From NCBI GenBank assembly GCA_028279655.1, contig JANQNH010000005.1, forward strand, positions 1-64,000: DNA of 64,000 nucleotides. The letters run 5' to 3'. The stretch is from Candidatus Nanoarchaeia archaeon. Its GTDB lineage: Archaea > Nanobdellota > Nanobdellia > Woesearchaeales > JACPBV01. The translations under genes were made by a program, and so were the position numbers. Position 1 is the stretch's first letter; each line of letters starts with the position of its first letter. Below the pieces are notes generated by a model. It saw only the letters and a program-made list of their open reading frames with translations. It was not told the DNA's origin and made no database searches. Shown piece after piece: positions 1 through 64,000 of the stretch.

Positions 1-1050
1 GAGAATTGCGGAACATGTAATGGTCCAGAGGATTGTGATGATGGTGAATGGTGCAATGGAGAAGAGACCTGTGTAAGTGGTTTCTGTCAGGCTGGAACTC
101 CTAGAGTAGTGGATGATGGTGTTTCATGTACAGATGATAGCTGTGACGAGACAAATGATCAGATTGTTAATACACCTAATGATGATAATTGCCCTGATAG
201 GGAAGCAATAGGAACATGTGACAATAATCCTGACAATAATCCATTCACATGGGATGCTGCACCTAAAGTAGAAGGTGTTTGTGATCCAGTAAACGACTGC
301 CAGCTTGTAGATTATGTGTTTGATCCGGTTGATTGCACATTATCCCAGGCTAATTGTCAGGCAGAATGTGACGAAGATAATGATTGTGCATGTCCAGGTG
401 ACCATTGTATAGACTCAGATGGAGACGGCAATGAAGATGATTATGCAGATTATCCTGAGGACGGAAACTGCTTAGCTGACTGTAGCTGCGACATAGCAAC
501 AGGGCAAGGACAGGCCTGTGAACCAGCAGTTACTCTAGATGATCCAGGTTGCAAGGAAGTAAGGAAGATACCCATAGAAAAAGGCATAAGCATGTTTTCC
601 TTGCCTTTGATACCAGACACTCCAAAATCATTTAATGATCTCCAGAATGGATGTGTTTTTACACCAGAATACCAGAATAATGGAATAGCTTACTATAATC
701 CTAGAGCAGGAGCATATGTATTTATTGATGGGAATACCATACTGCATCCAGGACAAGGCTACTTCACTACACAGGAAAACGATTGCGAACTGATCATACA
801 AGGAACAGAGTTTACAATTGATAAAGTAGGTTACCTGGGTACCAATAATGTCTACACAGGTTGGAACATGTTTGGAGCAACAAGCGAGGATATAGCAAAC
901 ATAAACACAGTAAAAGGGACATGTAATTTTGCAGCATCTACTTCCCTTTATGGTTTTGATCCAATAAACTACAGGTACTTTGGAACATGGGGTATGGATT
1001 CAGGAAAAGGATATTTTGCCAAAGTTACAGGAGATTGTAATCTGGGTTAA
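1..1050 (+). CDS. Secreted/surface Cys- and Asp-rich protein, 5' truncated by window edge
   Basis: Frame 1 is open from base 1 (ENCGTCNGPEDCDDGEWC...) through the listed ORF; Cys/Asp-rich repeats followed by a GWNMFG-type domain. Confidence 0.75.
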   Translation, partial: ENCGTCNGPEDCDDGEWCNGEETCVSGFCQAGTPRVVDDGVSCTDDSCDETNDQIVNTPNDDNCPDREAIGTCDNNPDNNPFTWDAAPKVEGVCDPVNDCQLVDYVFDPVDCTLSQANCQAECDEDNDCACPGDHCIDSDGDGNEDDYADYPEDGNCLADCSCDIATGQGQACEPAVTLDDPGCKEVRKIPIEKGISMFSLPLIPDTPKSFNDLQNGCVFTPEYQNNGIAYYNPRAGAYVFIDGNTILHPGQGYFTTQENDCELIIQGTEFTIDKVGYLGTNNVYTGWNMFGATSEDIANINTVKGTCNFAASTSLYGFDPINYRYFGTWGMDSGKGYFAKVTGDCNLG

Positions 1051-1088
1051 TCTTTATGATGCTGTGATAAGACAGACAGAACATCGAG

Positions 1089-1691
1089 GTGAAGACAAAG
1101 ATGATACCATACACTACAGGACAGATAAACTATTTTAGAGACCAACAAGACCAATTAAGTAACAACTCCAAAAATTTAAGACCGCAGAACCTGGTAGAGA
1201 TAGTAGCTGGATTCCTTACAGGGCTTGTTTTATTGACAGGATGCACAAAGGGGCCAGACAAGGCAGCTGTCCAGACAGCTAATCCACCTGACCCTGATAA
1301 TCCATACGGGTTTTTTTGCTCTCCAGATTTTTTAAAATTGTTATACCAGTCTTTAGGGGAAAAGGCGAACTCTAGCGACTTTCAAAGGGTGATAACTGAA
1401 GTCCTAGAACCAATGACACATTCCCAGGAGTTTAGAAACCTTGCATCTGCAGACCCAGATACAACATCAGCTTTTGAACAAATGGTAACAAAAGCCCTAG
1501 CTAATGGAGGGTATTCTCCAGGTTTTGAAACAAGCGTTTATGAGTTACTTAGGGCTAAAGGTTACTCTATACCTTTTGAAAGAATGGTGTCTGAATCTAA
1601 AGACATGCAGCCATCACCCTCATTTGAAAGGACAGTGGACAGGGCCTTACAACAACCAGCCCTTATAAGTAAGCCATACATCACAAAATAA
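1089..1691 (+). CDS. Hypothetical protein with lipobox-like segment (LTGCTKG)
   Basis: 200-aa ORF, GTG start, hydrophobic stretch followed by LTGC. Confidence 0.55.
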   Translation: MKTKMIPYTTGQINYFRDQQDQLSNNSKNLRPQNLVEIVAGFLTGLVLLTGCTKGPDKAAVQTANPPDPDNPYGFFCSPDFLKLLYQSLGEKANSSDFQRVITEVLEPMTHSQEFRNLASADPDTTSAFEQMVTKALANGGYSPGFETSVYELLRAKGYSIPFERMVSESKDMQPSPSFERTVDRALQQPALISKPYITK

Positions 1692-1712
1692 AATATACCT
1701 GGGTGTCAAGAA

Positions 1713-3941
1713 TTGCGAAAATATCTATTGACTCTATTTTTTCTTATCCTTTTGCCTACAGTAAGTTCTAGTCATTTTACAGGTACTTTTGATGATTATG
1801 GGGTGGATACTGGCTCTGATGGATTGTTCGACTATCTTACTATTGACGCACAGGTACAGATTACAGACATATCCAAAGACCATATGGTACTGGCTATCCT
1901 TGAAGACAGTAAAGGAAATATTCTTGAATTCAACGATTGTAGGCACATAACACAAACAGGACAGCAGAACCTCCAGATAAACTTTGATGGCCTTCAACTC
2001 TACAAGAACAGGATAGATGGGCCATATAATCTAAAATATATCCAGCTCAGCACCATAAGCAGCTGCACTGGTTTTGGGACACCCCCTGAAGGAGAACATT
2101 CCCTGGAAGATACATACTCTACTAAGGCTTACCAATATACCCAGTTTCAGAAAGCAGAGCCAGCCATATACTGTCTCTCTTCTCCCTGCACTGCTTCCCC
2201 TGACCTGATAAGGTCCAGAGACAACATAAACATGCCAGAACCAAACTCCCCGAACACAATAGATGGATGCGAGGATGGAAGTTCAGGAACATATCTCGAT
2301 TCAGAATCCATAGAAAGCATTACCATTACAAGCCAAAATTCCTTCTTTAAGACAGGAGACACTGTAGATGTTGATATTAAGGTCTACTGTGACAGCACCT
2401 TTGACAATCTTAACCTTGCTTACACAAACAACATAGATAATCTCCAATGGGATATAAAAGACAATAAACAATGCACCTCAACAGGCCTAAGAACCTTCTC
2501 AACTTCATTTACATTGGATAATAATGTGGGGCAGCATGCAATAAGGGGTGTCTTCGGTTTTGGCCTATCTTCTGATAAGGTCTGTGGTAATGGTGATTAT
2601 GATGATAATGATGATTTAGTAATATATGTAAAGGAATGCAACCAGGATAGTGATTGTGATATGAAGGAATGTGATCATCTGGATAGCTCAGCTGCAGGAT
2701 GTTATCAAGGAACATACAGGGACTACAAAAACATACAAAACACCTGCAATCAGGACTATACCTGCACCAAAAATACATGTACCAAATATGATGAGATAAT
2801 AACAGATAACGATGGAGATGGATATGACACAGAATGTGATAATGACTGCAACGATACACCAGCAGGTTTTGATATCAATCCAGGTAAGCAGGAAATCTGC
2901 AACAACAACATAGATGATAACTGCAACAACAAGATAGACAAAGATGATCCAGAATGCGAAGGAAAATTCGGGATATATATAAAAGAAGGATGGAATCTGC
3001 TCTCATTGCCAAAGATAGGCAACAGCCAAATAGAAGAGATTGCAAACATATTTAACAATGACTTTAATAGGATCCTTACATTAAAAGGAGATACCTGGTA
3101 TATATACGACAAAACCCCTAATTCTAATCTCAAACAGCTAACAGAGGAGGATGGATTCTGGATAGATTCAGATAAGGATCTTACAATAAGGATAGATAAT
3201 CAGGCATCTCCTTCTCCAATATTCAACCTAAAGAAAGGATGGAACATTATAGGCTACCCTTCTATGGAAGAGAGATATGTACAAGACCTGTTCCAGGAAG
3301 TTATAGGGGACATAGAATACCTATACACCCATAACAGCCCGTTTACATCCTTTAAACCAGAAAAACCAACAGACTTCCTTATAAAGCCAGGCATGGGCAT
3401 CATAGTTAAGGTTAAGAATGATGTTGTCTGGCAATTTACAACGAGATACATCAAAGGCAACACAACATTTAATCTTGGACTGTTAGACGGCTGGAACCTG
3501 ATATCAATCCCCCTAATCTCAGAAAATACAAAATCAGAGATATTTGGCCCAGAAACTCTATACTATCTGGAAGACAACCAATGGACACGATTAGAGGATG
3601 CCAGTAAGATTGACTACTCTACAGGATACTGGATAAAGACAACCCAGGACACAATACTTATAGGGGGCCATCAAATAAACGACATTAGATACGATATTAA
3701 TGAAGGGTGGAACCTGATTAACTATCCTATGACAAAAGAAAATACTGTAGGGGATTTCTTCCAGAACACCATAAATAACATAGAACAGATTACAATATAT
3801 GATGGAGTATGGAAGAACTATAATCCATCAAAACCATCCCATCTTAACACCTTAAATGAATTGCAACCAGGAAAAGGGATATTTATTAAAGCAAAGAGCA
3901 ATTCCAAATGGAAGTTTGATGACAATCTGGAGGTTGAATAG
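1713..3941 (+). CDS. Secreted protein with MopE-like DNDGDGYD...CNNNIDDNCNNKID metal-binding motif and four GWNLxSxP repeats
   Basis: 742-aa ORF with signal peptide (TTG start); recognisable motifs. Confidence 0.75.
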   Translation: MRKYLLTLFFLILLPTVSSSHFTGTFDDYGVDTGSDGLFDYLTIDAQVQITDISKDHMVLAILEDSKGNILEFNDCRHITQTGQQNLQINFDGLQLYKNRIDGPYNLKYIQLSTISSCTGFGTPPEGEHSLEDTYSTKAYQYTQFQKAEPAIYCLSSPCTASPDLIRSRDNINMPEPNSPNTIDGCEDGSSGTYLDSESIESITITSQNSFFKTGDTVDVDIKVYCDSTFDNLNLAYTNNIDNLQWDIKDNKQCTSTGLRTFSTSFTLDNNVGQHAIRGVFGFGLSSDKVCGNGDYDDNDDLVIYVKECNQDSDCDMKECDHLDSSAAGCYQGTYRDYKNIQNTCNQDYTCTKNTCTKYDEIITDNDGDGYDTECDNDCNDTPAGFDINPGKQEICNNNIDDNCNNKIDKDDPECEGKFGIYIKEGWNLLSLPKIGNSQIEEIANIFNNDFNRILTLKGDTWYIYDKTPNSNLKQLTEEDGFWIDSDKDLTIRIDNQASPSPIFNLKKGWNIIGYPSMEERYVQDLFQEVIGDIEYLYTHNSPFTSFKPEKPTDFLIKPGMGIIVKVKNDVVWQFTTRYIKGNTTFNLGLLDGWNLISIPLISENTKSEIFGPETLYYLEDNQWTRLEDASKIDYSTGYWIKTTQDTILIGGHQINDIRYDINEGWNLINYPMTKENTVGDFFQNTINNIEQITIYDGVWKNYNPSKPSHLNTLNELQPGKGIFIKAKSNSKWKFDDNLEVE

Positions 3942-3942
3942 A

Positions 3943-5007
3943 ATGAATAAAATTAAGAAAATTAAGAAAATCCTATTGATTACAATATTGATCCTTATTC
4001 TGTCAGGGTTTGTAGCAGCATGGTTGCCCTCTACCCCAGATGGAGATACCGGAGCTACTCCTCCTTCACCACCATCATTATATGATAGCACTCTTGAGAT
4101 CATTAAGATAGCTGCAGAGGTTGATGGAAAAAAAGATACACTTGAAAATAGCGGGGATAAGATCTCAAAAGAGGCAGAGCAGGGCTCAAACATAGACTTT
4201 GAGATTACTCTAAAGAATATATGGGATCAGGAGATAAGAAACATAGATGTTGAGATTACCATAAAGGATATTGATGATGGTGAGGATCTTGATGAAGACA
4301 CGGATATTGATAGGCTAGATGCAGGAGAGACTGATACAGAAAGAGTCAAGTTTGACCTTCCGCTTAAAGTTGACGAAGATACCTATGATGTCATCATTAC
4401 TATAAGTGGAAAAGATGGTGAAAATAATATCCATACTATCTTTTGGGAATCACAGCTGGAGGTAAAAAAAGATAAACATAATGTAAAGTTTACAAAAGCA
4501 TCTCTCTCCCCAGCAACTACCGGATGTGGTGGAACAGCTAGGTTGGATCTTGAACTGCTAAACCTTGGAAGAGAGGAAGAAGAGGTTGAATTATGGATCT
4601 ATAACGAAGAGCTGGACCTCGACTTCAGGGAAGACATAGATCTGGACACAGGTACAGATAAAGATGCAGAGTATGACAAAAGTTTTAGGCTAAACATACC
4701 TGCCAATATAGGTTCAGGACCGTATATTATCCATGTTTCTGCTGATTATGGAAGCAAGAGGATAACAAAAGATCTGGAGCTTAAGGTAGAAAACTGCCTC
4801 CAGATAAAATCAGATCCAGTATCCATAAAGGTGCTTCCTCCAAGCACATCAGAGACTCTAACAAAGCTTCAGTCAGAAACATCTTCTGTTAAAATAATTT
4901 CTAGAAGCGATGAATCTGTTATTTTGTTCCTAGCCACGATACTATTCATTGTTCTTGCTATGGTCGTGTTCTTATTGGGTGTGATCATGATCCAGCTTAG
5001 GAAATAA
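3943..5007 (+). CDS. Membrane-anchored surface protein (N-terminal signal, C-terminal TM, CARDB-like beta domains)
   Basis: Start taken at ATG 3943 (MNKIKKIKKILLITILILILSGFVAAW) rather than ORF start 3856; C-terminal hydrophobic helix. Confidence 0.65.
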   Translation: MNKIKKIKKILLITILILILSGFVAAWLPSTPDGDTGATPPSPPSLYDSTLEIIKIAAEVDGKKDTLENSGDKISKEAEQGSNIDFEITLKNIWDQEIRNIDVEITIKDIDDGEDLDEDTDIDRLDAGETDTERVKFDLPLKVDEDTYDVIITISGKDGENNIHTIFWESQLEVKKDKHNVKFTKASLSPATTGCGGTARLDLELLNLGREEEEVELWIYNEELDLDFREDIDLDTGTDKDAEYDKSFRLNIPANIGSGPYIIHVSADYGSKRITKDLELKVENCLQIKSDPVSIKVLPPSTSETLTKLQSETSSVKIISRSDESVILFLATILFIVLAMVVFLLGVIMIQLRK

Positions 5008-5071
5008 TCTTTTTGTGATCAACATAACAGGCCAATAGGTTTAAATAGAAACTATACTTACACAATATAAA

Positions 5072-5602
5072 ATGAAAATCGCAGTCTGCGGCTCTGGTCA
5101 AGCAAAAGACCAGAAAGTTTTGGATAAAGCAAAAAGAATAGGCATTGAGATAGCTCAATCCAAAAACACCTTATTGACAGGTGGAGGAAGGGGCTACCCT
5201 TATGCTGCAGTCCGAGGTGCAATCCTGGAAGATGGCAGGGTGATCTGCTACTCACCTGCAAAAGATAAAGAAGACCACATTAGCAACTATAATTTTCCTT
5301 TTGAAGAATCAGCAGAATATATCTATACCAATAATGGGATCCCAGGAAGAAACCTTGATCTTGTACAGAATGCAGACGCTGTAATAATCATTGGTGGTCA
5401 GATTGGAACCCTTAATGAGTTCACAATAGCCTTTGCCCTTAACATGAAGATAGGGATTCTCAATTCAGGGGAGATAACTGAGCTAATCCCAAAGATAACA
5501 GAGATTTGTGACAAGAGAGGAGAAAGTAGAAATGTATTCTATTCGGATGACGTTAAGGAGTTGATAAAAAAATTACTTAATGCCCCAGTCTCCTCCATAT
5601 AA
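5072..5602 (+). CDS. LOG/TIGR00725-like Rossmann-fold protein
   Basis: MKIAVCGSGQ...LLTGGGRGYPYAAVRGA...GGQIGTLNEF motifs. Confidence 0.7.
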   Translation: MKIAVCGSGQAKDQKVLDKAKRIGIEIAQSKNTLLTGGGRGYPYAAVRGAILEDGRVICYSPAKDKEDHISNYNFPFEESAEYIYTNNGIPGRNLDLVQNADAVIIIGGQIGTLNEFTIAFALNMKIGILNSGEITELIPKITEICDKRGESRNVFYSDDVKELIKKLLNAPVSSI

Positions 5603-5873
5603 AATCATGGATATTCTCAGAAAACATCAACAACAAGAATATCAGGTAGCCTATCGTAAATATGATAAGCGCAATCATCAGGGGGGTTGTATCTGCAGGA
5701 CTCAGTAGCTCCATACCGCTATAGGCATAAGTTGACCTGTTATATTGCAGGTAAAAGATCCAAGATGCACTTATAAGAGCAGGCAGGCTTAGAACGACCT
5801 TTTGCCACCCCTTCATCTTAGGATGATGTTTAAAAGCTTCTTCTTTCGTTTTCTTTGTTTTGACCATTAGCAA
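5577..5873 (-). CDS. Small membrane protein
   Basis: 98-aa ORF with two hydrophobic segments; overlaps the next gene. Confidence 0.5.
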   Translation of the reverse strand: MLMVKTKKTKEEAFKHHPKMKGWQKVVLSLPALISASWIFYLQYNRSTYAYSGMELLSPADTTPLMIALIIFTIGYLIFLLLMFSENIHDFIWRRLGH

Positions 5874-6313
5874 TCACCTATTCCTTCTATTGAAAAACCC
5901 TCCTTGGGGCATAATCTTCCTGAATAAATAATCTTAGGAGTAAATATAATCTTTTCTATTTTCCCTATACCTGGATGCTCTGTCTCAAGCTTAGCTATCT
6001 CAGCAATACCTATCTGGTTCTCCACATCCCCTGAATATACATCCTTGTCCCCCAATATGCTAACCTTAACACCTTCTAACTCCGCCTCTCCATCGTTCAA
6101 AACTGTAAAATATACCCTGTTATCTTTGCTGCACACCCCTTTATTTTCACCATAACTGACCAGGCTTAAGCTAGTGTCATCACATCCAACAACCTCTGTC
6201 TCAGAAACAGAGTATCCTCCGCTCCCCCAACTCATCACTATGCCTCCCAATGCTATGGCAAAACCTATCAGGATGATGGTTGAAAACAAAGGTGACATGG
6301 CTTTCTTAGTCAT
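5867..6313 (-). CDS. Archaeal type IV pilin-like protein
   Basis: N-terminus MTKKAMSPLFSTIILIGFAIALGGIVMSWG resembles archaeal pilin N-domain. Confidence 0.65.
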   Translation of the reverse strand: MTKKAMSPLFSTIILIGFAIALGGIVMSWGSGGYSVSETEVVGCDDTSLSLVSYGENKGVCSKDNRVYFTVLNDGEAELEGVKVSILGDKDVYSGDVENQIGIAEIAKLETEHPGIGKIEKIIFTPKIIYSGRLCPKEGFSIEGIGDC

Positions 6314-6600
6314 TTTTTTAATCGATACAATTTCAACTTAATCCAACTCTCCTCTCTATGTACAATGATCAGATAAGGAAAGGTACTGACGATCAGTATT
6401 AAGATGCCGCAGATTACAAGCACATTCAGGAATGTGCTGTCGATATAATGAAATGCAAAACCAATAACTCCTGCTATCAGAAAACCAAAATAAAGCACAA
6501 GCCCCATATTCAGAACTAATTTTGATTTCTCTCTGTTAATCCTGCTTCTCTCCAACTCTAAATATGTTATTTCTCTATCTACCTCGCTCTTTTTTGCCAT
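6310..6600 (-). CDS. Small two-TM protein in the pilin-like operon
   Basis: 96-aa ORF, ATGA overlap with downstream gene. Confidence 0.55.
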   Translation of the reverse strand: MAKKSEVDREITYLELERSRINREKSKLVLNMGLVLYFGFLIAGVIGFAFHYIDSTFLNVLVICGILILIVSTFPYLIIVHREESWIKLKLYRLKK

Positions 6601-6649
6601 TAAACTCTTCTTAGTTTGATACCTATATAAATTTATCGAATCTAATGAT

Positions 6650-6674
6650 GAGCTGTTAAGTTAACGTCACTTAG
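6650..6674 (+). repeat. Left terminal inverted repeat of the 6650-10748 element
   Basis: 20/21 identity with right terminal repeat over GAGCTGTTAAGTTARCGTCAC. Confidence 0.88.
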
Positions 6675-6688
6675 TAAAGTAAAACAAA

Positions 6689-6795
6689 GGCACTTGCCAA
6701 CCCCAATTCCTTCAAATTTAATTGTTACAGACATTCTAGAGCTAAAATCAACTACCCACTTGCCACTTGCCAACCTGCCGTAGGGTATTTATAAC
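6689..6795 (+). repeat. Dispersed CACTTGCC-containing upstream element, copy 1
   Basis: GGCACTTGCCAACCCCAATTCC...CACTTGCCACTTGCCAA...GTAGGGTATTTATAA; matches copy at 59767-59870 in opposite orientation. Confidence 0.75.
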
Positions 6796-6886
6796 ACTAA
6801 TACTTCTTTAGATAGAATTAGTAACGAAACCTTTAAATACTTCTTATATTATCTATACTATAAATAACTTGTTGGAGTTATGTTAA

Positions 6887-7057
6887 ATGGTCAAAAAAGA
6901 AAAATACATTGATTGGCTATCAGTAGCAATACCTGAGATTTATGTAGGTCAGATACAAGATTTTATCAAAGCAAGCAAAAACTGCTCTTCAGTCGCTGAG
7001 TATGTCAGGAGAGCAGTAGACAACCAATTAAGAGAAGATTTAAAAAGATTAAAATGA
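6887..7057 (+). CDS. Small CopG/RHH-like protein (56 aa), below the ORF-track cutoff
   Basis: MVKKEKYIDWLSVAIPEIYVGQIQDFIKASKNCSSVAEYVRRAVDNQLREDLKRLK; stop overlaps next start (ATGA). Confidence 0.7.
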   Translation: MVKKEKYIDWLSVAIPEIYVGQIQDFIKASKNCSSVAEYVRRAVDNQLREDLKRLK

Positions 7058-7779
7058 TACTAATTAGTATGTCGGATGATAGTAGATTGTGGGGGGTGTT
7101 AGATAAAGAATGCGATAAACTTGAGGATAAAGGAGGATATTATCTATTAAATGTAACTAGAAGATTGGTGAAAAATTTATTAAATCTTCCTCAGTTGGAT
7201 TCATTGATGTTTGTTCTAAAGGTTTTGCCTACTAAGTCTATATCAGTCTTAGATTTTCAACAAGTAGTAGCCCAAGCTATAGATAATGCTGATTTTAATC
7301 TAGAAGAATTTTTTATTGAGAATAATGATGGGAAATTACATTTTGATGTGAATATTGAATATGAGGCATATGAAGACAGATACGTAGAAGTTGATGAGGA
7401 GGCAGAAGATGACTTAGGTGAAGAAGTAAATTTGGAGAATGTTGCAAGGAGTGTACAAATTGGATTTACTCCTGTAAATATTGGGTATACAAATATGAAT
7501 TTAGAAAATATTTTATATATGATAATTAAATCCATTAATCAAATCATTGTAGAACTATCAAAAGACGTACCTTACAATACCAAATTCATTTTAGAGTTGA
7601 GATTTAAAAAAGGTACAAGCGACAAAATTAAAAAGATAACAAAGAAAATTTCAGATAAAACAAAACTTAAAGCATACTTTAGGGAATACGAGAATTACGA
7701 CAAATTAGTTATCAAATTGCCGTTTGAGGAAATAAACGATAATAATACTATTGACGAGTTATTGAGGCACATAACATGA
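7054..7779 (+). CDS. Uncharacterised element-borne protein (241 aa)
   Basis: ATGA overlap with both neighbours; no family recognised. Confidence 0.7.
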   Translation: MILISMSDDSRLWGVLDKECDKLEDKGGYYLLNVTRRLVKNLLNLPQLDSLMFVLKVLPTKSISVLDFQQVVAQAIDNADFNLEEFFIENNDGKLHFDVNIEYEAYEDRYVEVDEEAEDDLGEEVNLENVARSVQIGFTPVNIGYTNMNLENILYMIIKSINQIIVELSKDVPYNTKFILELRFKKGTSDKIKKITKKISDKTKLKAYFREYENYDKLVIKLPFEEINDNNTIDELLRHIT

Positions 7780-8561
7780 GGGGAGTTATTTACAAGTTAA
7801 AGTCAGAATTAAAGAATGATGTTATTGATACCTTGAATACAATGTGTTCCAAAAAATGGATACATCAATTTGGTACCATTAATGGAAGGTCAGATAAACC
7901 AATACCTCTGAATCTTTATTTTTTGGGCGTTTGGCAGAACCTTGAGGATGGTTTTACAACTCATTTTTATTTTGATGAAAGTATTGCTCTTCCACAATAT
8001 GGTGAGAATGGTTTATTTGAGCACGAAGCAAAGCGAGCTATAAAGGTAAGATTATATGTAATAGATCATGACAAAGTTAATAACTATATTTTACTTTGTG
8101 GTAGTAGGGTTATATGTAATAAGCTAATTAAGGTTTTGAATGATTTGATATATCAAAAAATTAAGAAAAAGACTAATCCATTTATGTATGTGAATTTTAT
8201 TATAAGTAATGACAGGATTAATAAGATGAAAAAGGACAAGTGTATCTCATCGTTAAATCTGTTCTATGTAGACGAAACAGATGATACAGTAATAAAAAGC
8301 TCTAAAATGACTAGCAAAAAAGACAAAGACTTGACAGAGTCTGATGATTTTAAAAGAATAGGTGAGATTTCAGATAGGCATAAAACTATTAAATGCAATT
8401 CCCCGAAATTTGGAAAAAAGGTAACTATTAACGAAGAGGGATATTTTGCCTCCCTTTTATCAGATATTCAATTCAAAGCTTTGGTGATTTGTCTTATAGA
8501 GGAGTTTGAAAAAGTAGGGATAATATCGGAGTTCAATGATATATTAGTTTCTAAGGACTAG
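7776..8561 (+). CDS. Uncharacterised element-borne protein (261 aa)
   Basis: ATGA overlap with upstream gene; no family recognised. Confidence 0.7.
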   Translation: MRGVIYKLKSELKNDVIDTLNTMCSKKWIHQFGTINGRSDKPIPLNLYFLGVWQNLEDGFTTHFYFDESIALPQYGENGLFEHEAKRAIKVRLYVIDHDKVNNYILLCGSRVICNKLIKVLNDLIYQKIKKKTNPFMYVNFIISNDRINKMKKDKCISSLNLFYVDETDDTVIKSSKMTSKKDKDLTESDDFKRIGEISDRHKTIKCNSPKFGKKVTINEEGYFASLLSDIQFKALVICLIEEFEKVGIISEFNDILVSKD

Positions 8562-9463
8562 TTTGTAGCTAACCTAATCAATCCCAACCAACGATTAACA
8601 CCAGTCTCTAACTTCAATCCTGCCAACTCACAAGGAACAACTCCAGTCGTTGTATGGGCTTCGATAAAATTATGTTGTAAAATAATCCCTGCCATTAAGA
8701 TGGGAGCAGACCACAAAGCCTTCAATCCTCTAAAGTCATCTACCCTATCTTTTATCTTCATAAAAACTGTTTCAATCCTTACATTATGTTTCCCCGTCTT
8801 TTGAACATTGTTTATTCTATGTTCCACAAGCAATCTTTTACTTCCACTTATGTTTCTCTTTCCTTTACAACGGACAGAGGCAAAGACTTTTTTCATAGCT
8901 TTAGGATAAAATTGTGCGGCGTCAGTTTGGATATACATGGGAAGACCATGTTTTCTTGTTTTCCTGAGAAATTCTATTGCGTCTTGTGTATTTTGAGGAT
9001 TTGGACTGTAAAGTGTAGCGTTAATGTATCTGGTGTCCCAATCGACAGAACACCAGAATTTATCGCCACCTTTCCTTTTTGTGTTACATCCTCTTGGTAT
9101 CTCTGTTTCATCTGCATATACTTTACCTGATAAGTTTAAAGGCATAGTATCAACATACTTTTGAACCTTTAAGACATACTTCCTACACCAATCTAAAACG
9201 CTTACATGAGAAGCGTTATGTTCCCAATGTCTTCTAAAGTGATTTCTTACTTTTCTGCTTGAAAGATTAGAGAAATAAAGGTCAATAGCAGAGGTTATCT
9301 TTTTTTCATTATTCCTCATTCTATAAAATCCATCATCATTAGTAAAATATTTTTTACAAGAATTACACTTAAACTTCTGTATTCTTCCCCTATTTTCTGT
9401 TTTGCGAAAGCCCTTCTTTACGTAATCGCTTTCTCCACAATGAACGCATTTTATCTTTTCCAT
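8558..9463 (-). CDS. DDE transposase, IS6/IS240-like (possibly IS1595-like), N-terminal zinc ribbon
   Basis: CVHCGESDYVKKG...CNSCKKYF; DET, QTDAAQFYPKAM and ETVFMKIKDRVDDFRGLKAL motifs; start set at MEKIK. Confidence 0.85.
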   Translation of the reverse strand: MEKIKCVHCGESDYVKKGFRKTENRGRIQKFKCNSCKKYFTNDDGFYRMRNNEKKITSAIDLYFSNLSSRKVRNHFRRHWEHNASHVSVLDWCRKYVLKVQKYVDTMPLNLSGKVYADETEIPRGCNTKRKGGDKFWCSVDWDTRYINATLYSPNPQNTQDAIEFLRKTRKHGLPMYIQTDAAQFYPKAMKKVFASVRCKGKRNISGSKRLLVEHRINNVQKTGKHNVRIETVFMKIKDRVDDFRGLKALWSAPILMAGIILQHNFIEAHTTTGVVPCELAGLKLETGVNRWLGLIRLATN

Positions 9464-9475
9464 AGTAATATAGTA

Positions 9476-9568
9476 GGTACCGAAAGTATATAAATACTTC
9501 GGTACCGAAAACATATTATTAGAATGTATATAATGGGGTACCGAAAAGCTTTTAAGAGAGTAGGTACC
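9476..9568. promoter_or_regulatory. Array of four GGTACC operator-like sites between transposase and antitoxin genes
   Basis: GGTACC at 9476, 9501, 9537 and 9563; the first pair brackets a TATATAAATA box upstream of the transposase. Confidence 0.7.
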
Positions 9569-9657
9569 TAAAAAACCAAAACATTTATATATAACTTATG
9601 TTATAGTTAGTTATAGTTAATCATAATGAGTTATAATACAGACAAAGGTGATGTATA

Positions 9658-10032
9658 ATGGAAATTCCAGAAAATGTTGTTGGTGATATGCCAAATGAAA
9701 TATGCCAAGGTATACCTAATGACGTTGGAGATACGACACCTATTGTAGACGGAGCAACAACCATCCAAATAAAATTGGACACAAAAACATATTTAGATAA
9801 AATGAAGATAATAAAACAGGAACCATATGATAGGGTAATAAAAAGGATGATAAGTAAGTTACTGGATTTCTGTGAGGAAGGAAGAGATGAGAAGACCAAA
9901 AAATTAATTCAAAATAGAATTCAGGAAGTAAATAGGGGAGAAGTGGTTTCTACAAAGCAATTAAGAAACTATCTTTTTGGGGATGGTAGAAATGAGATAC
10001 GAGAAATACTGGGTAAAGTCGATAAAAAATGA
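9658..10032 (+). CDS. Putative antitoxin of a RelE/ParE-type pair
   Basis: 124-aa acidic/basic ORF overlapping a RelE-like gene. Confidence 0.6.
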   Translation: MEIPENVVGDMPNEICQGIPNDVGDTTPIVDGATTIQIKLDTKTYLDKMKIIKQEPYDRVIKRMISKLLDFCEEGRDEKTKKLIQNRIQEVNRGEVVSTKQLRNYLFGDGRNEIREILGKVDKK

Positions 10033-10297
10033 CCTGATCAATTTAACTGAAGAGGAGTTCGATGAACTCGAAATGAGTTTAGATGCTATTCTGAACTCTC
10101 CTAATTCTAAAACAAAGCGGATTAAGGGTTGGAAATACAATATAAGAAGAATAAGATTTGGCAATCATAGACTACTGATATATGTTGATGAAATTACCCT
10201 AACAGTTTATGTTCTAGCATTTCTTCCAAGAAAGGAAAGCTATAGCGAAGAGACTAGGAAGACAATTTTAAGTCTAGTGAGTAAAATAAAGGGATGA
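9992..10297 (+). CDS. RelE/ParE-superfamily toxin
   Basis: KIKNDLINLTEEEFDELE...KRIKGWKYNIRRIRFGNHRLLIYVDEITLTVYVLAFLPRKESY pattern; start taken at MRYEKYW. Confidence 0.72.
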   Translation: MRYEKYWVKSIKNDLINLTEEEFDELEMSLDAILNSPNSKTKRIKGWKYNIRRIRFGNHRLLIYVDEITLTVYVLAFLPRKESYSEETRKTILSLVSKIKG

Positions 10298-10321
10298 ATA
10301 TTAATAACAAGTGTATTCTAC

Positions 10322-10354
10322 GGTACCGAAGTATTTAAATATAAGTAGGTACCT
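10322..10354. promoter_or_regulatory. GGTACC pair flanking the TATA box of the AbrB-like gene
   Basis: GGTACC at 10322 and 10349 around TATTTAAATATA; near-identical to the transposase promoter read on the minus strand. Confidence 0.7.
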
Positions 10355-10364
10355 ACTATTTGCT

Positions 10365-10526
10365 ATGTATCTACAAAAACAACTTTCTAAGAAGATTGGA
10401 GATAAGGAGTATGCTAAATATGTTATAGTGGTACCACCTAAACTTATTGATAAACTAAAGTGGAAAGGTGGAGAGGAATTGGAAGCTGAAGTTAAGGGAG
10501 ATAAGTTAGTAATTGAGAGGGATTAG
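10365..10526 (+). CDS. AbrB/SpoVT-like (swapped-hairpin) DNA-binding protein
   Basis: MYLQKQLSKKIGDKEYAKYVIVVPPKLIDKLKWKGGEELEAEVKGDKLVIERD. Confidence 0.75.
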   Translation: MYLQKQLSKKIGDKEYAKYVIVVPPKLIDKLKWKGGEELEAEVKGDKLVIERD

Positions 10527-10527
10527 G

Positions 10528-10710
10528 ATGGAAGATAAAGAATTCAGGCAAAAGGTTGTTAAATTTGTGAATAAAAATTATAATGTTCTTAATGATAAAG
10601 ATAAAGCTCAGTCTTCTGATATTGACCCTAAATCTTATGAAGGATTTATGGAAGCCTTGTGTAGATTAAAGTTAGAGTTGGAGTACGACCAAGAAGAAGA
10701 TTTAGATTAA
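10528..10710 (+). CDS. Small hypothetical protein following the AbrB-like gene
   Basis: MEDKEFRQKVVKFVNKNYNVL...; start 1 nt after upstream stop. Confidence 0.5.
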   Translation: MEDKEFRQKVVKFVNKNYNVLNDKDKAQSSDIDPKSYEGFMEALCRLKLELEYDQEEDLD

Positions 10711-10722
10711 TTTTTTTATTCT

Positions 10723-10748
10723 CTTAGGTGACGCTAACTTAACAGCTC
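10723..10748 (-). repeat. Right terminal inverted repeat of the element
   Basis: CTTAGGTGACGCTAACTTAACAGCTC. Confidence 0.88.
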
Positions 10749-10786
10749 ATCTAATGATAACATTTATATAATCCTCCCACCATGGA

Positions 10787-11530
10787 ATGATTATGCCAGG
10801 ACAACAACAGATGACCGAGGAACAGGTCCAGGAGCTTCAGGAAAAAATCAAGAACATGTCTCCTGAAGAGCTAAAGGAGTTCCAGAAGAAGCAGTGCATT
10901 TTCTGCCATATTATCGAAGGCAAGGTACAGTCCAAGAAGGTTTATGAGGATGATAAATCTCTTGCTATCCTAGATATCAATCCAGCCAATCCGGGCCATG
11001 TTTTACTGCTTCCAAAAGAGCATTATTCTATCATGCCCCAGCTTTCTGAAGAAGAGATAGCACATCTCTTCATGGTTGCAAAAACAATATCCAACGCAAC
11101 CCTAAGGTCTCTAGGAGTACAAGGCACAAATATCATAGTACAAAACGGTGTGGCAGCTGGTCAAAAAGCCCAGCACTTCATGATACACATAATACCCAGA
11201 AAAGAGAACGACGGCCTTAACTTTGAGCTTCCTCAAAAGGAGATACCAGAAAACCAGTTAGAAGAGATACGGAAAAAGCTGGCATCAAATCTGGGAGAAG
11301 TAAAAGAGGAAGAACCCAAGGTACAAAACATAGTTAAGCCAAAAGAGACGGATGAACCTAAGAAGAAAGAATCTAAGGAAGAGAAAAAGCCTGAGAAACA
11401 AGCTAGTAAGAAAGAATCTAAGGGAAAAACAAAAGAGCAAGAACCAAAACAGGAAAAACCAAAGATAAAACCAGACGGTAAGGAAGAAGTTGGCCTGGAC
11501 GATATTGCAGATCTATTGGGTGTGAAATAA
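10787..11530 (+). CDS. HIT-fold protein with K/E-rich C-terminal extension
   Basis: CIFCHIIEGKVQSKKVYED...; degenerate motif HFMIHIIPR. Confidence 0.8.
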   Translation: MIMPGQQQMTEEQVQELQEKIKNMSPEELKEFQKKQCIFCHIIEGKVQSKKVYEDDKSLAILDINPANPGHVLLLPKEHYSIMPQLSEEEIAHLFMVAKTISNATLRSLGVQGTNIIVQNGVAAGQKAQHFMIHIIPRKENDGLNFELPQKEIPENQLEEIRKKLASNLGEVKEEEPKVQNIVKPKETDEPKKKESKEEKKPEKQASKKESKGKTKEQEPKQEKPKIKPDGKEEVGLDDIADLLGVK

Positions 11531-12057
11531 TGGCAGACAAATGCTTGATATGTCAGATAGTTGAGGGCGAAGTCCCATCTAAGAAGATATACGAGGATGA
11601 TGACATAGTTGCCATCCTGGACTATAACGGCGCAAATCCTGGACATTCCTTTGTGATACCTAAGCAACACACCCCAATACTAGAACAGATACCATCTCCA
11701 ATAATCGGAAGTCTGTTTAACGTTGCAAACAAGATTTCCTCAGCAATATTTGATACCCTTAAGGTCCAGGGCACCAACATATTTGTAGCTAATGGTATAC
11801 CTGCAGGACAGAAGGTAGCTCACTGCATGGTTAATGTGATCCCAAGAAAAGAGAACGATGGCATTAATCTACAATGGCCACCTAAACAACTGAGCGAAGA
11901 GGAGATGTCAACAATAGAGCTTAAGATAAAGGAAGAGATAGGGAGCATCGGCTTTAGCGAGGCTCCAAAGCAGAAACAGGAAAAACCAAAGCAGATATCA
12001 GAGGAGGTATCAGGGGAAGATAACTACCTTCTAAAGCAGTTGAAAAGGATACCTTAG
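11530..12057 (+). CDS. Second HIT-fold protein (tandem paralogue)
   Basis: CLICQIVEGEVPSKKIYEDD...; degenerate motif HCMVNVIPR. Confidence 0.8.
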   Translation: MADKCLICQIVEGEVPSKKIYEDDDIVAILDYNGANPGHSFVIPKQHTPILEQIPSPIIGSLFNVANKISSAIFDTLKVQGTNIFVANGIPAGQKVAHCMVNVIPRKENDGINLQWPPKQLSEEEMSTIELKIKEEIGSIGFSEAPKQKQEKPKQISEEVSGEDNYLLKQLKRIP

Positions 12058-12911
12058 ACAAACATAAAAAAAACATTCCCAAAAATAAGACTGATGATAT
12101 AAGCTATCAAAAAGCTAGGCACAAACGGAATACCTTCTTTGATCAAAACCCTTTTGATCTTTCCCAATTTGAATAATCTCTTTAATTCCCTTATCTGCTT
12201 CTTCTCTATGCCAAGGTCCTTTGGACCACATAGGTACTTTCCCTTGTATCTTACATCCTTTACGATCCAGTCTCCCTCTGTTAGTTTATCCGGACTTACA
12301 TACCTGACCATACAGACCTTTTCAATGGATTTAACAAATATCCACAGGAAGAAGGTAGATATTGCCATAAACAATAGGGCAAGGAACATATACCCAAATA
12401 GATTGTCAATATTGAAGAAAAACAAAACAACCATAAGAAGAGAAAAACCAAGAACATACCTCTTAACCTTAACCTTGGATATCTTTCTAAACTCCTTAAG
12501 GAACTTCTTCCAGTTTCTAACCATTAGCACCAAGCTCCACAACAACCCATATGCAGCTCCAACCAATAATATATTTATGAAGAATCCAACTATGAAAGGC
12601 ACGTTACTCAATCTAACATCAAATCCTATAAGGGCCCCTAATCCCATAAGCATCTTACTGTCTCCTCCACCCCACTGCCCTGAATAAAACATAACTAGGG
12701 CAATTATCAGGAATATTACAAATCCAGCAACACTATTCACAAAAAACCAATAGTTCCAATATATGATAGAAAAAAGCAGATTAAGCCCTAAACCAATACA
12801 GATAAGACCATAATTGAGCCAATCAGGAACCTCTCTAGTCTTTAAATCAGTAATAGTACCTATTAAAAGCCCTATAAGAGTAACGCTAAACAATATGACC
12901 TCATAAACCAT
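12054..12911 (-). CDS. A24-type prepilin/preflagellin peptidase
   Basis: ITDLKTREVPDWLN and GGGDSKMLMGLGALIG motifs, multi-TM. Confidence 0.85.
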   Translation of the reverse strand: MVYEVILFSVTLIGLLIGTITDLKTREVPDWLNYGLICIGLGLNLLFSIIYWNYWFFVNSVAGFVIFLIIALVMFYSGQWGGGDSKMLMGLGALIGFDVRLSNVPFIVGFFINILLVGAAYGLLWSLVLMVRNWKKFLKEFRKISKVKVKRYVLGFSLLMVVLFFFNIDNLFGYMFLALLFMAISTFFLWIFVKSIEKVCMVRYVSPDKLTEGDWIVKDVRYKGKYLCGPKDLGIEKKQIRELKRLFKLGKIKRVLIKEGIPFVPSFLIAYIISLIFGNVFFMFV

Positions 12912-12966
12912 TCTGATAATCCTTAAAACAATTAACTTTATAAACTTATTTGTCTTCCCACCATGA

Positions 12967-13707
12967 TTGGGGAATTATATGCTGGATAAGGTTAAAGACA
13001 TTCTAAAAAAAGAAGAAGACATTATAAAGTTCAGATTACCTAGACATATAGCTTTAGTGACAAAAGGAAAACACCTTTATGCAGAAAAACATAAACTCCC
13101 AATAGAAATGGTCTATGAAAAAAGCAACATCATAATCATAAGCACCATAGCCTCTTCAGTTAAACTGAATATTCCAGTAACCACATTTCATCTTCTATCA
13201 ACAAAGACAAAAGAGCTTGAGCATTTCTCCAACATAGTTGACTCCTTGACTGAGTTCTTTAATGATCTATCAAATAAGGAACTGATCCATAAAAATAAGA
13301 TTAAGATATCCGTCCTTGGAAAATGGTACGATCTTCCTGGGAAGCTTGTGGATTCTATCAAGAACCTCATTGACAAGACCAAGGAATATGATTCTTATTT
13401 TGTAAATTTTTGTATCAACTATGATGGACAGGAAGAGATCATAGATGCCATCAAGCTGATATCGCGTCAGATAAAAGCCGGTAAGCTTGATCCAGAGTTG
13501 ATTACAAAGGAAATAATCAAGGAGAATATATACTCCTCTTACTTCCCACCACCCAATCTTATCATAATAAACGGTCCCAAAAGGACATCAGATCTGTTAC
13601 TATGGGATTCCCCTAATGAGAAAGCCTACTTCACCAATAAGCTATGGCCAGACTTCGACAGGATAGAGCTTATGGACGCAATAAGGGATTATCAGAAAGG
13701 GGAGTGA
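12967..13707 (+). CDS. Hypothetical protein
   Basis: 246-aa ORF; tail-to-tail with downstream minus-strand gene. Confidence 0.55.
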   Translation: MGNYMLDKVKDILKKEEDIIKFRLPRHIALVTKGKHLYAEKHKLPIEMVYEKSNIIIISTIASSVKLNIPVTTFHLLSTKTKELEHFSNIVDSLTEFFNDLSNKELIHKNKIKISVLGKWYDLPGKLVDSIKNLIDKTKEYDSYFVNFCINYDGQEEIIDAIKLISRQIKAGKLDPELITKEIIKENIYSSYFPPPNLIIINGPKRTSDLLLWDSPNEKAYFTNKLWPDFDRIELMDAIRDYQKGE

Positions 13708-13708
13708 T

Positions 13709-14203
13709 TTATGCAGCTGCCTTAGAAGTTATATACTCTATAAGATAGTCTTGCAATTCTATGAGAATCTGCCTGATCATACCATCCATATTATTCTTGT
13801 GTTTTTCCAGTTTATCTAACTCTTTGTTTCTCTGTTTGCGAGATAAACTATTGATAGTTGGAATAAAATAGTCTGATAGTCTTTCCCACATCCGTCCAAC
13901 ACTCTTAATATCTTCCTCCTTGATAGACAATTGTTCTTGGGGTTTATTCTCTATTGCAACTATTAACGCATCTAGCTTATTATTAATCAATTTCATTTCT
14001 TTCTTGATCGTGTTTTTTCTCGTATGTTTTCCTAAATCTCCTATCAAGCTATAAAGAAATGATAAGGCAGGACCATTAATATAAGTCTTTAACTTATTTA
14101 TTTCATTTATCAGAGCTACATGCTCTTTCACTTCTCTTCTGATACGGGCAATCCAAGCCTTACGTATCTGTATGAATCTATCTCTCCCAAATCCCATAAT
14201 CAT
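13709..14203 (-). CDS. Hypothetical coiled-coil protein
   Basis: 164-aa ORF. Confidence 0.5.
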   Translation of the reverse strand: MIMGFGRDRFIQIRKAWIARIRREVKEHVALINEINKLKTYINGPALSFLYSLIGDLGKHTRKNTIKKEMKLINNKLDALIVAIENKPQEQLSIKEEDIKSVGRMWERLSDYFIPTINSLSRKQRNKELDKLEKHKNNMDGMIRQILIELQDYLIEYITSKAAA

Positions 14204-14275
14204 GAATCAAAATAACCAACTTTAAAAATCTTTCCAAGAAATCACTTAAATATATTTTTTGAGAAAAAAATGCCC

Positions 14276-15931
14276 CTAAAATACTTCTGTATAAATCAGG
14301 CCTATACCTCTTGCTTTGCTAGCTTCTGTAACAACATCCCTTACTGGTCCATGAATACGATTAACTAATGATATTACTTTTTCTACTGATGCCCCTGTAA
14401 TCGCAGCATGAAGTAGGCTTACATATATACTCTGATATATCTGCCTACATTGTTCCATTTTTTCTGTATTTTCACCAACATTAAAGGCAACCTTAAATGG
14501 ATCTATTCCAAGAACTCGGGATTGTTGCAAAACCATATCTCTCTCCCTTCGTGGTGGAACACGCTGCCTGTAGGTATAATACTTCTTTAATGCTTCTATA
14601 GTTCTTTTGTCTTTTGGTATAGCCTCATCTGCAATAAAACCGCTTCTGGCTATTGATGGGAGATAGTCACCTACAGGCCTATTTATGCCCAGTTTCCTTG
14701 CCATAGGAACCCCATAGTTTAAAGGACTAACGAGAGAGGGTATTCTTGGATCTGATGCCTTTTTAAAACATTCCTCTAATGCATGGATATTTGCCAGAAT
14801 ATCCTCCTGCATTGTTTCTGGCGTGATCCCGATTAGAGGTGTAGCATACATGAAGTTCTTGTATCTTTCAGCCAAATCGACCATTAATCTTGTAGCCTCA
14901 ATGTTTTGCTTTGCAGTAGTTCCTTTTTCAAGTTCCAGTAAGATCTTGTCCGAATAGCTTTCGATTCCAGAAAAGAGGGTGAATAGGATTTCACCATAGT
15001 TCTGCAATACCCTTTCTAATTTTTGAGGATTAGAACCTGCAATTAAAGTGTCTGCTCTTGATACAAAGCTTATCCTTCTTATCTTTTTTGTCAAAGATGC
15101 CTTGTCAAGTGCCTTCATAAGCCCTGGCAGTTGTCCAACATAATTTTGGTCAAGGATCATAATGCTTATTGCCCTGTCTCCGTTTTTTTCGCTTAGTTCC
15201 ACATCATAACCTATTTCTTCAATGACTTTATCCAAGCTTCTTCTTTGAAAGCTTGGTTCCTTCTCCACAACGCTGCAGAAACCGCAATTACTTATACAAC
15301 CCATAGAGGCAAGAACCCTATAATGCCCTGAGTGAAAATTATTTCCAAGTGTTACCCAATCAAAATCATAAGGCATCACTGATTCCCAGTTTTCAGGAGG
15401 GTATTTTAGTCTATTTTCTATTATTGCATCCTTGTAATCAGATTTGATGTTCCATATAAGGTTTGGAACTCCTCTTTTGTCCTCTTCCTCCAATGCCTGC
15501 ATAAACTTAACAATTGATTCTTCAGCCATACCAACGATAAGATAATCAACAAGACCTTGAAAGGCAACCATAACCTCTTTGCCAAGTTCACTAATTGCTG
15601 GCCCACCAAATAATATTCTAGAGGAAGGGTACTTTATTTTTAGTTTATCAGCAAGTATAATATTGGGCCTATGGTTAAATGAATAGGAAGAAAAACCAAA
15701 GACCTTGCTAGGTTCAATCAAATTAATCATGCTATCTATTAGTTGTTCTGCTTCACCTAAAGGTCTGTGGATATCCTCAAAGGAGAAGTCATAAGCTGCA
15801 ATATCAGAAACACCCATACCATCACTAACCAATGCACCAATAAGTCTTTGGACCCCATAGTTCTTATTGTATGTTGTTTGAGATGACCTATGTTCTAATG
15901 GACCTACAATGAATGATATCTCTTTCATCAC
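14276..15931 (-). CDS. B12-binding-type radical SAM protein
   Basis: MGCISNCGFCSV (Cx3Cx2C) and N-terminal FGFSSYSFNHRPNI...ILFGGPAISE segment. Confidence 0.85.
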   Translation of the reverse strand: MMKEISFIVGPLEHRSSQTTYNKNYGVQRLIGALVSDGMGVSDIAAYDFSFEDIHRPLGEAEQLIDSMINLIEPSKVFGFSSYSFNHRPNIILADKLKIKYPSSRILFGGPAISELGKEVMVAFQGLVDYLIVGMAEESIVKFMQALEEEDKRGVPNLIWNIKSDYKDAIIENRLKYPPENWESVMPYDFDWVTLGNNFHSGHYRVLASMGCISNCGFCSVVEKEPSFQRRSLDKVIEEIGYDVELSEKNGDRAISIMILDQNYVGQLPGLMKALDKASLTKKIRRISFVSRADTLIAGSNPQKLERVLQNYGEILFTLFSGIESYSDKILLELEKGTTAKQNIEATRLMVDLAERYKNFMYATPLIGITPETMQEDILANIHALEECFKKASDPRIPSLVSPLNYGVPMARKLGINRPVGDYLPSIARSGFIADEAIPKDKRTIEALKKYYTYRQRVPPRRERDMVLQQSRVLGIDPFKVAFNVGENTEKMEQCRQIYQSIYVSLLHAAITGASVEKVISLVNRIHGPVRDVVTEASKARGIGLIYTEVF

Positions 15932-15997
15932 CTAAAGAATCCATGCCAGATTTATAAATATATCGTTACTATTAAGTAAAAAAATCTTTCCAAGAAA

Positions 15998-16306
15998 TCA
16001 CTCAATCATCTCAATCTCTATGTTTAATCCAGAAGGAATAGGAACCCTCATCACCAACCTCAATGCTCTTTCGTCAAGCCCAAGATCGATAACTCTCTTG
16101 TAGATTCTCATCTCATATCTGTCCCATGTAGAAGTGCCACCGCCATCATATCCTTTTCTGGTGGTTAGCTTAAGCTTCTTAGTAGGTAATGGTATTGGGC
16201 CTCGCATATCAACTCCTGTCTTTGTAGAAATATCTTTAATATAGTCGCATACCTCATTTATCTTTGCAATTTCTGTGCTTGCTAGTTTTATTCTTGCTTT
16301 CTGCAT
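15998..16306 (-). CDS. rps10: 30S ribosomal protein S10
   Basis: [42 protein letters not shown]. Confidence 0.95.
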
Positions 16307-16377
16307 TTTTGCGTTTCCAGGAGTTTACTCCATGATAAGCTCAGCTTGCCATGACCCAAATAAAGGGAAAAAGAAAA

Positions 16378-17658
16378 TTATTTCTTTACAAGCTCAATAC
16401 ACATTCCAGCTGCTACAGTTGCGCCAGAATCTCTGACTGCAAATCTGCTCATCTCAGGAATCTCTTTCTGCTTCTCGATTACCAATGGCTGTACAGGCTT
16501 GACCTTTATGATAGCAGCATCTCCATTCTTGATGAAGTCTGGATTCTCTGCCATTACCTCGCCTGTTGCCGGGTTCAGCTTCTTCTCTATAGCCGTTACC
16601 TGACATGCAACCTGAGCAGTGTGTATATGGAATACTGGTGTATACCCTACTGTAATCACAGTTGGATGGTTCAAGACAACGATCTGTGCCGAAAACTCCG
16701 TAGCTACTGTTGGAGGATTGTCTGTATGTCCAAGAACATCTCCTCTAGCTATGTCTTTCTTCTCAATTCCTCTTACGTTGAATCCGATATTGTCTCCAGG
16801 CTCTGCTTTCTGCATCTGTTCATGATGCATCTCTATAGTCTTGCATTCGCCAATAACCCCTTTGCCTTCTCTACCAGGGACTACTATGACCTTATCTCCT
16901 ATCTTCATAACACCAGTCTCAACTCTGCCTACAGGTACAACACCGATTCCTGTGATGCTATATACGTCCTGGATTGGCAACCTTAATGGTAGGTCGACTG
17001 GTTTCTCAGGAGGATTCAAAGTATCAAGTACCTCTAAAATTGTAGGGCCAGTATACCAAGGCATGTTCTCACTCTTGTTCACAACATTGTCTCCTTTCAG
17101 AGCTGCCTCAGGTATAAATGTTACTGTTGCAGGATCATATCCTACAGATTTCAAAAGTGCAGAAACCTCTTCCTTGACCTTGTTGAACTTGGCTTCATCA
17201 TAATTAGCCATATCCATCTTATTTACTGCGATTATCAGCTGGTTAACTCCCAAAGTTCTTGACAGGAATATATGCTCTTTGGTCTGTGCCTGTACTCCTT
17301 CGGTAGCTGCAACGCAAACGACACCAGCATCTGCCTGAGCAGCGCCTGTAATCATGTTCTTGATGAAGTCCTTGTGGCCAGGTGCATCGATTATTGTGAA
17401 GTAATACTTGTCTGTGTCAAATCTCTTATGAGCAAGGTCGATTGTAACTCCTCTTTCCTGTTCTTCTTTTAGGTTATCCATGACGAATGCAAATTCAAAG
17501 CCTGATTTTCCAAGCTCCTTAGCTTTTTCTGTGAGCTTCCTCATAGCCTGTTCATCTATATTCTTAGAATCGTACAATAGTCTTCCAACTGTTGTTGATT
17601 TTCCATGGTCAACGTGACCAATGAATACCAGATTTATATGTGTTTTTTCTTTAGCCAT
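16378..17658 (-). CDS. tuf: Translation elongation factor 1-alpha
   Basis: [25 protein letters not shown] motifs. Confidence 0.98.
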
Positions 17659-17810
17659 TTTTATATACCACCTTTGTTTATTTATTGAATATTTATCTCT
17701 GAAATCAGATTCCTGATTTCTGATAATGCTAAGAATCTATGATTCTTATCATTAGTGGAATTTAGTTTTGGTTTATAAATGTTACTGTTTTTTTAGGCTC
17801 TGGAAGCTAC

Positions 17811-18647
17811 ATGGCAACATATACTAACATTAATCCTTTGGAATCAATAAAATTTATAAAGAAAAGATATCACTTCAAAAAAATGTTCCCGGAAATCCTA
17901 ATATCTGTTGTCATCATAGCTTTTGTCTTGGAGTTCTTTGATGCAACCTTGGGCATGGGATATGGAACCACACTTACGCCCATGCTTTTATTGGTAGGGT
18001 TCGCTCCTCTGGAATTAATACCTGCTATCCTTTTAACCAATGCCGTCCTCGGTCTTATCGCTGCCTTCTTCCACCATAGGTTTGAAAACGTAAACTTTCA
18101 TCTTAGAAGCAAAGACTCCAAGATAACCTTGATACTAACAGGATTTGGAATAGTTGGGATACTTATCGCAATACTTGTGGCAATAAATCTTCATGAAGAT
18201 ATCCTAAGGGCTTACCTGGGATTTGTCGTCTTGATAATAGGGATAACAGTAGTCGCAAAGCATAAGAAAGATCATCCTTTCTCATGGAAGAAGCTGATAG
18301 GTCTTGGGTCCTTGGCCGCCTTCAACAAAGGCATGACCGGTGGAGGATACGGCTCAGTGATTGTTGGAGGGCAGATCCTGTCGGGAGTTGAAGGGAAGAA
18401 TGCAGTAGGAGTAGCTTCATTTGCCGAAGGATTGATATGCGTCTTTGGTACATTTGCCTACATCTCCATAAGCAGATCCATTAATCTAAACTGGTCTTTG
18501 ATCCTGTCTCTGCTTATAGGTGGTCTGATATCCCTGCCAATCGCTGCTTATATTGTAAAAAAATTTCATCCAAGAAGGTTAAAATTAGTTATTGGTATTG
18601 TAAATATCATACTAGGTTCTGCAATACTTACAAATCTGATTCTATAG
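17811..18647 (+). CDS. TauE/SafE-family membrane transporter
   Basis: Multi-TM; FDATLGMGYGTTLTPMLLLVG and GSLAAFNKGMTGGGYG. Confidence 0.85.
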   Translation: MATYTNINPLESIKFIKKRYHFKKMFPEILISVVIIAFVLEFFDATLGMGYGTTLTPMLLLVGFAPLELIPAILLTNAVLGLIAAFFHHRFENVNFHLRSKDSKITLILTGFGIVGILIAILVAINLHEDILRAYLGFVVLIIGITVVAKHKKDHPFSWKKLIGLGSLAAFNKGMTGGGYGSVIVGGQILSGVEGKNAVGVASFAEGLICVFGTFAYISISRSINLNWSLILSLLIGGLISLPIAAYIVKKFHPRRLKLVIGIVNIILGSAILTNLIL

Positions 18648-18685
18648 TATAAAACTAAGATAAAAACTAAAAAAAATAGAGAGAT

Positions 18686-20878
18686 CTAAGCTCCGACCAT
18701 AGCGTCCGTTAATCCCTTTCTCTGCTTGATTGACTTAACTACCTTGTCCTGCAGCTCACCAGGTACTTTCTCGAACATCTGGTCTATAAGGCTTGAATTG
18801 CCTCTCCCGCCTGTTGCAGATCTTAGGTCAGAACTCCAGCCTAACAGTTCAGCCACAGGCATTTTTGCCTTGGCAATAACCAATGAACCTTCCTGCTGCA
18901 TATCCAAAAGCTGCCCTCTTTTGTTGCTGATTAATTTTGAAAGATCGCCCATAAACTCCTGAGGAGCTTCGATATGCAATACCTGGTAAGGCTCAAACAT
19001 AACAGGTGCAGCCCCCATCATAGACCCCCTTATGGAATCCCTGATAGCAGGGTACATCTGTGCAGGACCTCTGTGGATTGCATCCTCGTGAAGCTTAGCA
19101 TCTGTAAACACAACCTTGACTCCGATGCACGGCTCCTTTGCCAAAGGACCTGCGTTCATTACATTCTCAAACATGTCTAGTACCATCTCCATTATCTCTC
19201 CAATATGCACTAGGCCCCTGGTCTGTTCCACAAAAAGATTCCCTTTGTATATCTCCTTTACCTTGATAGCTACCTTTGAGTCCATACCGCATTCAACAAG
19301 CTTATCTCTTATAGCAAGATCCTTTTTCTTGATCCTTATCTCTGGTAGTTCTCCCTTCTTTATTGCCTCTGCAATTACAGGTTCTAACGGCTCTACATAG
19401 AAGAATAGTTTATTATGCTTGTTAGGTGTCTTTCCCTCTACTTCCGGTCCTTTCTTATTGACGGTTTCCCTGTATACAACGATAGGATTCGAGGTTTTTA
19501 CCTGTAGCCCTTTCTCATCCTTGATCCTGTTCTCAATGACCTCTAGATGCAGCTCACCCATTCCATGCATCAGGTTCTCTCCTGTTTCTTCATTTATCTC
19601 GATCTGTATTGTAGGATCTTCCTTTCCAACCACTCTTAGGATCTCTATCAGCTTTGGAAGATCCGCAGGCTTGGTAGCCTCTATAGCCTTAGTGATAACC
19701 GGCTCAAAAATGTGAGATATCTTTTCAAAAGGCTCTGTTTCGTTCAAGGAGATAGTCTCTCCAACAAACGTTCTTAATCCTGCTATGCCTATGATATTGC
19801 CGCACGGAACATCATCAACGATCTCCCTCTTTGCTCCGTTATATACAAAGACCTGCTGTACTCTTCCGTTGGTCTTTCCCATGCTCAGGTACACTTCCTT
19901 GCCTTTTTCCATAGTGCCGGAGAATAGTCTGCCGGCAGCGATCTCTCCTGCCTGGGGATCTACAACGATCTTCGTACATACAAAAAACAAAGGTCCGTTA
20001 GGATCACAAGCCATCAATGATTTGCCTTCCTCTGATTCAAGCTCACCATGCCATATCTTTGGGATCCTGTAATTCTGTGCAGAGACAGGATCTGGATGAT
20101 GCTGGATAACTATATCAAGCACAACCTCAGCCAGAGGAGCCTTCTCTGCAAGATTTTTTATATTCTCCTTTAGCTTGTTTTCATCAGGTTCAGTATATGC
20201 CTCTATAATATCCTTAAATGTTATTCCTTTCTTCTGCATGTATGGAAGGCTTAATCCCCAGTTATGGTAAGCGCTTCCGAAAGCCACTGTTCCATCTTGG
20301 ACACCGACCTGCCACTTCTCTCCATATTCCTGTTCTGCAATCTCCTTTATCAGCTTATTAACGCTATTGATGATATCTATAAATTTCTTCTGCATCTCTT
20401 CAGGGGTTAATTTTACCTCCTTGATCAGCCTATCGACCTTGTTGATATAAAGTATTGGCTTAACCCTTTCCTTAAGGGCCTGCCTAAGAACAGTTTCAGT
20501 CTGAGGCATTATCCCCTCGACTGCACAGCATAGCACAATTGCACCATCAACAGCCCTCATAGCTCTCGTAACGTCTCCTCCAAAATCAACGTGTCCAGGG
20601 GTATCTAGTAGATTGATCAGATACTCTTTTCCCTCTGACTCATGTACCATAGAGACCGCTGCTGTATCGATAGTGATACCTCTTTCCTGCTCATCATCAT
20701 GGAAATCAAGCTTAAGTGCAGATCCAGCATCCTCTTTGCTCATCATGCCTGCTCCTGCCAGAAGATTATCGGAAAACGTAGTCTTTCCGTGATCAATATG
20801 AGCACAAGTAGCAATATTCCTAATCTGCTTAGGATCCTTCATAATCCTAAAAACCTTATCAACCATCTTTTCAGCCAT
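18686..20878 (-). CDS. fusA: Translation elongation factor 2
   Basis: AHIDHGKTTFSDNLL; diphthamide region LHEDAIHRGPAQ; start set at MAEKMVDK. Confidence 0.97.
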   Translation of the reverse strand: MAEKMVDKVFRIMKDPKQIRNIATCAHIDHGKTTFSDNLLAGAGMMSKEDAGSALKLDFHDDEQERGITIDTAAVSMVHESEGKEYLINLLDTPGHVDFGGDVTRAMRAVDGAIVLCCAVEGIMPQTETVLRQALKERVKPILYINKVDRLIKEVKLTPEEMQKKFIDIINSVNKLIKEIAEQEYGEKWQVGVQDGTVAFGSAYHNWGLSLPYMQKKGITFKDIIEAYTEPDENKLKENIKNLAEKAPLAEVVLDIVIQHHPDPVSAQNYRIPKIWHGELESEEGKSLMACDPNGPLFFVCTKIVVDPQAGEIAAGRLFSGTMEKGKEVYLSMGKTNGRVQQVFVYNGAKREIVDDVPCGNIIGIAGLRTFVGETISLNETEPFEKISHIFEPVITKAIEATKPADLPKLIEILRVVGKEDPTIQIEINEETGENLMHGMGELHLEVIENRIKDEKGLQVKTSNPIVVYRETVNKKGPEVEGKTPNKHNKLFFYVEPLEPVIAEAIKKGELPEIRIKKKDLAIRDKLVECGMDSKVAIKVKEIYKGNLFVEQTRGLVHIGEIMEMVLDMFENVMNAGPLAKEPCIGVKVVFTDAKLHEDAIHRGPAQMYPAIRDSIRGSMMGAAPVMFEPYQVLHIEAPQEFMGDLSKLISNKRGQLLDMQQEGSLVIAKAKMPVAELLGWSSDLRSATGGRGNSSLIDQMFEKVPGELQDKVVKSIKQRKGLTDAMVGA

Positions 20879-20914
20879 TGTAAACTCCCTCCAAAAATTT
20901 ATTATCAAAAATAA

Positions 20915-21415
20915 TTATTTCCAAAAAACCTTATCGATCTTGACATTCTTTATCTCAGTAGGATATAAAGTATAGACCAACTCATCCGGCCTGAACCAGA
21001 GCTTGATCTCTCTTTCAGCCTCTTTGGTATTCTCAGAAGCATGTACGACATTCTCGAATACTCCAGCCCTGGTAACCCTCCCATACTTCCCCCTTATGCT
21101 TATAGGTTCTGCCCTTTCAGGGTCTGTCACACCAACAATCTTCCTTACCAGCTTGATTGCGTTCTCACCATGATAGACCATAGCCAGAACCCTTTTTGTA
21201 TGGTACTCCCCCATTATATATTTGATCAGTTCGTCAAAAAACTTCTCTTCTCTAAGATGGTGGTAATGTTCCTCTGCCAGTTCTTTGGTTACCTGAACTA
21301 TCTTAGCACCTACTATCTTCAGTTCAGTCTCTGACATCTTAGAAATGATATTTCCGGTCAAAGACTTTACCAGACCGTCAGGTTTTATCAAGATAAGCGA
21401 TTGTTCTACTGCCAT
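20915..21415 (-). CDS. ndk: Nucleoside diphosphate kinase
   Basis: SLILIKPDGLV...VVHASENTKEAEREI; start set at MAVEQS. Confidence 0.92.
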   Translation of the reverse strand: MAVEQSLILIKPDGLVKSLTGNIISKMSETELKIVGAKIVQVTKELAEEHYHHLREEKFFDELIKYIMGEYHTKRVLAMVYHGENAIKLVRKIVGVTDPERAEPISIRGKYGRVTRAGVFENVVHASENTKEAEREIKLWFRPDELVYTLYPTEIKNVKIDKVFWK

Positions 21416-21431
21416 TTTATTCCTCTCTTTT

Positions 21432-21605
21432 TTACTTTTTCTTGTATCTCCCGCTCCACCGGACATTGTAAGGCTTTCTCTTAAGCTTAAGCATGTTCTT
21501 CTCGCATTTGCCGTTACAAAAATATAGTATCTTGGCATCCTTCTGGACAAACATCTTGCCCGTGCCCTCTTTTATCATCTCACCACAAAATGTGCATTTT
21601 ACCAT
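21432..21605 (-). CDS. rpl24e: 50S ribosomal protein L24e (57 aa), absent from ORF track
   Basis: MVKCTFCGEMIKEGTGKMFVQKDAKILYFCNGKCEKNMLKLKRKPYNVRWSGRYKKK. Confidence 0.93.
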   Translation of the reverse strand: MVKCTFCGEMIKEGTGKMFVQKDAKILYFCNGKCEKNMLKLKRKPYNVRWSGRYKKK

Positions 21606-21623
21606 TTTTATTCTCCATAGATT

Positions 21624-21938
21624 TTATGAACTTGAACCCCTACCGGCCCTGCTTAGTGCTCTAGCTTCGATCTCTGTCTCTCTTAGCATAAGCATATCTC
21701 CAACCTGTACAGGCCCTCTAACGTTTCGTCTCAAAACCTTGTTCTGGTCCCTTCCTTGAAGAACCTTACATCTTACCTGGATTGCTTCCCCTCTGGTACC
21801 TGTCCTTCCTATTACCTCTTCAACCTTTGCAGGGATAGCTGTTGTGAAATGTACAGCACCTTTCTTTGCCTCTTCAGGTTTTCCTTTCTTCCTGGCCCCT
21901 TCAGGTCCTTGTTTGCTTTTTTCCTCAGCCATTTTCAC
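21624..21938 (-). CDS. rps28e: 30S ribosomal protein S28e with K/E-rich N-terminal extension
   Basis: [57 protein letters not shown]. Confidence 0.92.
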
Positions 21939-22279
21939 TCTTTCTTTTCGCTTCCTGCAATCTGTTTTATAAGAGCCTTAGCCTCTCCTTCCTGTACTAT
22001 TGCTACTGACGCAGTAGGTTTTTCAATACCAGCTGCAGCACCCAACTCTTCCTTTGAAGGAACCTCTGCGCATTTAATCCCTTTCTCTTCACACAACAAA
22101 GGGATATGCATTGTAATCTCAGGAGGGCTGACGTCCTTAGCTATAGCAACTAATTTTGCCTCTCCTTTTTCAACTGCCTTAGTTACTTCATTAGTCCCTT
22201 TCCTTAATTTTCCTGTAGCTTTTGCTGTCTCAATAGCCTCATATACCTTATCTGTTGATTCATCTGCCATTTTTTTCAC
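21935..22279 (-). CDS. rpl7ae: 50S ribosomal protein L7Ae
   Basis: [42 protein letters not shown]. Confidence 0.95.
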
Positions 22280-22464
22280 CTTATATTTATTTTATCTATC
22301 AGAGGAATATTAGAAAACTTCCTCATTCCCCCTATATATAATATACAGGGCTCATTAATCATAGGTATCTTAGAGAGAAACAGCATCCCTTTAAAAATAT
22401 TTCTTTTTTAATGAGAAGAAAACCAACAGCTTTAAAAGCAAAATTCAATTCATACTAAACAAAA

Positions 22465-23133
22465 ATGCAGATCTACAAGGCAATGCAAAACCTTGCTAGG
22501 GTATATTTTGCACCACATCAGGCTATAGAATATATGACATTTAAGGCGATTGATGAAGCCTCAATATCCAGTTATGTAGAAAGATGTAATGTTCGAGGAA
22601 CAATAGATAACTTAATACCTTATCGTAACAGAACAGCAGGAGCAACATATATGCTTAGAGAACTCCATCAATTTGTTCCAGAAAAAAGAACCAGCGAACC
22701 AATCGAGATAGCTTTAACAGAAGAACTCCATGAATTTGCTAGGGTATATTTTGCAGCACATCAAGCTGTAATGTACATGACTAGAAGACCAGACAAATCA
22801 ATAGAATACATAAGGGAACACAATGTTAAAGAAATAGTAGCTAAACTTGAAGCTTACGGTGGAAGATATAGCGGGGCAAAATATATGCTAAATGAACTAT
22901 ACACACTTGCTCCCATCTTAAAGAATACAACAGTAACAAAAAAAAGAATGACTCCTTTTGAGACAGAAGCAACATCAATAGCTGCCTTAGGCAGAAATGA
23001 ACTCAAAACAAGAATCAGAAACTTCAAAGGAAGATTCAAGCTGGATTTTACCGAGGAGTATCTAAATAAACTAAGTGTAGACAGGCTTAGGCACATCCTT
23101 CTGGCTGCAGTGATGAATGCAAGAAGGAGATAA
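22465..23133 (+). CDS. Hypothetical protein with internally duplicated domain
   Basis: LARVYFAPHQAIEYMT... repeated as FARVYFAAHQAVMYMT... Confidence 0.65.
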   Translation: MQIYKAMQNLARVYFAPHQAIEYMTFKAIDEASISSYVERCNVRGTIDNLIPYRNRTAGATYMLRELHQFVPEKRTSEPIEIALTEELHEFARVYFAAHQAVMYMTRRPDKSIEYIREHNVKEIVAKLEAYGGRYSGAKYMLNELYTLAPILKNTTVTKKRMTPFETEATSIAALGRNELKTRIRNFKGRFKLDFTEEYLNKLSVDRLRHILLAAVMNARRR

Positions 23134-23252
23134 TTAGAATTCAAAGCCCAAGAAAATTGCTCAAGTAATATATTAAGTACTATTTCTAAGTATACAGATT
23201 ATAAAAAAACCAACAGCTTTAAATATAAATATGCTAACCCAATTAATCTAAG

Positions 23253-23382
23253 CCCCGCTTAGTTTAGTGGCTAGAACGCTCCGCTGTAGATAAGTTCATT
23301 GCTTGACCAAATGCATCATGCTTGGAATGAAAAGCAAACAGCTGGTACGGAGAGATCCCTGGTTCAAGTCCGGGAGCGGGGA
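23253..23382 (+). tRNA. tRNA-Tyr(GTA) with anticodon-loop intron (about 23290-23346)
   Basis: Acceptor CCCCGCT/AGCGGGG; anticodon stem CTCCG/CGGAG interrupted by 57 nt; T-arm CCTGG-TTCAAGT-CCGGG. Confidence 0.9.
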
Positions 23383-23425
23383 TTCATAGGGAGGATAGAG
23401 TTCTGTCCTCTCTTTTTTTCTTTTA

Positions 23426-23803
23426 TCAATAAATATAATCAATCTGATCAGAAGTGACTGTTATCTCTCCAGGATTATTACGAGAATCATTTGAACCAGC
23501 TTTCTTTTTATAACTAGAACTTTTAGAACCAGAACTCCCCCTAGGACCAGAACCTCTAACCTGGGGATTCAACTCAATCCCTTTCCAAAAACTGATATTA
23601 CCACAGTTCATACATCGGAAGTATGGCCCCCACTTCCCTTCCTGGGCATCTAGCCATTCACCACAGACACACTTTAAATCAGTAAGCATATCTTCCTTAT
23701 GTTCTTTACAGACAGGAACCCCTTGTTTGTTCTTAGTAACACTTACCTTGCCACAGAAAGGACAGTTATCAACCCTCGAATCACCATATCGTTTTTTGTA
23801 CAT
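23426..23803 (-). CDS. Zinc-ribbon protein
   Basis: CPFCGKV...CKEH, CVCGEW and CMNCGN motifs. Confidence 0.65.
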   Translation of the reverse strand: MYKKRYGDSRVDNCPFCGKVSVTKNKQGVPVCKEHKEDMLTDLKCVCGEWLDAQEGKWGPYFRCMNCGNISFWKGIELNPQVRGSGPRGSSGSKSSSYKKKAGSNDSRNNPGEITVTSDQIDYIY

Positions 23804-23868
23804 TCTTTTTTCAATTAATCTCTTCTTTATATGCGTTATGGTTTAACAGCTCTGATTTATTTTGTAGA

Positions 23869-25275
23869 TTATACATGCCTTCCAACTTGAATATTATGTT
23901 CTGCCAAAAACCTATCAACTTTTTTAAGTTCTTCAATTGCATAATCATGGTCAATCTTAGTGAATCCTTTAAACCATAATCTGGTAATCTCATCAACATC
24001 TAAGACATCTTCTTCTTGGTATTGTGGATGTCTCTCTGAGAATGTATCCCATATACTGCAATTTGGTAGGGGAATTAACCTGGATAGTTCAATTGATGAA
24101 AAAAATGGATCTGCAGTAGTATGGTATTTATCTACAATTTGTTCTATAAAGGATACAGTTGTATCAAGACTGTTCTTTGTTTCGTCTCGTGCTCCAACCA
24201 TGAATGAGGCATGAACACTGATTCCAGCATCTTTTAACATATTAAGAGCTTTTATGTTGGTATCCACAGACGCCACGGGATTTTTTAAAGAAGCTAAAGC
24301 AGACTCACTGCCAGAGTCAAGCCCCATATTAACTCTAACAACACCTAATTGTTTTAATCTCTTGATATTTATTGGTTTGGATACATCAGTTGCATTAGCA
24401 TAAACAAAGAATCCAATTTCTCCGCTTTCAATTTTTGGTTTAATGTCATTAGGCATTGTTTCAATTAATCTATCTACATATTTAGGAGAAGATAAAAAGC
24501 TATCATAAGCTTCATAAAATAGATTAATACCAAACTGTGCATTATATTGTCTAACAGTATTCCAAAATGCAGTTGGTTCACCTAGATTTAACCTTAATTC
24601 TAAGATACTACAATAATCACATTTATTCTTATAATTCTTACATCCCCTTGCATTATTTATTATTATTGGTCTGACAGTCATACTATGCATATGTCCAAAC
24701 GTTGTCATATAGTTATCGGAAAATACATCAAGTTGGTTTTCGACTAAAGTCAAGTCAGGAACCGTGTTATTATCAGATAGATTATATGTTGATTCAGAAT
24801 TACGTATAATTTGGCCATCACTTCCCCTATAAACAAGGGAGTCAACACCTTCTACCCCATTTCCATTTAAAAGACAACCAACCAGGTCACTAAACGGGGT
24901 CTCCCCTACATCATTAGTTATAATATAGTGAACTGCTTCCCTTTTTCTTAGAATAAGTTCGGGGAGTAATGCAGCATGATCATTTCCTAGAACAATTTTT
25001 GCATTTGCCATTTCAGCAATCCTAAGAGCCCAAGGATAAGTAATTGATAAAACACTTAAACCCACTAAGTTAGGTTTGTATTCACTAACTATCTTTTCAA
25101 TATCCTCCCCAGAGATAATTGCTCCATCAACTACTTTTACGTCAACACTTTCCCCATAATCGTTTTTTACTCTAGTAGCTAATTGAATCCCTGCTATTGC
25201 TGGAAAGCACCTAAAATTGGCATTCTCATCAAATCCTCCTTTGGGGGGATTTATCAACATAATTTTATAAACCAT
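23869..25275 (-). CDS. B12-binding-type radical SAM protein with Cx6Cx2C cluster motif
   Basis: MLINPPKGGFDENANFRCFPAIAGIQLATRV start and GCKNYKNKCDYCSI. Confidence 0.8.
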   Translation of the reverse strand: MVYKIMLINPPKGGFDENANFRCFPAIAGIQLATRVKNDYGESVDVKVVDGAIISGEDIEKIVSEYKPNLVGLSVLSITYPWALRIAEMANAKIVLGNDHAALLPELILRKREAVHYIITNDVGETPFSDLVGCLLNGNGVEGVDSLVYRGSDGQIIRNSESTYNLSDNNTVPDLTLVENQLDVFSDNYMTTFGHMHSMTVRPIIINNARGCKNYKNKCDYCSILELRLNLGEPTAFWNTVRQYNAQFGINLFYEAYDSFLSSPKYVDRLIETMPNDIKPKIESGEIGFFVYANATDVSKPINIKRLKQLGVVRVNMGLDSGSESALASLKNPVASVDTNIKALNMLKDAGISVHASFMVGARDETKNSLDTTVSFIEQIVDKYHTTADPFFSSIELSRLIPLPNCSIWDTFSERHPQYQEEDVLDVDEITRLWFKGFTKIDHDYAIEELKKVDRFLAEHNIQVGRHV

Positions 25276-25404
25276 TTTAATGATACGTCCTTATTCTGTT
25301 TTTAGAGAAAGCGTGAATACTATTTAAAACTTCATATCTTTACCATTATTTAGTTAATGATAGGCATACGTCAAAGCATCCTAATTCTATATAAAGAACA
25401 ATTC

Positions 25405-26094
25405 TTATCCAGGATTATCATGCTTAGAATTCCCTGATCCATATCCCCTTTTTAATGCGCCACCTACCAAATTACAGTATTTATTTCCAATACGAACTAT
25501 GGTCCCTCCTATTAATAAGAAATAGTCCTTATAACCATACTCATCAGAAATATATTTTTTTTCCAGTTCGATCCGCTCATCGACACCCAACTCCCCTCTA
25601 TAAAGCCCAAGCTGAACATAACCTGTAACACCCGGCTTTACTTCTGATATTCCTTCTTCCACTCTCCTTGTGTGCAGTTCATCTTGATGAGTATCATCGT
25701 CATGAATAGTTTCACAAATAGAGGGTCTTGGTCCCACCATACTCATGTCCCCTTTCAACACATTCCAGAAATTGGCCAATTCATCTAACTTGTTATCTCT
25801 CAAGAATTCTCCTATCCAGATATATTCAGGTTCATTGTCCTCTTTTAGCCAACGTTCCCGGCTTACCCCTCCTTGTCCAGGTTTAAATGTCCTAAACTTA
25901 TACAATATGAATTTCTTTCCTCCTTTCCCATAACATTCGTTTCTGTAAAAGATGGTTCTGCCCTCAGAAACATTCCTTCCTTCACTAAGATAGATAATTG
26001 CTGCTATCCCTAGAGATAACGGTGCTGTGAATAACAGAGCAGTACTTGCTCCAAGAAAATCTAAACATCTTTGCACCCTACTATCCAATGTCAT
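25405..26094 (-). CDS. Bacterial-type sugar transferase (WcaJ/undecaprenyl-P-like)
   Basis: FILYKFRTF, KLDELANFWNVLKGDMSMVGPRP, VKPGVTGYVQLG. Confidence 0.85.
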   Translation of the reverse strand: MTLDSRVQRCLDFLGASTALLFTAPLSLGIAAIIYLSEGRNVSEGRTIFYRNECYGKGGKKFILYKFRTFKPGQGGVSRERWLKEDNEPEYIWIGEFLRDNKLDELANFWNVLKGDMSMVGPRPSICETIHDDDTHQDELHTRRVEEGISEVKPGVTGYVQLGLYRGELGVDERIELEKKYISDEYGYKDYFLLIGGTIVRIGNKYCNLVGGALKRGYGSGNSKHDNPG

Positions 26095-26294
26095 AGCTAA
26101 AAGAAAAATTATATCGGGCTTAAATATTATTCGAAATTTTTTTACTATACAAAAAAACAAAACATTTATATATAACTAATAATATTATATAAAATATTAT
26201 AATTAATATCAAATAAATATTTAAAATAATATTACAAAAAAATAAAAAATAAGAAAAACTAAAAAAAGAAAAAAATATTAACTATAACCAAAAA

Positions 26295-26450
26295 ATGGGA
26301 TACAAAGTAAAAATCCAAGAAACAAACAGGGGACAAAGAATCATAAATATCCCAAAGGTAGTCTCAGCATTATATGATCTAAAGAAAGGAATGGAATGCG
26401 AATGGGTAATAGATAGAGGAGAGCTAATATTGAAGATAGCAAGAAGGTAA
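26295..26450 (+). CDS. Small AbrB/VapB-like DNA-binding protein (51 aa), absent from ORF track
   Basis: MGYKVKIQETNRGQRIINIPKVVSALYDLKKGMECEWVIDRGELILKIARR. Confidence 0.7.
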   Translation: MGYKVKIQETNRGQRIINIPKVVSALYDLKKGMECEWVIDRGELILKIARR

Positions 26451-26609
26451 AAAATGTTTAGTAACCATATGGAAAAAAACGATAAATTTATAAATAAGCA
26501 CAAATCCCAACGCCTAATGACAGATAATCTTTCTTTAGAGAAAAGGCTATAATAATGGTCTTGGTTTAACTAACAGAAAGCAAACTGTCGTTATCACAAA
26601 AAAACCTGG

Positions 26610-26700
26610 GCCCTGGTAGTGTAGTGGACTATCATGAAGCCCTGTCGATGCTCATTAAAGCAGAACGGCTTCGACCCGCGTTCGAATCGCGGCCAGGGCG
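26610..26700 (+). tRNA. tRNA-Asp(GTC) with 18-nt intron (26648-26665)
   Basis: GCCCTGG/CCAGGGC acceptor, AAGCC/GGCTT anticodon stem, BHB helix CTGT/GCAG with bulges CG^A and AA^C, T-arm CCGCG-TTCGAAT-CGCGG. Confidence 0.93.
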
Positions 26701-26718
26701 TATTAACAAATTTATAAC

Positions 26719-26831
26719 GGGCCCGTAGCTCAGCCTGGTTAGAGCGCCTCACTTTTAATGAGGCGGCCGCGCGTTCGAAAAGAGGGTCTGGCTGTAAAAA
26801 GCAGGATGCTACGAAAGTCGCGTCGGGCCCA
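26719..26831 (+). tRNA. tRNA-Lys(TTT) with T-loop intron (26780-26817)
   Basis: GGGCCCG/CGGGCCC acceptor, intact CCTCA-CTTTTAA-TGAGG anticodon arm, T-stem GCGCG/CGCGT split by 38 extra nt; BHB helix TTCG/CGAA. Confidence 0.92.
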
Positions 26832-26847
26832 CTCAAATTCATAAAAA

Positions 26848-27093
26848 ATGGTTAAGAAAAAATATAACATTCAAGAACATGGTTTAGTTCCTGAACATCT
26901 AAAGTTAAGTGAAAAAGAGGTGAAGGACCTGTTAGAAAGATACCATATTTCTCTAAAAGAATTACCAAAAATCTCAAAAAAGGATCCTGCTATATCTCAT
27001 CTTAACATAAAAGAAGGAGATGTTATAAAGATAATTCGAAAAAGCAAGACAGCATCTGAATCAATCTTCTACAGAGGTGTTATCAATGTATAA
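26848..27093 (+). CDS. rpoH: RNA polymerase subunit H (Rpo5)
   Basis: HGLVPEHLKLSEKEVKDLLERYHISLKELPKISKKDPAI. Confidence 0.95.
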   Translation: MVKKKYNIQEHGLVPEHLKLSEKEVKDLLERYHISLKELPKISKKDPAISHLNIKEGDVIKIIRKSKTASESIFYRGVINV

Positions 27094-28567
27094 ATACTCC
27101 AAGACTCTTATACAGAAGCACTTCAAAGAGCATAGCTTTGTTAATTCAAATATAGAATCCTTCAACAACTTCATAACAGAGGATCTGAAAAGGATAATAG
27201 AAGAGAACAAAGAGATTGTTCCAACGATTCCTCCTCAGAACATTGAGGATTTTAGGATTAAGTTTGACAAAATATGGGTAACAAAGCCTGAGATAACAGA
27301 AGCCGACGGTTCTAAAAGGAACATATATCCTGCAGAAGCAAGGCTAAGAAAACTCACTTATTCTGCACCTACATATATAGAGGTATCTGCTCATATCAAC
27401 GGGGTTCAGAGAGAAAGCTTTACAACCCAGATAGGAAATATTCCAATAATGTTAAAGAGCAAGAACTGTCACTTAAATAGCTTAAGCAAGGAAGAACTTA
27501 TCCAGAAAGGGGAAGATCCAGACGATCCTGGAGGCTACTTCATAATCAACGGTACAGAAAAGGTACTGATTAGTATAGAGGATCTTGCTCCAAACAGGAT
27601 ATTGATAGAGAAGGCATCAGGACCTTCAGAATATATCGGTAAGTTGTTCTCAGAAAGAGGTTCCTTTAAGATTCCACACACCCTTGAGAGACTGAAGGAT
27701 GGGGTATTCTACCTTACTTTTACCAGGGTCAAGAGGATCCCTATCATAGTTATAATAAAAGCATTGGGACTCCTGAAAGACGAAGATCTTGTTAACTTCA
27801 TATCAAAGGACAAGAAATACGACGAAGTACTGATTAACCTGTTTGAGTTTGTAGAGATTAAATCCGAGGAGGAAGCCCTAGACTATATCGCAAAAAGGAT
27901 TGGGATAACCCAGGCTAAAGAGATACGTGTAGAGAGGATGCAGGAGATACTTGATAAGTACTTGCTCCCCCATCTTGGGATAACAAAAGAAGACAGGATC
28001 CAAAAAGCCTACAACCTATGCAAGCTGATTAAGAAATATATGGATGTTGCAAGAGGAGACCTGGAGATAGATGATAAGGATCATTACATGAATAAGAAAC
28101 TTAAGCTTAGCGGAGACCTATTGTCAGACCTCTTTAGGGTAAACCTAAAGGTTCTTGTTGGAGATTTATTATATAACTTCCAGAGGATCGTGAAGCGGGG
28201 AAAATTCCCTTCCATCAAGGTCATAATCAGGGACAAACTTTTAACTCAGAGGATATACTCAAGTATGGCAACAGGCAACTGGGTAGGCGGAAGAAAAGGG
28301 ATTTCTCAGAGAATACAGAGATTAAACTTCCTGGAATCCTTGAGCCATCTGCAAAGGGTTGTTTCACCATTATCTACTTCTCAAGAAAATTTCGAGGCAA
28401 GAGAGCTTCACTGTACCCATCTAGGACGGTTATGCCCTATCGAAACACCAGAAGGAACAAATATCGGGCTAAGGAAGAATCTTTCACTGTTATGCTCTAT
28501 ATCTTCAGAAAGCGATGAGGAAGAGGTATTAAAATCATTGAAATCAATGGGGTTAAAGACAATATGA
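27086..28567 (+). CDS. rpoB2: RNA polymerase subunit B''
   Basis: GYFIINGTEKVLISIEDLAPNR; TPEGTNIGLRKNLSL; start set at MYKYSK. Confidence 0.96.
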   Translation: MYKYSKTLIQKHFKEHSFVNSNIESFNNFITEDLKRIIEENKEIVPTIPPQNIEDFRIKFDKIWVTKPEITEADGSKRNIYPAEARLRKLTYSAPTYIEVSAHINGVQRESFTTQIGNIPIMLKSKNCHLNSLSKEELIQKGEDPDDPGGYFIINGTEKVLISIEDLAPNRILIEKASGPSEYIGKLFSERGSFKIPHTLERLKDGVFYLTFTRVKRIPIIVIIKALGLLKDEDLVNFISKDKKYDEVLINLFEFVEIKSEEEALDYIAKRIGITQAKEIRVERMQEILDKYLLPHLGITKEDRIQKAYNLCKLIKKYMDVARGDLEIDDKDHYMNKKLKLSGDLLSDLFRVNLKVLVGDLLYNFQRIVKRGKFPSIKVIIRDKLLTQRIYSSMATGNWVGGRKGISQRIQRLNFLESLSHLQRVVSPLSTSQENFEARELHCTHLGRLCPIETPEGTNIGLRKNLSLLCSISSESDEEEVLKSLKSMGLKTI

Positions 28568-30366
28568 CAGAAGTATACATAAACTCAAAATTTGCAGGTT
28601 ACATTGATGAGCCAAGATTATTCATAGAGAAGATCAAGGAAGAGAGGAGGAAAAATAAGCTGGATCATAATGTCAATGTATACTACGATACCAAATCAGA
28701 TACTGTTCAGATAGAGCATGGAAAAGGAAGGGCACGAAGACCACTTATAGTAGTCAAGGAATCTCAGCCCTTGCTTACAGAGAAGCATATAAAACAGCTG
28801 GAAAAGGATGAGATATCCTGGTCTGATCTAATCAAGCAGGGCATCATAGAATATATCGACGCTGCAGAGGAAGAGAACTGCTATACAGCATTCTTTGATT
28901 CAGAGCTTACTCCTGAGCATACACACCTGGAGATAACACCTTTATCTATGCTGGGGCTTGCAACCTCTCTTGTCCCTTATGGTAATTTCAATCAATCGAC
29001 AAGACTGAATGCAGGATCCAAGAACCAGAAACAAGCCTTAGGATTCTACGTCTCAAACTTTGCAGTAAGGATGGATATGGATGTAAACCTGCTGCACGAA
29101 CCGCAGATCCCTATAGTCCAGACAATAGTGCATGAGATTTCAGATTACGATAAGCATCCTGCTGGCCAGAACATTGTTGTGGCAATAATGTCATACAAGG
29201 GATATAACATGGAAGATGCTATAATCCTCAACAACGGCTCGATCCAAAGAGGCCTGGCTAGAAACTCTTATTACAGGCCTTCGATAGCTGAAGAGCTGAG
29301 ATATGCAGGAGGTTTAGTGGATGAGGTATCTGTTCCAGATAAGGACGTTAAGGGCTACAAATCTGAAAAGGATTATAGGTTCTTGGAAGGAGACGGGATA
29401 ATATATCCTGAAGCAAAGGTTAAGGAGAGCGATGTTATAATCGGTAAGACCTCCCCACCAAGATTCTTAAGCTCCTTAGATGAATATAACCTGGCTTCCT
29501 CAACAAGAAGGGAAAGTTCAGTGTCTGTTAAACACGGAGAAAAAGGGGTTGTAGACTTTGTTTTAATAACAGAGAACGAAGAAGGGAACAAATTGGTCCA
29601 GGTAAGGGTTAGGGATGAAAGAACTCCAGAAGTAGGGGATAAGTTTACCTCAAGGCACGGCCAGAAAGGAGTCGTAGGATTGATTGTTCCTGAAGGAGAT
29701 CTTCCGTTCTCAGCATCAGGGATAAGGCCTGACCTTATATTTTCACCGCATGGCATTCCTTCAAGGATGACCATATCCCATCTTATTGAGTTGGTAGGTG
29801 GAAAAGTTGGTGCTTTAAATTCACGCTATATCAATGGAACTACATTTGATGCAGAACCAGAAGAGAAGCTTAGAAAAGAACTGCTTGGCCTTGGATTCAG
29901 GGAGAACGGCACAGAGACCTTGTATGATGGAGAGACAGGAGAACAGTACCAGGCAAAGATCTACATAGGAAATATGTATTACCTTAAGCTTAAGCACATG
30001 GTTGCTAACAAACTTCATTCAAGAGCACGTGGTCCTATCCAGCTGCTGACAAGGCAGCCGACAGAAGGAAGGGCAAAGGAAGGAGGCCTTAGGTTAGGAG
30101 AGATGGAAAAAGACACCTTTGTAGCGCACGGTGCATCTCTATTGTTGAAGGAGAGGTTTGACTCTGACAAGACCACTGTTCCTGTATGTGAGGAATGTGG
30201 ACTGATTGCTGTTAGGGATGAGTTCAAGAACAAGAGCTACTGCCCCATCTGCGGGGATAATGCCGAGATTTCTTTCATAGAGATATCCTACGCCTTTAAG
30301 CTTATATTGGATGAGTTTAAATCCCTATGCGTATATCCAAAATTATATTTAAAGAGCAAGTATTAA
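28564..30366 (+). CDS. rpoB1: RNA polymerase subunit B'
   Basis: MSYKGYNMEDAIILN, KFTSRHGQKGVVG, RGPIQLLTRQPTEGRAKEGGLRLGEME. Confidence 0.97.
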   Translation: MTEVYINSKFAGYIDEPRLFIEKIKEERRKNKLDHNVNVYYDTKSDTVQIEHGKGRARRPLIVVKESQPLLTEKHIKQLEKDEISWSDLIKQGIIEYIDAAEEENCYTAFFDSELTPEHTHLEITPLSMLGLATSLVPYGNFNQSTRLNAGSKNQKQALGFYVSNFAVRMDMDVNLLHEPQIPIVQTIVHEISDYDKHPAGQNIVVAIMSYKGYNMEDAIILNNGSIQRGLARNSYYRPSIAEELRYAGGLVDEVSVPDKDVKGYKSEKDYRFLEGDGIIYPEAKVKESDVIIGKTSPPRFLSSLDEYNLASSTRRESSVSVKHGEKGVVDFVLITENEEGNKLVQVRVRDERTPEVGDKFTSRHGQKGVVGLIVPEGDLPFSASGIRPDLIFSPHGIPSRMTISHLIELVGGKVGALNSRYINGTTFDAEPEEKLRKELLGLGFRENGTETLYDGETGEQYQAKIYIGNMYYLKLKHMVANKLHSRARGPIQLLTRQPTEGRAKEGGLRLGEMEKDTFVAHGASLLLKERFDSDKTTVPVCEECGLIAVRDEFKNKSYCPICGDNAEISFIEISYAFKLILDEFKSLCVYPKLYLKSKY

Positions 30367-30368
30367 AA

Positions 30369-33113
30369 ATGGCAGAAGAAAAAAAGGAAGAACCAAAGGA
30401 AGAGAAAGTAGAAAAGCAGGCAGAAGAGAAAGATACAAAGAAAGATAAGTCAGACAAGGAAGAAACAACAGACAAAGAAGAGAAAAAGGAAGGAAGAGTT
30501 GAAACTGACGAGATCTTTGTAAGCAAACAGGTAAATAGCATGATCTTCTCAGTTCTTTCCCCTCAGATGATAAAGAAGATGGCTTCTGCTAAGGTAGTCA
30601 CTCCTGAGCTTTACGACAAGGAGGGCTATCCGGTGGACGGAGGCCTTATGGATATCAGGTTAGGGGTTATTGATCCAGGATTAAAATGCAAGACCTGCGG
30701 TTCAAAACTTAAGGAATGTTCAGGGCACTTTGGCTACATAGAGTTGGCAAGGCCTATAATCCATATAAAGTTCGTTAACATAATCCTCAATCTATTAAAG
30801 TGCACATGTAAGGACTGTGGAAGGATACTGATACCAAAGAACAAGATTGACAAGGCATCAGAGGAACTGGACAAGACAGAGAAAGAAGCAGGAATAGAGG
30901 CAAGAAGGCAGCACGTGAAGGAAGTTATCGCTAGCATGAAGACAGTTAATAAATGTCCGTGGTGCAAGGCCAGACAACAGAAAATTACGATCGAGAAACC
31001 CACGACCTTCCTGGAAAACGAAAAGAGGTTGAATCCAATTGAGATAAGGACAAGGCTAGAAAAAATTTCTGATGAAGACCTTGAAGTCTTTGGACTTATA
31101 CCAAAACACGCAAGACCGGATTGGATGGTGTTGACAATACTTCCTATACCTCCTGTAACAATGCGGCCTTCTATTACCCTGGAATCAGGGGAGAGATCTG
31201 AGGATGACCTTACCCATAAGCTAGGAGATATTGTCAGGATTAATCAGAGATTATTTGAGAACATAAATGCAGGAGCACCGGAGATAATCATAGAAGACCT
31301 GTGGGATTTGCTCCAATATCACGTAACAACATTTTTTGACAATAATGTATCTGAACTGCCTCCTGCCAGACACAGGTCAGGACAGCCGTTAAAGACAGTA
31401 ACAGAGAGGATAAAAAGCAAGGAAGGAAGGATCAGACACAATCTTGCTGGAAAAAGGACTAACTTTTCTGCAAGGACAGTTATCTCTCCAGACCCGATGC
31501 TTAACCTAAATGAGGTAGGGGTTCCGATAGAGATAGCTATGAAGCTTACAGTCCCAGAGAGAATAAACGATTGGAACATTGAAGCAATGAAAAACTTTGT
31601 TAAGAACGGGCCTAAGAAATATCCTGGGGCAAATTATGTTATAAGGCCTGACGGAAAGAAGAAGAAGCTTACCGAAGAGACCATAGAACCTAGCTTGGAG
31701 GAGCTTCAGCCGGGCTACATCATTGAGAGGCATCTTTTGGACGGGGATATCGCCCTCTTTAACAGGCAGCCATCCTTGCATAGGATGTCGATGATGTGTC
31801 ATAGGGTTAGGGTTCTTCCGTATAAGACCCTAAGGTTGAATCCAGCAGTCTGCCACCCTTACAACGCAGACTTTGATGGAGACGAGATGAACCTTCATAT
31901 TCCACAAACCGAAGAATCTAGGGCTGAAGCAGAGATCCTGATGGAGGTCCAGACACAGTTGATTTCACCAAGATACGGCCTGAGCATTATCGGTTGCGTT
32001 CAGGACGCGATATCAGGAAACTATATCCTGACAAAGGATATGGAGCTTTCAAGACCTCAGGCTGTTGATCTTTTGACTTTCGCTGGAATAACAGACTTCT
32101 CAAAACTTCCAAAGAAGGAGAAGATATCAGGAAAAGAGGTTTTCTCTGTATTGATCCCTAATGATTTTAATTTTACAGGCAGAGCAAGGCATTATGATCC
32201 TTCTCAGGACAAGAAAGCCAACACAGATAAAGACGCTTATGTTATCATCCAGGATGGAAAATTGATATCTGGAGTTATGGACAGAAACAATCTTGGGGAA
32301 GGGTCTGGTTTATTGTTGAGGAACATACATAAAAGGTATGGTAAGGAAAAGGCAATTGATATATTAGGTAAGTTATTCAGGCTGGGGATAGGGGTATTGT
32401 TGAAGGTTGGATTTACAACAGCCGTATCTGACACAGACCTTCCAGAGGGTGCAATCATAAACATAAGAGAAACATTGCAGAACGCAGAAAAAGAGGTGGA
32501 CGAGCTTATATCTCTCTTCAATAATAATAAGTTAGAGGCATTCCCTGGAAAATCAGTTAAGGAGACATTGGAACTAAAGATCCTGGAAGTACTAAATAGG
32601 GCAAGGAACAAGGCAGGAGAACTTGTTGCTAAGCATGCAGACAAGAGCACCCATACCATGGTGATGTCAAATTCAGGAGCAAGGGGAAACCTTTTGAATC
32701 TTGCTCAGATGGCTGCTTGTGTAGGTCAACAGGCCATGAGAGGGAAGAGGATAGAGAAAGGATACAGTGAAAGGACCTTATCCTGCTTTAAGAAAGGAGA
32801 TCTAAGTCCCTCTGCACACGGTTTTATCGCTAACGGTTTCAAGACCGGACTAAATCCGTCTGAATTCTTTTTCGGGGCTATGACAGGGAGAGATTCATTG
32901 ATGGATACAGCCCTTAGAACCCCTAAATCAGGTTATCTTTATAGGAGGCTATCAAATGCCATGCAGGACCTAAAGGTGGAATATGACTCCACAATAAGGG
33001 ATGCTGCAAAAAGGATCATCCAGTTCAATTATGGTGAAGACGGCATTGACGTTTCAAAATCAGAAGGAGGAATCCTTAACGTTAAGAGGATAATTAAAAC
33101 AGTAGGCGTATAG
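30369..33113 (+). CDS. rpoA1: RNA polymerase subunit A' with K/E-rich N-terminal extension
   Basis: NADFDGDEMNLHIPQ; start set at MAEEKKEE. Confidence 0.97.
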   Translation: MAEEKKEEPKEEKVEKQAEEKDTKKDKSDKEETTDKEEKKEGRVETDEIFVSKQVNSMIFSVLSPQMIKKMASAKVVTPELYDKEGYPVDGGLMDIRLGVIDPGLKCKTCGSKLKECSGHFGYIELARPIIHIKFVNIILNLLKCTCKDCGRILIPKNKIDKASEELDKTEKEAGIEARRQHVKEVIASMKTVNKCPWCKARQQKITIEKPTTFLENEKRLNPIEIRTRLEKISDEDLEVFGLIPKHARPDWMVLTILPIPPVTMRPSITLESGERSEDDLTHKLGDIVRINQRLFENINAGAPEIIIEDLWDLLQYHVTTFFDNNVSELPPARHRSGQPLKTVTERIKSKEGRIRHNLAGKRTNFSARTVISPDPMLNLNEVGVPIEIAMKLTVPERINDWNIEAMKNFVKNGPKKYPGANYVIRPDGKKKKLTEETIEPSLEELQPGYIIERHLLDGDIALFNRQPSLHRMSMMCHRVRVLPYKTLRLNPAVCHPYNADFDGDEMNLHIPQTEESRAEAEILMEVQTQLISPRYGLSIIGCVQDAISGNYILTKDMELSRPQAVDLLTFAGITDFSKLPKKEKISGKEVFSVLIPNDFNFTGRARHYDPSQDKKANTDKDAYVIIQDGKLISGVMDRNNLGEGSGLLLRNIHKRYGKEKAIDILGKLFRLGIGVLLKVGFTTAVSDTDLPEGAIINIRETLQNAEKEVDELISLFNNNKLEAFPGKSVKETLELKILEVLNRARNKAGELVAKHADKSTHTMVMSNSGARGNLLNLAQMAACVGQQAMRGKRIEKGYSERTLSCFKKGDLSPSAHGFIANGFKTGLNPSEFFFGAMTGRDSLMDTALRTPKSGYLYRRLSNAMQDLKVEYDSTIRDAAKRIIQFNYGEDGIDVSKSEGGILNVKRIIKTVGV

Positions 33114-33127
33114 GAAACAGGTGAAAG

Positions 33128-34255
33128 ATGTCAATATTTACAGAATACAAAAACAAACTGCCCAGAAAGATATTGAATGAGGTAAAAGAGTATACAAAGG
33201 GCATGTCAGAAGCGAAAATAAAGAAGGTATTAGCAGCGACTATGGAAGAATATGAAAATACCAAGGTAGAGCCAGGAGAATGTGTGGGGGTTGTATCTGC
33301 AGAATCAATTGGAGAGCCAGGTACACAGATGACCCTTAACACCTTCCATTTCGCAGGAGTTGCAGAGATGAACGTTACCATGGGCCTTCCTAGGATTATT
33401 GAGATTCTTGATGGAAGAAGCAATCTAAAAACCCCGATGATGGAGATATACCTCAAGGCACCTTATTCCCAAGGAAAAGATATAAGGAAGATAGCCCTTT
33501 CCATTAAAGAGACATTGTTGAACGAAGTGGTTTCAGAATTCATGATCAATATTGCAGAAAACTCAATCGAGTTACGTATGAACAATGAGAAGATGAAGGA
33601 GCTTGGACTTACTGAAAATAACATCATAAGCTCAATAAAATCAGGAATAAAGGGATATAATATCAGGTCATCAAAAGAAGCTATTGTGCTGAAATCAAAA
33701 ACAAAGGAAGAGACCATAAATAAGGTATACATAGATAAGGAAAAGATCAAGAAGATCCATCTAAGCGGGGTAAAGGGGATATCCCAGGTTCTGCCGGTTC
33801 GAAGAGGAGAGGAGTATATAATAATAACATCTGGCACTAATCTCAAGGCAATCTTGGAGCTTGACTATGTAGATTCGACAAGAACCACAACAAACGATAT
33901 CTTTGAGATACAGAAGATTCTAGGAGTTGAAGCTGCAAGGCAGTCTATAATCAACGAGGTATTTAAGGTAATAGAGTCCCAGGGATTGGATGTCGACATA
34001 AGGCATATAATGTTAGTAGCAGATACCATGTGCAATTCAGGAGAGGTTAAGGGCATCACCAGATATGGTGTTGTTTCTCAGAAAAGTTCTGTACTTGCAA
34101 GGGCGAGTTTTGAAACTCCGATCAGGCATATTATTGGTGCTGCTCTTATTGGAGAAGAGGACAAGCTGACATCTGTTGTAGAGAACGTAATGCTCAATCA
34201 GCCCGTGCCTGTAGGGACAGGGCTTCCAGATTTAGTAACACAGGTGAAGAAATAA
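33128..34255 (+). CDS. rpoA2: RNA polymerase subunit A''
   Basis: [23 protein letters not shown]. Confidence 0.97.
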
Positions 34256-34536
34256 TGGCAACTGAAAAAACAGATAAGAATATCAGCGAGATAAGGAAAT
34301 TGCTTAAAGAGAAGAAGGTGATAGTTGGAACCCAGAGGACCATAAAAGACCTGAAGCTTGGGAAGACAGGCAAGATATACCTTAGCTCTAACTGCTCAGA
34401 AAAAACATTAGATACAATCAGCCATTATGCGAAGCTAACCAAGACACCGATTACAAAGTTGAGATACCCTAATGATGAATTAGGTATCTTGTGCAAAAAG
34501 CCATACTCTATTTCTGTTTTGAGTGTACCCAAATGA
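34255..34536 (+). CDS. rpl30e: 50S ribosomal protein L30e
   Basis: KKVIVGTQRTIKDLKLGKTGKIYLSSNC and operon position. Confidence 0.92.
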   Translation: MATEKTDKNISEIRKLLKEKKVIVGTQRTIKDLKLGKTGKIYLSSNCSEKTLDTISHYAKLTKTPITKLRYPNDELGILCKKPYSISVLSVPK

Positions 34537-34955
34537 GCAAGATAAAATATGATATTAATCTAATGAAATATATGCAGTTATTTGAAAGCCTAACGAGAGC
34601 TAAGCTGAAAGACTGTATCAGTAATGAGGAAGAGGGGCAGCTCATCTTTATAGTTGAAGAGAATGAGATAGGTAAGGCAATAGGTAAGAAGGGATCTAAC
34701 GTCCGAAGGTTAGAGGGCCTTTTGAATAAGAAGATCAAGGTTGTTGAGTTCAATCAGGATGTCAAGCAGTTCATAATAAACTTTGTAATGCCTCTGAGGA
34801 TAAAGGATATCGCTGAGGAAAACAGCGTTATAACAATGACAGGATCAGATACCAAGACCAAGGGGCTTTTGATAGGCAGAGAAAGAAAAAATCTGGATAT
34901 CCTGAAGTCAGTAGTCCGGAGATATTTTGATATTGAAGATATTAAGGTTGCTTAA
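34533..34955 (+). CDS. nusA: Archaeal NusA-like transcription factor
   Basis: KH-domain motif EIGKAIGKKGSNVRRLE; ATGA overlap with rpl30e; operon position. Confidence 0.92.
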   Translation: MSKIKYDINLMKYMQLFESLTRAKLKDCISNEEEGQLIFIVEENEIGKAIGKKGSNVRRLEGLLNKKIKVVEFNQDVKQFIINFVMPLRIKDIAEENSVITMTGSDTKTKGLLIGRERKNLDILKSVVRRYFDIEDIKVA

Positions 34956-35000
34956 AAACATAAGTTTTTTAAATAAAATAACAACCCTCCATCATACAAA

Positions 35001-35438
35001 ATGGCAAATAAAAGCAGAGGATTGAATGCAGGAAACAGATTGAAGAAAAAGAGAGCTAGAGCTAGATGGAAGAGCCAGTATTACACAAGGCGCATGAAGC
35101 GATTGAAGGAAAAGTCAGATCCTCTTAGGGGAGCTTCTCAGGCAAAAGGGATTGTCCTGGAGAAGGTTCAGTTTGAAGCTAAACAGCCAAATTCAGCAAT
35201 GAGAAAATGTGTTAGGGTACAGCTTATCAAGAATGGAAGACAGATAACAGCTTTCTGTCCAGGAGATGGAGCTACCAAACTTATAGACGAGCACGATGAA
35301 GTCATGGTCGAATGTATTGGAGGCGCAAAAGGGAAGTCTAAGGGAGACATTCCTGGAGTAAGGTGGCACGTATTGAAAGTTAATGATCAGAGTCTTGATG
35401 CCTTGAGGAAGGGCATAATCGAGAAGGCAAGAAAATAA
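35001..35438 (+). CDS. rps12: 30S ribosomal protein S12
   Basis: [32 protein letters not shown]. Confidence 0.97.
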
Positions 35439-35457
35439 TGAAGGAAAGGAAATAAAG

Positions 35458-36057
35458 ATGACAGAAGTATTGGCATTCAACAGGTGGAGCACAGAAGGCA
35501 TCAAGGTAGAAGATGCAGGTCTTCAGAACTACATTACCTTGGCTCCAAAGATAGTCCCAAAGACAGGGGCAAGATATCATGGGAACAAGTTCCACAAATC
35601 TCGGGTATTTATTGTTGAAAGACTTATCAATAAGGTTATGATCCCTGGCCATAAGTCCAAGAAACACTTCAAGAGCTCATCTAGTGTAACTGGAAAAGCC
35701 CATACCTCTTATGATATTGTTGAAAAAACCCTTAGGCTCATAGAGAAGCAGACAAAGGAGAACCCTATCAAGGTCTTTGTCAAGGCCTTGGAGAACGCAG
35801 CTCCAAGAGAAGAGATAATCACTATCGAATACGGAGGAGCCAGATATCCAAAAGCAGTGGAGTGCTCCCCTCAGAGAAGGATTGACATAACCCTAAGGCT
35901 TATGACTCAGGGCGCTTACCAAAAATCCTTTAATTCTAAAAGAAGCATTGAAGCATGCCTTGCAGAGGAGATTATCCACGCATATAACCTGGATAGGTCC
36001 TCTAATGCTATAGCAAAAAAGCTAGAAGTAGAAAGACAGGCAGACGCTAGTAGATAA
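35458..36057 (+). CDS. rps7: 30S ribosomal protein S7
   Basis: NPIKVFVKALENAAPREE...SPQRRIDITLRLMTQGA. Confidence 0.96.
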   Translation: MTEVLAFNRWSTEGIKVEDAGLQNYITLAPKIVPKTGARYHGNKFHKSRVFIVERLINKVMIPGHKSKKHFKSSSSVTGKAHTSYDIVEKTLRLIEKQTKENPIKVFVKALENAAPREEIITIEYGGARYPKAVECSPQRRIDITLRLMTQGAYQKSFNSKRSIEACLAEEIIHAYNLDRSSNAIAKKLEVERQADASR

Positions 36058-36209
36058 AACCTTACCTAATACTTTCTCGGTAGAACAGAAAAAGAACCAA
36101 TTTCTGATATATAACCTTGATTATTTAACCTAAATGCATTGGTTATAGAAACGGTATTACCTTATAAGACAAAAAATATTTAAGAGCTGTGAGATTCCCT
36201 CGCTATAGA

Positions 36210-37265
36210 ATGATGCTAAATAGAAGAGATTTCTTAAAATCAACTTATTCAGTTGCAGCTGCCCCTACTATTGAAGGTATTATGTTAGGGACTGATTCTT
36301 TGGAAAGAGTTGTTGAAACAAGAGAAATGATGAATTATTTTGAAAAAGCCACTAGAGAGAATATAACTGAGTTTAAATTTAATTCCTACGATAACGCTGC
36401 ATTTGAGATAAATGCTTTAGTTGGACCTTATGATGTTGAATATGTAGCGGATGCTTACTCAAATAGAGGGACATATAAGGTTAGTAAGGGAAATCATGAA
36501 TGGCATATATGGGCAGGTGATTCTAACATTTTAACATCCTATTATTCAAGATGGGGTACTAATAAGACTAGCGATTTTACAGAAGCCTACCCTCTTCTTA
36601 AGAAAATTTCAATTCTCTTAAGGTTGACCGAACATAAACAGAAAAGTACAGGAAAGAACCTTACTGAGAAAATAAATCATTTACTGGATCAAGTTAGTTC
36701 CAAATCTCTTTCTCAATTCAAGGTTATACCTCTTCGAGGATATAAGGACGGGGAAACAATATGTCATCCTCATATAACTGCTAGCTATAAGGATGATGAT
36801 ATACAAATCAAATATGAAACAAATATGTGGACTTGGGACAGGTACAGAATTGGCAGTAAACAGATAAGGTTTAATGTAATCCAAGGAAAATACTTTCTAT
36901 CCTTTTTAGCATCTTATGATCCATATACGGAGAAGACAGCCCTTCTAGACATGGATATCAGTAAGGAAGGAGATGATGAAAATGGTCGAACAGATTTTAT
37001 TTATATGCCCGGAAAAAATATACCCTTTCATAGAAGAATTTACAAAATCCTTTCCTCTTTCACATCTAATGATCCAAACAAAGGCAAACTAACCTTACGC
37101 AACATACTTACTGGAAAGGGTAGTGGTTTTAAAGATATTCTATCATACCCAATAAGGGTTTACAGCCAAAAAACATCTATGGAACTTCTTAGGAAGGCAC
37201 AAAAAATAGAAAAAACCCTTACCGAAAAAATCACTTTACATTCTTTACCTTCTCCCCAAAGATAA
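36210..37265 (+). CDS. Hypothetical exported protein with Tat-like signal (NRRDFLKS)
   Basis: Start chosen at MMLNRRDFLKSTYSVAAAP. Confidence 0.6.
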   Translation: MMLNRRDFLKSTYSVAAAPTIEGIMLGTDSLERVVETREMMNYFEKATRENITEFKFNSYDNAAFEINALVGPYDVEYVADAYSNRGTYKVSKGNHEWHIWAGDSNILTSYYSRWGTNKTSDFTEAYPLLKKISILLRLTEHKQKSTGKNLTEKINHLLDQVSSKSLSQFKVIPLRGYKDGETICHPHITASYKDDDIQIKYETNMWTWDRYRIGSKQIRFNVIQGKYFLSFLASYDPYTEKTALLDMDISKEGDDENGRTDFIYMPGKNIPFHRRIYKILSSFTSNDPNKGKLTLRNILTGKGSGFKDILSYPIRVYSQKTSMELLRKAQKIEKTLTEKITLHSLPSPQR

Positions 37266-39126
37266 AAACATACTTCCAGGCAAATCCCTGCTTTCTCACA
37301 ACCTTCACCTTGAATCCTGAGTTAGAGAATATCCTCATTATCCTTTTATCGTCCCCTAACCATTCCTTGTTGGGTATGATGTCAAAAAATTTATCATAAT
37401 CCACGAAACAGACCTTGGCTCCCTTCTTGAGTCTTTTGTTCATATGCTTAAGCACATTCCCTACATCTCTTACATATCCTATCATCCCAACAGAGACAGC
37501 AGTATGTATTGTTGGTACATCTGGGTGAACCCTATGGTGGTGCTGCATGTCATGGATGACCTTGACATGGCCATGGCCTTTCTTCTCCAACCTTCCTTTG
37601 GCGATCTCAATGTCCTTCTCAGAGATATCTGTTGCATATATCCTTCCTTTCTTACCTACCTCTTCTGCAAGATGCATTGTAAGCGTGCCTACACTGCATC
37701 CAAACTCCAAGATGGTCTTTCCTTCAATATCTCCCAACAGCTTTATAATCTCCTTTCTTACACCCAAAGGCAAAGCTAACCTCTCTGTCCACAGTACAAG
37801 GTACGCCAGCAGGTTATTGGTTCTTCTTATGGCCTTTGGATTAAAATAAAGCTCCAGCAGGAAATATATAGGGATCCCCAACGCTATGATTGATATGGCT
37901 AGGATCACAAGTTTAATTGCTTCTTCTTCTAGTACTACCCACATGCCTAAAAGGGTAAGCATTATCAATATAACGATCACTGGACCCACTTTACCGAACG
38001 GAGCTTTATAAGGCCTCTTGAGTTTTGGTTGTTTAAACCTAAGGATTACCATCGCTAGTAGAACTGCAATATACATTAGGAGAACAAAAGGAAGAAGCAT
38101 CAAAAGCAGGGTCCTATAGGCTCCAAGCCCAACAACAACCAGGAGAGAAGTAACCACAGTCTGGAACATTATTGCCTTATGAGGCGTATGATATTTATGA
38201 TGTACTGCTGCAAATTGCGTTAGAAATAATCTGTCCCTTGCCAAAGCCAGCAACAATCTTGGAGCAGAAACAACCCAGCACGCAACAGCACCTATTATAG
38301 CCACATATACCCACAATGTAAATACATATTTACCTATATTTCCAAAATGGAACTGTCCAAGGTCAGATAGTGGAGCTACAGACTTAGAGAATGTCTGCCA
38401 GTGTATATTTCCCATAGAGCTTATCACAAACAACAGGGATATTATTGCAATACAGATAGTACCTATGATCAATGCCTTTGGCATGACCTTCTCAGGATTC
38501 TTTGTCTCCTCCGCAAGAAAAGTAGCACTCTCCCATCCAAAGAAAGTTTCCTGTATAAAATAAAGTGTGACAAACACAGCAGACATTGGGAATACAAAAA
38601 AAGGAGTGAAGTTTGAAGGCTCCAACTTGATAATCCCAGGTATAATCAGAGAAAATGCCGCTGTTAATGTTATTACAGAAAAAGTGACCAGCATAAAAGA
38701 AGAGGTTTTCATACCTCTGAATGCTATATAGTTGAATATCAGTATGAATGACAAAGAGAGTATGGCCTTCTGCATTGGTAAGTTATAGGGCAGAAGGTAC
38801 TGTATCGCGCCTACCACAAGCATCGCTATTGTTACATTGCCTGCTATTAGTGTAATCCATCCGATTATGAATGAAGTGAACCTTCCATACGCCTGCTTGG
38901 AATACTCATATACCCCTCCTGCTTTTGGAAACATAGATACCAGTTCCCCAAAACACATTGAGATATATATTGCAATAATAGACATTATCCCCCAAGAGAT
39001 TATTGACATAGGTCCTGCATATCTTGCACCCACAGCAGGAAGAAAATAGATGCCAGTCCCCATTATGGAATTGATTATTATCAGCAGCAATATCGGAAAG
39101 TTTAGTACCTTTTTTAATTCTCCCAT
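37231..39126 (-). CDS. APC-family amino-acid permease fused to C-terminal SAM-dependent methyltransferase domain
   Basis: N-terminal multi-TM APC pattern; C-terminal KTILEFGCSVGTLTMHLAEEVGKKGRIYATDIS. Confidence 0.85.
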   Translation of the reverse strand: MGELKKVLNFPILLLIIINSIMGTGIYFLPAVGARYAGPMSIISWGIMSIIAIYISMCFGELVSMFPKAGGVYEYSKQAYGRFTSFIIGWITLIAGNVTIAMLVVGAIQYLLPYNLPMQKAILSLSFILIFNYIAFRGMKTSSFMLVTFSVITLTAAFSLIIPGIIKLEPSNFTPFFVFPMSAVFVTLYFIQETFFGWESATFLAEETKNPEKVMPKALIIGTICIAIISLLFVISSMGNIHWQTFSKSVAPLSDLGQFHFGNIGKYVFTLWVYVAIIGAVACWVVSAPRLLLALARDRLFLTQFAAVHHKYHTPHKAIMFQTVVTSLLVVVGLGAYRTLLLMLLPFVLLMYIAVLLAMVILRFKQPKLKRPYKAPFGKVGPVIVILIMLTLLGMWVVLEEEAIKLVILAISIIALGIPIYFLLELYFNPKAIRRTNNLLAYLVLWTERLALPLGVRKEIIKLLGDIEGKTILEFGCSVGTLTMHLAEEVGKKGRIYATDISEKDIEIAKGRLEKKGHGHVKVIHDMQHHHRVHPDVPTIHTAVSVGMIGYVRDVGNVLKHMNKRLKKGAKVCFVDYDKFFDIIPNKEWLGDDKRIMRIFSNSGFKVKVVRKQGFAWKYVFIFGEKVKNVK

Positions 39127-39180
39127 AATTCATTCCTGGGATTTATCATTTATAAAATGTTCGATTTTATTATCAGAACG

Positions 39181-40059
39181 TTATCTTGATCCCCTGTATT
39201 TTTTTGCAGGCGTAAGCTCTCTATGGTATATAGGTGTTTGGGGTGGATGACCTTCAAGGCTTATATCTTTTTTATGCAGGTTTCTCATTCTTGTTCTAAG
39301 ATCATCATCTCTTGTCCAGTTTTGTAATAGTTTCTCACCTAACCTTCCCTTTATAGCTTTCTGACCAGCTGAAGAGGAAAATAAAGCGGTTAGATCCCTG
39401 TTAGGTCTAAGATAATGAGCAGCAAAGCTGTCATAACAACTTTCAAGGATCAGAATCCTTTCAGCATCAATCTAGTATAAATCATTCATGATCTGTTCTC
39501 TAGAGATCCTGCCTTCCGAAAGCCTGCGTACTACATCATGCCCCCTGGAAAATAATAGATTATTTACCTTCATTCTTAAAACTTCATCTTGTTTTGATCC
39601 ATGTGTGCAAACATATAAGAAAAATTCATCTGGGGGATTTTCCCTAAATTGATTGATAATATGGCTATAGTTAGGGACACTCAACCTGTATACATTTCTG
39701 GGATCAAATATCCTTTCTTTTTCACGATCAGGAAACTGGGTTCTTGCCCTTTTAATTTCATCAACATAATCTAGTGTTAATACAATTATATCTTCCTTTC
39801 TGTATCCTTCATTAAGAAGAAGTTCCCCCATCCATTGTGCACTCCACAAAAGCTCAGGTTCTCCCTTTAAAACGCTAGCTAGTATCGATTGCATTAGGTC
39901 ATACTCAGGACCTATTACTAATAGGGCAGCTTTTTCCTTTTTATCTTGATTTGTAACAACAGTGTCTACTCTATCTTGAAGATTCTGATCAGGCAGCAGA
40001 CTAGCACAACCTCCTGCAGCAATTGCTGATAGAGTCAGATAAAGAATAGGCTTATTCAT
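39181..40059 (-). pseudogene. C13/caspase-clan-like lipoprotein interrupted by in-frame TAG (39472-39474)
   Basis: Lipobox AAGGCAS; CTHGS before the TAG; 96 further in-frame codons beginning IDAERILILESCYDSFAAHYL...ALFSSSAGQKA after it. Confidence 0.75.
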
Positions 40060-40184
40060 TCTCTATAGGGAGATTAGGTCCCTTATTAAAGCTTATATGT
40101 TTCCCAGTATATATAAGAAACACCTAATAATGCGCTCTTGATTTCATTAATCAGGTAATTTTAATATTTTGTTGTACAGAAGAT

Positions 40185-40805
40185 TCAACAACATAAGCCA
40201 AAATTGCTACAGCATTCCGCCCTATATCCATCACCAAAGGCAAGGTCCAGACCAGAACACAGATTGTTGTTCTCAGCATTTTGACAAATTTCTTGAGAAG
40301 CTCCTCCGCCAGGTCCTCCACCTCCACCACCGGAAATTTCCTCAAAAACCAATATAAATTCATTATAATAATCATCAATTTCAATCCTACATAGATAAAG
40401 GTTCTCTAAGTTGGATTCTATCATAAAAAGGATATTAAATATTTCATATTCTCTTTGTTTTATGGTCTTTGGATTGATTTTTATCTCTTCATTGGCTAGG
40501 GGCACTGAACAGCTTACTACAGGAGCGATATTACTCCACTCTCCTTGGGCTGGATTGTAAATGGCAGCCTTTATTACTTCTGGTTCCCCATGTTGCATCT
40601 TTATTTTTTCTCTGGAGAGGGTTATTACCTTGGATGATGAGGGGATGGGAGGTTCTGGTTCTTTTTCAATAAGAGTCAGAAAATTGTCGCTTACACCTCC
40701 AAAAAAAGACCTTATAAAACCTAAAGCAATAACGAGAACTACAGTTGCTAAGATTAATACAATTATTCCATTAACTGAAAGTTGTAATGTTGATTTTTTA
40801 TTCAT
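40185..40805 (-). CDS. Pilin-like secreted protein with C-terminal six-Cys motif
   Basis: N-terminal hydrophobic helix; C-terminus ICQNAENNNLCSGLDLAFGDGYRAECCSNFGLCC. Confidence 0.7.
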   Translation of the reverse strand: MNKKSTLQLSVNGIIVLILATVVLVIALGFIRSFFGGVSDNFLTLIEKEPEPPIPSSSKVITLSREKIKMQHGEPEVIKAAIYNPAQGEWSNIAPVVSCSVPLANEEIKINPKTIKQREYEIFNILFMIESNLENLYLCRIEIDDYYNEFILVFEEISGGGGGGPGGGASQEICQNAENNNLCSGLDLAFGDGYRAECCSNFGLCC

Positions 40806-40827
40806 GATAAAAACCAGTAAGCTATTT

Positions 40828-43227
40828 TTAGCACAAGCTAGTATCCTGGTCCAGATTATAATAAAATATGCTCATTGTGCTTGCAGGGGTCGATGCATCA
40901 AAATCCTCCCACACAATTTTATCCCCCTGTATCTCAACATCCTCCTGGCTGTAATAATCGCAGGTTATTCTCTTTTCAGTACCAGTAGGGATATCATAAA
41001 CGTATATGTCATAATCAGCATGCAATGGAAGCACATCGTTTCTAAGGTCTTGCCAGGCTATTTTATCACCATGCACTACCGGATTCTTTTGTTTGGATGG
41101 ATCAGAAGTTATCTGTCTAGTGCTGTCTTTTGATATATCATACATATATATGTCAAGGTTTTGTGCCCCTGCACTATCATCATGCCATACCACTATATCT
41201 CCATAGATATCGTGGGATTCCTCCTTAGCTTCCTTAGTTGAGACAGGCATTTTCAGGTCATCAGGAAGACAACCCCCTTCCTGTCCGTTAAGGGATATAT
41301 CACACATATAGATATCATAGTTTCCATTTGCGTCCTTGTTTTGCCACACTATCCTACTCCCATATATTTTTGGTTTTAGTTGCCATGACAGGTCAGAAGT
41401 TACCCTAGTCTTAATATCATTAGTTAAGCAACCCCCTTCCTGTCCGTTAAGGGATATATCACACATATAGATATCATAGTTTCCATTTGCGTCCTTGTTT
41501 TGCCACACTATTATAGTTCCCCATACATCAGGTGAAAACTGATAATCCAGGCTCCTGGTTACTGGTGTTTCTTGTCCAGAAGACAGGTCATACATGTAGA
41601 TATTTCCTGAATAAGTGATTCCTCCTCCGGATGTAGGGTATGATTCCCTATGGTCCTGCCATACTATGATGTCACCAAATATCTTGGGATATTTCTTATC
41701 TCTACCACCATGAGTAATCTGCGTAGTAGCACCAGTTGAAATGTCATAGAGATAGATGTCATCAAAGCTAACCCCCCATTCATGTGAGAGATATATTATA
41801 TAAGCCCCATATACAGAGGGCATATATGGGGGATTATTTCCTGTTTCAGTTATTTGATGGCCTGTTTTTCCGGTTCCAAGGTTCAGACAAAGACCCCCAT
41901 CACATGTCAAGCCTTGAGGGCACTCTATTTTTTGGTAGCCCTTCTCATTTCCACTAATGCAATACTGCTCAACAGCAAAACCACTATCTGAATCGCAATA
42001 ATCATACATCGTACCCATACCCTGCAAGGTAAATCCTCTGTTTGTTACATTAAGGTCATCCGAGTCAAAGCACCTACTTTCGCTACACTCTCCACAATCC
42101 AGAGCACAAACATAGCAGCTTTCTGAAAAAACATCACAAGTGCCATCTCCACAACCTGGTTCAGAAGTTACTGTACAGTTATCTTCTTTCAGATAGCACC
42201 CTTCTCCTATATTACAAGGATTACTATTACATTCCTCTATAGTGTAATCTTCGCAACTGCTGATTAAGTTATTACAGGCAAAATCAATATCAACACAATC
42301 TTCAACCAAAGCCAGATCTCCCTTATAGTAACATCCTGCTCCAGAATTACAGTCTTGGTTGCATTCTTGATAGGTGCAGGAACTGAAGATAGTATCGCAA
42401 TCTTCACAGGAATCACAGGCTGGGTTACTTATACAATTGCTCGTATTATACCCAGAACAGTCGTTTAAGCAGCCTAGATTCCCAGAATGAAATCCTTGAC
42501 TCTGGCAGGTTTCTCCATTCATACTTGATCCATCACAGGTTTCTTCAGGTCCTATCAGGTCATTGCCACATTCCGGAGAATCCATACAAATATCCTCAGA
42601 ACACCCGTATTGACAAATCTCAAGGAGAGCATCCGTAGTTCTTGAAGTACAATTAGCTTCTAGTGTTCCTTTATTGTCGCAACTACGTGTGATGTAATCT
42701 TGGTATATATTACCATTCACACAATGTTGATTCCCAAGATAGTGATTCTCTCCACAGTCAGAGTCAATGTTACAAGCAACATTAAGGTCTACACATTCAT
42801 TATTTTCACACATCTGCCCTTCATTGCAACCGCATATGGTGCATTTGTCAATCAGTTCTCCATTATAGCAATATTCTGGTTTTGTTAAGGAGCAAGTAGA
42901 ATAAGATGTTCCATCATTACAGACACTGGAAGAATCAGAAATTCTGGTGTTTATCTTATGCATAATCTCGTTCATTCTCATTCCGGATTCAGAACCTGTA
43001 TTGGAACAGTCTGCAGTGACTTGTGTATCTGGGATACTCAAATAAAAGACTAAGAGGTCTCTATTTTCTTCAGCTGATAACTCTGCTCCTGAAGGATCAG
43101 TAAGAAAATTAACCAAGGATTTTTTCAAACCAGCCCTCAGATCATCAGTACTGCATACCTCTGCTATAATGACCTGCGATGAGAGTATAACTAATACCAC
43201 AAAGACAAGTATGTTTTTTAACAGCAT
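40828..43227 (-). CDS. Secreted Cys-rich protein with C-terminal TolB-like beta-propeller repeats
   Basis: Signal peptide; repeated GDIIVWQDxR / NYDIYMCDI units. Confidence 0.8.
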   Translation of the reverse strand: MLLKNILVFVVLVILSSQVIIAEVCSTDDLRAGLKKSLVNFLTDPSGAELSAEENRDLLVFYLSIPDTQVTADCSNTGSESGMRMNEIMHKINTRISDSSSVCNDGTSYSTCSLTKPEYCYNGELIDKCTICGCNEGQMCENNECVDLNVACNIDSDCGENHYLGNQHCVNGNIYQDYITRSCDNKGTLEANCTSRTTDALLEICQYGCSEDICMDSPECGNDLIGPEETCDGSSMNGETCQSQGFHSGNLGCLNDCSGYNTSNCISNPACDSCEDCDTIFSSCTYQECNQDCNSGAGCYYKGDLALVEDCVDIDFACNNLISSCEDYTIEECNSNPCNIGEGCYLKEDNCTVTSEPGCGDGTCDVFSESCYVCALDCGECSESRCFDSDDLNVTNRGFTLQGMGTMYDYCDSDSGFAVEQYCISGNEKGYQKIECPQGLTCDGGLCLNLGTGKTGHQITETGNNPPYMPSVYGAYIIYLSHEWGVSFDDIYLYDISTGATTQITHGGRDKKYPKIFGDIIVWQDHRESYPTSGGGITYSGNIYMYDLSSGQETPVTRSLDYQFSPDVWGTIIVWQNKDANGNYDIYMCDISLNGQEGGCLTNDIKTRVTSDLSWQLKPKIYGSRIVWQNKDANGNYDIYMCDISLNGQEGGCLPDDLKMPVSTKEAKEESHDIYGDIVVWHDDSAGAQNLDIYMYDISKDSTRQITSDPSKQKNPVVHGDKIAWQDLRNDVLPLHADYDIYVYDIPTGTEKRITCDYYSQEDVEIQGDKIVWEDFDASTPASTMSIFYYNLDQDTSLC
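41270..41352. repeat. 83-bp exact direct repeat, copy 1 (inside 40828-43227 CDS)
   Basis: CAACCCCCTTCCTGTCC...TTTTGCCACACTAT; identical copy at 41429-41511. Confidence 0.9.
41429..41511. repeat. 83-bp exact direct repeat, copy 2
   Basis: Offset 159 bp (53 codons) from copy 1. Confidence 0.9.
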
Positions 43228-43442
43228 TTTTTCAATACCTCACAGCATTCCTCCTTAAGAACTATCCCAACCTCAGCCAATCTTGAGTCGCATGTGTTGG
43301 CAGAATCAGCAGCATTACACGCTTCTATCTGCAGTTCAGATAAGGTTTCTTCTGAATTATGGTACTCTTTTGGTGAGCACCCCATCACTAAAATTAGCAT
43401 ACAAAGAGAAATTATGAAACATCTTCGAATAATCATCACCAT
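43218..43442 (-). CDS. Small lipoprotein with C-terminal six-Cys motif
   Basis: LVMGCSPK lipobox; ends ACNAADSANTCDSRLAEVGIVLKEECCEVLKKCC. Confidence 0.7.
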   Translation of the reverse strand: MVMIIRRCFIISLCMLILVMGCSPKEYHNSEETLSELQIEACNAADSANTCDSRLAEVGIVLKEECCEVLKKCC

Positions 43443-43587
43443 CTTTACTAAGGGTGATTACAAGAGAACTATTATATAAAATTATCTTTTTCTAATATTA
43501 TGCCTATGTTAAGCAAACGCCCTTTCTCTACTTTACAATTTAATTTAAGAAAACCTTTAAAAACAAATCAGAATTTTAGTATATAAT

Positions 43588-44229
43588 ATGAAAACACTAT
43601 TCATCGAATCAAAATATAACAAGCCAATAAAGATAAAGGAAGATATGATCAGAAAACTTAAAGGAAATATAGGCCTGGTCAGCTCCATACAGTTCATAGA
43701 TGCCTTGCCAGATATAAAGGAACAGCTGGAAAAAGAAAAGGATATAGTCCCTATAATTGCAGGTCAGGTACTGGGATGCAATGTAAAGAATGCAGAGAAG
43801 ATCAAGGACAGGGTAGATTCCTTCCTTTATATAGGAGATGGCCAGTTCCATCCATTAGGCATAGCTATTAAAACAAAAAAACAGGTTTTTACCCTAAGCC
43901 CGTTCAACAACAGGTTCAATAAGATAAGAAAGAAAGACATAGAAGATTATGAAAAGAGAAAAAAAGCAGCCATGGTTAGATTCCTCCATGCAGAAACAGT
44001 AGGGATACTGGTTTCCACAAAACCTGGACAGCACTTCCAAACCGACAAGATAGGTAATTTAGAGAAGAAATACCCAAACAAGAAATTCTACATCTTTATT
44101 TCAGACACAATAGATTACAGACAGTTCGAAAACTTCCCCTTCATCCAGGCATGGGTCAATACTGCATGCCCCAGGATAGAGGAGGATATACTTGTTCTTA
44201 ACATGATGGATATTGAAGACATAAAATGA
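43588..44229 (+). CDS. dph2: Dph2-family diphthamide biosynthesis protein, short form
   Basis: GQVLGCN, GDGQFHPLGIA, WVNTACPRI; only 213 aa. Confidence 0.75.
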   Translation: MKTLFIESKYNKPIKIKEDMIRKLKGNIGLVSSIQFIDALPDIKEQLEKEKDIVPIIAGQVLGCNVKNAEKIKDRVDSFLYIGDGQFHPLGIAIKTKKQVFTLSPFNNRFNKIRKKDIEDYEKRKKAAMVRFLHAETVGILVSTKPGQHFQTDKIGNLEKKYPNKKFYIFISDTIDYRQFENFPFIQAWVNTACPRIEEDILVLNMMDIEDIK

Positions 44230-45506
44230 AAAGACATAAGATGATTAACGAAAAACAAGTTTTTTCCAATCTCCATTTTGGAAAGCCAGAATTACTCAGC
44301 CCAGTCCAGGATTTTGTAAGCTTAAGGGCAGCTATAGATGCAGGAGCAGATTCTATATACTTTGGGATAAAAGAATTGAACATGCGCCAAAAAGCAAAGA
44401 ACTTCGAGCTTAAGGACACCAAGAAGGTAATAGATATCTGCCATAACAACAAGCAAAAAAAGGTAAAAGCCTATTTCACATTGAACACCATAGTCTATGA
44501 TGGTGAGATAAAAAAAGCAAAAAAAATACTAAAAAAACTAAAGGAGGAAAAGGTTGATGGGATTATCGCATGGGATTTCTCCATACTGGAAGAATGCGAA
44601 AGACTAGATCTGCCTATCCATCTTTCAACCCAGGCAAATGTAAGCAACTTTAGCACAATCAGATTCCTGAAAAGCAGGATAAAGAACATCAAGAGGGTAA
44701 ATCTTGCCAGGGAGCTTAGCCTGGATAAGATAGAGCACATCATAAAAGAGATCAGGAAAAACAATCTTGGTGTTGAGGTAGAGTGTTTCATCCATGGTGC
44801 ACTTTGTGTATCCATCTCTGGGAGATGCTTCCTCTCACAACAGGTATTCAACAAATCCGCCAATAGGGGGGAGTGTCTTCAGCCATGCAGGAGGAAATAT
44901 CTGATAAAGGATATTGAAGAGAACCACGAATTTGAGCTAAAAGATGACTATATAATAAGTCCAAAAGACTTATGTACGATCAGTATCCTAGACCAGATGA
45001 TAAATGCAGGCATAGACACATTCAAGATAGAAGGAAGAAATAGAAGCCCAGAATATGTTAAGACAGTAACAGGATGCTATCGGGAGATGATAGACACTAG
45101 CCGTAATCTAAAAAAAGTAGCTCTCCAAAAAATAAAAAACAGACTGCTCAAGAAGCTTAAAACAGTCTACAACAGAGGGTTCTCAACAGGTTTCTATTTA
45201 GGAAAACCCTTGGACGGATGGACTAGGGCCTATGGATCAAAAGCCACAAAAAAGAAGCACTACATAGGGAAGATCAAGAACTTCTACAGAAATATAGGTG
45301 TAGCAGAACTAAAGATAGAATCCAGCCAGCTAGAAGTAGGGAACGATATAATGTTTCAAGGGCCTACCACAGGGGTCATATCCCAAAAAATCACCTCCAT
45401 GCAAAAAAACAAGAAACCAATAAAAAAAGCAAGAAAAGGGGAATTGATAGCAGTAAAAACAGATTCTCCAGTAAGGGAGAATGACAAGGTATTCTTAATA
45501 ATCTAA
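44226..45506 (+). CDS. U32-family peptidase-like protein
   Basis: ELLSPVQDFVSLRAAIDAGADSIYFG; CFIHGALCVSISGRCFLSQ; KIEGRNRSPEYV. Confidence 0.88.
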   Translation: MKRHKMINEKQVFSNLHFGKPELLSPVQDFVSLRAAIDAGADSIYFGIKELNMRQKAKNFELKDTKKVIDICHNNKQKKVKAYFTLNTIVYDGEIKKAKKILKKLKEEKVDGIIAWDFSILEECERLDLPIHLSTQANVSNFSTIRFLKSRIKNIKRVNLARELSLDKIEHIIKEIRKNNLGVEVECFIHGALCVSISGRCFLSQQVFNKSANRGECLQPCRRKYLIKDIEENHEFELKDDYIISPKDLCTISILDQMINAGIDTFKIEGRNRSPEYVKTVTGCYREMIDTSRNLKKVALQKIKNRLLKKLKTVYNRGFSTGFYLGKPLDGWTRAYGSKATKKKHYIGKIKNFYRNIGVAELKIESSQLEVGNDIMFQGPTTGVISQKITSMQKNKKPIKKARKGELIAVKTDSPVRENDKVFLII

Positions 45507-48500
45507 CTTCCTTACTCTATGAAGTACAATATAGGATACGATTACAAATACCACCACAGCTAAAGATACAAACATGAACCATCTCCATATGTTGCTTTTC
45601 TCCTCGACTATCTCAGTATATATTACCTCTTCCTCCACCTCTTCCTCCTGAACAATATCTCTCTCAGGCTCTTTTACATCTTCTTTCTGTTCTTCTTCAG
45701 CTCCCTTCAAACTTACAGCAAAATAACTGAATCCTGGAGATATGGCATTGTAATAGACGTACATATCGTCCTCTATAGTCCTGTCAGAATTCAACTCCTT
45801 CCATCCATTCTTAAACCTAAATAAGGTTATCTCATTCTTGTCAATTCTATTACTCTTTAACCAATCCTTTTTAACCCTAAACTCGATCTCTGCTTTTGAA
45901 AGATCATCGTCAGTTATATTCTGGGTCTTTACCTCAAGATATTGGTATACTTTCTTGTTCTTTATCTTTAGCGTAATGTTCTCTTCCTCAACCTTTTTAA
46001 CAGTAATCCTCACCATCGTTAGCTGTTTATTGGTCATAAAAGATACCTTGCTGAAAGCAATCTTTGGCTTTTTAACATAGACGTTTGCATGGTAACCGTC
46101 ACTTAAAGCTGCAAAGAACTTTGAAGTCTCTGTTGTGCTTATGCTTACAGATCCTCCTCCCCCTCCGCCACCACCACCTCCGCCACCACCTCCCCCTGAA
46201 GTGCTTGTTGAGGTATACGTTAGACTGGTGTTTCCATAATTATTTGGATAATCTAAAGCTATGTTCTTGTTTCCAGCATCGTCCAATGTAGTAACAACAA
46301 AATGATACATGTCTGTTGTGCCAACAGAGATTGTTGTAGAGTTAGTAGATACAGTTGCTGTGTTGTACCCAGTTATAGACTCGTTAGCCAATGACTTTGA
46401 AGAGTCAAAATTAGTCCCATAGTAGATGACGTACTGCAAACCGCTAAAATCAGGATTCCCATTAACATCTTTGATCGCACCATACCACCTGAGTGTTGCA
46501 GTATCGCCAGATCCGGTTACATTAAGGTTTGTAGGTGTACTTGGATTAATCGAGTCATTTGCAGTGTCATTAAGGATATTTGAGAATATGGTCTCGTTGT
46601 AGTTGCCTGCAGCATCGACAGTAACCAATGCATACCAGTAAGACACCCCGTCCGATGTAGTGTTATCCTCAAAGAATTGCGTCCCATTTGATATCCCAGA
46701 TGCGATGTTGGATACAGAGCTATTGATAGATGTTATATTGCTGGTGAACCTGTATATCCTATAGGTCTCTCCTGTCTCGTTCCCGTCATCGCTCCAGTTT
46801 ATCTCTATATTGCCATCAGAATCATCATCCGATACTAGCACTAATGAGGGATAGGTGGAAGGAAATTCAGTTATTGCAAGCTCACTGCTGTTGTACCATT
46901 CGCTCCAGTTATAGCCATCAAAAACCCTGGTAGAGAACAACCACCTGTCGTTCCTAGAAAGGTTATTCTCGCTTATCATAGTGAGATTATCCAGGCCAGA
47001 GAGGTAGTTGCTGTTGTTATACCACCTTGTTTCATTCAGTGTGTTGCTGTCACTATCGATATCCTTGTAGTCAAAATAAGCTATAAGGCTGCTGTTTGTT
47101 CTGTTAAGGTCATTAGTAGAGTTAAGTGTAAGGTTAGCAACCACAGGAACGGTATTTTGTACAGTGAAACTGTACTCGTCAGTCTTATTCATATTTCCAT
47201 TAGTGTCATTGCAATAGAATCTCCAGCTTATAGAATTTCCTCTTGTTTTATTAATAGTCTTATTCACAATTGCAGTTGCAAGGACATCATCAAAAATAAT
47301 CTTGGATATATTTGCCCAGGATCCGGTTCCATTCCAGGAGAATATATATGAATACAGTCCCATGGTGTCATTGCACGTTACATTGAACTGCACAGAATCG
47401 TTATATACAGGAAGACTGTTGTTTGTGGAATTACCATACCATCTTGGAGCTAGACTATCAACATTTCTTATAGCAGCCAATGCCTTCACTCGTTTATAGG
47501 TTGCAACCCCTTCAATAATTGCCTTTCCTGTATCATTCATAGTCTTTCTAATACCCCATGGACTTAGTGAAGAGTTGAACTGCAGCATAAGTGCAGCAAC
47601 TCCGGCAACATGGGGAGCAGCCATCGAGGTCCCACCTAATTCCAAAAATCCGCTTGATTCTGTATGCGTGCTTGCACCAGACATCGGAACCGTAGAGGTT
47701 ATTGAAGCACCCGGAGCAAACAAGGTATTGAAAGGCGCCCTGTTTGAAGTAGACACAATGCTATCGCTGCTATCGACGCTTCCAACAGCAGTAACGTTAG
47801 AGGCACAGGCAGGTATTGCTATGTTGCTGGTTAATCCGTCATTACCTGTAGCGATAGAAACAAAGATCCCATTCGCTACTGCATTGTTTGCAGCAGCCGC
47901 ATCTGCTTCTCCGTCACAGGCACTGCTCTCAGACCCCCATCCAAGGCTCATAGTTATCACAGAGATATTGAACTTCGTCTTGTTGTTTATACACCAGTCA
48001 ATCCCGCTTACTATATCTGTGATAGTACAGGAACCGGCAGTAGAGTTGTCACAGACCTTCATGGCTATAAGCTTTGCATCAGGAGCTACCCCCTTATATG
48101 CAGTATCATTGGAAGCAACAATGCCAGAAACATGCGTTCCATGTCCCTGGTCATCAATTGGATTGTTGTCATCATTCCTATAATCCCATCCGCCTATAAC
48201 CTTGTTGCATGTTCCATTAGTAAAATTAGCTTCACTGCAATTTCCAAGATTTACATGCGTATAATCAATACCGCTGTCAATAACACAAACAGTCTGGTTC
48301 ACACCAGTAACATTTGTACCAAACGGTTTCAATCCCCATACCTCGGTTGCATTTATCTGAGAAACGCTCGTATCCAGGGTAAACTTCCTTACCCAGTTAT
48401 AATATACCTTTTCAATCAGCGGATTATCCCTCAATTTCTCCAGGCCTTCTTTCGTTATCTTTCCGGAAAAACCATTGATGACAGAAAATCTACGCTCTAG

Positions 48501-48842
48501 ACTAAACTCATAATCATCAGAATATGTTTTTCTCCCATTCCCTTCTTCTTCTTCTCTTAGCCTTAGTTCAGACAAAACCTTTTGCTGATTTGCCATAACA
48601 GTATTCCTTCTTGTTAGAGTCCTTTTATCTTCAAGTGCTCCCCTTATATCACTCTCAGTATCATCAATACTATCATAATTGTCTTCACCACCAATTCCTT
48701 CCCTTAACATAACAATAACAGAAACCTCCTCTTCCTCCTCCAATTCCGCATCTATTCTATAATCAACATTGTCAGCCCATACACTACCTGTGATTAATAG
48801 GAATAATATGAATAAATACCTCTTTTTCATCATCCACCCCAA
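45495..48842 (-). CDS. Secreted subtilisin-like (S8) serine protease with Fn3-like domains, poly-Gly linker and C-terminal TM
   Basis: VIDSGIDYTH, GHGTHVSGI, GGTSMAAPHVAGVAAL catalytic motifs. Confidence 0.95.
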   Translation of the reverse strand: MGWMMKKRYLFILFLLITGSVWADNVDYRIDAELEEEEEVSVIVMLREGIGGEDNYDSIDDTESDIRGALEDKRTLTRRNTVMANQQKVLSELRLREEEEGNGRKTYSDDYEFSLERRFSVINGFSGKITKEGLEKLRDNPLIEKVYYNWVRKFTLDTSVSQINATEVWGLKPFGTNVTGVNQTVCVIDSGIDYTHVNLGNCSEANFTNGTCNKVIGGWDYRNDDNNPIDDQGHGTHVSGIVASNDTAYKGVAPDAKLIAMKVCDNSTAGSCTITDIVSGIDWCINNKTKFNISVITMSLGWGSESSACDGEADAAAANNAVANGIFVSIATGNDGLTSNIAIPACASNVTAVGSVDSSDSIVSTSNRAPFNTLFAPGASITSTVPMSGASTHTESSGFLELGGTSMAAPHVAGVAALMLQFNSSLSPWGIRKTMNDTGKAIIEGVATYKRVKALAAIRNVDSLAPRWYGNSTNNSLPVYNDSVQFNVTCNDTMGLYSYIFSWNGTGSWANISKIIFDDVLATAIVNKTINKTRGNSISWRFYCNDTNGNMNKTDEYSFTVQNTVPVVANLTLNSTNDLNRTNSSLIAYFDYKDIDSDSNTLNETRWYNNSNYLSGLDNLTMISENNLSRNDRWLFSTRVFDGYNWSEWYNSSELAITEFPSTYPSLVLVSDDDSDGNIEINWSDDGNETGETYRIYRFTSNITSINSSVSNIASGISNGTQFFEDNTTSDGVSYWYALVTVDAAGNYNETIFSNILNDTANDSINPSTPTNLNVTGSGDTATLRWYGAIKDVNGNPDFSGLQYVIYYGTNFDSSKSLANESITGYNTATVSTNSTTISVGTTDMYHFVVTTLDDAGNKNIALDYPNNYGNTSLTYTSTSTSGGGGGGGGGGGGGGGSVSISTTETSKFFAALSDGYHANVYVKKPKIAFSKVSFMTNKQLTMVRITVKKVEEENITLKIKNKKVYQYLEVKTQNITDDDLSKAEIEFRVKKDWLKSNRIDKNEITLFRFKNGWKELNSDRTIEDDMYVYYNAISPGFSYFAVSLKGAEEEQKEDVKEPERDIVQEEEVEEEVIYTEIVEEKSNIWRWFMFVSLAVVVFVIVSYIVLHRVRKLDY

Positions 48843-48910
48843 AGACTATTCAAAAACCAATCATATAAGAACTTTACTATTTCTAAAGAGACAACCTGGC
48901 TCTCCCTTTT

Positions 48911-49849
48911 CTAGGTCCAAACCTCAATTCCGCTGAACTGTCTGGCATCCATTAAAGAATTCCCAATACCTTTGCCAACAAAGAAGCTCTGCCTGGAAAA
49001 AACACCACCTAAAATATCTGCAAGGGTAGGCTCTTTTTTGTACTCTACCAGTTCAGCCGTAATATTCAGTTTATGTTCGATTAATCCTACTGCCTCTCTC
49101 TTGCCACCTAAAACATCCACTAATCCTAGCTCCTTGGCCTCTTCCCCTAGATAGATCATGCCAGTAGCTAATTCCCTGATTCTCTCTTCAGGTAATCCCC
49201 TGTTCTCAGCAACAGAGCTGATAAAATATCCATGCAGCCTATCTAGATATTTTTGTAACAACATCCTCTCCTCTTCACTAACAGCTTTGAACGGACTTCC
49301 AATATCCTTATACCTGCCAGCAATCAACCTTTGGTAGGTGATGTTATAATCCTTTAACAATCCGGAAAACTCGAGATACGCTATTGTAGCCCCTATAGAT
49401 CCCGTAGTGGACATCCTGCTGGCAACAATAGTATCACAGCTGGATGCAATCCAGTAACCAGCACTAGTACCCATCTCCCGTATCCATGCAACTGTTGTCT
49501 TGTTGGTCCTTTCAATAGCACTTGCTATCTCATCCGTAGCTACCGGAGCTCCGCCAGGAGAATTAATCTCAAAAATAATAGCCTTGATCTGAGGATTTTT
49601 GTCTGCCTGCTCAATAAAATTTACGATAGTTGGAGAATCGGCAACCTCCTGCCCAAAGACGTTATAATTTTCAGTTATTATGATCCCTTTTATAGGGATG
49701 ACTGCTACATTCCCTTCCTGCATTCTAAAATCATCTTCCATAAATATAGAAAGAAACCAGGAGGCTACAAAACTTATTACAAATAGTACTATGAGTATCT
49801 TAATAGCGGTATGCCATCTTCCTTTTCTGTCTTCCTTCTTCATCTTCAT
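48911..49849 (-). CDS. sppA: Signal peptide peptidase SppA (S49)
   Basis: EINSPGGAPVATDEIASAI; GTSAGYWIASSCDTIVASRMSTTGSIG. Confidence 0.92.
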   Translation of the reverse strand: MKMKKEDRKGRWHTAIKILIVLFVISFVASWFLSIFMEDDFRMQEGNVAVIPIKGIIITENYNVFGQEVADSPTIVNFIEQADKNPQIKAIIFEINSPGGAPVATDEIASAIERTNKTTVAWIREMGTSAGYWIASSCDTIVASRMSTTGSIGATIAYLEFSGLLKDYNITYQRLIAGRYKDIGSPFKAVSEEERMLLQKYLDRLHGYFISSVAENRGLPEERIRELATGMIYLGEEAKELGLVDVLGGKREAVGLIEHKLNITAELVEYKKEPTLADILGGVFSRQSFFVGKGIGNSLMDARQFSGIEVWT

Positions 49850-50361
49850 ACTATATAATTTTGCACAGTCTTTGTCTTGCTCAATATCTCACTCAGCCTC
49901 TGATTTGTCTTTGTAAAGAACAGGAACAAAGGATCGATTATCCATAGTAAAACAAAAGGAAAGATTGGTATGATGAACATGTTTCTCACAACAAACTGCC
50001 ATATCGCTCCTTCCTTGACATCACTCATAACACGTATATTAAACAGGATCTTCCCAGGAGTCTGCCTTATCTTGTACTCCATTGAAGCAAAATAAGTCAG
50101 GGCAAGCAAAGCCATCACAAAGGATACTACTGTTAATGTAGCAGTATATCCCTGGTTGGCTGCCAGATAATTGTATGCTTCAGAATAATCTCCGAATTCA
50201 GGTATTGCTTTCTGCAATATTCTCTTAAAAGGGAAGAACAGCACCAGATTGATAATCAAAAGATCGGCTAAAAAAGCCAATAACCTTTTCCATACTAAAG
50301 CAGGACCTGTAAAAGTCCCCTCTTTAGGCAGCTTTAAACCTCTTTTTTTCATTATATCCAT
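49846..50361 (-). CDS. RDD-family membrane protein
   Basis: VWKRLLAFLADLLIINLVL...RQTPGKILFNIRV. Confidence 0.8.
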   Translation of the reverse strand: MDIMKKRGLKLPKEGTFTGPALVWKRLLAFLADLLIINLVLFFPFKRILQKAIPEFGDYSEAYNYLAANQGYTATLTVVSFVMALLALTYFASMEYKIRQTPGKILFNIRVMSDVKEGAIWQFVVRNMFIIPIFPFVLLWIIDPLFLFFTKTNQRLSEILSKTKTVQNYIV

Positions 50362-50400
50362 GTATAAGACAAGTTGTATAAAAAGTTTATTATTTCAAAA

Positions 50401-51183
50401 TTAACCTTTAATTGCTTTTGATTGGATTGCATAAGCAGCCCTTTCGTACTCATAAAGCTCAAAAGCAATTCTTACCAACGCACCGCCTACCATTCCAGCT
50501 AATATACTTACTAGAATGCTTGGATCCAGTTTTCCCATCTGAGCGATATTTACCGATGCTCCTGTTCCTGCGCCAGCAACAATCATTGATTTTAAGTCTA
50601 AAAAAGGATTTTCAGTTGGTTGTAGAGTTCTTTCAAGTGTATACATTATTGGTTGGATTTTCGCTGGATTCAAAATCTTAAGGATCTTTTTGTCAATTTT
50701 GAACTCTGATTCGAATGATCTGACAAACCTTTCAAAATCATATTTCTTCCCAGCGGATAAAAATTCTTCCTGTTTTTTCATCATTCTCCTAATCTTTCCG
50801 AATTTTTTCTTGGTTTTTTCCAGTTTACTTGTTAAGATTTTCAGTTCTCTTTTCAATGTTTTTGCATCAACCGCATTCTTACTCTGAACATGTGGATTGC
50901 TTAGTTTATCTACTGATTCCTCGGATAAGGAAACTGCATTTGATATTCCTTTCTCGACTATGCTCAAGAATCTTCCTCTTCTTCTTAAGATGTTCTGTAT
51001 TATTGAGATTTGTTCCATTCCTCTGCGTTTACTACCTTTGCCCTCCAGCCACCATTCTCTATAGATTGAGATAGACTTCGATGTTCTTTCTTTTAACTTA
51101 AGTCGGATCCTTGATGCCTGCCCAATCTTTGCTTCAATATCCTCAATAGTTTTCTTTACTTCTGTTATTGGTTTATTACTCAT
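50401..51183 (-). CDS. Hypothetical coiled-coil/TM protein
   Basis: 260-aa ORF. Confidence 0.55.
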   Translation of the reverse strand: MSNKPITEVKKTIEDIEAKIGQASRIRLKLKERTSKSISIYREWWLEGKGSKRRGMEQISIIQNILRRRGRFLSIVEKGISNAVSLSEESVDKLSNPHVQSKNAVDAKTLKRELKILTSKLEKTKKKFGKIRRMMKKQEEFLSAGKKYDFERFVRSFESEFKIDKKILKILNPAKIQPIMYTLERTLQPTENPFLDLKSMIVAGAGTGASVNIAQMGKLDPSILVSILAGMVGGALVRIAFELYEYERAAYAIQSKAIKG

Positions 51184-51258
51184 GAGTATCTTATAATCAA
51201 CCTTATATATAAATTTTATCGAAACCTATTTAAACAGATTATATCTACTCTCCTCTAA

Positions 51259-51603
51259 ATGAGTAAAAAGAAGGAAGAACAGGCAAGACAGGACGCTTTA
51301 CAGCAGCAGATTAGTAGGATCCATCTTCCTAGAAACAACCAGAGCTTTGGCATCGTTCAGAGAAGACTGGGTGGGTCAAGAATGGAGGTTAGGTGCTTTG
51401 ATGGAAAGACAAGGATCTGCAGGATACCTGGGAGATTGAAAAGAAGATTATGGGTAAGGGAAGGAGACCTTATTATAGTTGAGCCATGGGAGTTCTCCGG
51501 TGATGAAAAAGGAGACGTGCTCTACAAGTACACAAAAGCACAGCTAGGTTTCCTGAAAAGGAAAGGCTATCTGAAGCAGATGGATGATTTCGAAGAGTTT
51601 TAA
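51259..51603 (+). CDS. eif1a: Translation initiation factor 1A
   Basis: RRLGGSRMEVRCFDGKTRICRIPGRLKRRLWVREGDLIIVEPWEF. Confidence 0.95.
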   Translation: MSKKKEEQARQDALQQQISRIHLPRNNQSFGIVQRRLGGSRMEVRCFDGKTRICRIPGRLKRRLWVREGDLIIVEPWEFSGDEKGDVLYKYTKAQLGFLKRKGYLKQMDDFEEF

Positions 51604-51623
51604 AAACTACAAAAGGTGATAAA

Positions 51624-51815
51624 ATGGCATACAAAGTGGAAGTAGACCAGGAAAAATGTATTGGGTGTGGAGCATGTGCTGCACAATGTGATAATTTTGA
51701 GATGGACGGAGACAAGGCAAAGCCAAAGCAGGCTGAAGTTGAGGAGATTGGTTGCAATAATGATGGTAAGGATGCATGCCCTGTTGAAGCTATAAAAGTA
51801 ACAGAGATGGCATAG
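51624..51815 (+). CDS. Ferredoxin-like 4Fe-4S protein
   Basis: CIGCGACAAQCDNF...DACPVEAI. Confidence 0.88.
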   Translation: MAYKVEVDQEKCIGCGACAAQCDNFEMDGDKAKPKQAEVEEIGCNNDGKDACPVEAIKVTEMA

Positions 51816-52037
51816 ATGGCAGAAGACAAAATAACAAAGGAAATGGGTTTTTCTGAGGTTTTACAGAAATACCCAGAGACAGCATCAATAATGATGAATA
51901 ACGGCCTTCATTGCGTAGGCTGTCATGCAGCTGCCTTTGAGACAATCGAGCAAGGCTGCACAGCCCATGGCATGAAACCAGAAGACATTGATAAGATGGT
52001 CAAGGAGATGAATGAGGCCATAGAGAAGAAGGATTAA
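51816..52037 (+). CDS. DUF1858-like small protein
   Basis: SEVLQKYPETASIMMNNGLHCVGCHAAAFETIEQGCTAHGM. Confidence 0.8.
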   Translation: MAEDKITKEMGFSEVLQKYPETASIMMNNGLHCVGCHAAAFETIEQGCTAHGMKPEDIDKMVKEMNEAIEKKD

Positions 52038-52054
52038 ATTTTTAAATATTTTTT

Positions 52055-52426
52055 CTATTTTTCTACTTCAGAATGTGACTCCAACAACTCAGGTAAATCC
52101 CTAATATCTTGCTCTGTTGTTAAATACTCCAGATTGTCATGCTCCCCTATTCCATCCATAATCTGTTGTTGAACAACACCAGCATCAGAGCCATAAACAG
52201 GCAAAGCCACATAGATTTTCTTACTTGACCATTGCTTTGCTCTTTCCCCTATTTTCTCCCAACACCTCATTTGATTATCTTTAGATGGTTGTACTACAAG
52301 CGTATCCTGGACTATATTTGGACCATCATACGTGCAAAGACAACCACCCCTCATGGGAAAATCACCACTTACTATACTACGCAGAGCTACACTTGGTACA
52401 CCATGATGATATATTGGAATACCCAT
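52055..52426 (-). CDS. Hypothetical protein
   Basis: 123-aa ORF. Confidence 0.5.
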   Translation of the reverse strand: MGIPIYHHGVPSVALRSIVSGDFPMRGGCLCTYDGPNIVQDTLVVQPSKDNQMRCWEKIGERAKQWSSKKIYVALPVYGSDAGVVQQQIMDGIGEHDNLEYLTTEQDIRDLPELLESHSEVEK

Positions 52427-52508
52427 AACCTAAGAGAATAGGGTTCTATTTAAAAAGCTTATTAACAGAATTAAACATTAGTTTTTTAAATAAACTTTTT
52501 CTTTTTTA

Positions 52509-52904
52509 TTGTATATGTCAAAAGGAGCCTATTGTTTGGTAATGGTGCTTGGAAAGAACAAAAGAATCGAGATAGGTAAACTGGGCAAAATACAATTCCT
52601 GAAAGGTTACTATTGTTATGTTGGCTCTGCCTTAAACAGTCTGGAAAAAAGAATAGAACGACACAAGAGGAAAGAAAAGAGATTGCATTGGCATATAGAC
52701 CATTTCCTAAAACATGCAAAGATAATTGATACCATAAAAATAGAAACAGATAAAAAGGTAGAGTGTACGATAAGTAAGAATATAGCTAAGATTGCAGATG
52801 ATACTATCAGCGGTTTCGGATGCTCAGATTGCAAATGCAGTAGCCACCTATATTATTCCAAAAAAAATCCTGGTAAACTTATAAAATGCACCTTGAAAAA
52901 ATAA
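52509..52904 (+). CDS. DUF123/GIY-YIG-like nuclease domain protein
   Basis: GKIQFLKGYYCYVGSALNSLEKRIERHKRKEKRLHWHIDHFL. Confidence 0.85.
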   Translation: MYMSKGAYCLVMVLGKNKRIEIGKLGKIQFLKGYYCYVGSALNSLEKRIERHKRKEKRLHWHIDHFLKHAKIIDTIKIETDKKVECTISKNIAKIADDTISGFGCSDCKCSSHLYYSKKNPGKLIKCTLKK

Positions 52905-53584
52905 AAAAAGACCTGCAAAGCCTGGCGAATCCAGAAAAAGCTAGATTACTACAGGGATTCTTCAAGACTGGAAAAGGGGAGTATGGGGAAGGAGACATAT
53001 TCCTTGGCATTATGGTCCCTCAACAAAGGGAGATAGCAAAGAGATACAAAGACCTATCTTTAAATGATATCCAACAACTCCTAAAAAGCAAGATCCATGA
53101 ACACAGATTGACTTCGTTATTCATACTTATCGACAATTATCAGAAAGCAGATCAAATCACAAAAGAGGAGATATTCAAATTCTACTTAAAAAACACAAAA
53201 AACATCAACAATTGGGATCTGATAGACCTTTCTGCACCGAAAATTGTAGGGCACTACCTCCTTGATAAACCAAGAGACATTCTATATAAACTGGCAAAAT
53301 CGAAGAGCCTATGGGAAAAGAGAATATCTATCTTAGCTACAGCTCAGTTTATAAGGAACAACCAATTTGAAGATACGTTAAGGATATCAGAGATACTGTT
53401 AAACGATTCTCACGATCTGATCCATAAAGGAGTAGGCTGGATGTTAAGGGAGGTAGGAAAGAAGGACCGGAAGGTTGAGGAGAGCTTCCTTAAGAAACAT
53501 TATAAGATCATGCCTAGAACTATGTTGAGATATGCTATTGAGAAATTTCCAGAAGGAAAAAGGAAGTTCTATATGAAAAAATAA
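52886..53584 (+). CDS. AlkD-like DNA alkylation repair protein
   Basis: GIMVPQQREIAKRYKDL...NNWDLIDLSAPKIVG...WEKRISILATAQFI. Confidence 0.88.
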   Translation: MHLEKIKKDLQSLANPEKARLLQGFFKTGKGEYGEGDIFLGIMVPQQREIAKRYKDLSLNDIQQLLKSKIHEHRLTSLFILIDNYQKADQITKEEIFKFYLKNTKNINNWDLIDLSAPKIVGHYLLDKPRDILYKLAKSKSLWEKRISILATAQFIRNNQFEDTLRISEILLNDSHDLIHKGVGWMLREVGKKDRKVEESFLKKHYKIMPRTMLRYAIEKFPEGKRKFYMKK

Positions 53585-53612
53585 AAAAATATTTAAATCC
53601 GTCAATATACAT

Positions 53613-54056
53613 ATGAAAATGGGGGTGAAATCCATGAATACAAAAAGAATCTTTGGAGCAGCTGTTGTCATCACCATATTTGGGATGATATGGACAATGG
53701 TAACCTGTGCTGGACTTTTCGGTTGGGTATATGAGATACCGCCAATAATATGGAAGGACGCATCAGAGATGATGACCCTGACAAACACTATACTTTCTAT
53801 AGTATGGGGCTTCCTGACAGCTATCTTGTTCACTTTGATGTATGCTGTATTGTACAAGGGGATCCCTGGAAAAGGAGTAAAGAAAGGGATAATATATGGG
53901 TTTATAGTATATCTGATAGGTACATTCAGCGGAATTGTTGGTATGCCTCTATACATGACTATATCTCCGGTTGTAGTGGTGTACTGGGTATTGAATTACC
54001 TTGTAAGTTCCATCATAATGGGGGCAATTGTAGGAGCTATCTATAAGCCAAAATAG
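53613..54056 (+). CDS. Hypothetical four-TM membrane protein
   Basis: Hydrophobic 147-aa ORF. Confidence 0.6.
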   Translation: MKMGVKSMNTKRIFGAAVVITIFGMIWTMVTCAGLFGWVYEIPPIIWKDASEMMTLTNTILSIVWGFLTAILFTLMYAVLYKGIPGKGVKKGIIYGFIVYLIGTFSGIVGMPLYMTISPVVVVYWVLNYLVSSIIMGAIVGAIYKPK

Positions 54057-54086
54057 ATCTTTTTTCTTTATTTTTTATTATCGAAA

Positions 54087-54743
54087 ATGAAAAATCAAAA
54101 AAACATACCAAAAGTAATGCAGACCCTGGAGAAACACTTCAATTTCTCAGAAAGGACTACTCTTAACAGGATGAGAAGAAAACCAGATCCGTTTAAGATA
54201 CTCATTTCTTGCTTGTTGTCGTTAAGGACCCAGGATAAGAATACAGAAATTGCTTCAGAAAGACTTTTTGCTGTTTCAGATACTCCTCAAGGAATTATTA
54301 AGATACCCATGAGAAAATTGGAGAAGTTAATATTTAAGTCAGGACATTATAGGAAAAAAGCTAGGACATTAAAGCACGTTTCTACAGAGCTTATCAAAAG
54401 GTTTGATGGAAAAGTACCTCAGACAAAAGAGGAATTGATGTCAATAAAAGGCATTGGACCTAAGACTGCAAATATAGTGTTGAATTTCGCATTTAACCAG
54501 TTAGTTATTCCAGTGGATGTCCACGTCCATGTTATTGCAAACAGGTTAGGATGGGTCAATGCAAAAACACCAGAGGAAACAGAAAAACAGTTAGAAAAAG
54601 TTGTTCATAAAAAATATTGGAGAGAGATTAATGGAATCTTTGTTTTGTTTGGGAAGGAGCTATGTATAACTATCTCACCCTGGTGTTCTAGGTGTCCAGT
54701 TAGTGGGCTTTGTCCGAGACTGGGAGTAATTAGAAGCAGGTAA
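54087..54743 (+). CDS. nth: Endonuclease III
   Basis: IKGIGPKTANIVLNFAF...VDVHVHVIANRLGWV; C-x6-C-x2-C-x5-C cluster. Confidence 0.93.
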   Translation: MKNQKNIPKVMQTLEKHFNFSERTTLNRMRRKPDPFKILISCLLSLRTQDKNTEIASERLFAVSDTPQGIIKIPMRKLEKLIFKSGHYRKKARTLKHVSTELIKRFDGKVPQTKEELMSIKGIGPKTANIVLNFAFNQLVIPVDVHVHVIANRLGWVNAKTPEETEKQLEKVVHKKYWREINGIFVLFGKELCITISPWCSRCPVSGLCPRLGVIRSR

Positions 54744-54797
54744 TTCTAAAACCAAAGATTTAAAAATAGGGAACAGAATCCTACTCCAGATAATAGA

Positions 54798-55349
54798 ATG
54801 AAAAAGAGCAAAATTACAATAACAGACATCTCAGATGATGTATTGAAGAAAAAAGGATTCGACCATAAAGGATGCTACGGATGCTCCTGCAACGATTCCT
54901 GCTGCAGGTATGGCTGTGAAGTAGATAAAGAATCTTATGATTTGATATTCCAGAATAGAAAGATAATAGAAAAAAGCATAGGAATTAAGTTAGAGGAATG
55001 CTTTGAAAAGGAATGGTCTGATGATGACGAATACCTGGGTAATAATTCTGTAGATACAAAAACATTCAAAGGTTATTGTGCATTTAAGCTTAAAGACAAG
55101 AAGGGTTGTATCTTATTTGAGCTGGTCTCAAAAAATAAGGTTTCAAGAAGGATAATCCCATCAATATGCAGGCTCTATCCTTTAACATGGGGTAATGGGA
55201 AGCTTACCATAACTGACGATAGAGAAAAACACTGCAACTACCTTCAAAAAGACAACAAGAGCAAAAAAACTGTTTTAGAGACACAGATGGAGCATGTTAA
55301 AGACATATTCCATATCGAAGGAAAAGCTAAAGAGATTATTTCTTCTTAA
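54798..55349 (+). CDS. YkgJ-like Cys-cluster protein
   Basis: GCYGCSCNDSCCRYGCEVD; CRLYPLTWG. Confidence 0.6.
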   Translation: MKKSKITITDISDDVLKKKGFDHKGCYGCSCNDSCCRYGCEVDKESYDLIFQNRKIIEKSIGIKLEECFEKEWSDDDEYLGNNSVDTKTFKGYCAFKLKDKKGCILFELVSKNKVSRRIIPSICRLYPLTWGNGKLTITDDREKHCNYLQKDNKSKKTVLETQMEHVKDIFHIEGKAKEIISS

Positions 55350-55412
55350 ATCACAAAGACTTTTTCTAGGATTTGTGATTCCCTAAAATGTCAGGAATTT
55401 TCCACCAGTTTA

Positions 55413-55434
55413 AAATTAGCAAATTTGCTAATTT
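55413..55434. terminator. Probable bidirectional terminator between convergent genes
   Basis: Perfect 22-bp palindrome AAATTAGCAAATTTGCTAATTT followed by T-run. Confidence 0.55.
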
Positions 55435-55763
55435 TTTTGAAGGTATTCGTCAACATCCTCTGGCTTCTTGAAGATTACTTCTGCAAAATCTCCTTCATTT
55501 AGCTCGCATTCATGAAGGCCGTGGTCCTTGCATACCTTTGGACGCTTATCATAATTCTTACACTTGAATGTCTTCTCATCTATATGCTTGCATGGTGTCC
55601 TTATCTCAACCTGCCAATCACCATCATTGTCTAGATAGACCATCACCCCCTTATGCAGCAGCATCCACCTTATCTCATCCCAGTCCTCATCATCCTTGGG
55701 GGTGGCGTAATCTAGGGTGATATACCTGCAGCATTCTGCATTGCATTCATCGCACGTTACCAT
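55428..55763 (-). CDS. YkgJ-family Cys-cluster protein
   Basis: CDECNAECCRYITLDY; CKHIDEKTFKCKNYDKRPKVCKDH. Confidence 0.75.
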   Translation of the reverse strand: MVTCDECNAECCRYITLDYATPKDDEDWDEIRWMLLHKGVMVYLDNDGDWQVEIRTPCKHIDEKTFKCKNYDKRPKVCKDHGLHECELNEGDFAEVIFKKPEDVDEYLQKN

Positions 55764-55809
55764 TTTTTAGAATTAATCCTTAAGTTATATTTAAACTTAA
55801 TGTCTTTTA

Positions 55810-55904
55810 CAATGCTCCCAAGCGGAGTCCAATTAGGATAACTTGCCTTGCGAAAGTACTTGGCTGCTTCAGAACATACCAGACTCGCACGGAGCGCAGC
55901 ATTG
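55810..55904 (+). repeat. Structured intergenic repeat, copy 1
   Basis: CAATGCTCCCAAGCGGAGTCC...TGCGAAAGTACTTGG...CACGGAGCGCAGCATTG. Confidence 0.85.
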
Positions 55905-55908
55905 TAAC

Positions 55909-56514
55909 TCATCCAATAAAGTCCAATATCTGGGTATTCTTGTCAAAACGTCTTTTCTCTGTCCGTAAAGACTCCCAATTATGGAACTTCTTAGGGATGT
56001 TATGGAGAAAATATCGTTTATTTTTCCTAGTCTCTATGAATTGGCTGTCATAATATGTCTCCCAGAAAGAATCTTCATTGAAGTCCATCAGCCCTTCAAG
56101 AAGCGAATTTATAGGCATCTTTGCTTCAAATTCAGGGAGCAGCTTCTCTATGCTATCAACATACTTCTTCAACGGGTGTTTTCCTGATATAACAAAAGTA
56201 CCTCTCCTACTTTCGATCATCACAGTAAATAATGGGAATCTTGATAGAAACCATTCTGCAACCATATCCTCAACATAATGTTCTGGATCTATTCTTCCAT
56301 AGACTATCCCATGCTTGCTGATCTTAAGTCGTGAGAATGCCCTGCTTCTTTGGTAGCATCCAGCTACCTGCCTGTTCCAGTTGTACACTGTCCTGGCTTC
56401 CTTGGTTGATACAGACTCTATCTCTGATTCGCCCTGGTACCTAAGCTTATCAAATATCCCTTGCTTAAAATCCTTATGTCGATATGCTAGGTTAAATTCT
56501 TTTTCTATTTGCAT
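55909..56514 (-). CDS. DUF4130/TIGR03915-like protein
   Basis: NRQVAGCYQRSRAFSRLKISKHGIVYGRIDPEHYVEDMVAEWFLSRFPLFTVMIESRRGTFV; shares operon with TIGR03916-like radical SAM gene. Confidence 0.75.
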   Translation of the reverse strand: MQIEKEFNLAYRHKDFKQGIFDKLRYQGESEIESVSTKEARTVYNWNRQVAGCYQRSRAFSRLKISKHGIVYGRIDPEHYVEDMVAEWFLSRFPLFTVMIESRRGTFVISGKHPLKKYVDSIEKLLPEFEAKMPINSLLEGLMDFNEDSFWETYYDSQFIETRKNKRYFLHNIPKKFHNWESLRTEKRRFDKNTQILDFIG

Positions 56515-56532
56515 TTTAGTCTCTAGTATAGT

Positions 56533-57714
56533 TCATTTAATATCTAGGTTTATTAAATGATTAAATTTAGGATGACTAGTGATTTCATTTAATCTTCTGA
56601 TATCCAGAGGAGATAATTTTTTGGATCTTAAACGGGGAATTCGCTTATTGTAAATCCAATTGATAGCAGAGTTCTTAGATATATTTTTAGATTCTGCAAA
56701 TTTTATTGAGGCAACCTTACCAAACCTTAGGTACACCTCTATTACCTCTAAAATATCTTTTAGATCATATTTGCTAAAATATCTCCTTATTTGTGTTTCA
56801 ATCAATCTGTCTCTTTTATATGAAATTGAACTATTAATGAAGTTTGCAAATTTTGCAGCATCTTTTGCATGAATGGTAAGCTCATGTGTTTTGTCTTTCT
56901 TTTTGTATAATTTACAGCATATTTTTAGTTTTTCTTCCAAAAAATATTTGATTTGATCTAAGACAAAAGGATTTTTTTGACTAAGGGAAATCTTTGGGCT
57001 ACTCTTACAGTAGATACTACCTTCAGCATCGAAAAATCCAGAAAGAAAGGACATCATATTTGTCACACTATTTAAGATCTCTTCTGGAATTTTTTGACCC
57101 TTCTCTGTGATTTCAAGATAGAACTGAACAACATCTTTTGTCTTAACTCTCACTAACCAAAATCTGAGGTGTTTTTGATCCTTAGAAACAATTACTCTTG
57201 GGTTAGTCGAATATGCTTGAGAAAATCTTCTAGCGAATTCTTCCATAAATTCTTTTGATTTTCCACTAATCGATATACAGTAATCTTCAGTACGATGTCC
57301 ATCTCCCATCCATGCACCTATAATCCATGCTACATTTCCATCAATTTTATCTTTAAACTTATAAGAAGGATATTGCATGTATTTTGAAAGTCTTCTTTGG
57401 GCTATTTTCATTGCTTGAAACTTATCTCTAGAAATTCCTCTTTCATTCAGAATCTTCCACAAATGAAAAGAAGAAATATCTAATCTTTTTTCAATTTCAG
57501 ATGTACCTACTTTCTCATTAATGTAAATAGCTATTGCCTGGTTTAGAATTTGAGGAGGGATTCTCTTTGGTTTATTCAGTATCCCTTCTCTAGACAAATG
57601 ATTAAAAACAGCATATTGAGAAACATTAAACATTTTAGCAATCTTATGAGTATTAGGGGTTTTTCTATAGGCCTCTTCCCATTTTCTTTTAAGCTCAATC
57701 GGTAGTGCTTTCAT
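56533..57714 (-). CDS. Free-standing LAGLIDADG homing-endonuclease-like protein with N-terminal HTH
   Basis: IIGAWMGDGHRTEDY and LSGFFDAEGSIYCK motifs. Confidence 0.88.
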   Translation of the reverse strand: MKALPIELKRKWEEAYRKTPNTHKIAKMFNVSQYAVFNHLSREGILNKPKRIPPQILNQAIAIYINEKVGTSEIEKRLDISSFHLWKILNERGISRDKFQAMKIAQRRLSKYMQYPSYKFKDKIDGNVAWIIGAWMGDGHRTEDYCISISGKSKEFMEEFARRFSQAYSTNPRVIVSKDQKHLRFWLVRVKTKDVVQFYLEITEKGQKIPEEILNSVTNMMSFLSGFFDAEGSIYCKSSPKISLSQKNPFVLDQIKYFLEEKLKICCKLYKKKDKTHELTIHAKDAAKFANFINSSISYKRDRLIETQIRRYFSKYDLKDILEVIEVYLRFGKVASIKFAESKNISKNSAINWIYNKRIPRLRSKKLSPLDIRRLNEITSHPKFNHLINLDIK

Positions 57715-58860
57715 CTAAATCACTCCGCTCTGCCTAATTAAAGGATTTAGTGAAAGCTGGACCGTTCCATTGAACTTAATAAATGGCAGTGCTCTTTTTA
57801 ATACAACCCCAATACTCTTAAGTTGTCTTTGTTTAGTTAGCTTCTCTTTTGATTTTTGCATTTGTGTTATTCTATAGGCTGATTGTAATCCAATGCCTGG
57901 TACTTTGATAAGGTCTTCATAAGTAGCCTCATTTATATCGAGTGGATATAAATCCCGATTTTTCAAAGCAATACTCACTTTTGGATCCTGATTTAATGGA
58001 AGATTATCTCTATCATCAAAAACCAGTTCATTTAATTTGAACTTATATTTTCTTAGTAACCAATCACATCTAAAAAGAAAATTTTCTCTCTTTAACGGAA
58101 CTTTATTTTTATTCTCCAAAGGGGTCTTAGGAACAGGTGAAAACGCAGAATAATATCCCCTTTTTAGCTTAAAATTCTTGTATTCCCAGTCCACCATAGA
58201 CAATATCTCCATATCTGTTTCATCAGAGCTTCCTACGACTAGTTGTGTTGTCTGTCCTGAGGGGATCTTCATCCTTTTGAGCCATGCCTGCCTTCTAAGT
58301 ATGTCAATCTTGAAGTCCTTCACAGAGCTTATCTCGGCAAGCCTTGATTTGTTTGGGGCTTCAAGGTTTATGGACATCCTATCAGAGAATTCTGATGCAT
58401 GCTTTATCATGTCGTAAGAGGTTCCTGGAAGAACCTTGAAGTGGATATAGCCCTGAAACTTGTATTTGTTCCGTATTATGTTCACAGCTTCGATCATATT
58501 TTCTGTCGTATTGTCAGGATCCTTCTCTACAGCAGAGCTTATGAAAAGGCCCTCTACATAATTCCTTACATATAATGACATAAAGACCTTAGCAAACTCC
58601 TCCGGCTCGAATCTTGCCTTGTTTTTGTTGCACCCAGCTGCATTAGCGCAGTACTTGCAGTCAAAAGAGCATGCATTAGAATAGAGCGTTTTCCATAGTG
58701 AGATGCATTGTCCATCCTCTGTGAATGAGTGGCATATCCCGCATCCCGCTGCATTTCCTATCCTGTCGTTAGTGCTTACCTTCCTGTTGGAAGAAGAGCT
58801 AGCACAAGAGTCCCACTTTGCAGACTGACCTAATATCTCTACCTTCCTAAGGGTGTTCAT
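57715..58860 (-). CDS. TIGR03916-like radical SAM protein (putative DNA modification/repair)
   Basis: NACSFDCKYC; C-terminal HhH VPGIGLQSAYRI. Confidence 0.88.
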   Translation of the reverse strand: MNTLRKVEILGQSAKWDSCASSSSNRKVSTNDRIGNAAGCGICHSFTEDGQCISLWKTLYSNACSFDCKYCANAAGCNKNKARFEPEEFAKVFMSLYVRNYVEGLFISSAVEKDPDNTTENMIEAVNIIRNKYKFQGYIHFKVLPGTSYDMIKHASEFSDRMSINLEAPNKSRLAEISSVKDFKIDILRRQAWLKRMKIPSGQTTQLVVGSSDETDMEILSMVDWEYKNFKLKRGYYSAFSPVPKTPLENKNKVPLKRENFLFRCDWLLRKYKFKLNELVFDDRDNLPLNQDPKVSIALKNRDLYPLDINEATYEDLIKVPGIGLQSAYRITQMQKSKEKLTKQRQLKSIGVVLKRALPFIKFNGTVQLSLNPLIRQSGVI

Positions 58861-58886
58861 TTATTATACCTTTACAACTTAAGTGA

Positions 58887-58980
58887 CGATGCTGCCAAGC
58901 GAAGTCCAGGCAAAACACATTGCCCTGCGAAAGTACTTGGATGTATAATCAATACACGATACGCACGAAGCGCAGCATTG
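58887..58980 (+). repeat. Structured intergenic repeat, copy 2
   Basis: CGATGCTGCCAAGCGAAGTCC...TGCGAAAGTACTTGG...CACGAAGCGCAGCATTG. Confidence 0.85.
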
Positions 58981-58990
58981 TCACAGGTCA

Positions 58991-59743
58991 TTAACTCAAC
59001 TCAACTCTCTGACATAATCTTTCATAGACATAGTCAGCTATCTTCTTAAGATTAAATACATCATCTTCGTTATACTCTACCAATAATCTTAGATAGTAAT
59101 CATCACCCGAAGCCCTAAACATCCTCCATAGCAATAGGACATCTCCACCATACATCTTCTCAATTACTTTGTTCCTCTTTATCCCCATATTCCTTTCAAT
59201 CTCCTTAAGCCCCCCTGTCAGGCCAACTCTACTACAAGCAACCCTGAGGTCAAAATTTGGAATATTTGGCAACAGCTTAGGATACCTCTTCTTGATAAAT
59301 GGAACATCAAATGTAGAGCCATTAAAAGTGACTATCAGCTTGTATTTCATCAATTCCCTCTTAAGTTTATAGAAGTCCATATTGATGCCCTTGATCATTG
59401 TTTTTGTCTCCAACCCATTATAAAGCCCGATAACAGTGATATCATCCGACTTCTCAACCCCTGATGTCTCAATATCCAGAAAAACACATTCATCTCTGAA
59501 GAATCCATATAACCTCCACATCTCAGATTGTGGCAGCCTTAGAAAATACTCAGAGTTAAGTCTGTACAGTTCAGATCGAGCCTTTCTAAGTTGACGATTA
59601 TAATACCCCTTCCTCAGCTTTCCTATACCTTTCACTCTGTCAGTTTCCATAAAAGAGTCCCAGCTATCGATACCTTGCTTCCAGATGTTATGCTCGGTCT
59701 TGTCTTTTATCCCATCTAGGAATAAAAAGCTTTTTTGTATCAT
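58991..59743 (-). CDS. YprB-like RNase H-fold exonuclease
   Basis: FLDIETSG, VTFNGSTFDVPFI, LLVEYNEDDV. Confidence 0.85.
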   Translation of the reverse strand: MIQKSFLFLDGIKDKTEHNIWKQGIDSWDSFMETDRVKGIGKLRKGYYNRQLRKARSELYRLNSEYFLRLPQSEMWRLYGFFRDECVFLDIETSGVEKSDDITVIGLYNGLETKTMIKGINMDFYKLKRELMKYKLIVTFNGSTFDVPFIKKRYPKLLPNIPNFDLRVACSRVGLTGGLKEIERNMGIKRNKVIEKMYGGDVLLLWRMFRASGDDYYLRLLVEYNEDDVFNLKKIADYVYERLCQRVELS

Positions 59744-59766
59744 CCCTTATTCCTAACATTTCCAAT

Positions 59767-59870
59767 TTATATACCCTACGCGCACTTGGCAAGTGGCAAG
59801 TGCTATGGGAATTTTGCCATTACAATACATAAGACCTAAAAATTCTTAAGAATTAGGGTTGGCAAGTGCC
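59767..59870 (-). repeat. Dispersed CACTTGCC-containing upstream element, copy 2
   Basis: Minus strand reads GGCACTTGCCAACCCTAATTC...CACTTGCCACTTGCCAA...GTAGGGTATATAAAT. Confidence 0.75.
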
Positions 59871-59962
59871 TTCCTTATCAGGGGAACAGAACATTGGTTA
59901 TGCAAAATTGAAAAAGTGCACATATAGAATATTTTATATATGGGATAGCATCTTAAATAAAT

Positions 59963-60526
59963 ATGGAATTGGGAAAAACACTTTATGCAACCAATAAAAA
60001 ACAATGGCGTTCATGGCTGGCTAAATACCATAATAAAGAAAAAGAGATCTGGCTCATTTATTATAAAAAATCCTCTGGCAAAAAAAGAATCCCTTACAAT
60101 GATGCAGTTGAAGAGGCCCTTTGTTATGGTTGGATAGACAGCACCGTCAAAAGTATAGATGAAAAAAGTTTTGCTCAGAGATTTACTCCGAGAAGACCAA
60201 ATAGTGTGCTTTCACAAACCAACAAGGAACGTATTCACAGGCTTATTGAAGAAAAGAAAATGACAGCTAAAGGTCTTAATGCTGTTCAACACGCATTTGA
60301 TTCTTCATCAAAAGACTCAAAATGCGTAATCAAGATAGATATTCTCAAATCATTGAAACAAGACAAAAAAACCTGGGAAAACTTTCAGAAATTTCCAGAA
60401 TCATACAAACGTATTCGTATTGGGTGGATAGAAGGAGCCAGAACTCGCCCAGAATTTTTTAAGAGGAGACTAACATATTTTCTTAAGATGACAGCAAAGA
60501 ATAAGAAATATGGTATGGTTCAGTAA
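59963..60526 (+). CDS. YdeI-like protein
   Basis: WLAKYHNKEKEIWLIYYKKSSGKKRIPYNDAVEEALCYGWIDS. Confidence 0.82.
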   Translation: MELGKTLYATNKKQWRSWLAKYHNKEKEIWLIYYKKSSGKKRIPYNDAVEEALCYGWIDSTVKSIDEKSFAQRFTPRRPNSVLSQTNKERIHRLIEEKKMTAKGLNAVQHAFDSSSKDSKCVIKIDILKSLKQDKKTWENFQKFPESYKRIRIGWIEGARTRPEFFKRRLTYFLKMTAKNKKYGMVQ

Positions 60527-60549
60527 TGATTAAATGACGAAGCACTTTT

Positions 60550-60618
60550 TCAACTTCTTTGAGGAAATTTTCTCACACTGTGTATGGGAAAATAACATGA
60601 CAGGAATTATATAAAATT
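60550..60618. repeat. Direct repeat flanking VapBC-like module, copy 1
   Basis: ACTTCTTTGAGGAAATTTTCTCACACTGTGTATGGGAAAATAACATGACAGGAATTATATAAAATTA. Confidence 0.65.
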
Positions 60619-60653
60619 ACAAATAGGTCTAAAAACGAGAGAGCCACACAATT

Positions 60654-61061
60654 TCATTGTTTCAACTTATTCATTAAATCTTCTGTAGAATAAACTTTTA
60701 CTTTTTCTTGAGGTTTTATTTTTTTATCATTAGACCACAAAAAACAATTTAACTTTAATGCTAAAGCTAAATATTCAGTATCTTTTGGATCTGGAGAGAT
60801 TTTTTCTGCTTCAGTTATGAAAGATTTAAATTCTTCATACGGGACCAATGTAATCTTTTTCAGGATAATCTCCATAAATCTATCAAATTCTTCTTCTGTC
60901 CTTTCTGTTTTTTCCTTAATCAGACTTTTGTATTTTCCAAATTCCTCAAAAATAAATTCAACTGAAACAAGATTTAATGAATTATCAACTATTAAATCGG
61001 ACGTAACACTGTCTTTTATTAAAGCTGAGAATAAAATATTCGCATCAACAACAAGTTGCAT
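60654..61061 (-). CDS. PIN-domain (VapC-like) toxin
   Basis: VVDANILFSALIKD...PDPKDTEYLALALKLNCFLWSNDKKI. Confidence 0.85.
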   Translation of the reverse strand: MQLVVDANILFSALIKDSVTSDLIVDNSLNLVSVEFIFEEFGKYKSLIKEKTERTEEEFDRFMEIILKKITLVPYEEFKSFITEAEKISPDPKDTEYLALALKLNCFLWSNDKKIKPQEKVKVYSTEDLMNKLKQ

Positions 61062-61289
61062 TTAATTGCCTCTTTTGTGTCTTGCTGCAATTTTTTTACT
61101 AACTTCTGCACCTAACTTTAAAGAGTCTTCTTCGGTTAAAGTACTCTTTGATTTAAATTTTCTTAAGAATTCTAAATCTCCTATTTTCTGATTAAATGCT
61201 TGTCTAGCTACTTCAGACCAGTTTATTTCAGGAAATGATTCCATTTTATGTCTAAGTTCACCTGGAACTGCTAAAGTCATGGTTACCAT
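61062..61289 (-). CDS. Cognate VapB-like antitoxin
   Basis: MTLAVPGELRHKMESFPEINWSEVARQAFNQKI; stop abuts PIN gene start. Confidence 0.8.
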   Translation of the reverse strand: MVTMTLAVPGELRHKMESFPEINWSEVARQAFNQKIGDLEFLRKFKSKSTLTEEDSLKLGAEVSKKIAARHKRGN

Positions 61290-61419
61290 TTTATTTCCTC
61301 CATTATGTGTATATACATAATTTATGTGTACTTATATATAAACCTTTCGGAAATTGTGGGACTCTCAATTCTTTTACTGGAATGGGGCATGCCCTTGATA
61401 CAACCTATTTTAAACTTTT

Positions 61420-61488
61420 CTGAAGAAATTTTCCCACACTTCGCATAGGAAAAGAACATAACAAAAATTAAATACAATCAGTCTCTTT
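61420..61488. repeat. Direct repeat flanking VapBC-like module, copy 2
   Basis: ACTTTTCTGAAGAAATTTTCCCACACTTCGCATAGGAAAAGAACATAACAAAAATTAAATACAATCA. Confidence 0.65.
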
Positions 61489-61550
61489 AGGGTAATTATT
61501 TAAATACCTCGCATAATATTTATAATAATGAAAATTTTGAGGTGATAATA

Positions 61551-61667
61551 ATGTTGGAAGGATTAGCAAGCGCACATGCTTGGGGAACCCCTGTGGGATT
61601 GGGATTTTTACTAGCATGCTTAGGTGTATTCTTTTGGGGACTATCTAAAATCGCTAAATTGCAATAA
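61551..61667 (+). CDS. 38-aa single-TM small protein, absent from ORF track
   Basis: MLEGLASAHAWGTPVGLGFLLACLGVFFWGLSKIAKLQ preceded by GAGGTGATAAT. Confidence 0.6.
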   Translation: MLEGLASAHAWGTPVGLGFLLACLGVFFWGLSKIAKLQ

Positions 61668-61696
61668 ATCAGGATTGGCAGGTTCAATTATTGAAT

Positions 61697-62356
61697 CTAT
61701 ATCTTTCTAAGCACATCAACTACTCCCTTGGGTTGTTTAGATGACACCCCATACTTTGTCATGTAGATCATATATCTAGTGATGTTATCCCCAAAGGGAG
61801 TCTGCCTATATAAATCTTCCAGTTTTTCTCTCAAAAAATAAGGAACCACCATACAAGAAGATATCGAAACACCCCCTTCCTTTAATACCATGAATTCTTG
61901 AGTTAAAATAGCCTTTATATCTTCCTCACTGATATAATCTCTTCTTTTAAGATTTCTTGAAAGAGTAAAATCCAGCGAACCAGCTTCAAAGTGTTCTGAA
62001 AGTTTTGTTGCATCACCACATTTGCAATCCAAACCCTCTTCTATTCCAAACTTCATTGCTTGTCCATCCTTGTCAATTCCAGAAACATCATAACCCTCTT
62101 CTCTTAATATCAGGACACCTAAAGGCAAGCTACATCCAATATAAAGGCCCTTCTTACCTATCCCTTCTGTCTCCTGCAAAATTCTTAGAGGTAGAATATG
62201 GACTCTTGGTTTAATGGCATACTTATAATGATTACCTTTTAGATCAAATCTGCAATGGGCCTTATTTAAAAAATCCCAAGCGAATGCTTTCCCGCTATAT
62301 GCGGCATCTTGACTTTCAAATTCAATACCATCCCAAGTCTGCTCTATAATTTGCAT
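61697..62356 (-). CDS. SAM-dependent methyltransferase-like protein
   Basis: KGLYIGCSLPLGVLILREEGYDVSGIDKDGQ. Confidence 0.7.
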   Translation of the reverse strand: MQIIEQTWDGIEFESQDAAYSGKAFAWDFLNKAHCRFDLKGNHYKYAIKPRVHILPLRILQETEGIGKKGLYIGCSLPLGVLILREEGYDVSGIDKDGQAMKFGIEEGLDCKCGDATKLSEHFEAGSLDFTLSRNLKRRDYISEEDIKAILTQEFMVLKEGGVSISSCMVVPYFLREKLEDLYRQTPFGDNITRYMIYMTKYGVSSKQPKGVVDVLRKI

Positions 62357-62395
62357 ATACTTGGGGAATGATAACTCCTTTTTAAGAATATACTA

Positions 62396-62521
62396 TCAAA
62401 TCCTCTCCAGATAACCAAGGTCATCAAAGTTCTCCTCAGCACATTCCTTACAGTAACTCTCGCTGCTATCTTTAATGCAGAACTCAGCTTCACTCTCGCA
62501 TATTATACATCTCTTAGGCAT
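62396..62521 (-). CDS. 41-aa zinc-ribbon microprotein, absent from ORF track
   Basis: MPKRCIICESEAEFCIKDSSESYCKECAEENFDDLGYLERI (two CxxC). Confidence 0.65.
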   Translation of the reverse strand: MPKRCIICESEAEFCIKDSSESYCKECAEENFDDLGYLERI

Positions 62522-62827
62522 GAACAGGACTTAACGATCTCTTCTTCAATCTCATAAACAGCATTCCATTCTTGATCTCAATCTGCTGATGAATTAAAAA
62601 ATTATCATGCCGCCTAACTATGTCTATTTTAGAATTCTCTCTATTTTCATTTAAAAAAATAAATACCACCCCCCTTTTGTGCTTCGTGGTCTCTTTCTGC
62701 CACCCCCAGCACATCTTATTTAATCGACCCTTTCATTTAAATACTTTTGGTTTGGGAAATATGACAAGATTATCCCAGTATATTTATTTGTATACTGGAA
62801 ACAAGAATATTCAAACCAAAATCTTAT

Positions 62828-62882
62828 TCACCAATAACCTTTACTAGTACCCTCTTCTTACGTTGACCATCAAAGTCTGCCT
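62828..62882 (-). pseudogene. Duplicated 3' fragment of the yjbQ-like gene
   Basis: Encodes [18 protein letters not shown]-stop, matching the C-terminus of 62957-63382. Confidence 0.8.
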
Positions 62883-62956
62883 AAGGGTTTCACCCGCATA
62901 GGCCCCTGTGCATGATTAGTACTACCTCGCTTTGCTCGGTAGTAAGAATGAGTCTT

Positions 62957-63373
62957 CTATTCACCTATTACTTTTACTAGCACCCTCTTCTTACGTTGCC
63001 CGTCAAACTCAGCATAGTATATCTGCTCCCAAGGACCAAAATCAAGTTTTCCATTAGTTACAGCAACAACTACCTCTCTTCCCATGATCGTCCTCCATAG
63101 GTGGGCATACCCATTATCCTCTCCGGTCATATTGTGCTGATATAGGCTCTCATCAGTAGGGGCCAGTTTCTCCAGCCACTTCTGAAAATCATTGATAAGC
63201 CCAGACTCTGCATCATTTATATACACAGAAGCAGTTATATGCATAGGATTAACCAGCACCATTCCTTCCTTCACTCCAGATTCCTTAACAATATCTTCAA
63301 CCTGGTCTGTTATATTGACAAATTCATGCCTACTCGCCGTATTGAACCAAATATGTTTTGTTAGTGTTTTCAT
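62957..63373 (-). CDS. yjbQ: YjbQ/UPF0047 family protein
   Basis: [20 protein letters not shown]...[48 protein letters not shown]. Confidence 0.92.
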
Positions 63374-63435
63374 ATCATTCACCTCTTAAAGAGTATCTCA
63401 TCGATCAGATTTAAATATTTGCTTTACTCAATTAA

Positions 63436-63529
63436 CAATGCTGCGCTCCGTTCGATATAAGGGGTTATACTTCAACCAAGTACTCTCGCAGGACAATATT
63501 CTTATTGTAGACTCCGCTGGGCAGCATTG
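63436..63529 (-). repeat. Structured intergenic repeat, copy 3
   Basis: Reverse complement CAATGCTGCCCAGCGGAGTC...TGCGAGAGTACTTGG...GAACGGAGCGCAGCATTG. Confidence 0.85.
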
Positions 63530-63594
63530 TCAATTAATAACAAAAATTTTATATATCTAAAAAATTTCCAAAAATAAATATGGGGGTTGAGATT

Positions 63595-64000
63595 ATGGCA
63601 CAACAAAGTTTTTTCCTGGAAAAAATAGTAGAAGCTTCAGCTGTATATATACCAAAAGTTATCCTAGCAATAATAACCTTGCTCATAGGATTATGGGTAA
63701 TACGGCTTATTGGACTGTTTGCTGAAAAAAGGATGGAAAAGAAGGAAGTAGAAGCAACCCTCAAGCATTTCCTGAGCAACCTACTGAAGATTGGATTGAA
63801 GATCTTGCTTATTATCAGCGTAATATCAATGCTTGGTGTCCAGATGACCAGTTTTGTGGCTGTGATTGCAGCAGCTGGCTTAGCCATAGGTCTTGCATTA
63901 CAAGGCTCTCTGTCTAACTTTGCCGGAGGAGTCCTTATTATGCTCTTTAAACCATTTAAGGTTGGTGATGTTATTGACGCACAGGGCCATCTGGGTAAGG
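63595..64000 (+). CDS. MscS-family small mechanosensitive channel, 3' truncated by window edge
   Basis: MAQQSFFLEKIVEASAVYIPKVILAIITLLIGLWVIRLIG...GLALQGSLSNFAGGVLIMLFKPFKVGDVI; open to window end. Confidence 0.9.
   Translation, partial: MAQQSFFLEKIVEASAVYIPKVILAIITLLIGLWVIRLIGLFAEKRMEKKEVEATLKHFLSNLLKIGLKILLIISVISMLGVQMTSFVAVIAAAGLAIGLALQGSLSNFAGGVLIMLFKPFKVGDVIDAQGHLGK

Follow-up and report, generated by a model that had tools for sequence, protein, structure and literature searches.

A predicted bulge-helix-bulge intron in the T-loop of tRNA-Lys(UUU), and T-loop introns across an archaeal order with one alpha4-like splicing endonuclease

Introduction

An intron at position 59/60 of a tRNA is already known from other archaea, as this position is on the published list of archaeal tRNA intron sites (PMC4090602). 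Rich sources of such non-canonical introns are Crenarchaeota and Nanoarchaeota, with an (alpha-beta)2 splicing endonuclease (EndA) (PMC4090602). Non-canonical introns have been tied to (alpha-beta)2 or epsilon2 EndA (PMC4033280, PMC6379350, PMC12397907), while alpha4 EndA is reported to be narrow, accepting the canonical bulge-helix-bulge (BHB) motif only (PMC4033280, PMC6379350). The published rule is therefore that introns outside the anticodon loop go together with an EndA that has either a further subunit or an additional loop. One such loop, the broad-specificity CSL, has 15-18 residues and a conserved Lys near the active site.

The window analysed here is a 64,000-nt stretch of contig JANQNH010000005.1 from a woesearchaeal genome (GCA_028279655.1). 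Its tRNA-Lys(UUU) gene shares with the 59/60 introns described before (Marck and Grosjean; Sugahara et al.; PMC4090602) the insertion point, a BHB or BHB-like motif and the predicted EndA/RtcB pathway. It differs from the sources listed in PMC4090602 in belonging to a DPANN order (Woesearchaeota) with one alpha4-like EndA. A comparable state, with most tRNAs interrupted, often non-canonically and more than once, is described for the Asgard Atabeyarchaeia and Freyarchaeia (PMC11291895), which belong to a different phylum from the archaeon of the window. The literature searched, which left most subscription papers outside its scope, held no account of T-loop introns in Woesearchaeota. What makes the window's intron of interest is how widely such introns occur in the clade, that they do not fit the EndA rule, and that rtcB has putative introns as well.

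Results

A 38-nt insertion in the T-loop of tRNA-Lys(UUU)

The gene and the elements of its insertion are as follows.

26719-26831, + strand: tRNA-Lys(UUU) gene, interrupted (from the sequence)
26719..26779, + strand: 5' exon, positions 1-59, with the T-loop end TTCGAA (from the sequence, and ARAGORN on the spliced form)
26769..26773, + strand: T-stem 5' strand GCGCG, serving as the BHB outer helix, with its partner at 26819-26823 (from the sequence)
26774..26777, + strand: T-loop T54 T55 C56 G57, which forms the 5' side of the 4-bp helix at the centre of the BHB
26778..26780, + strand: 5' bulge AA^A, predicted 5' splice site (from the sequence, by the BHB rule)
26780..26817, + strand: predicted 38-nt BHB intron, position 59/60 (from the sequence, and same-position introns in relatives)
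26812..26815, + strand: intron CGAA, 3' strand of the central helix, covarying with position 57 across relatives
26816..26818, + strand: 3' bulge AG^T, predicted 3' splice site (from the sequence, by the BHB rule)
26818..26831, + strand: 3' exon with T60, T-stem CGCGT, acceptor CGGGCCC and A73 (from the sequence)

The acceptor stem (GGGCCCG/CGGGCCC), D-stem (GCTC/GAGC), anticodon stem (CCTCA/TGAGG) and anticodon loop (CTTTTAA, with UUU) can be read without defect, and the two strands of the T-stem, GCGCG (26769-26773) and CGCGT (26819-26823), are 45 nt apart. When 26780-26817 is removed, the T-loop becomes TTCGAAT, and ARAGORN finds a 75-nt tRNA-Lys(ttt) with a defect-free cloverleaf. The predicted junction is GCGCGTTCGAA joined to TCGCGTCGGGCCC, or TTCGAA joined to TCGCGT. 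On the unspliced genomic sequence, ARAGORN calls a tRNA at 26718-26792 with its 3' end misplaced, and the Rfam tRNA match covers 26719-26777 only (32 bits).

The BHB elements are a 4-bp helix, TTCG/CGAA, between two 3-nt bulges, AA^A and AG^T. Of the flanking helices of the canonical hBHBh' form, the outer one is present as the T-stem, but the inner one is weak, with 0 contiguous pairs beside the bulge and an offset hairpin only; the intron is therefore filed as relaxed BHB and is not of the full canonical hBHBh' sub-type. An earlier note on this DNA had put forward the 38-nt intron at 59/60, the three intact arms with a T-stem split by 45 nt, the helix with its two bulges, and the weak distal intron helix of a relaxed motif, and the sequence agrees with it on each of these. 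Minimum-energy folding of the whole pre-tRNA-Lys did not recover the BHB fold, and no guide-RNA box is evident by eye in the 38 nt.

Three things expected of a BHB tRNA intron were found here: a cloverleaf that is intact after removal and has a consensus loop, a 4-bp helix with 3-nt bulges, and both a splicing endonuclease (EndA) and a 3'-phosphate ligase (RtcB) encoded in the genome. At a probability of about 0.93, the 38 nt at 26780-26817 are an archaeal BHB intron between positions 59 and 60 of the sole tRNA-Lys(UUU) gene found. The insertion is real, and the splicing predicted from the sequence is very probable.

Gene neighborhood and other tRNAs of the same genome

Three further features of the window bear on the gene's context.

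23253..23382, + strand: tRNA, probably tRNA-Tyr(GUA) by sequence, with a long anticodon-loop intron
26610..26700, + strand: tRNA-Asp(GUC) with an 18-nt anticodon-loop intron, upstream of tRNA-Lys(UUU)
26848..27093, + strand: rpoH-like ORF downstream of tRNA-Lys(UUU), a syntenic anchor

The order Asp-Lys-rpoH is conserved in many relatives. Family, DNA and pattern searches of the archaeon's own 2.07-Mb, ~90%-complete genome found no second tRNA-Lys(UUU). Family and pattern searches, which are not exhaustive, supplied the tRNA set of this genome, in which tRNA-Val(UAC), tRNA-Ile(GAU) and tRNA-Ser(GGA) also have T-loop introns. A probable tRNA-Asn(GUU) (L026:1296-1433, +), read by eye, apparently has two introns in the anticodon arm and a third, of 31 nt, in the T-loop. 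Thus at least three other tRNAs of this genome, and probably four counting Asn-GUU, carry T-loop introns. Further downstream in the window (27077-30366), RNA polymerase subunit B is seemingly encoded in two adjoining ORFs, as a split rpoB.

T-loop introns are common in the order

In a genome of the same family (G003), a 17-nt intron, GTTAAGTAATACGGAAG, lies at the same point of tRNA-Lys(UUU), and in one of another family (G036) a 20-nt intron, ACCAAATATTTGGCCGAAAG, does so. Both differ in sequence from that of the window, and several other relatives are intronless in this gene. By the finder described below or by reading of the sequence, T-loop introns were identified in 14 of 50 tRNA-Lys(UUU) loci, under twelve family labels; these loci are 49 from a strict pattern, which had matches in 49 of the 193 genomes of the order, plus that of G003. 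Of 81 matches to a phylum-wide pattern for the T-arm of tRNA-Asp, 35 contain an intron of 12-30 nt, and all 35 were in the window's order. Because this pattern is biased to that order and to introns of no more than 30 nt, sister orders of the same class were sampled apart. In 21 tRNA-Lys loci from these, the finder recognized 17 genes as tRNA-Lys, and 4 of the 17 have a T-loop intron; the sample also held 2 tRNA-Asp with one. T-loop introns are thus common in the window's order and present in sister orders, and the earlier description of the window's intron as unusual in its genome context does not hold, either for the order or for the archaeon's own tRNA-Val(UAC), Ile(GAU), Ser(GGA) and probably Asn(GUU).

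In a closed, single-contig, 100%-complete genome (G014), ten tRNAs have T-loop introns, all ten ending in GAAAG. Rfam matches only 24 tRNAs in it (L209-L232), ten of them below the cut-off, many due to introns.

The matches in a pattern scan of named genomes are mostly 'Candidatus Woesearchaeota'; Micrarchaeota, Borrarchaeum and some further labels occur in one record each. Outside the order, a record labelled Micrarchaeota (L131) has a T-loop intron with a YGAAAG end, and Borrarchaeum weybense (L149) has a candidate one with the same end and an odd anticodon. A tRNA-Lys of genome G015 (L102) has an intron of ~22 nt in the T-stem, next to 53/54, in addition to one in the anticodon loop.

Pairing and covariation of the splice motif

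The finder requires acceptor, D, anticodon and T stems and makes no use of the BHB motif. Its calls do not arise by chance. It made 85 calls in 61 kb of real sequence from relatives vs. 1 call in 304 kb after dinucleotide shuffling; 32 of the 85 had T-loop introns, in sequence chosen around tRNA-Lys genes. It mislabels anticodons in multi-intron tRNAs ('CTA', 'AGT', 'CGA') and made one 100-nt T-loop call for 'CAT'; all these calls were not counted unless the exon sequence had been read by eye.

In 70 distinct T-loop introns collected without bias to the motif, TTCR was compared with the sixth to third bases counted back from the end of the intron. At this predicted register, four pairs form in 60 introns and three in the other 10; after shuffling of the introns, 1.9 would be expected to reach four pairs. 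When the register was slid by 1-3 nt in a set of 101 T-loop introns, 0-2 were left. Because the pattern of the named-genome scan contained GRAAGTC, the pairing statistics exclude the loci from that scan. The base at position 57 (R57) covaries with its intron partner in the 70-intron set (A57-T 39, A57-C 0, G57-C 15, G57-T 6; Fisher p = 1e-9, which overstates independence, as the introns come from related genomes).

An inner helix of at least 3 pairs is found in 53 of the 101 introns vs. 16 expected. About half of the 101 are therefore near the full canonical motif, and the rest, including that of the window, are not. The insertions are 12-76 nt long, and neither sequence nor length is conserved apart from the splice motif.

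Near-copies of introns in different tRNAs

In the closed genome, the introns of tRNA-Arg(UCG), tRNA-Glu(UUC) and a tRNA with UAU are close copies of one another, with alignment z = 10.0, 6.7 and 6.4. Their partner of R57 tracks the tRNA, as the Arg and Glu genes combine TTCG with CGAAAG, and the UAU tRNA combines TTCA with TGAAAG. In another genome (G017), the 76-nt introns of tRNA-Lys(CUU) and tRNA-Glu(CUC) are identical at 56 of 76 bases. Such near-copies in different tRNAs support copying of introns from T-loop to T-loop by transposition. TTCRA would then act as a standing landing site for mobile introns. Closely similar introns in different tRNAs of one genome are also reported in work of 2010 cited in PMC4090602; here, in contrast to that account, the copies are all at the T-loop, where conserved TTCRA forms half of the motif.

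A single alpha4-like EndA

The window's genome encodes one EndA, of 190 aa (L059), and the next-best match has E = 0.3. EndA is matched in 173 of 193 genomes of the order, nearly all exactly once and at a size of ~185-190 aa, G014 included. Thus no separate structural beta subunit was found in the own genome, and nearly all genomes of the order with a match have a single EndA, although a very divergent beta could escape such searches. The best solved matches are the alpha subunit of N. equitans, best of all, and the alpha4 enzyme of M. jannaschii (1A79); the N. equitans beta subunit is also matched, at E = 8e-13.

There is no CSL in this EndA, as the 10-residue insertion of S. tokodaii 2cv8 (..skpksaee..) has no counterpart, and 20 EndAs of the order likewise lack an insertion at that place (in their alignment the aligned part of the M. 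jannaschii row agrees with 1a79). Nor is there an ASL of the ARMAN-2 kind, since the protein has 190 aa vs. ~390 aa for epsilon2 and the 'yk' insertion of 4fz2 (Tyr160/Lys161) is absent from the alignment. An acidic loop near the C terminus is kept, DEESD here and DADGD in M. jannaschii, whereas the N. equitans alpha subunit has a shorter one. A single catalytic subunit of ~180 aa with such a loop marks the alpha4 type, and this is what was found.

By sequence comparison, the EndA of the window's genome resembles the alpha4 type and has none of the loops associated with broad specificity. It shares with that of M. jannaschii its length, the single gene, conserved motifs of the catalytic region, the acidic loop and the lack of CSL and ASL. 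The M. jannaschii type is reported as narrow, whereas in the lineage studied here introns outside the anticodon loop are numerous, and some of them have no inner helix. The earlier note had held that a T-loop intron needs an EndA of relaxed specificity, a claim that the only EndA found, M. jannaschii-like and without CSL or ASL, leaves unsupported.

Putative introns in rtcB

The rtcB gene of the same genome (L161, G000:C35:112932-114245, - strand) has insertions of 30 nt and 18 nt, with two in-frame TAGs within them and BHB-like folds, at the conserved motifs HFGYG and GFDINCG. The rtcB of G003, from the same family, is uninterrupted (L185), and its HFGYGLPMG and GLCGFDINCG match the predicted product of splicing exactly. 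On its own, the second insertion folds into an 11-bp outer helix, a 3-nt bulge, a 4-bp helix, a 3-nt bulge and a 3-bp inner helix. In other families rtcB is interrupted at the same sites, at both in G074 (L182) and at one each in G124 (L183) and G052 (L186). Recoding of TAG was considered and rejected, as the TAGs lie inside insertions that are absent from the uninterrupted relative. The gene thus appears to be interrupted by two short BHB-like introns, which we regard as putative; RtcB would then be needed to join its own mRNA, and its synthesis would depend on itself. The rtcB of G070 (L184), in another family of the order, appears to be disrupted as well.

In 2020, cbf5 was named as the only earlier example of an archaeal mRNA intron (PMC7714728). 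Compared with the BHB intron in cbf5 mRNA of Crenarchaeota (PMC2738675; PMC7714728), the putative introns here are in another gene, and one that encodes the predicted ligase of its own exons.

Discussion

The motif is supported by the sequence, by covariation and by its distribution among relatives. The T-stem of the pre-tRNA is the outer helix, T54-T55-C56-R57 pair with the YGAA six to three bases before the intron end, and the bulges A58-A59^A and AG^T60 are the predicted splice sites. Cleavage at both bulges would fall to the one EndA of the cell, and RtcB would then join the exons to restore the normal T-loop, TTCGAAT. As nearly every tRNA has TTCRA, any mobile segment ending in YGAAAG could form a spliceable motif there, and T-loop introns may have spread among the tRNAs of the order because TTCRA and YGAAAG together make the splice motif.

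A decayed tRNA-Lys gene with a chance insertion, its function taken by a copy elsewhere, is highly improbable. With an assembly only ~90% complete, a second tRNA-Lys(UUU) could lie in the unsequenced part, but the searches found none, and the core reading of the earlier note, a BHB intron at 59/60 of a working tRNA-Lys(UUU), is supported. Moreover, every stem of the exons is intact, the complementary YGAA and the AG^T of the insertion recur in tens of introns of different sequence, the motif covaries and the Asp-Lys-rpoH order is kept in many relatives, and ten tRNAs of a closed genome with such insertions cannot all be pseudogenes. Retention of the insertion in a mature tRNA that works with an enlarged T-loop is slightly less probable still. 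Ordinary tRNAs require a 7-nt T-loop with T54-A58 for the tertiary fold of the D- and T-loops, whereas the insertion would pair T54-C56 away, and insertions of such varied length are unconserved except in the splice motif.

Removal of a real intron by a heteromeric (alpha-beta)2 EndA, or by one relaxed in some other way, with a second subunit that escaped the searches, is unlikely, though less so than either of these, and it is compatible with our preferred explanation. It would fit the best solved match to the alpha subunit of the N. equitans (alpha-beta)2 enzyme, and divergent beta subunits can evade profile searches. What speaks against our preferred explanation is that the intron has a relaxed motif and the single EndA lacks the loops tied to relaxed substrates, and that the ~90%-complete assembly could omit an EndA partner. 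Against a missed subunit, the own genome has one match, with the next-best at E = 0.3, nearly all matched genomes of the order have one EndA, even that with ten T-loop introns, the acidic loop shortened in the N. equitans alpha subunit is kept, and a beta similar to that of N. equitans should have shown, as that one is matched. Either the alpha4-like EndA is more tolerant than reported, or a divergent partner was missed. As read from the sequences, the intron set of the order argues against a restriction of the homotetramer to canonical BHB. We lean, with some reserve, to the explanation that one alpha4-type EndA without CSL or ASL splices mobile introns that use TTCRA, and that in some genomes, that of the window among them, the rtcB mRNA carries such introns as well, in which case the ligase may control its own synthesis. 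If this is true, a large archaeal order having such introns and an alpha4-like EndA alone would break or refine the published rule.

Standard tRNA finders miss or misplace genes with T-loop introns, as in the closed genome above, so that tRNA sets of DPANN archaea are probably undercounted. Incidentally, insertions of other kinds were seen in the window's genome. Two tRNAs, reading as Pro(UGG) (L017, G000:C35:20538-20647) and Gly(CCC) (L025, G000:C36:6615-6675), have a large D-arm insertion, and a Lys(CUU)-like tRNA (L016, G000:C24:93856-93966) has one or more insertions in the anticodon arm.
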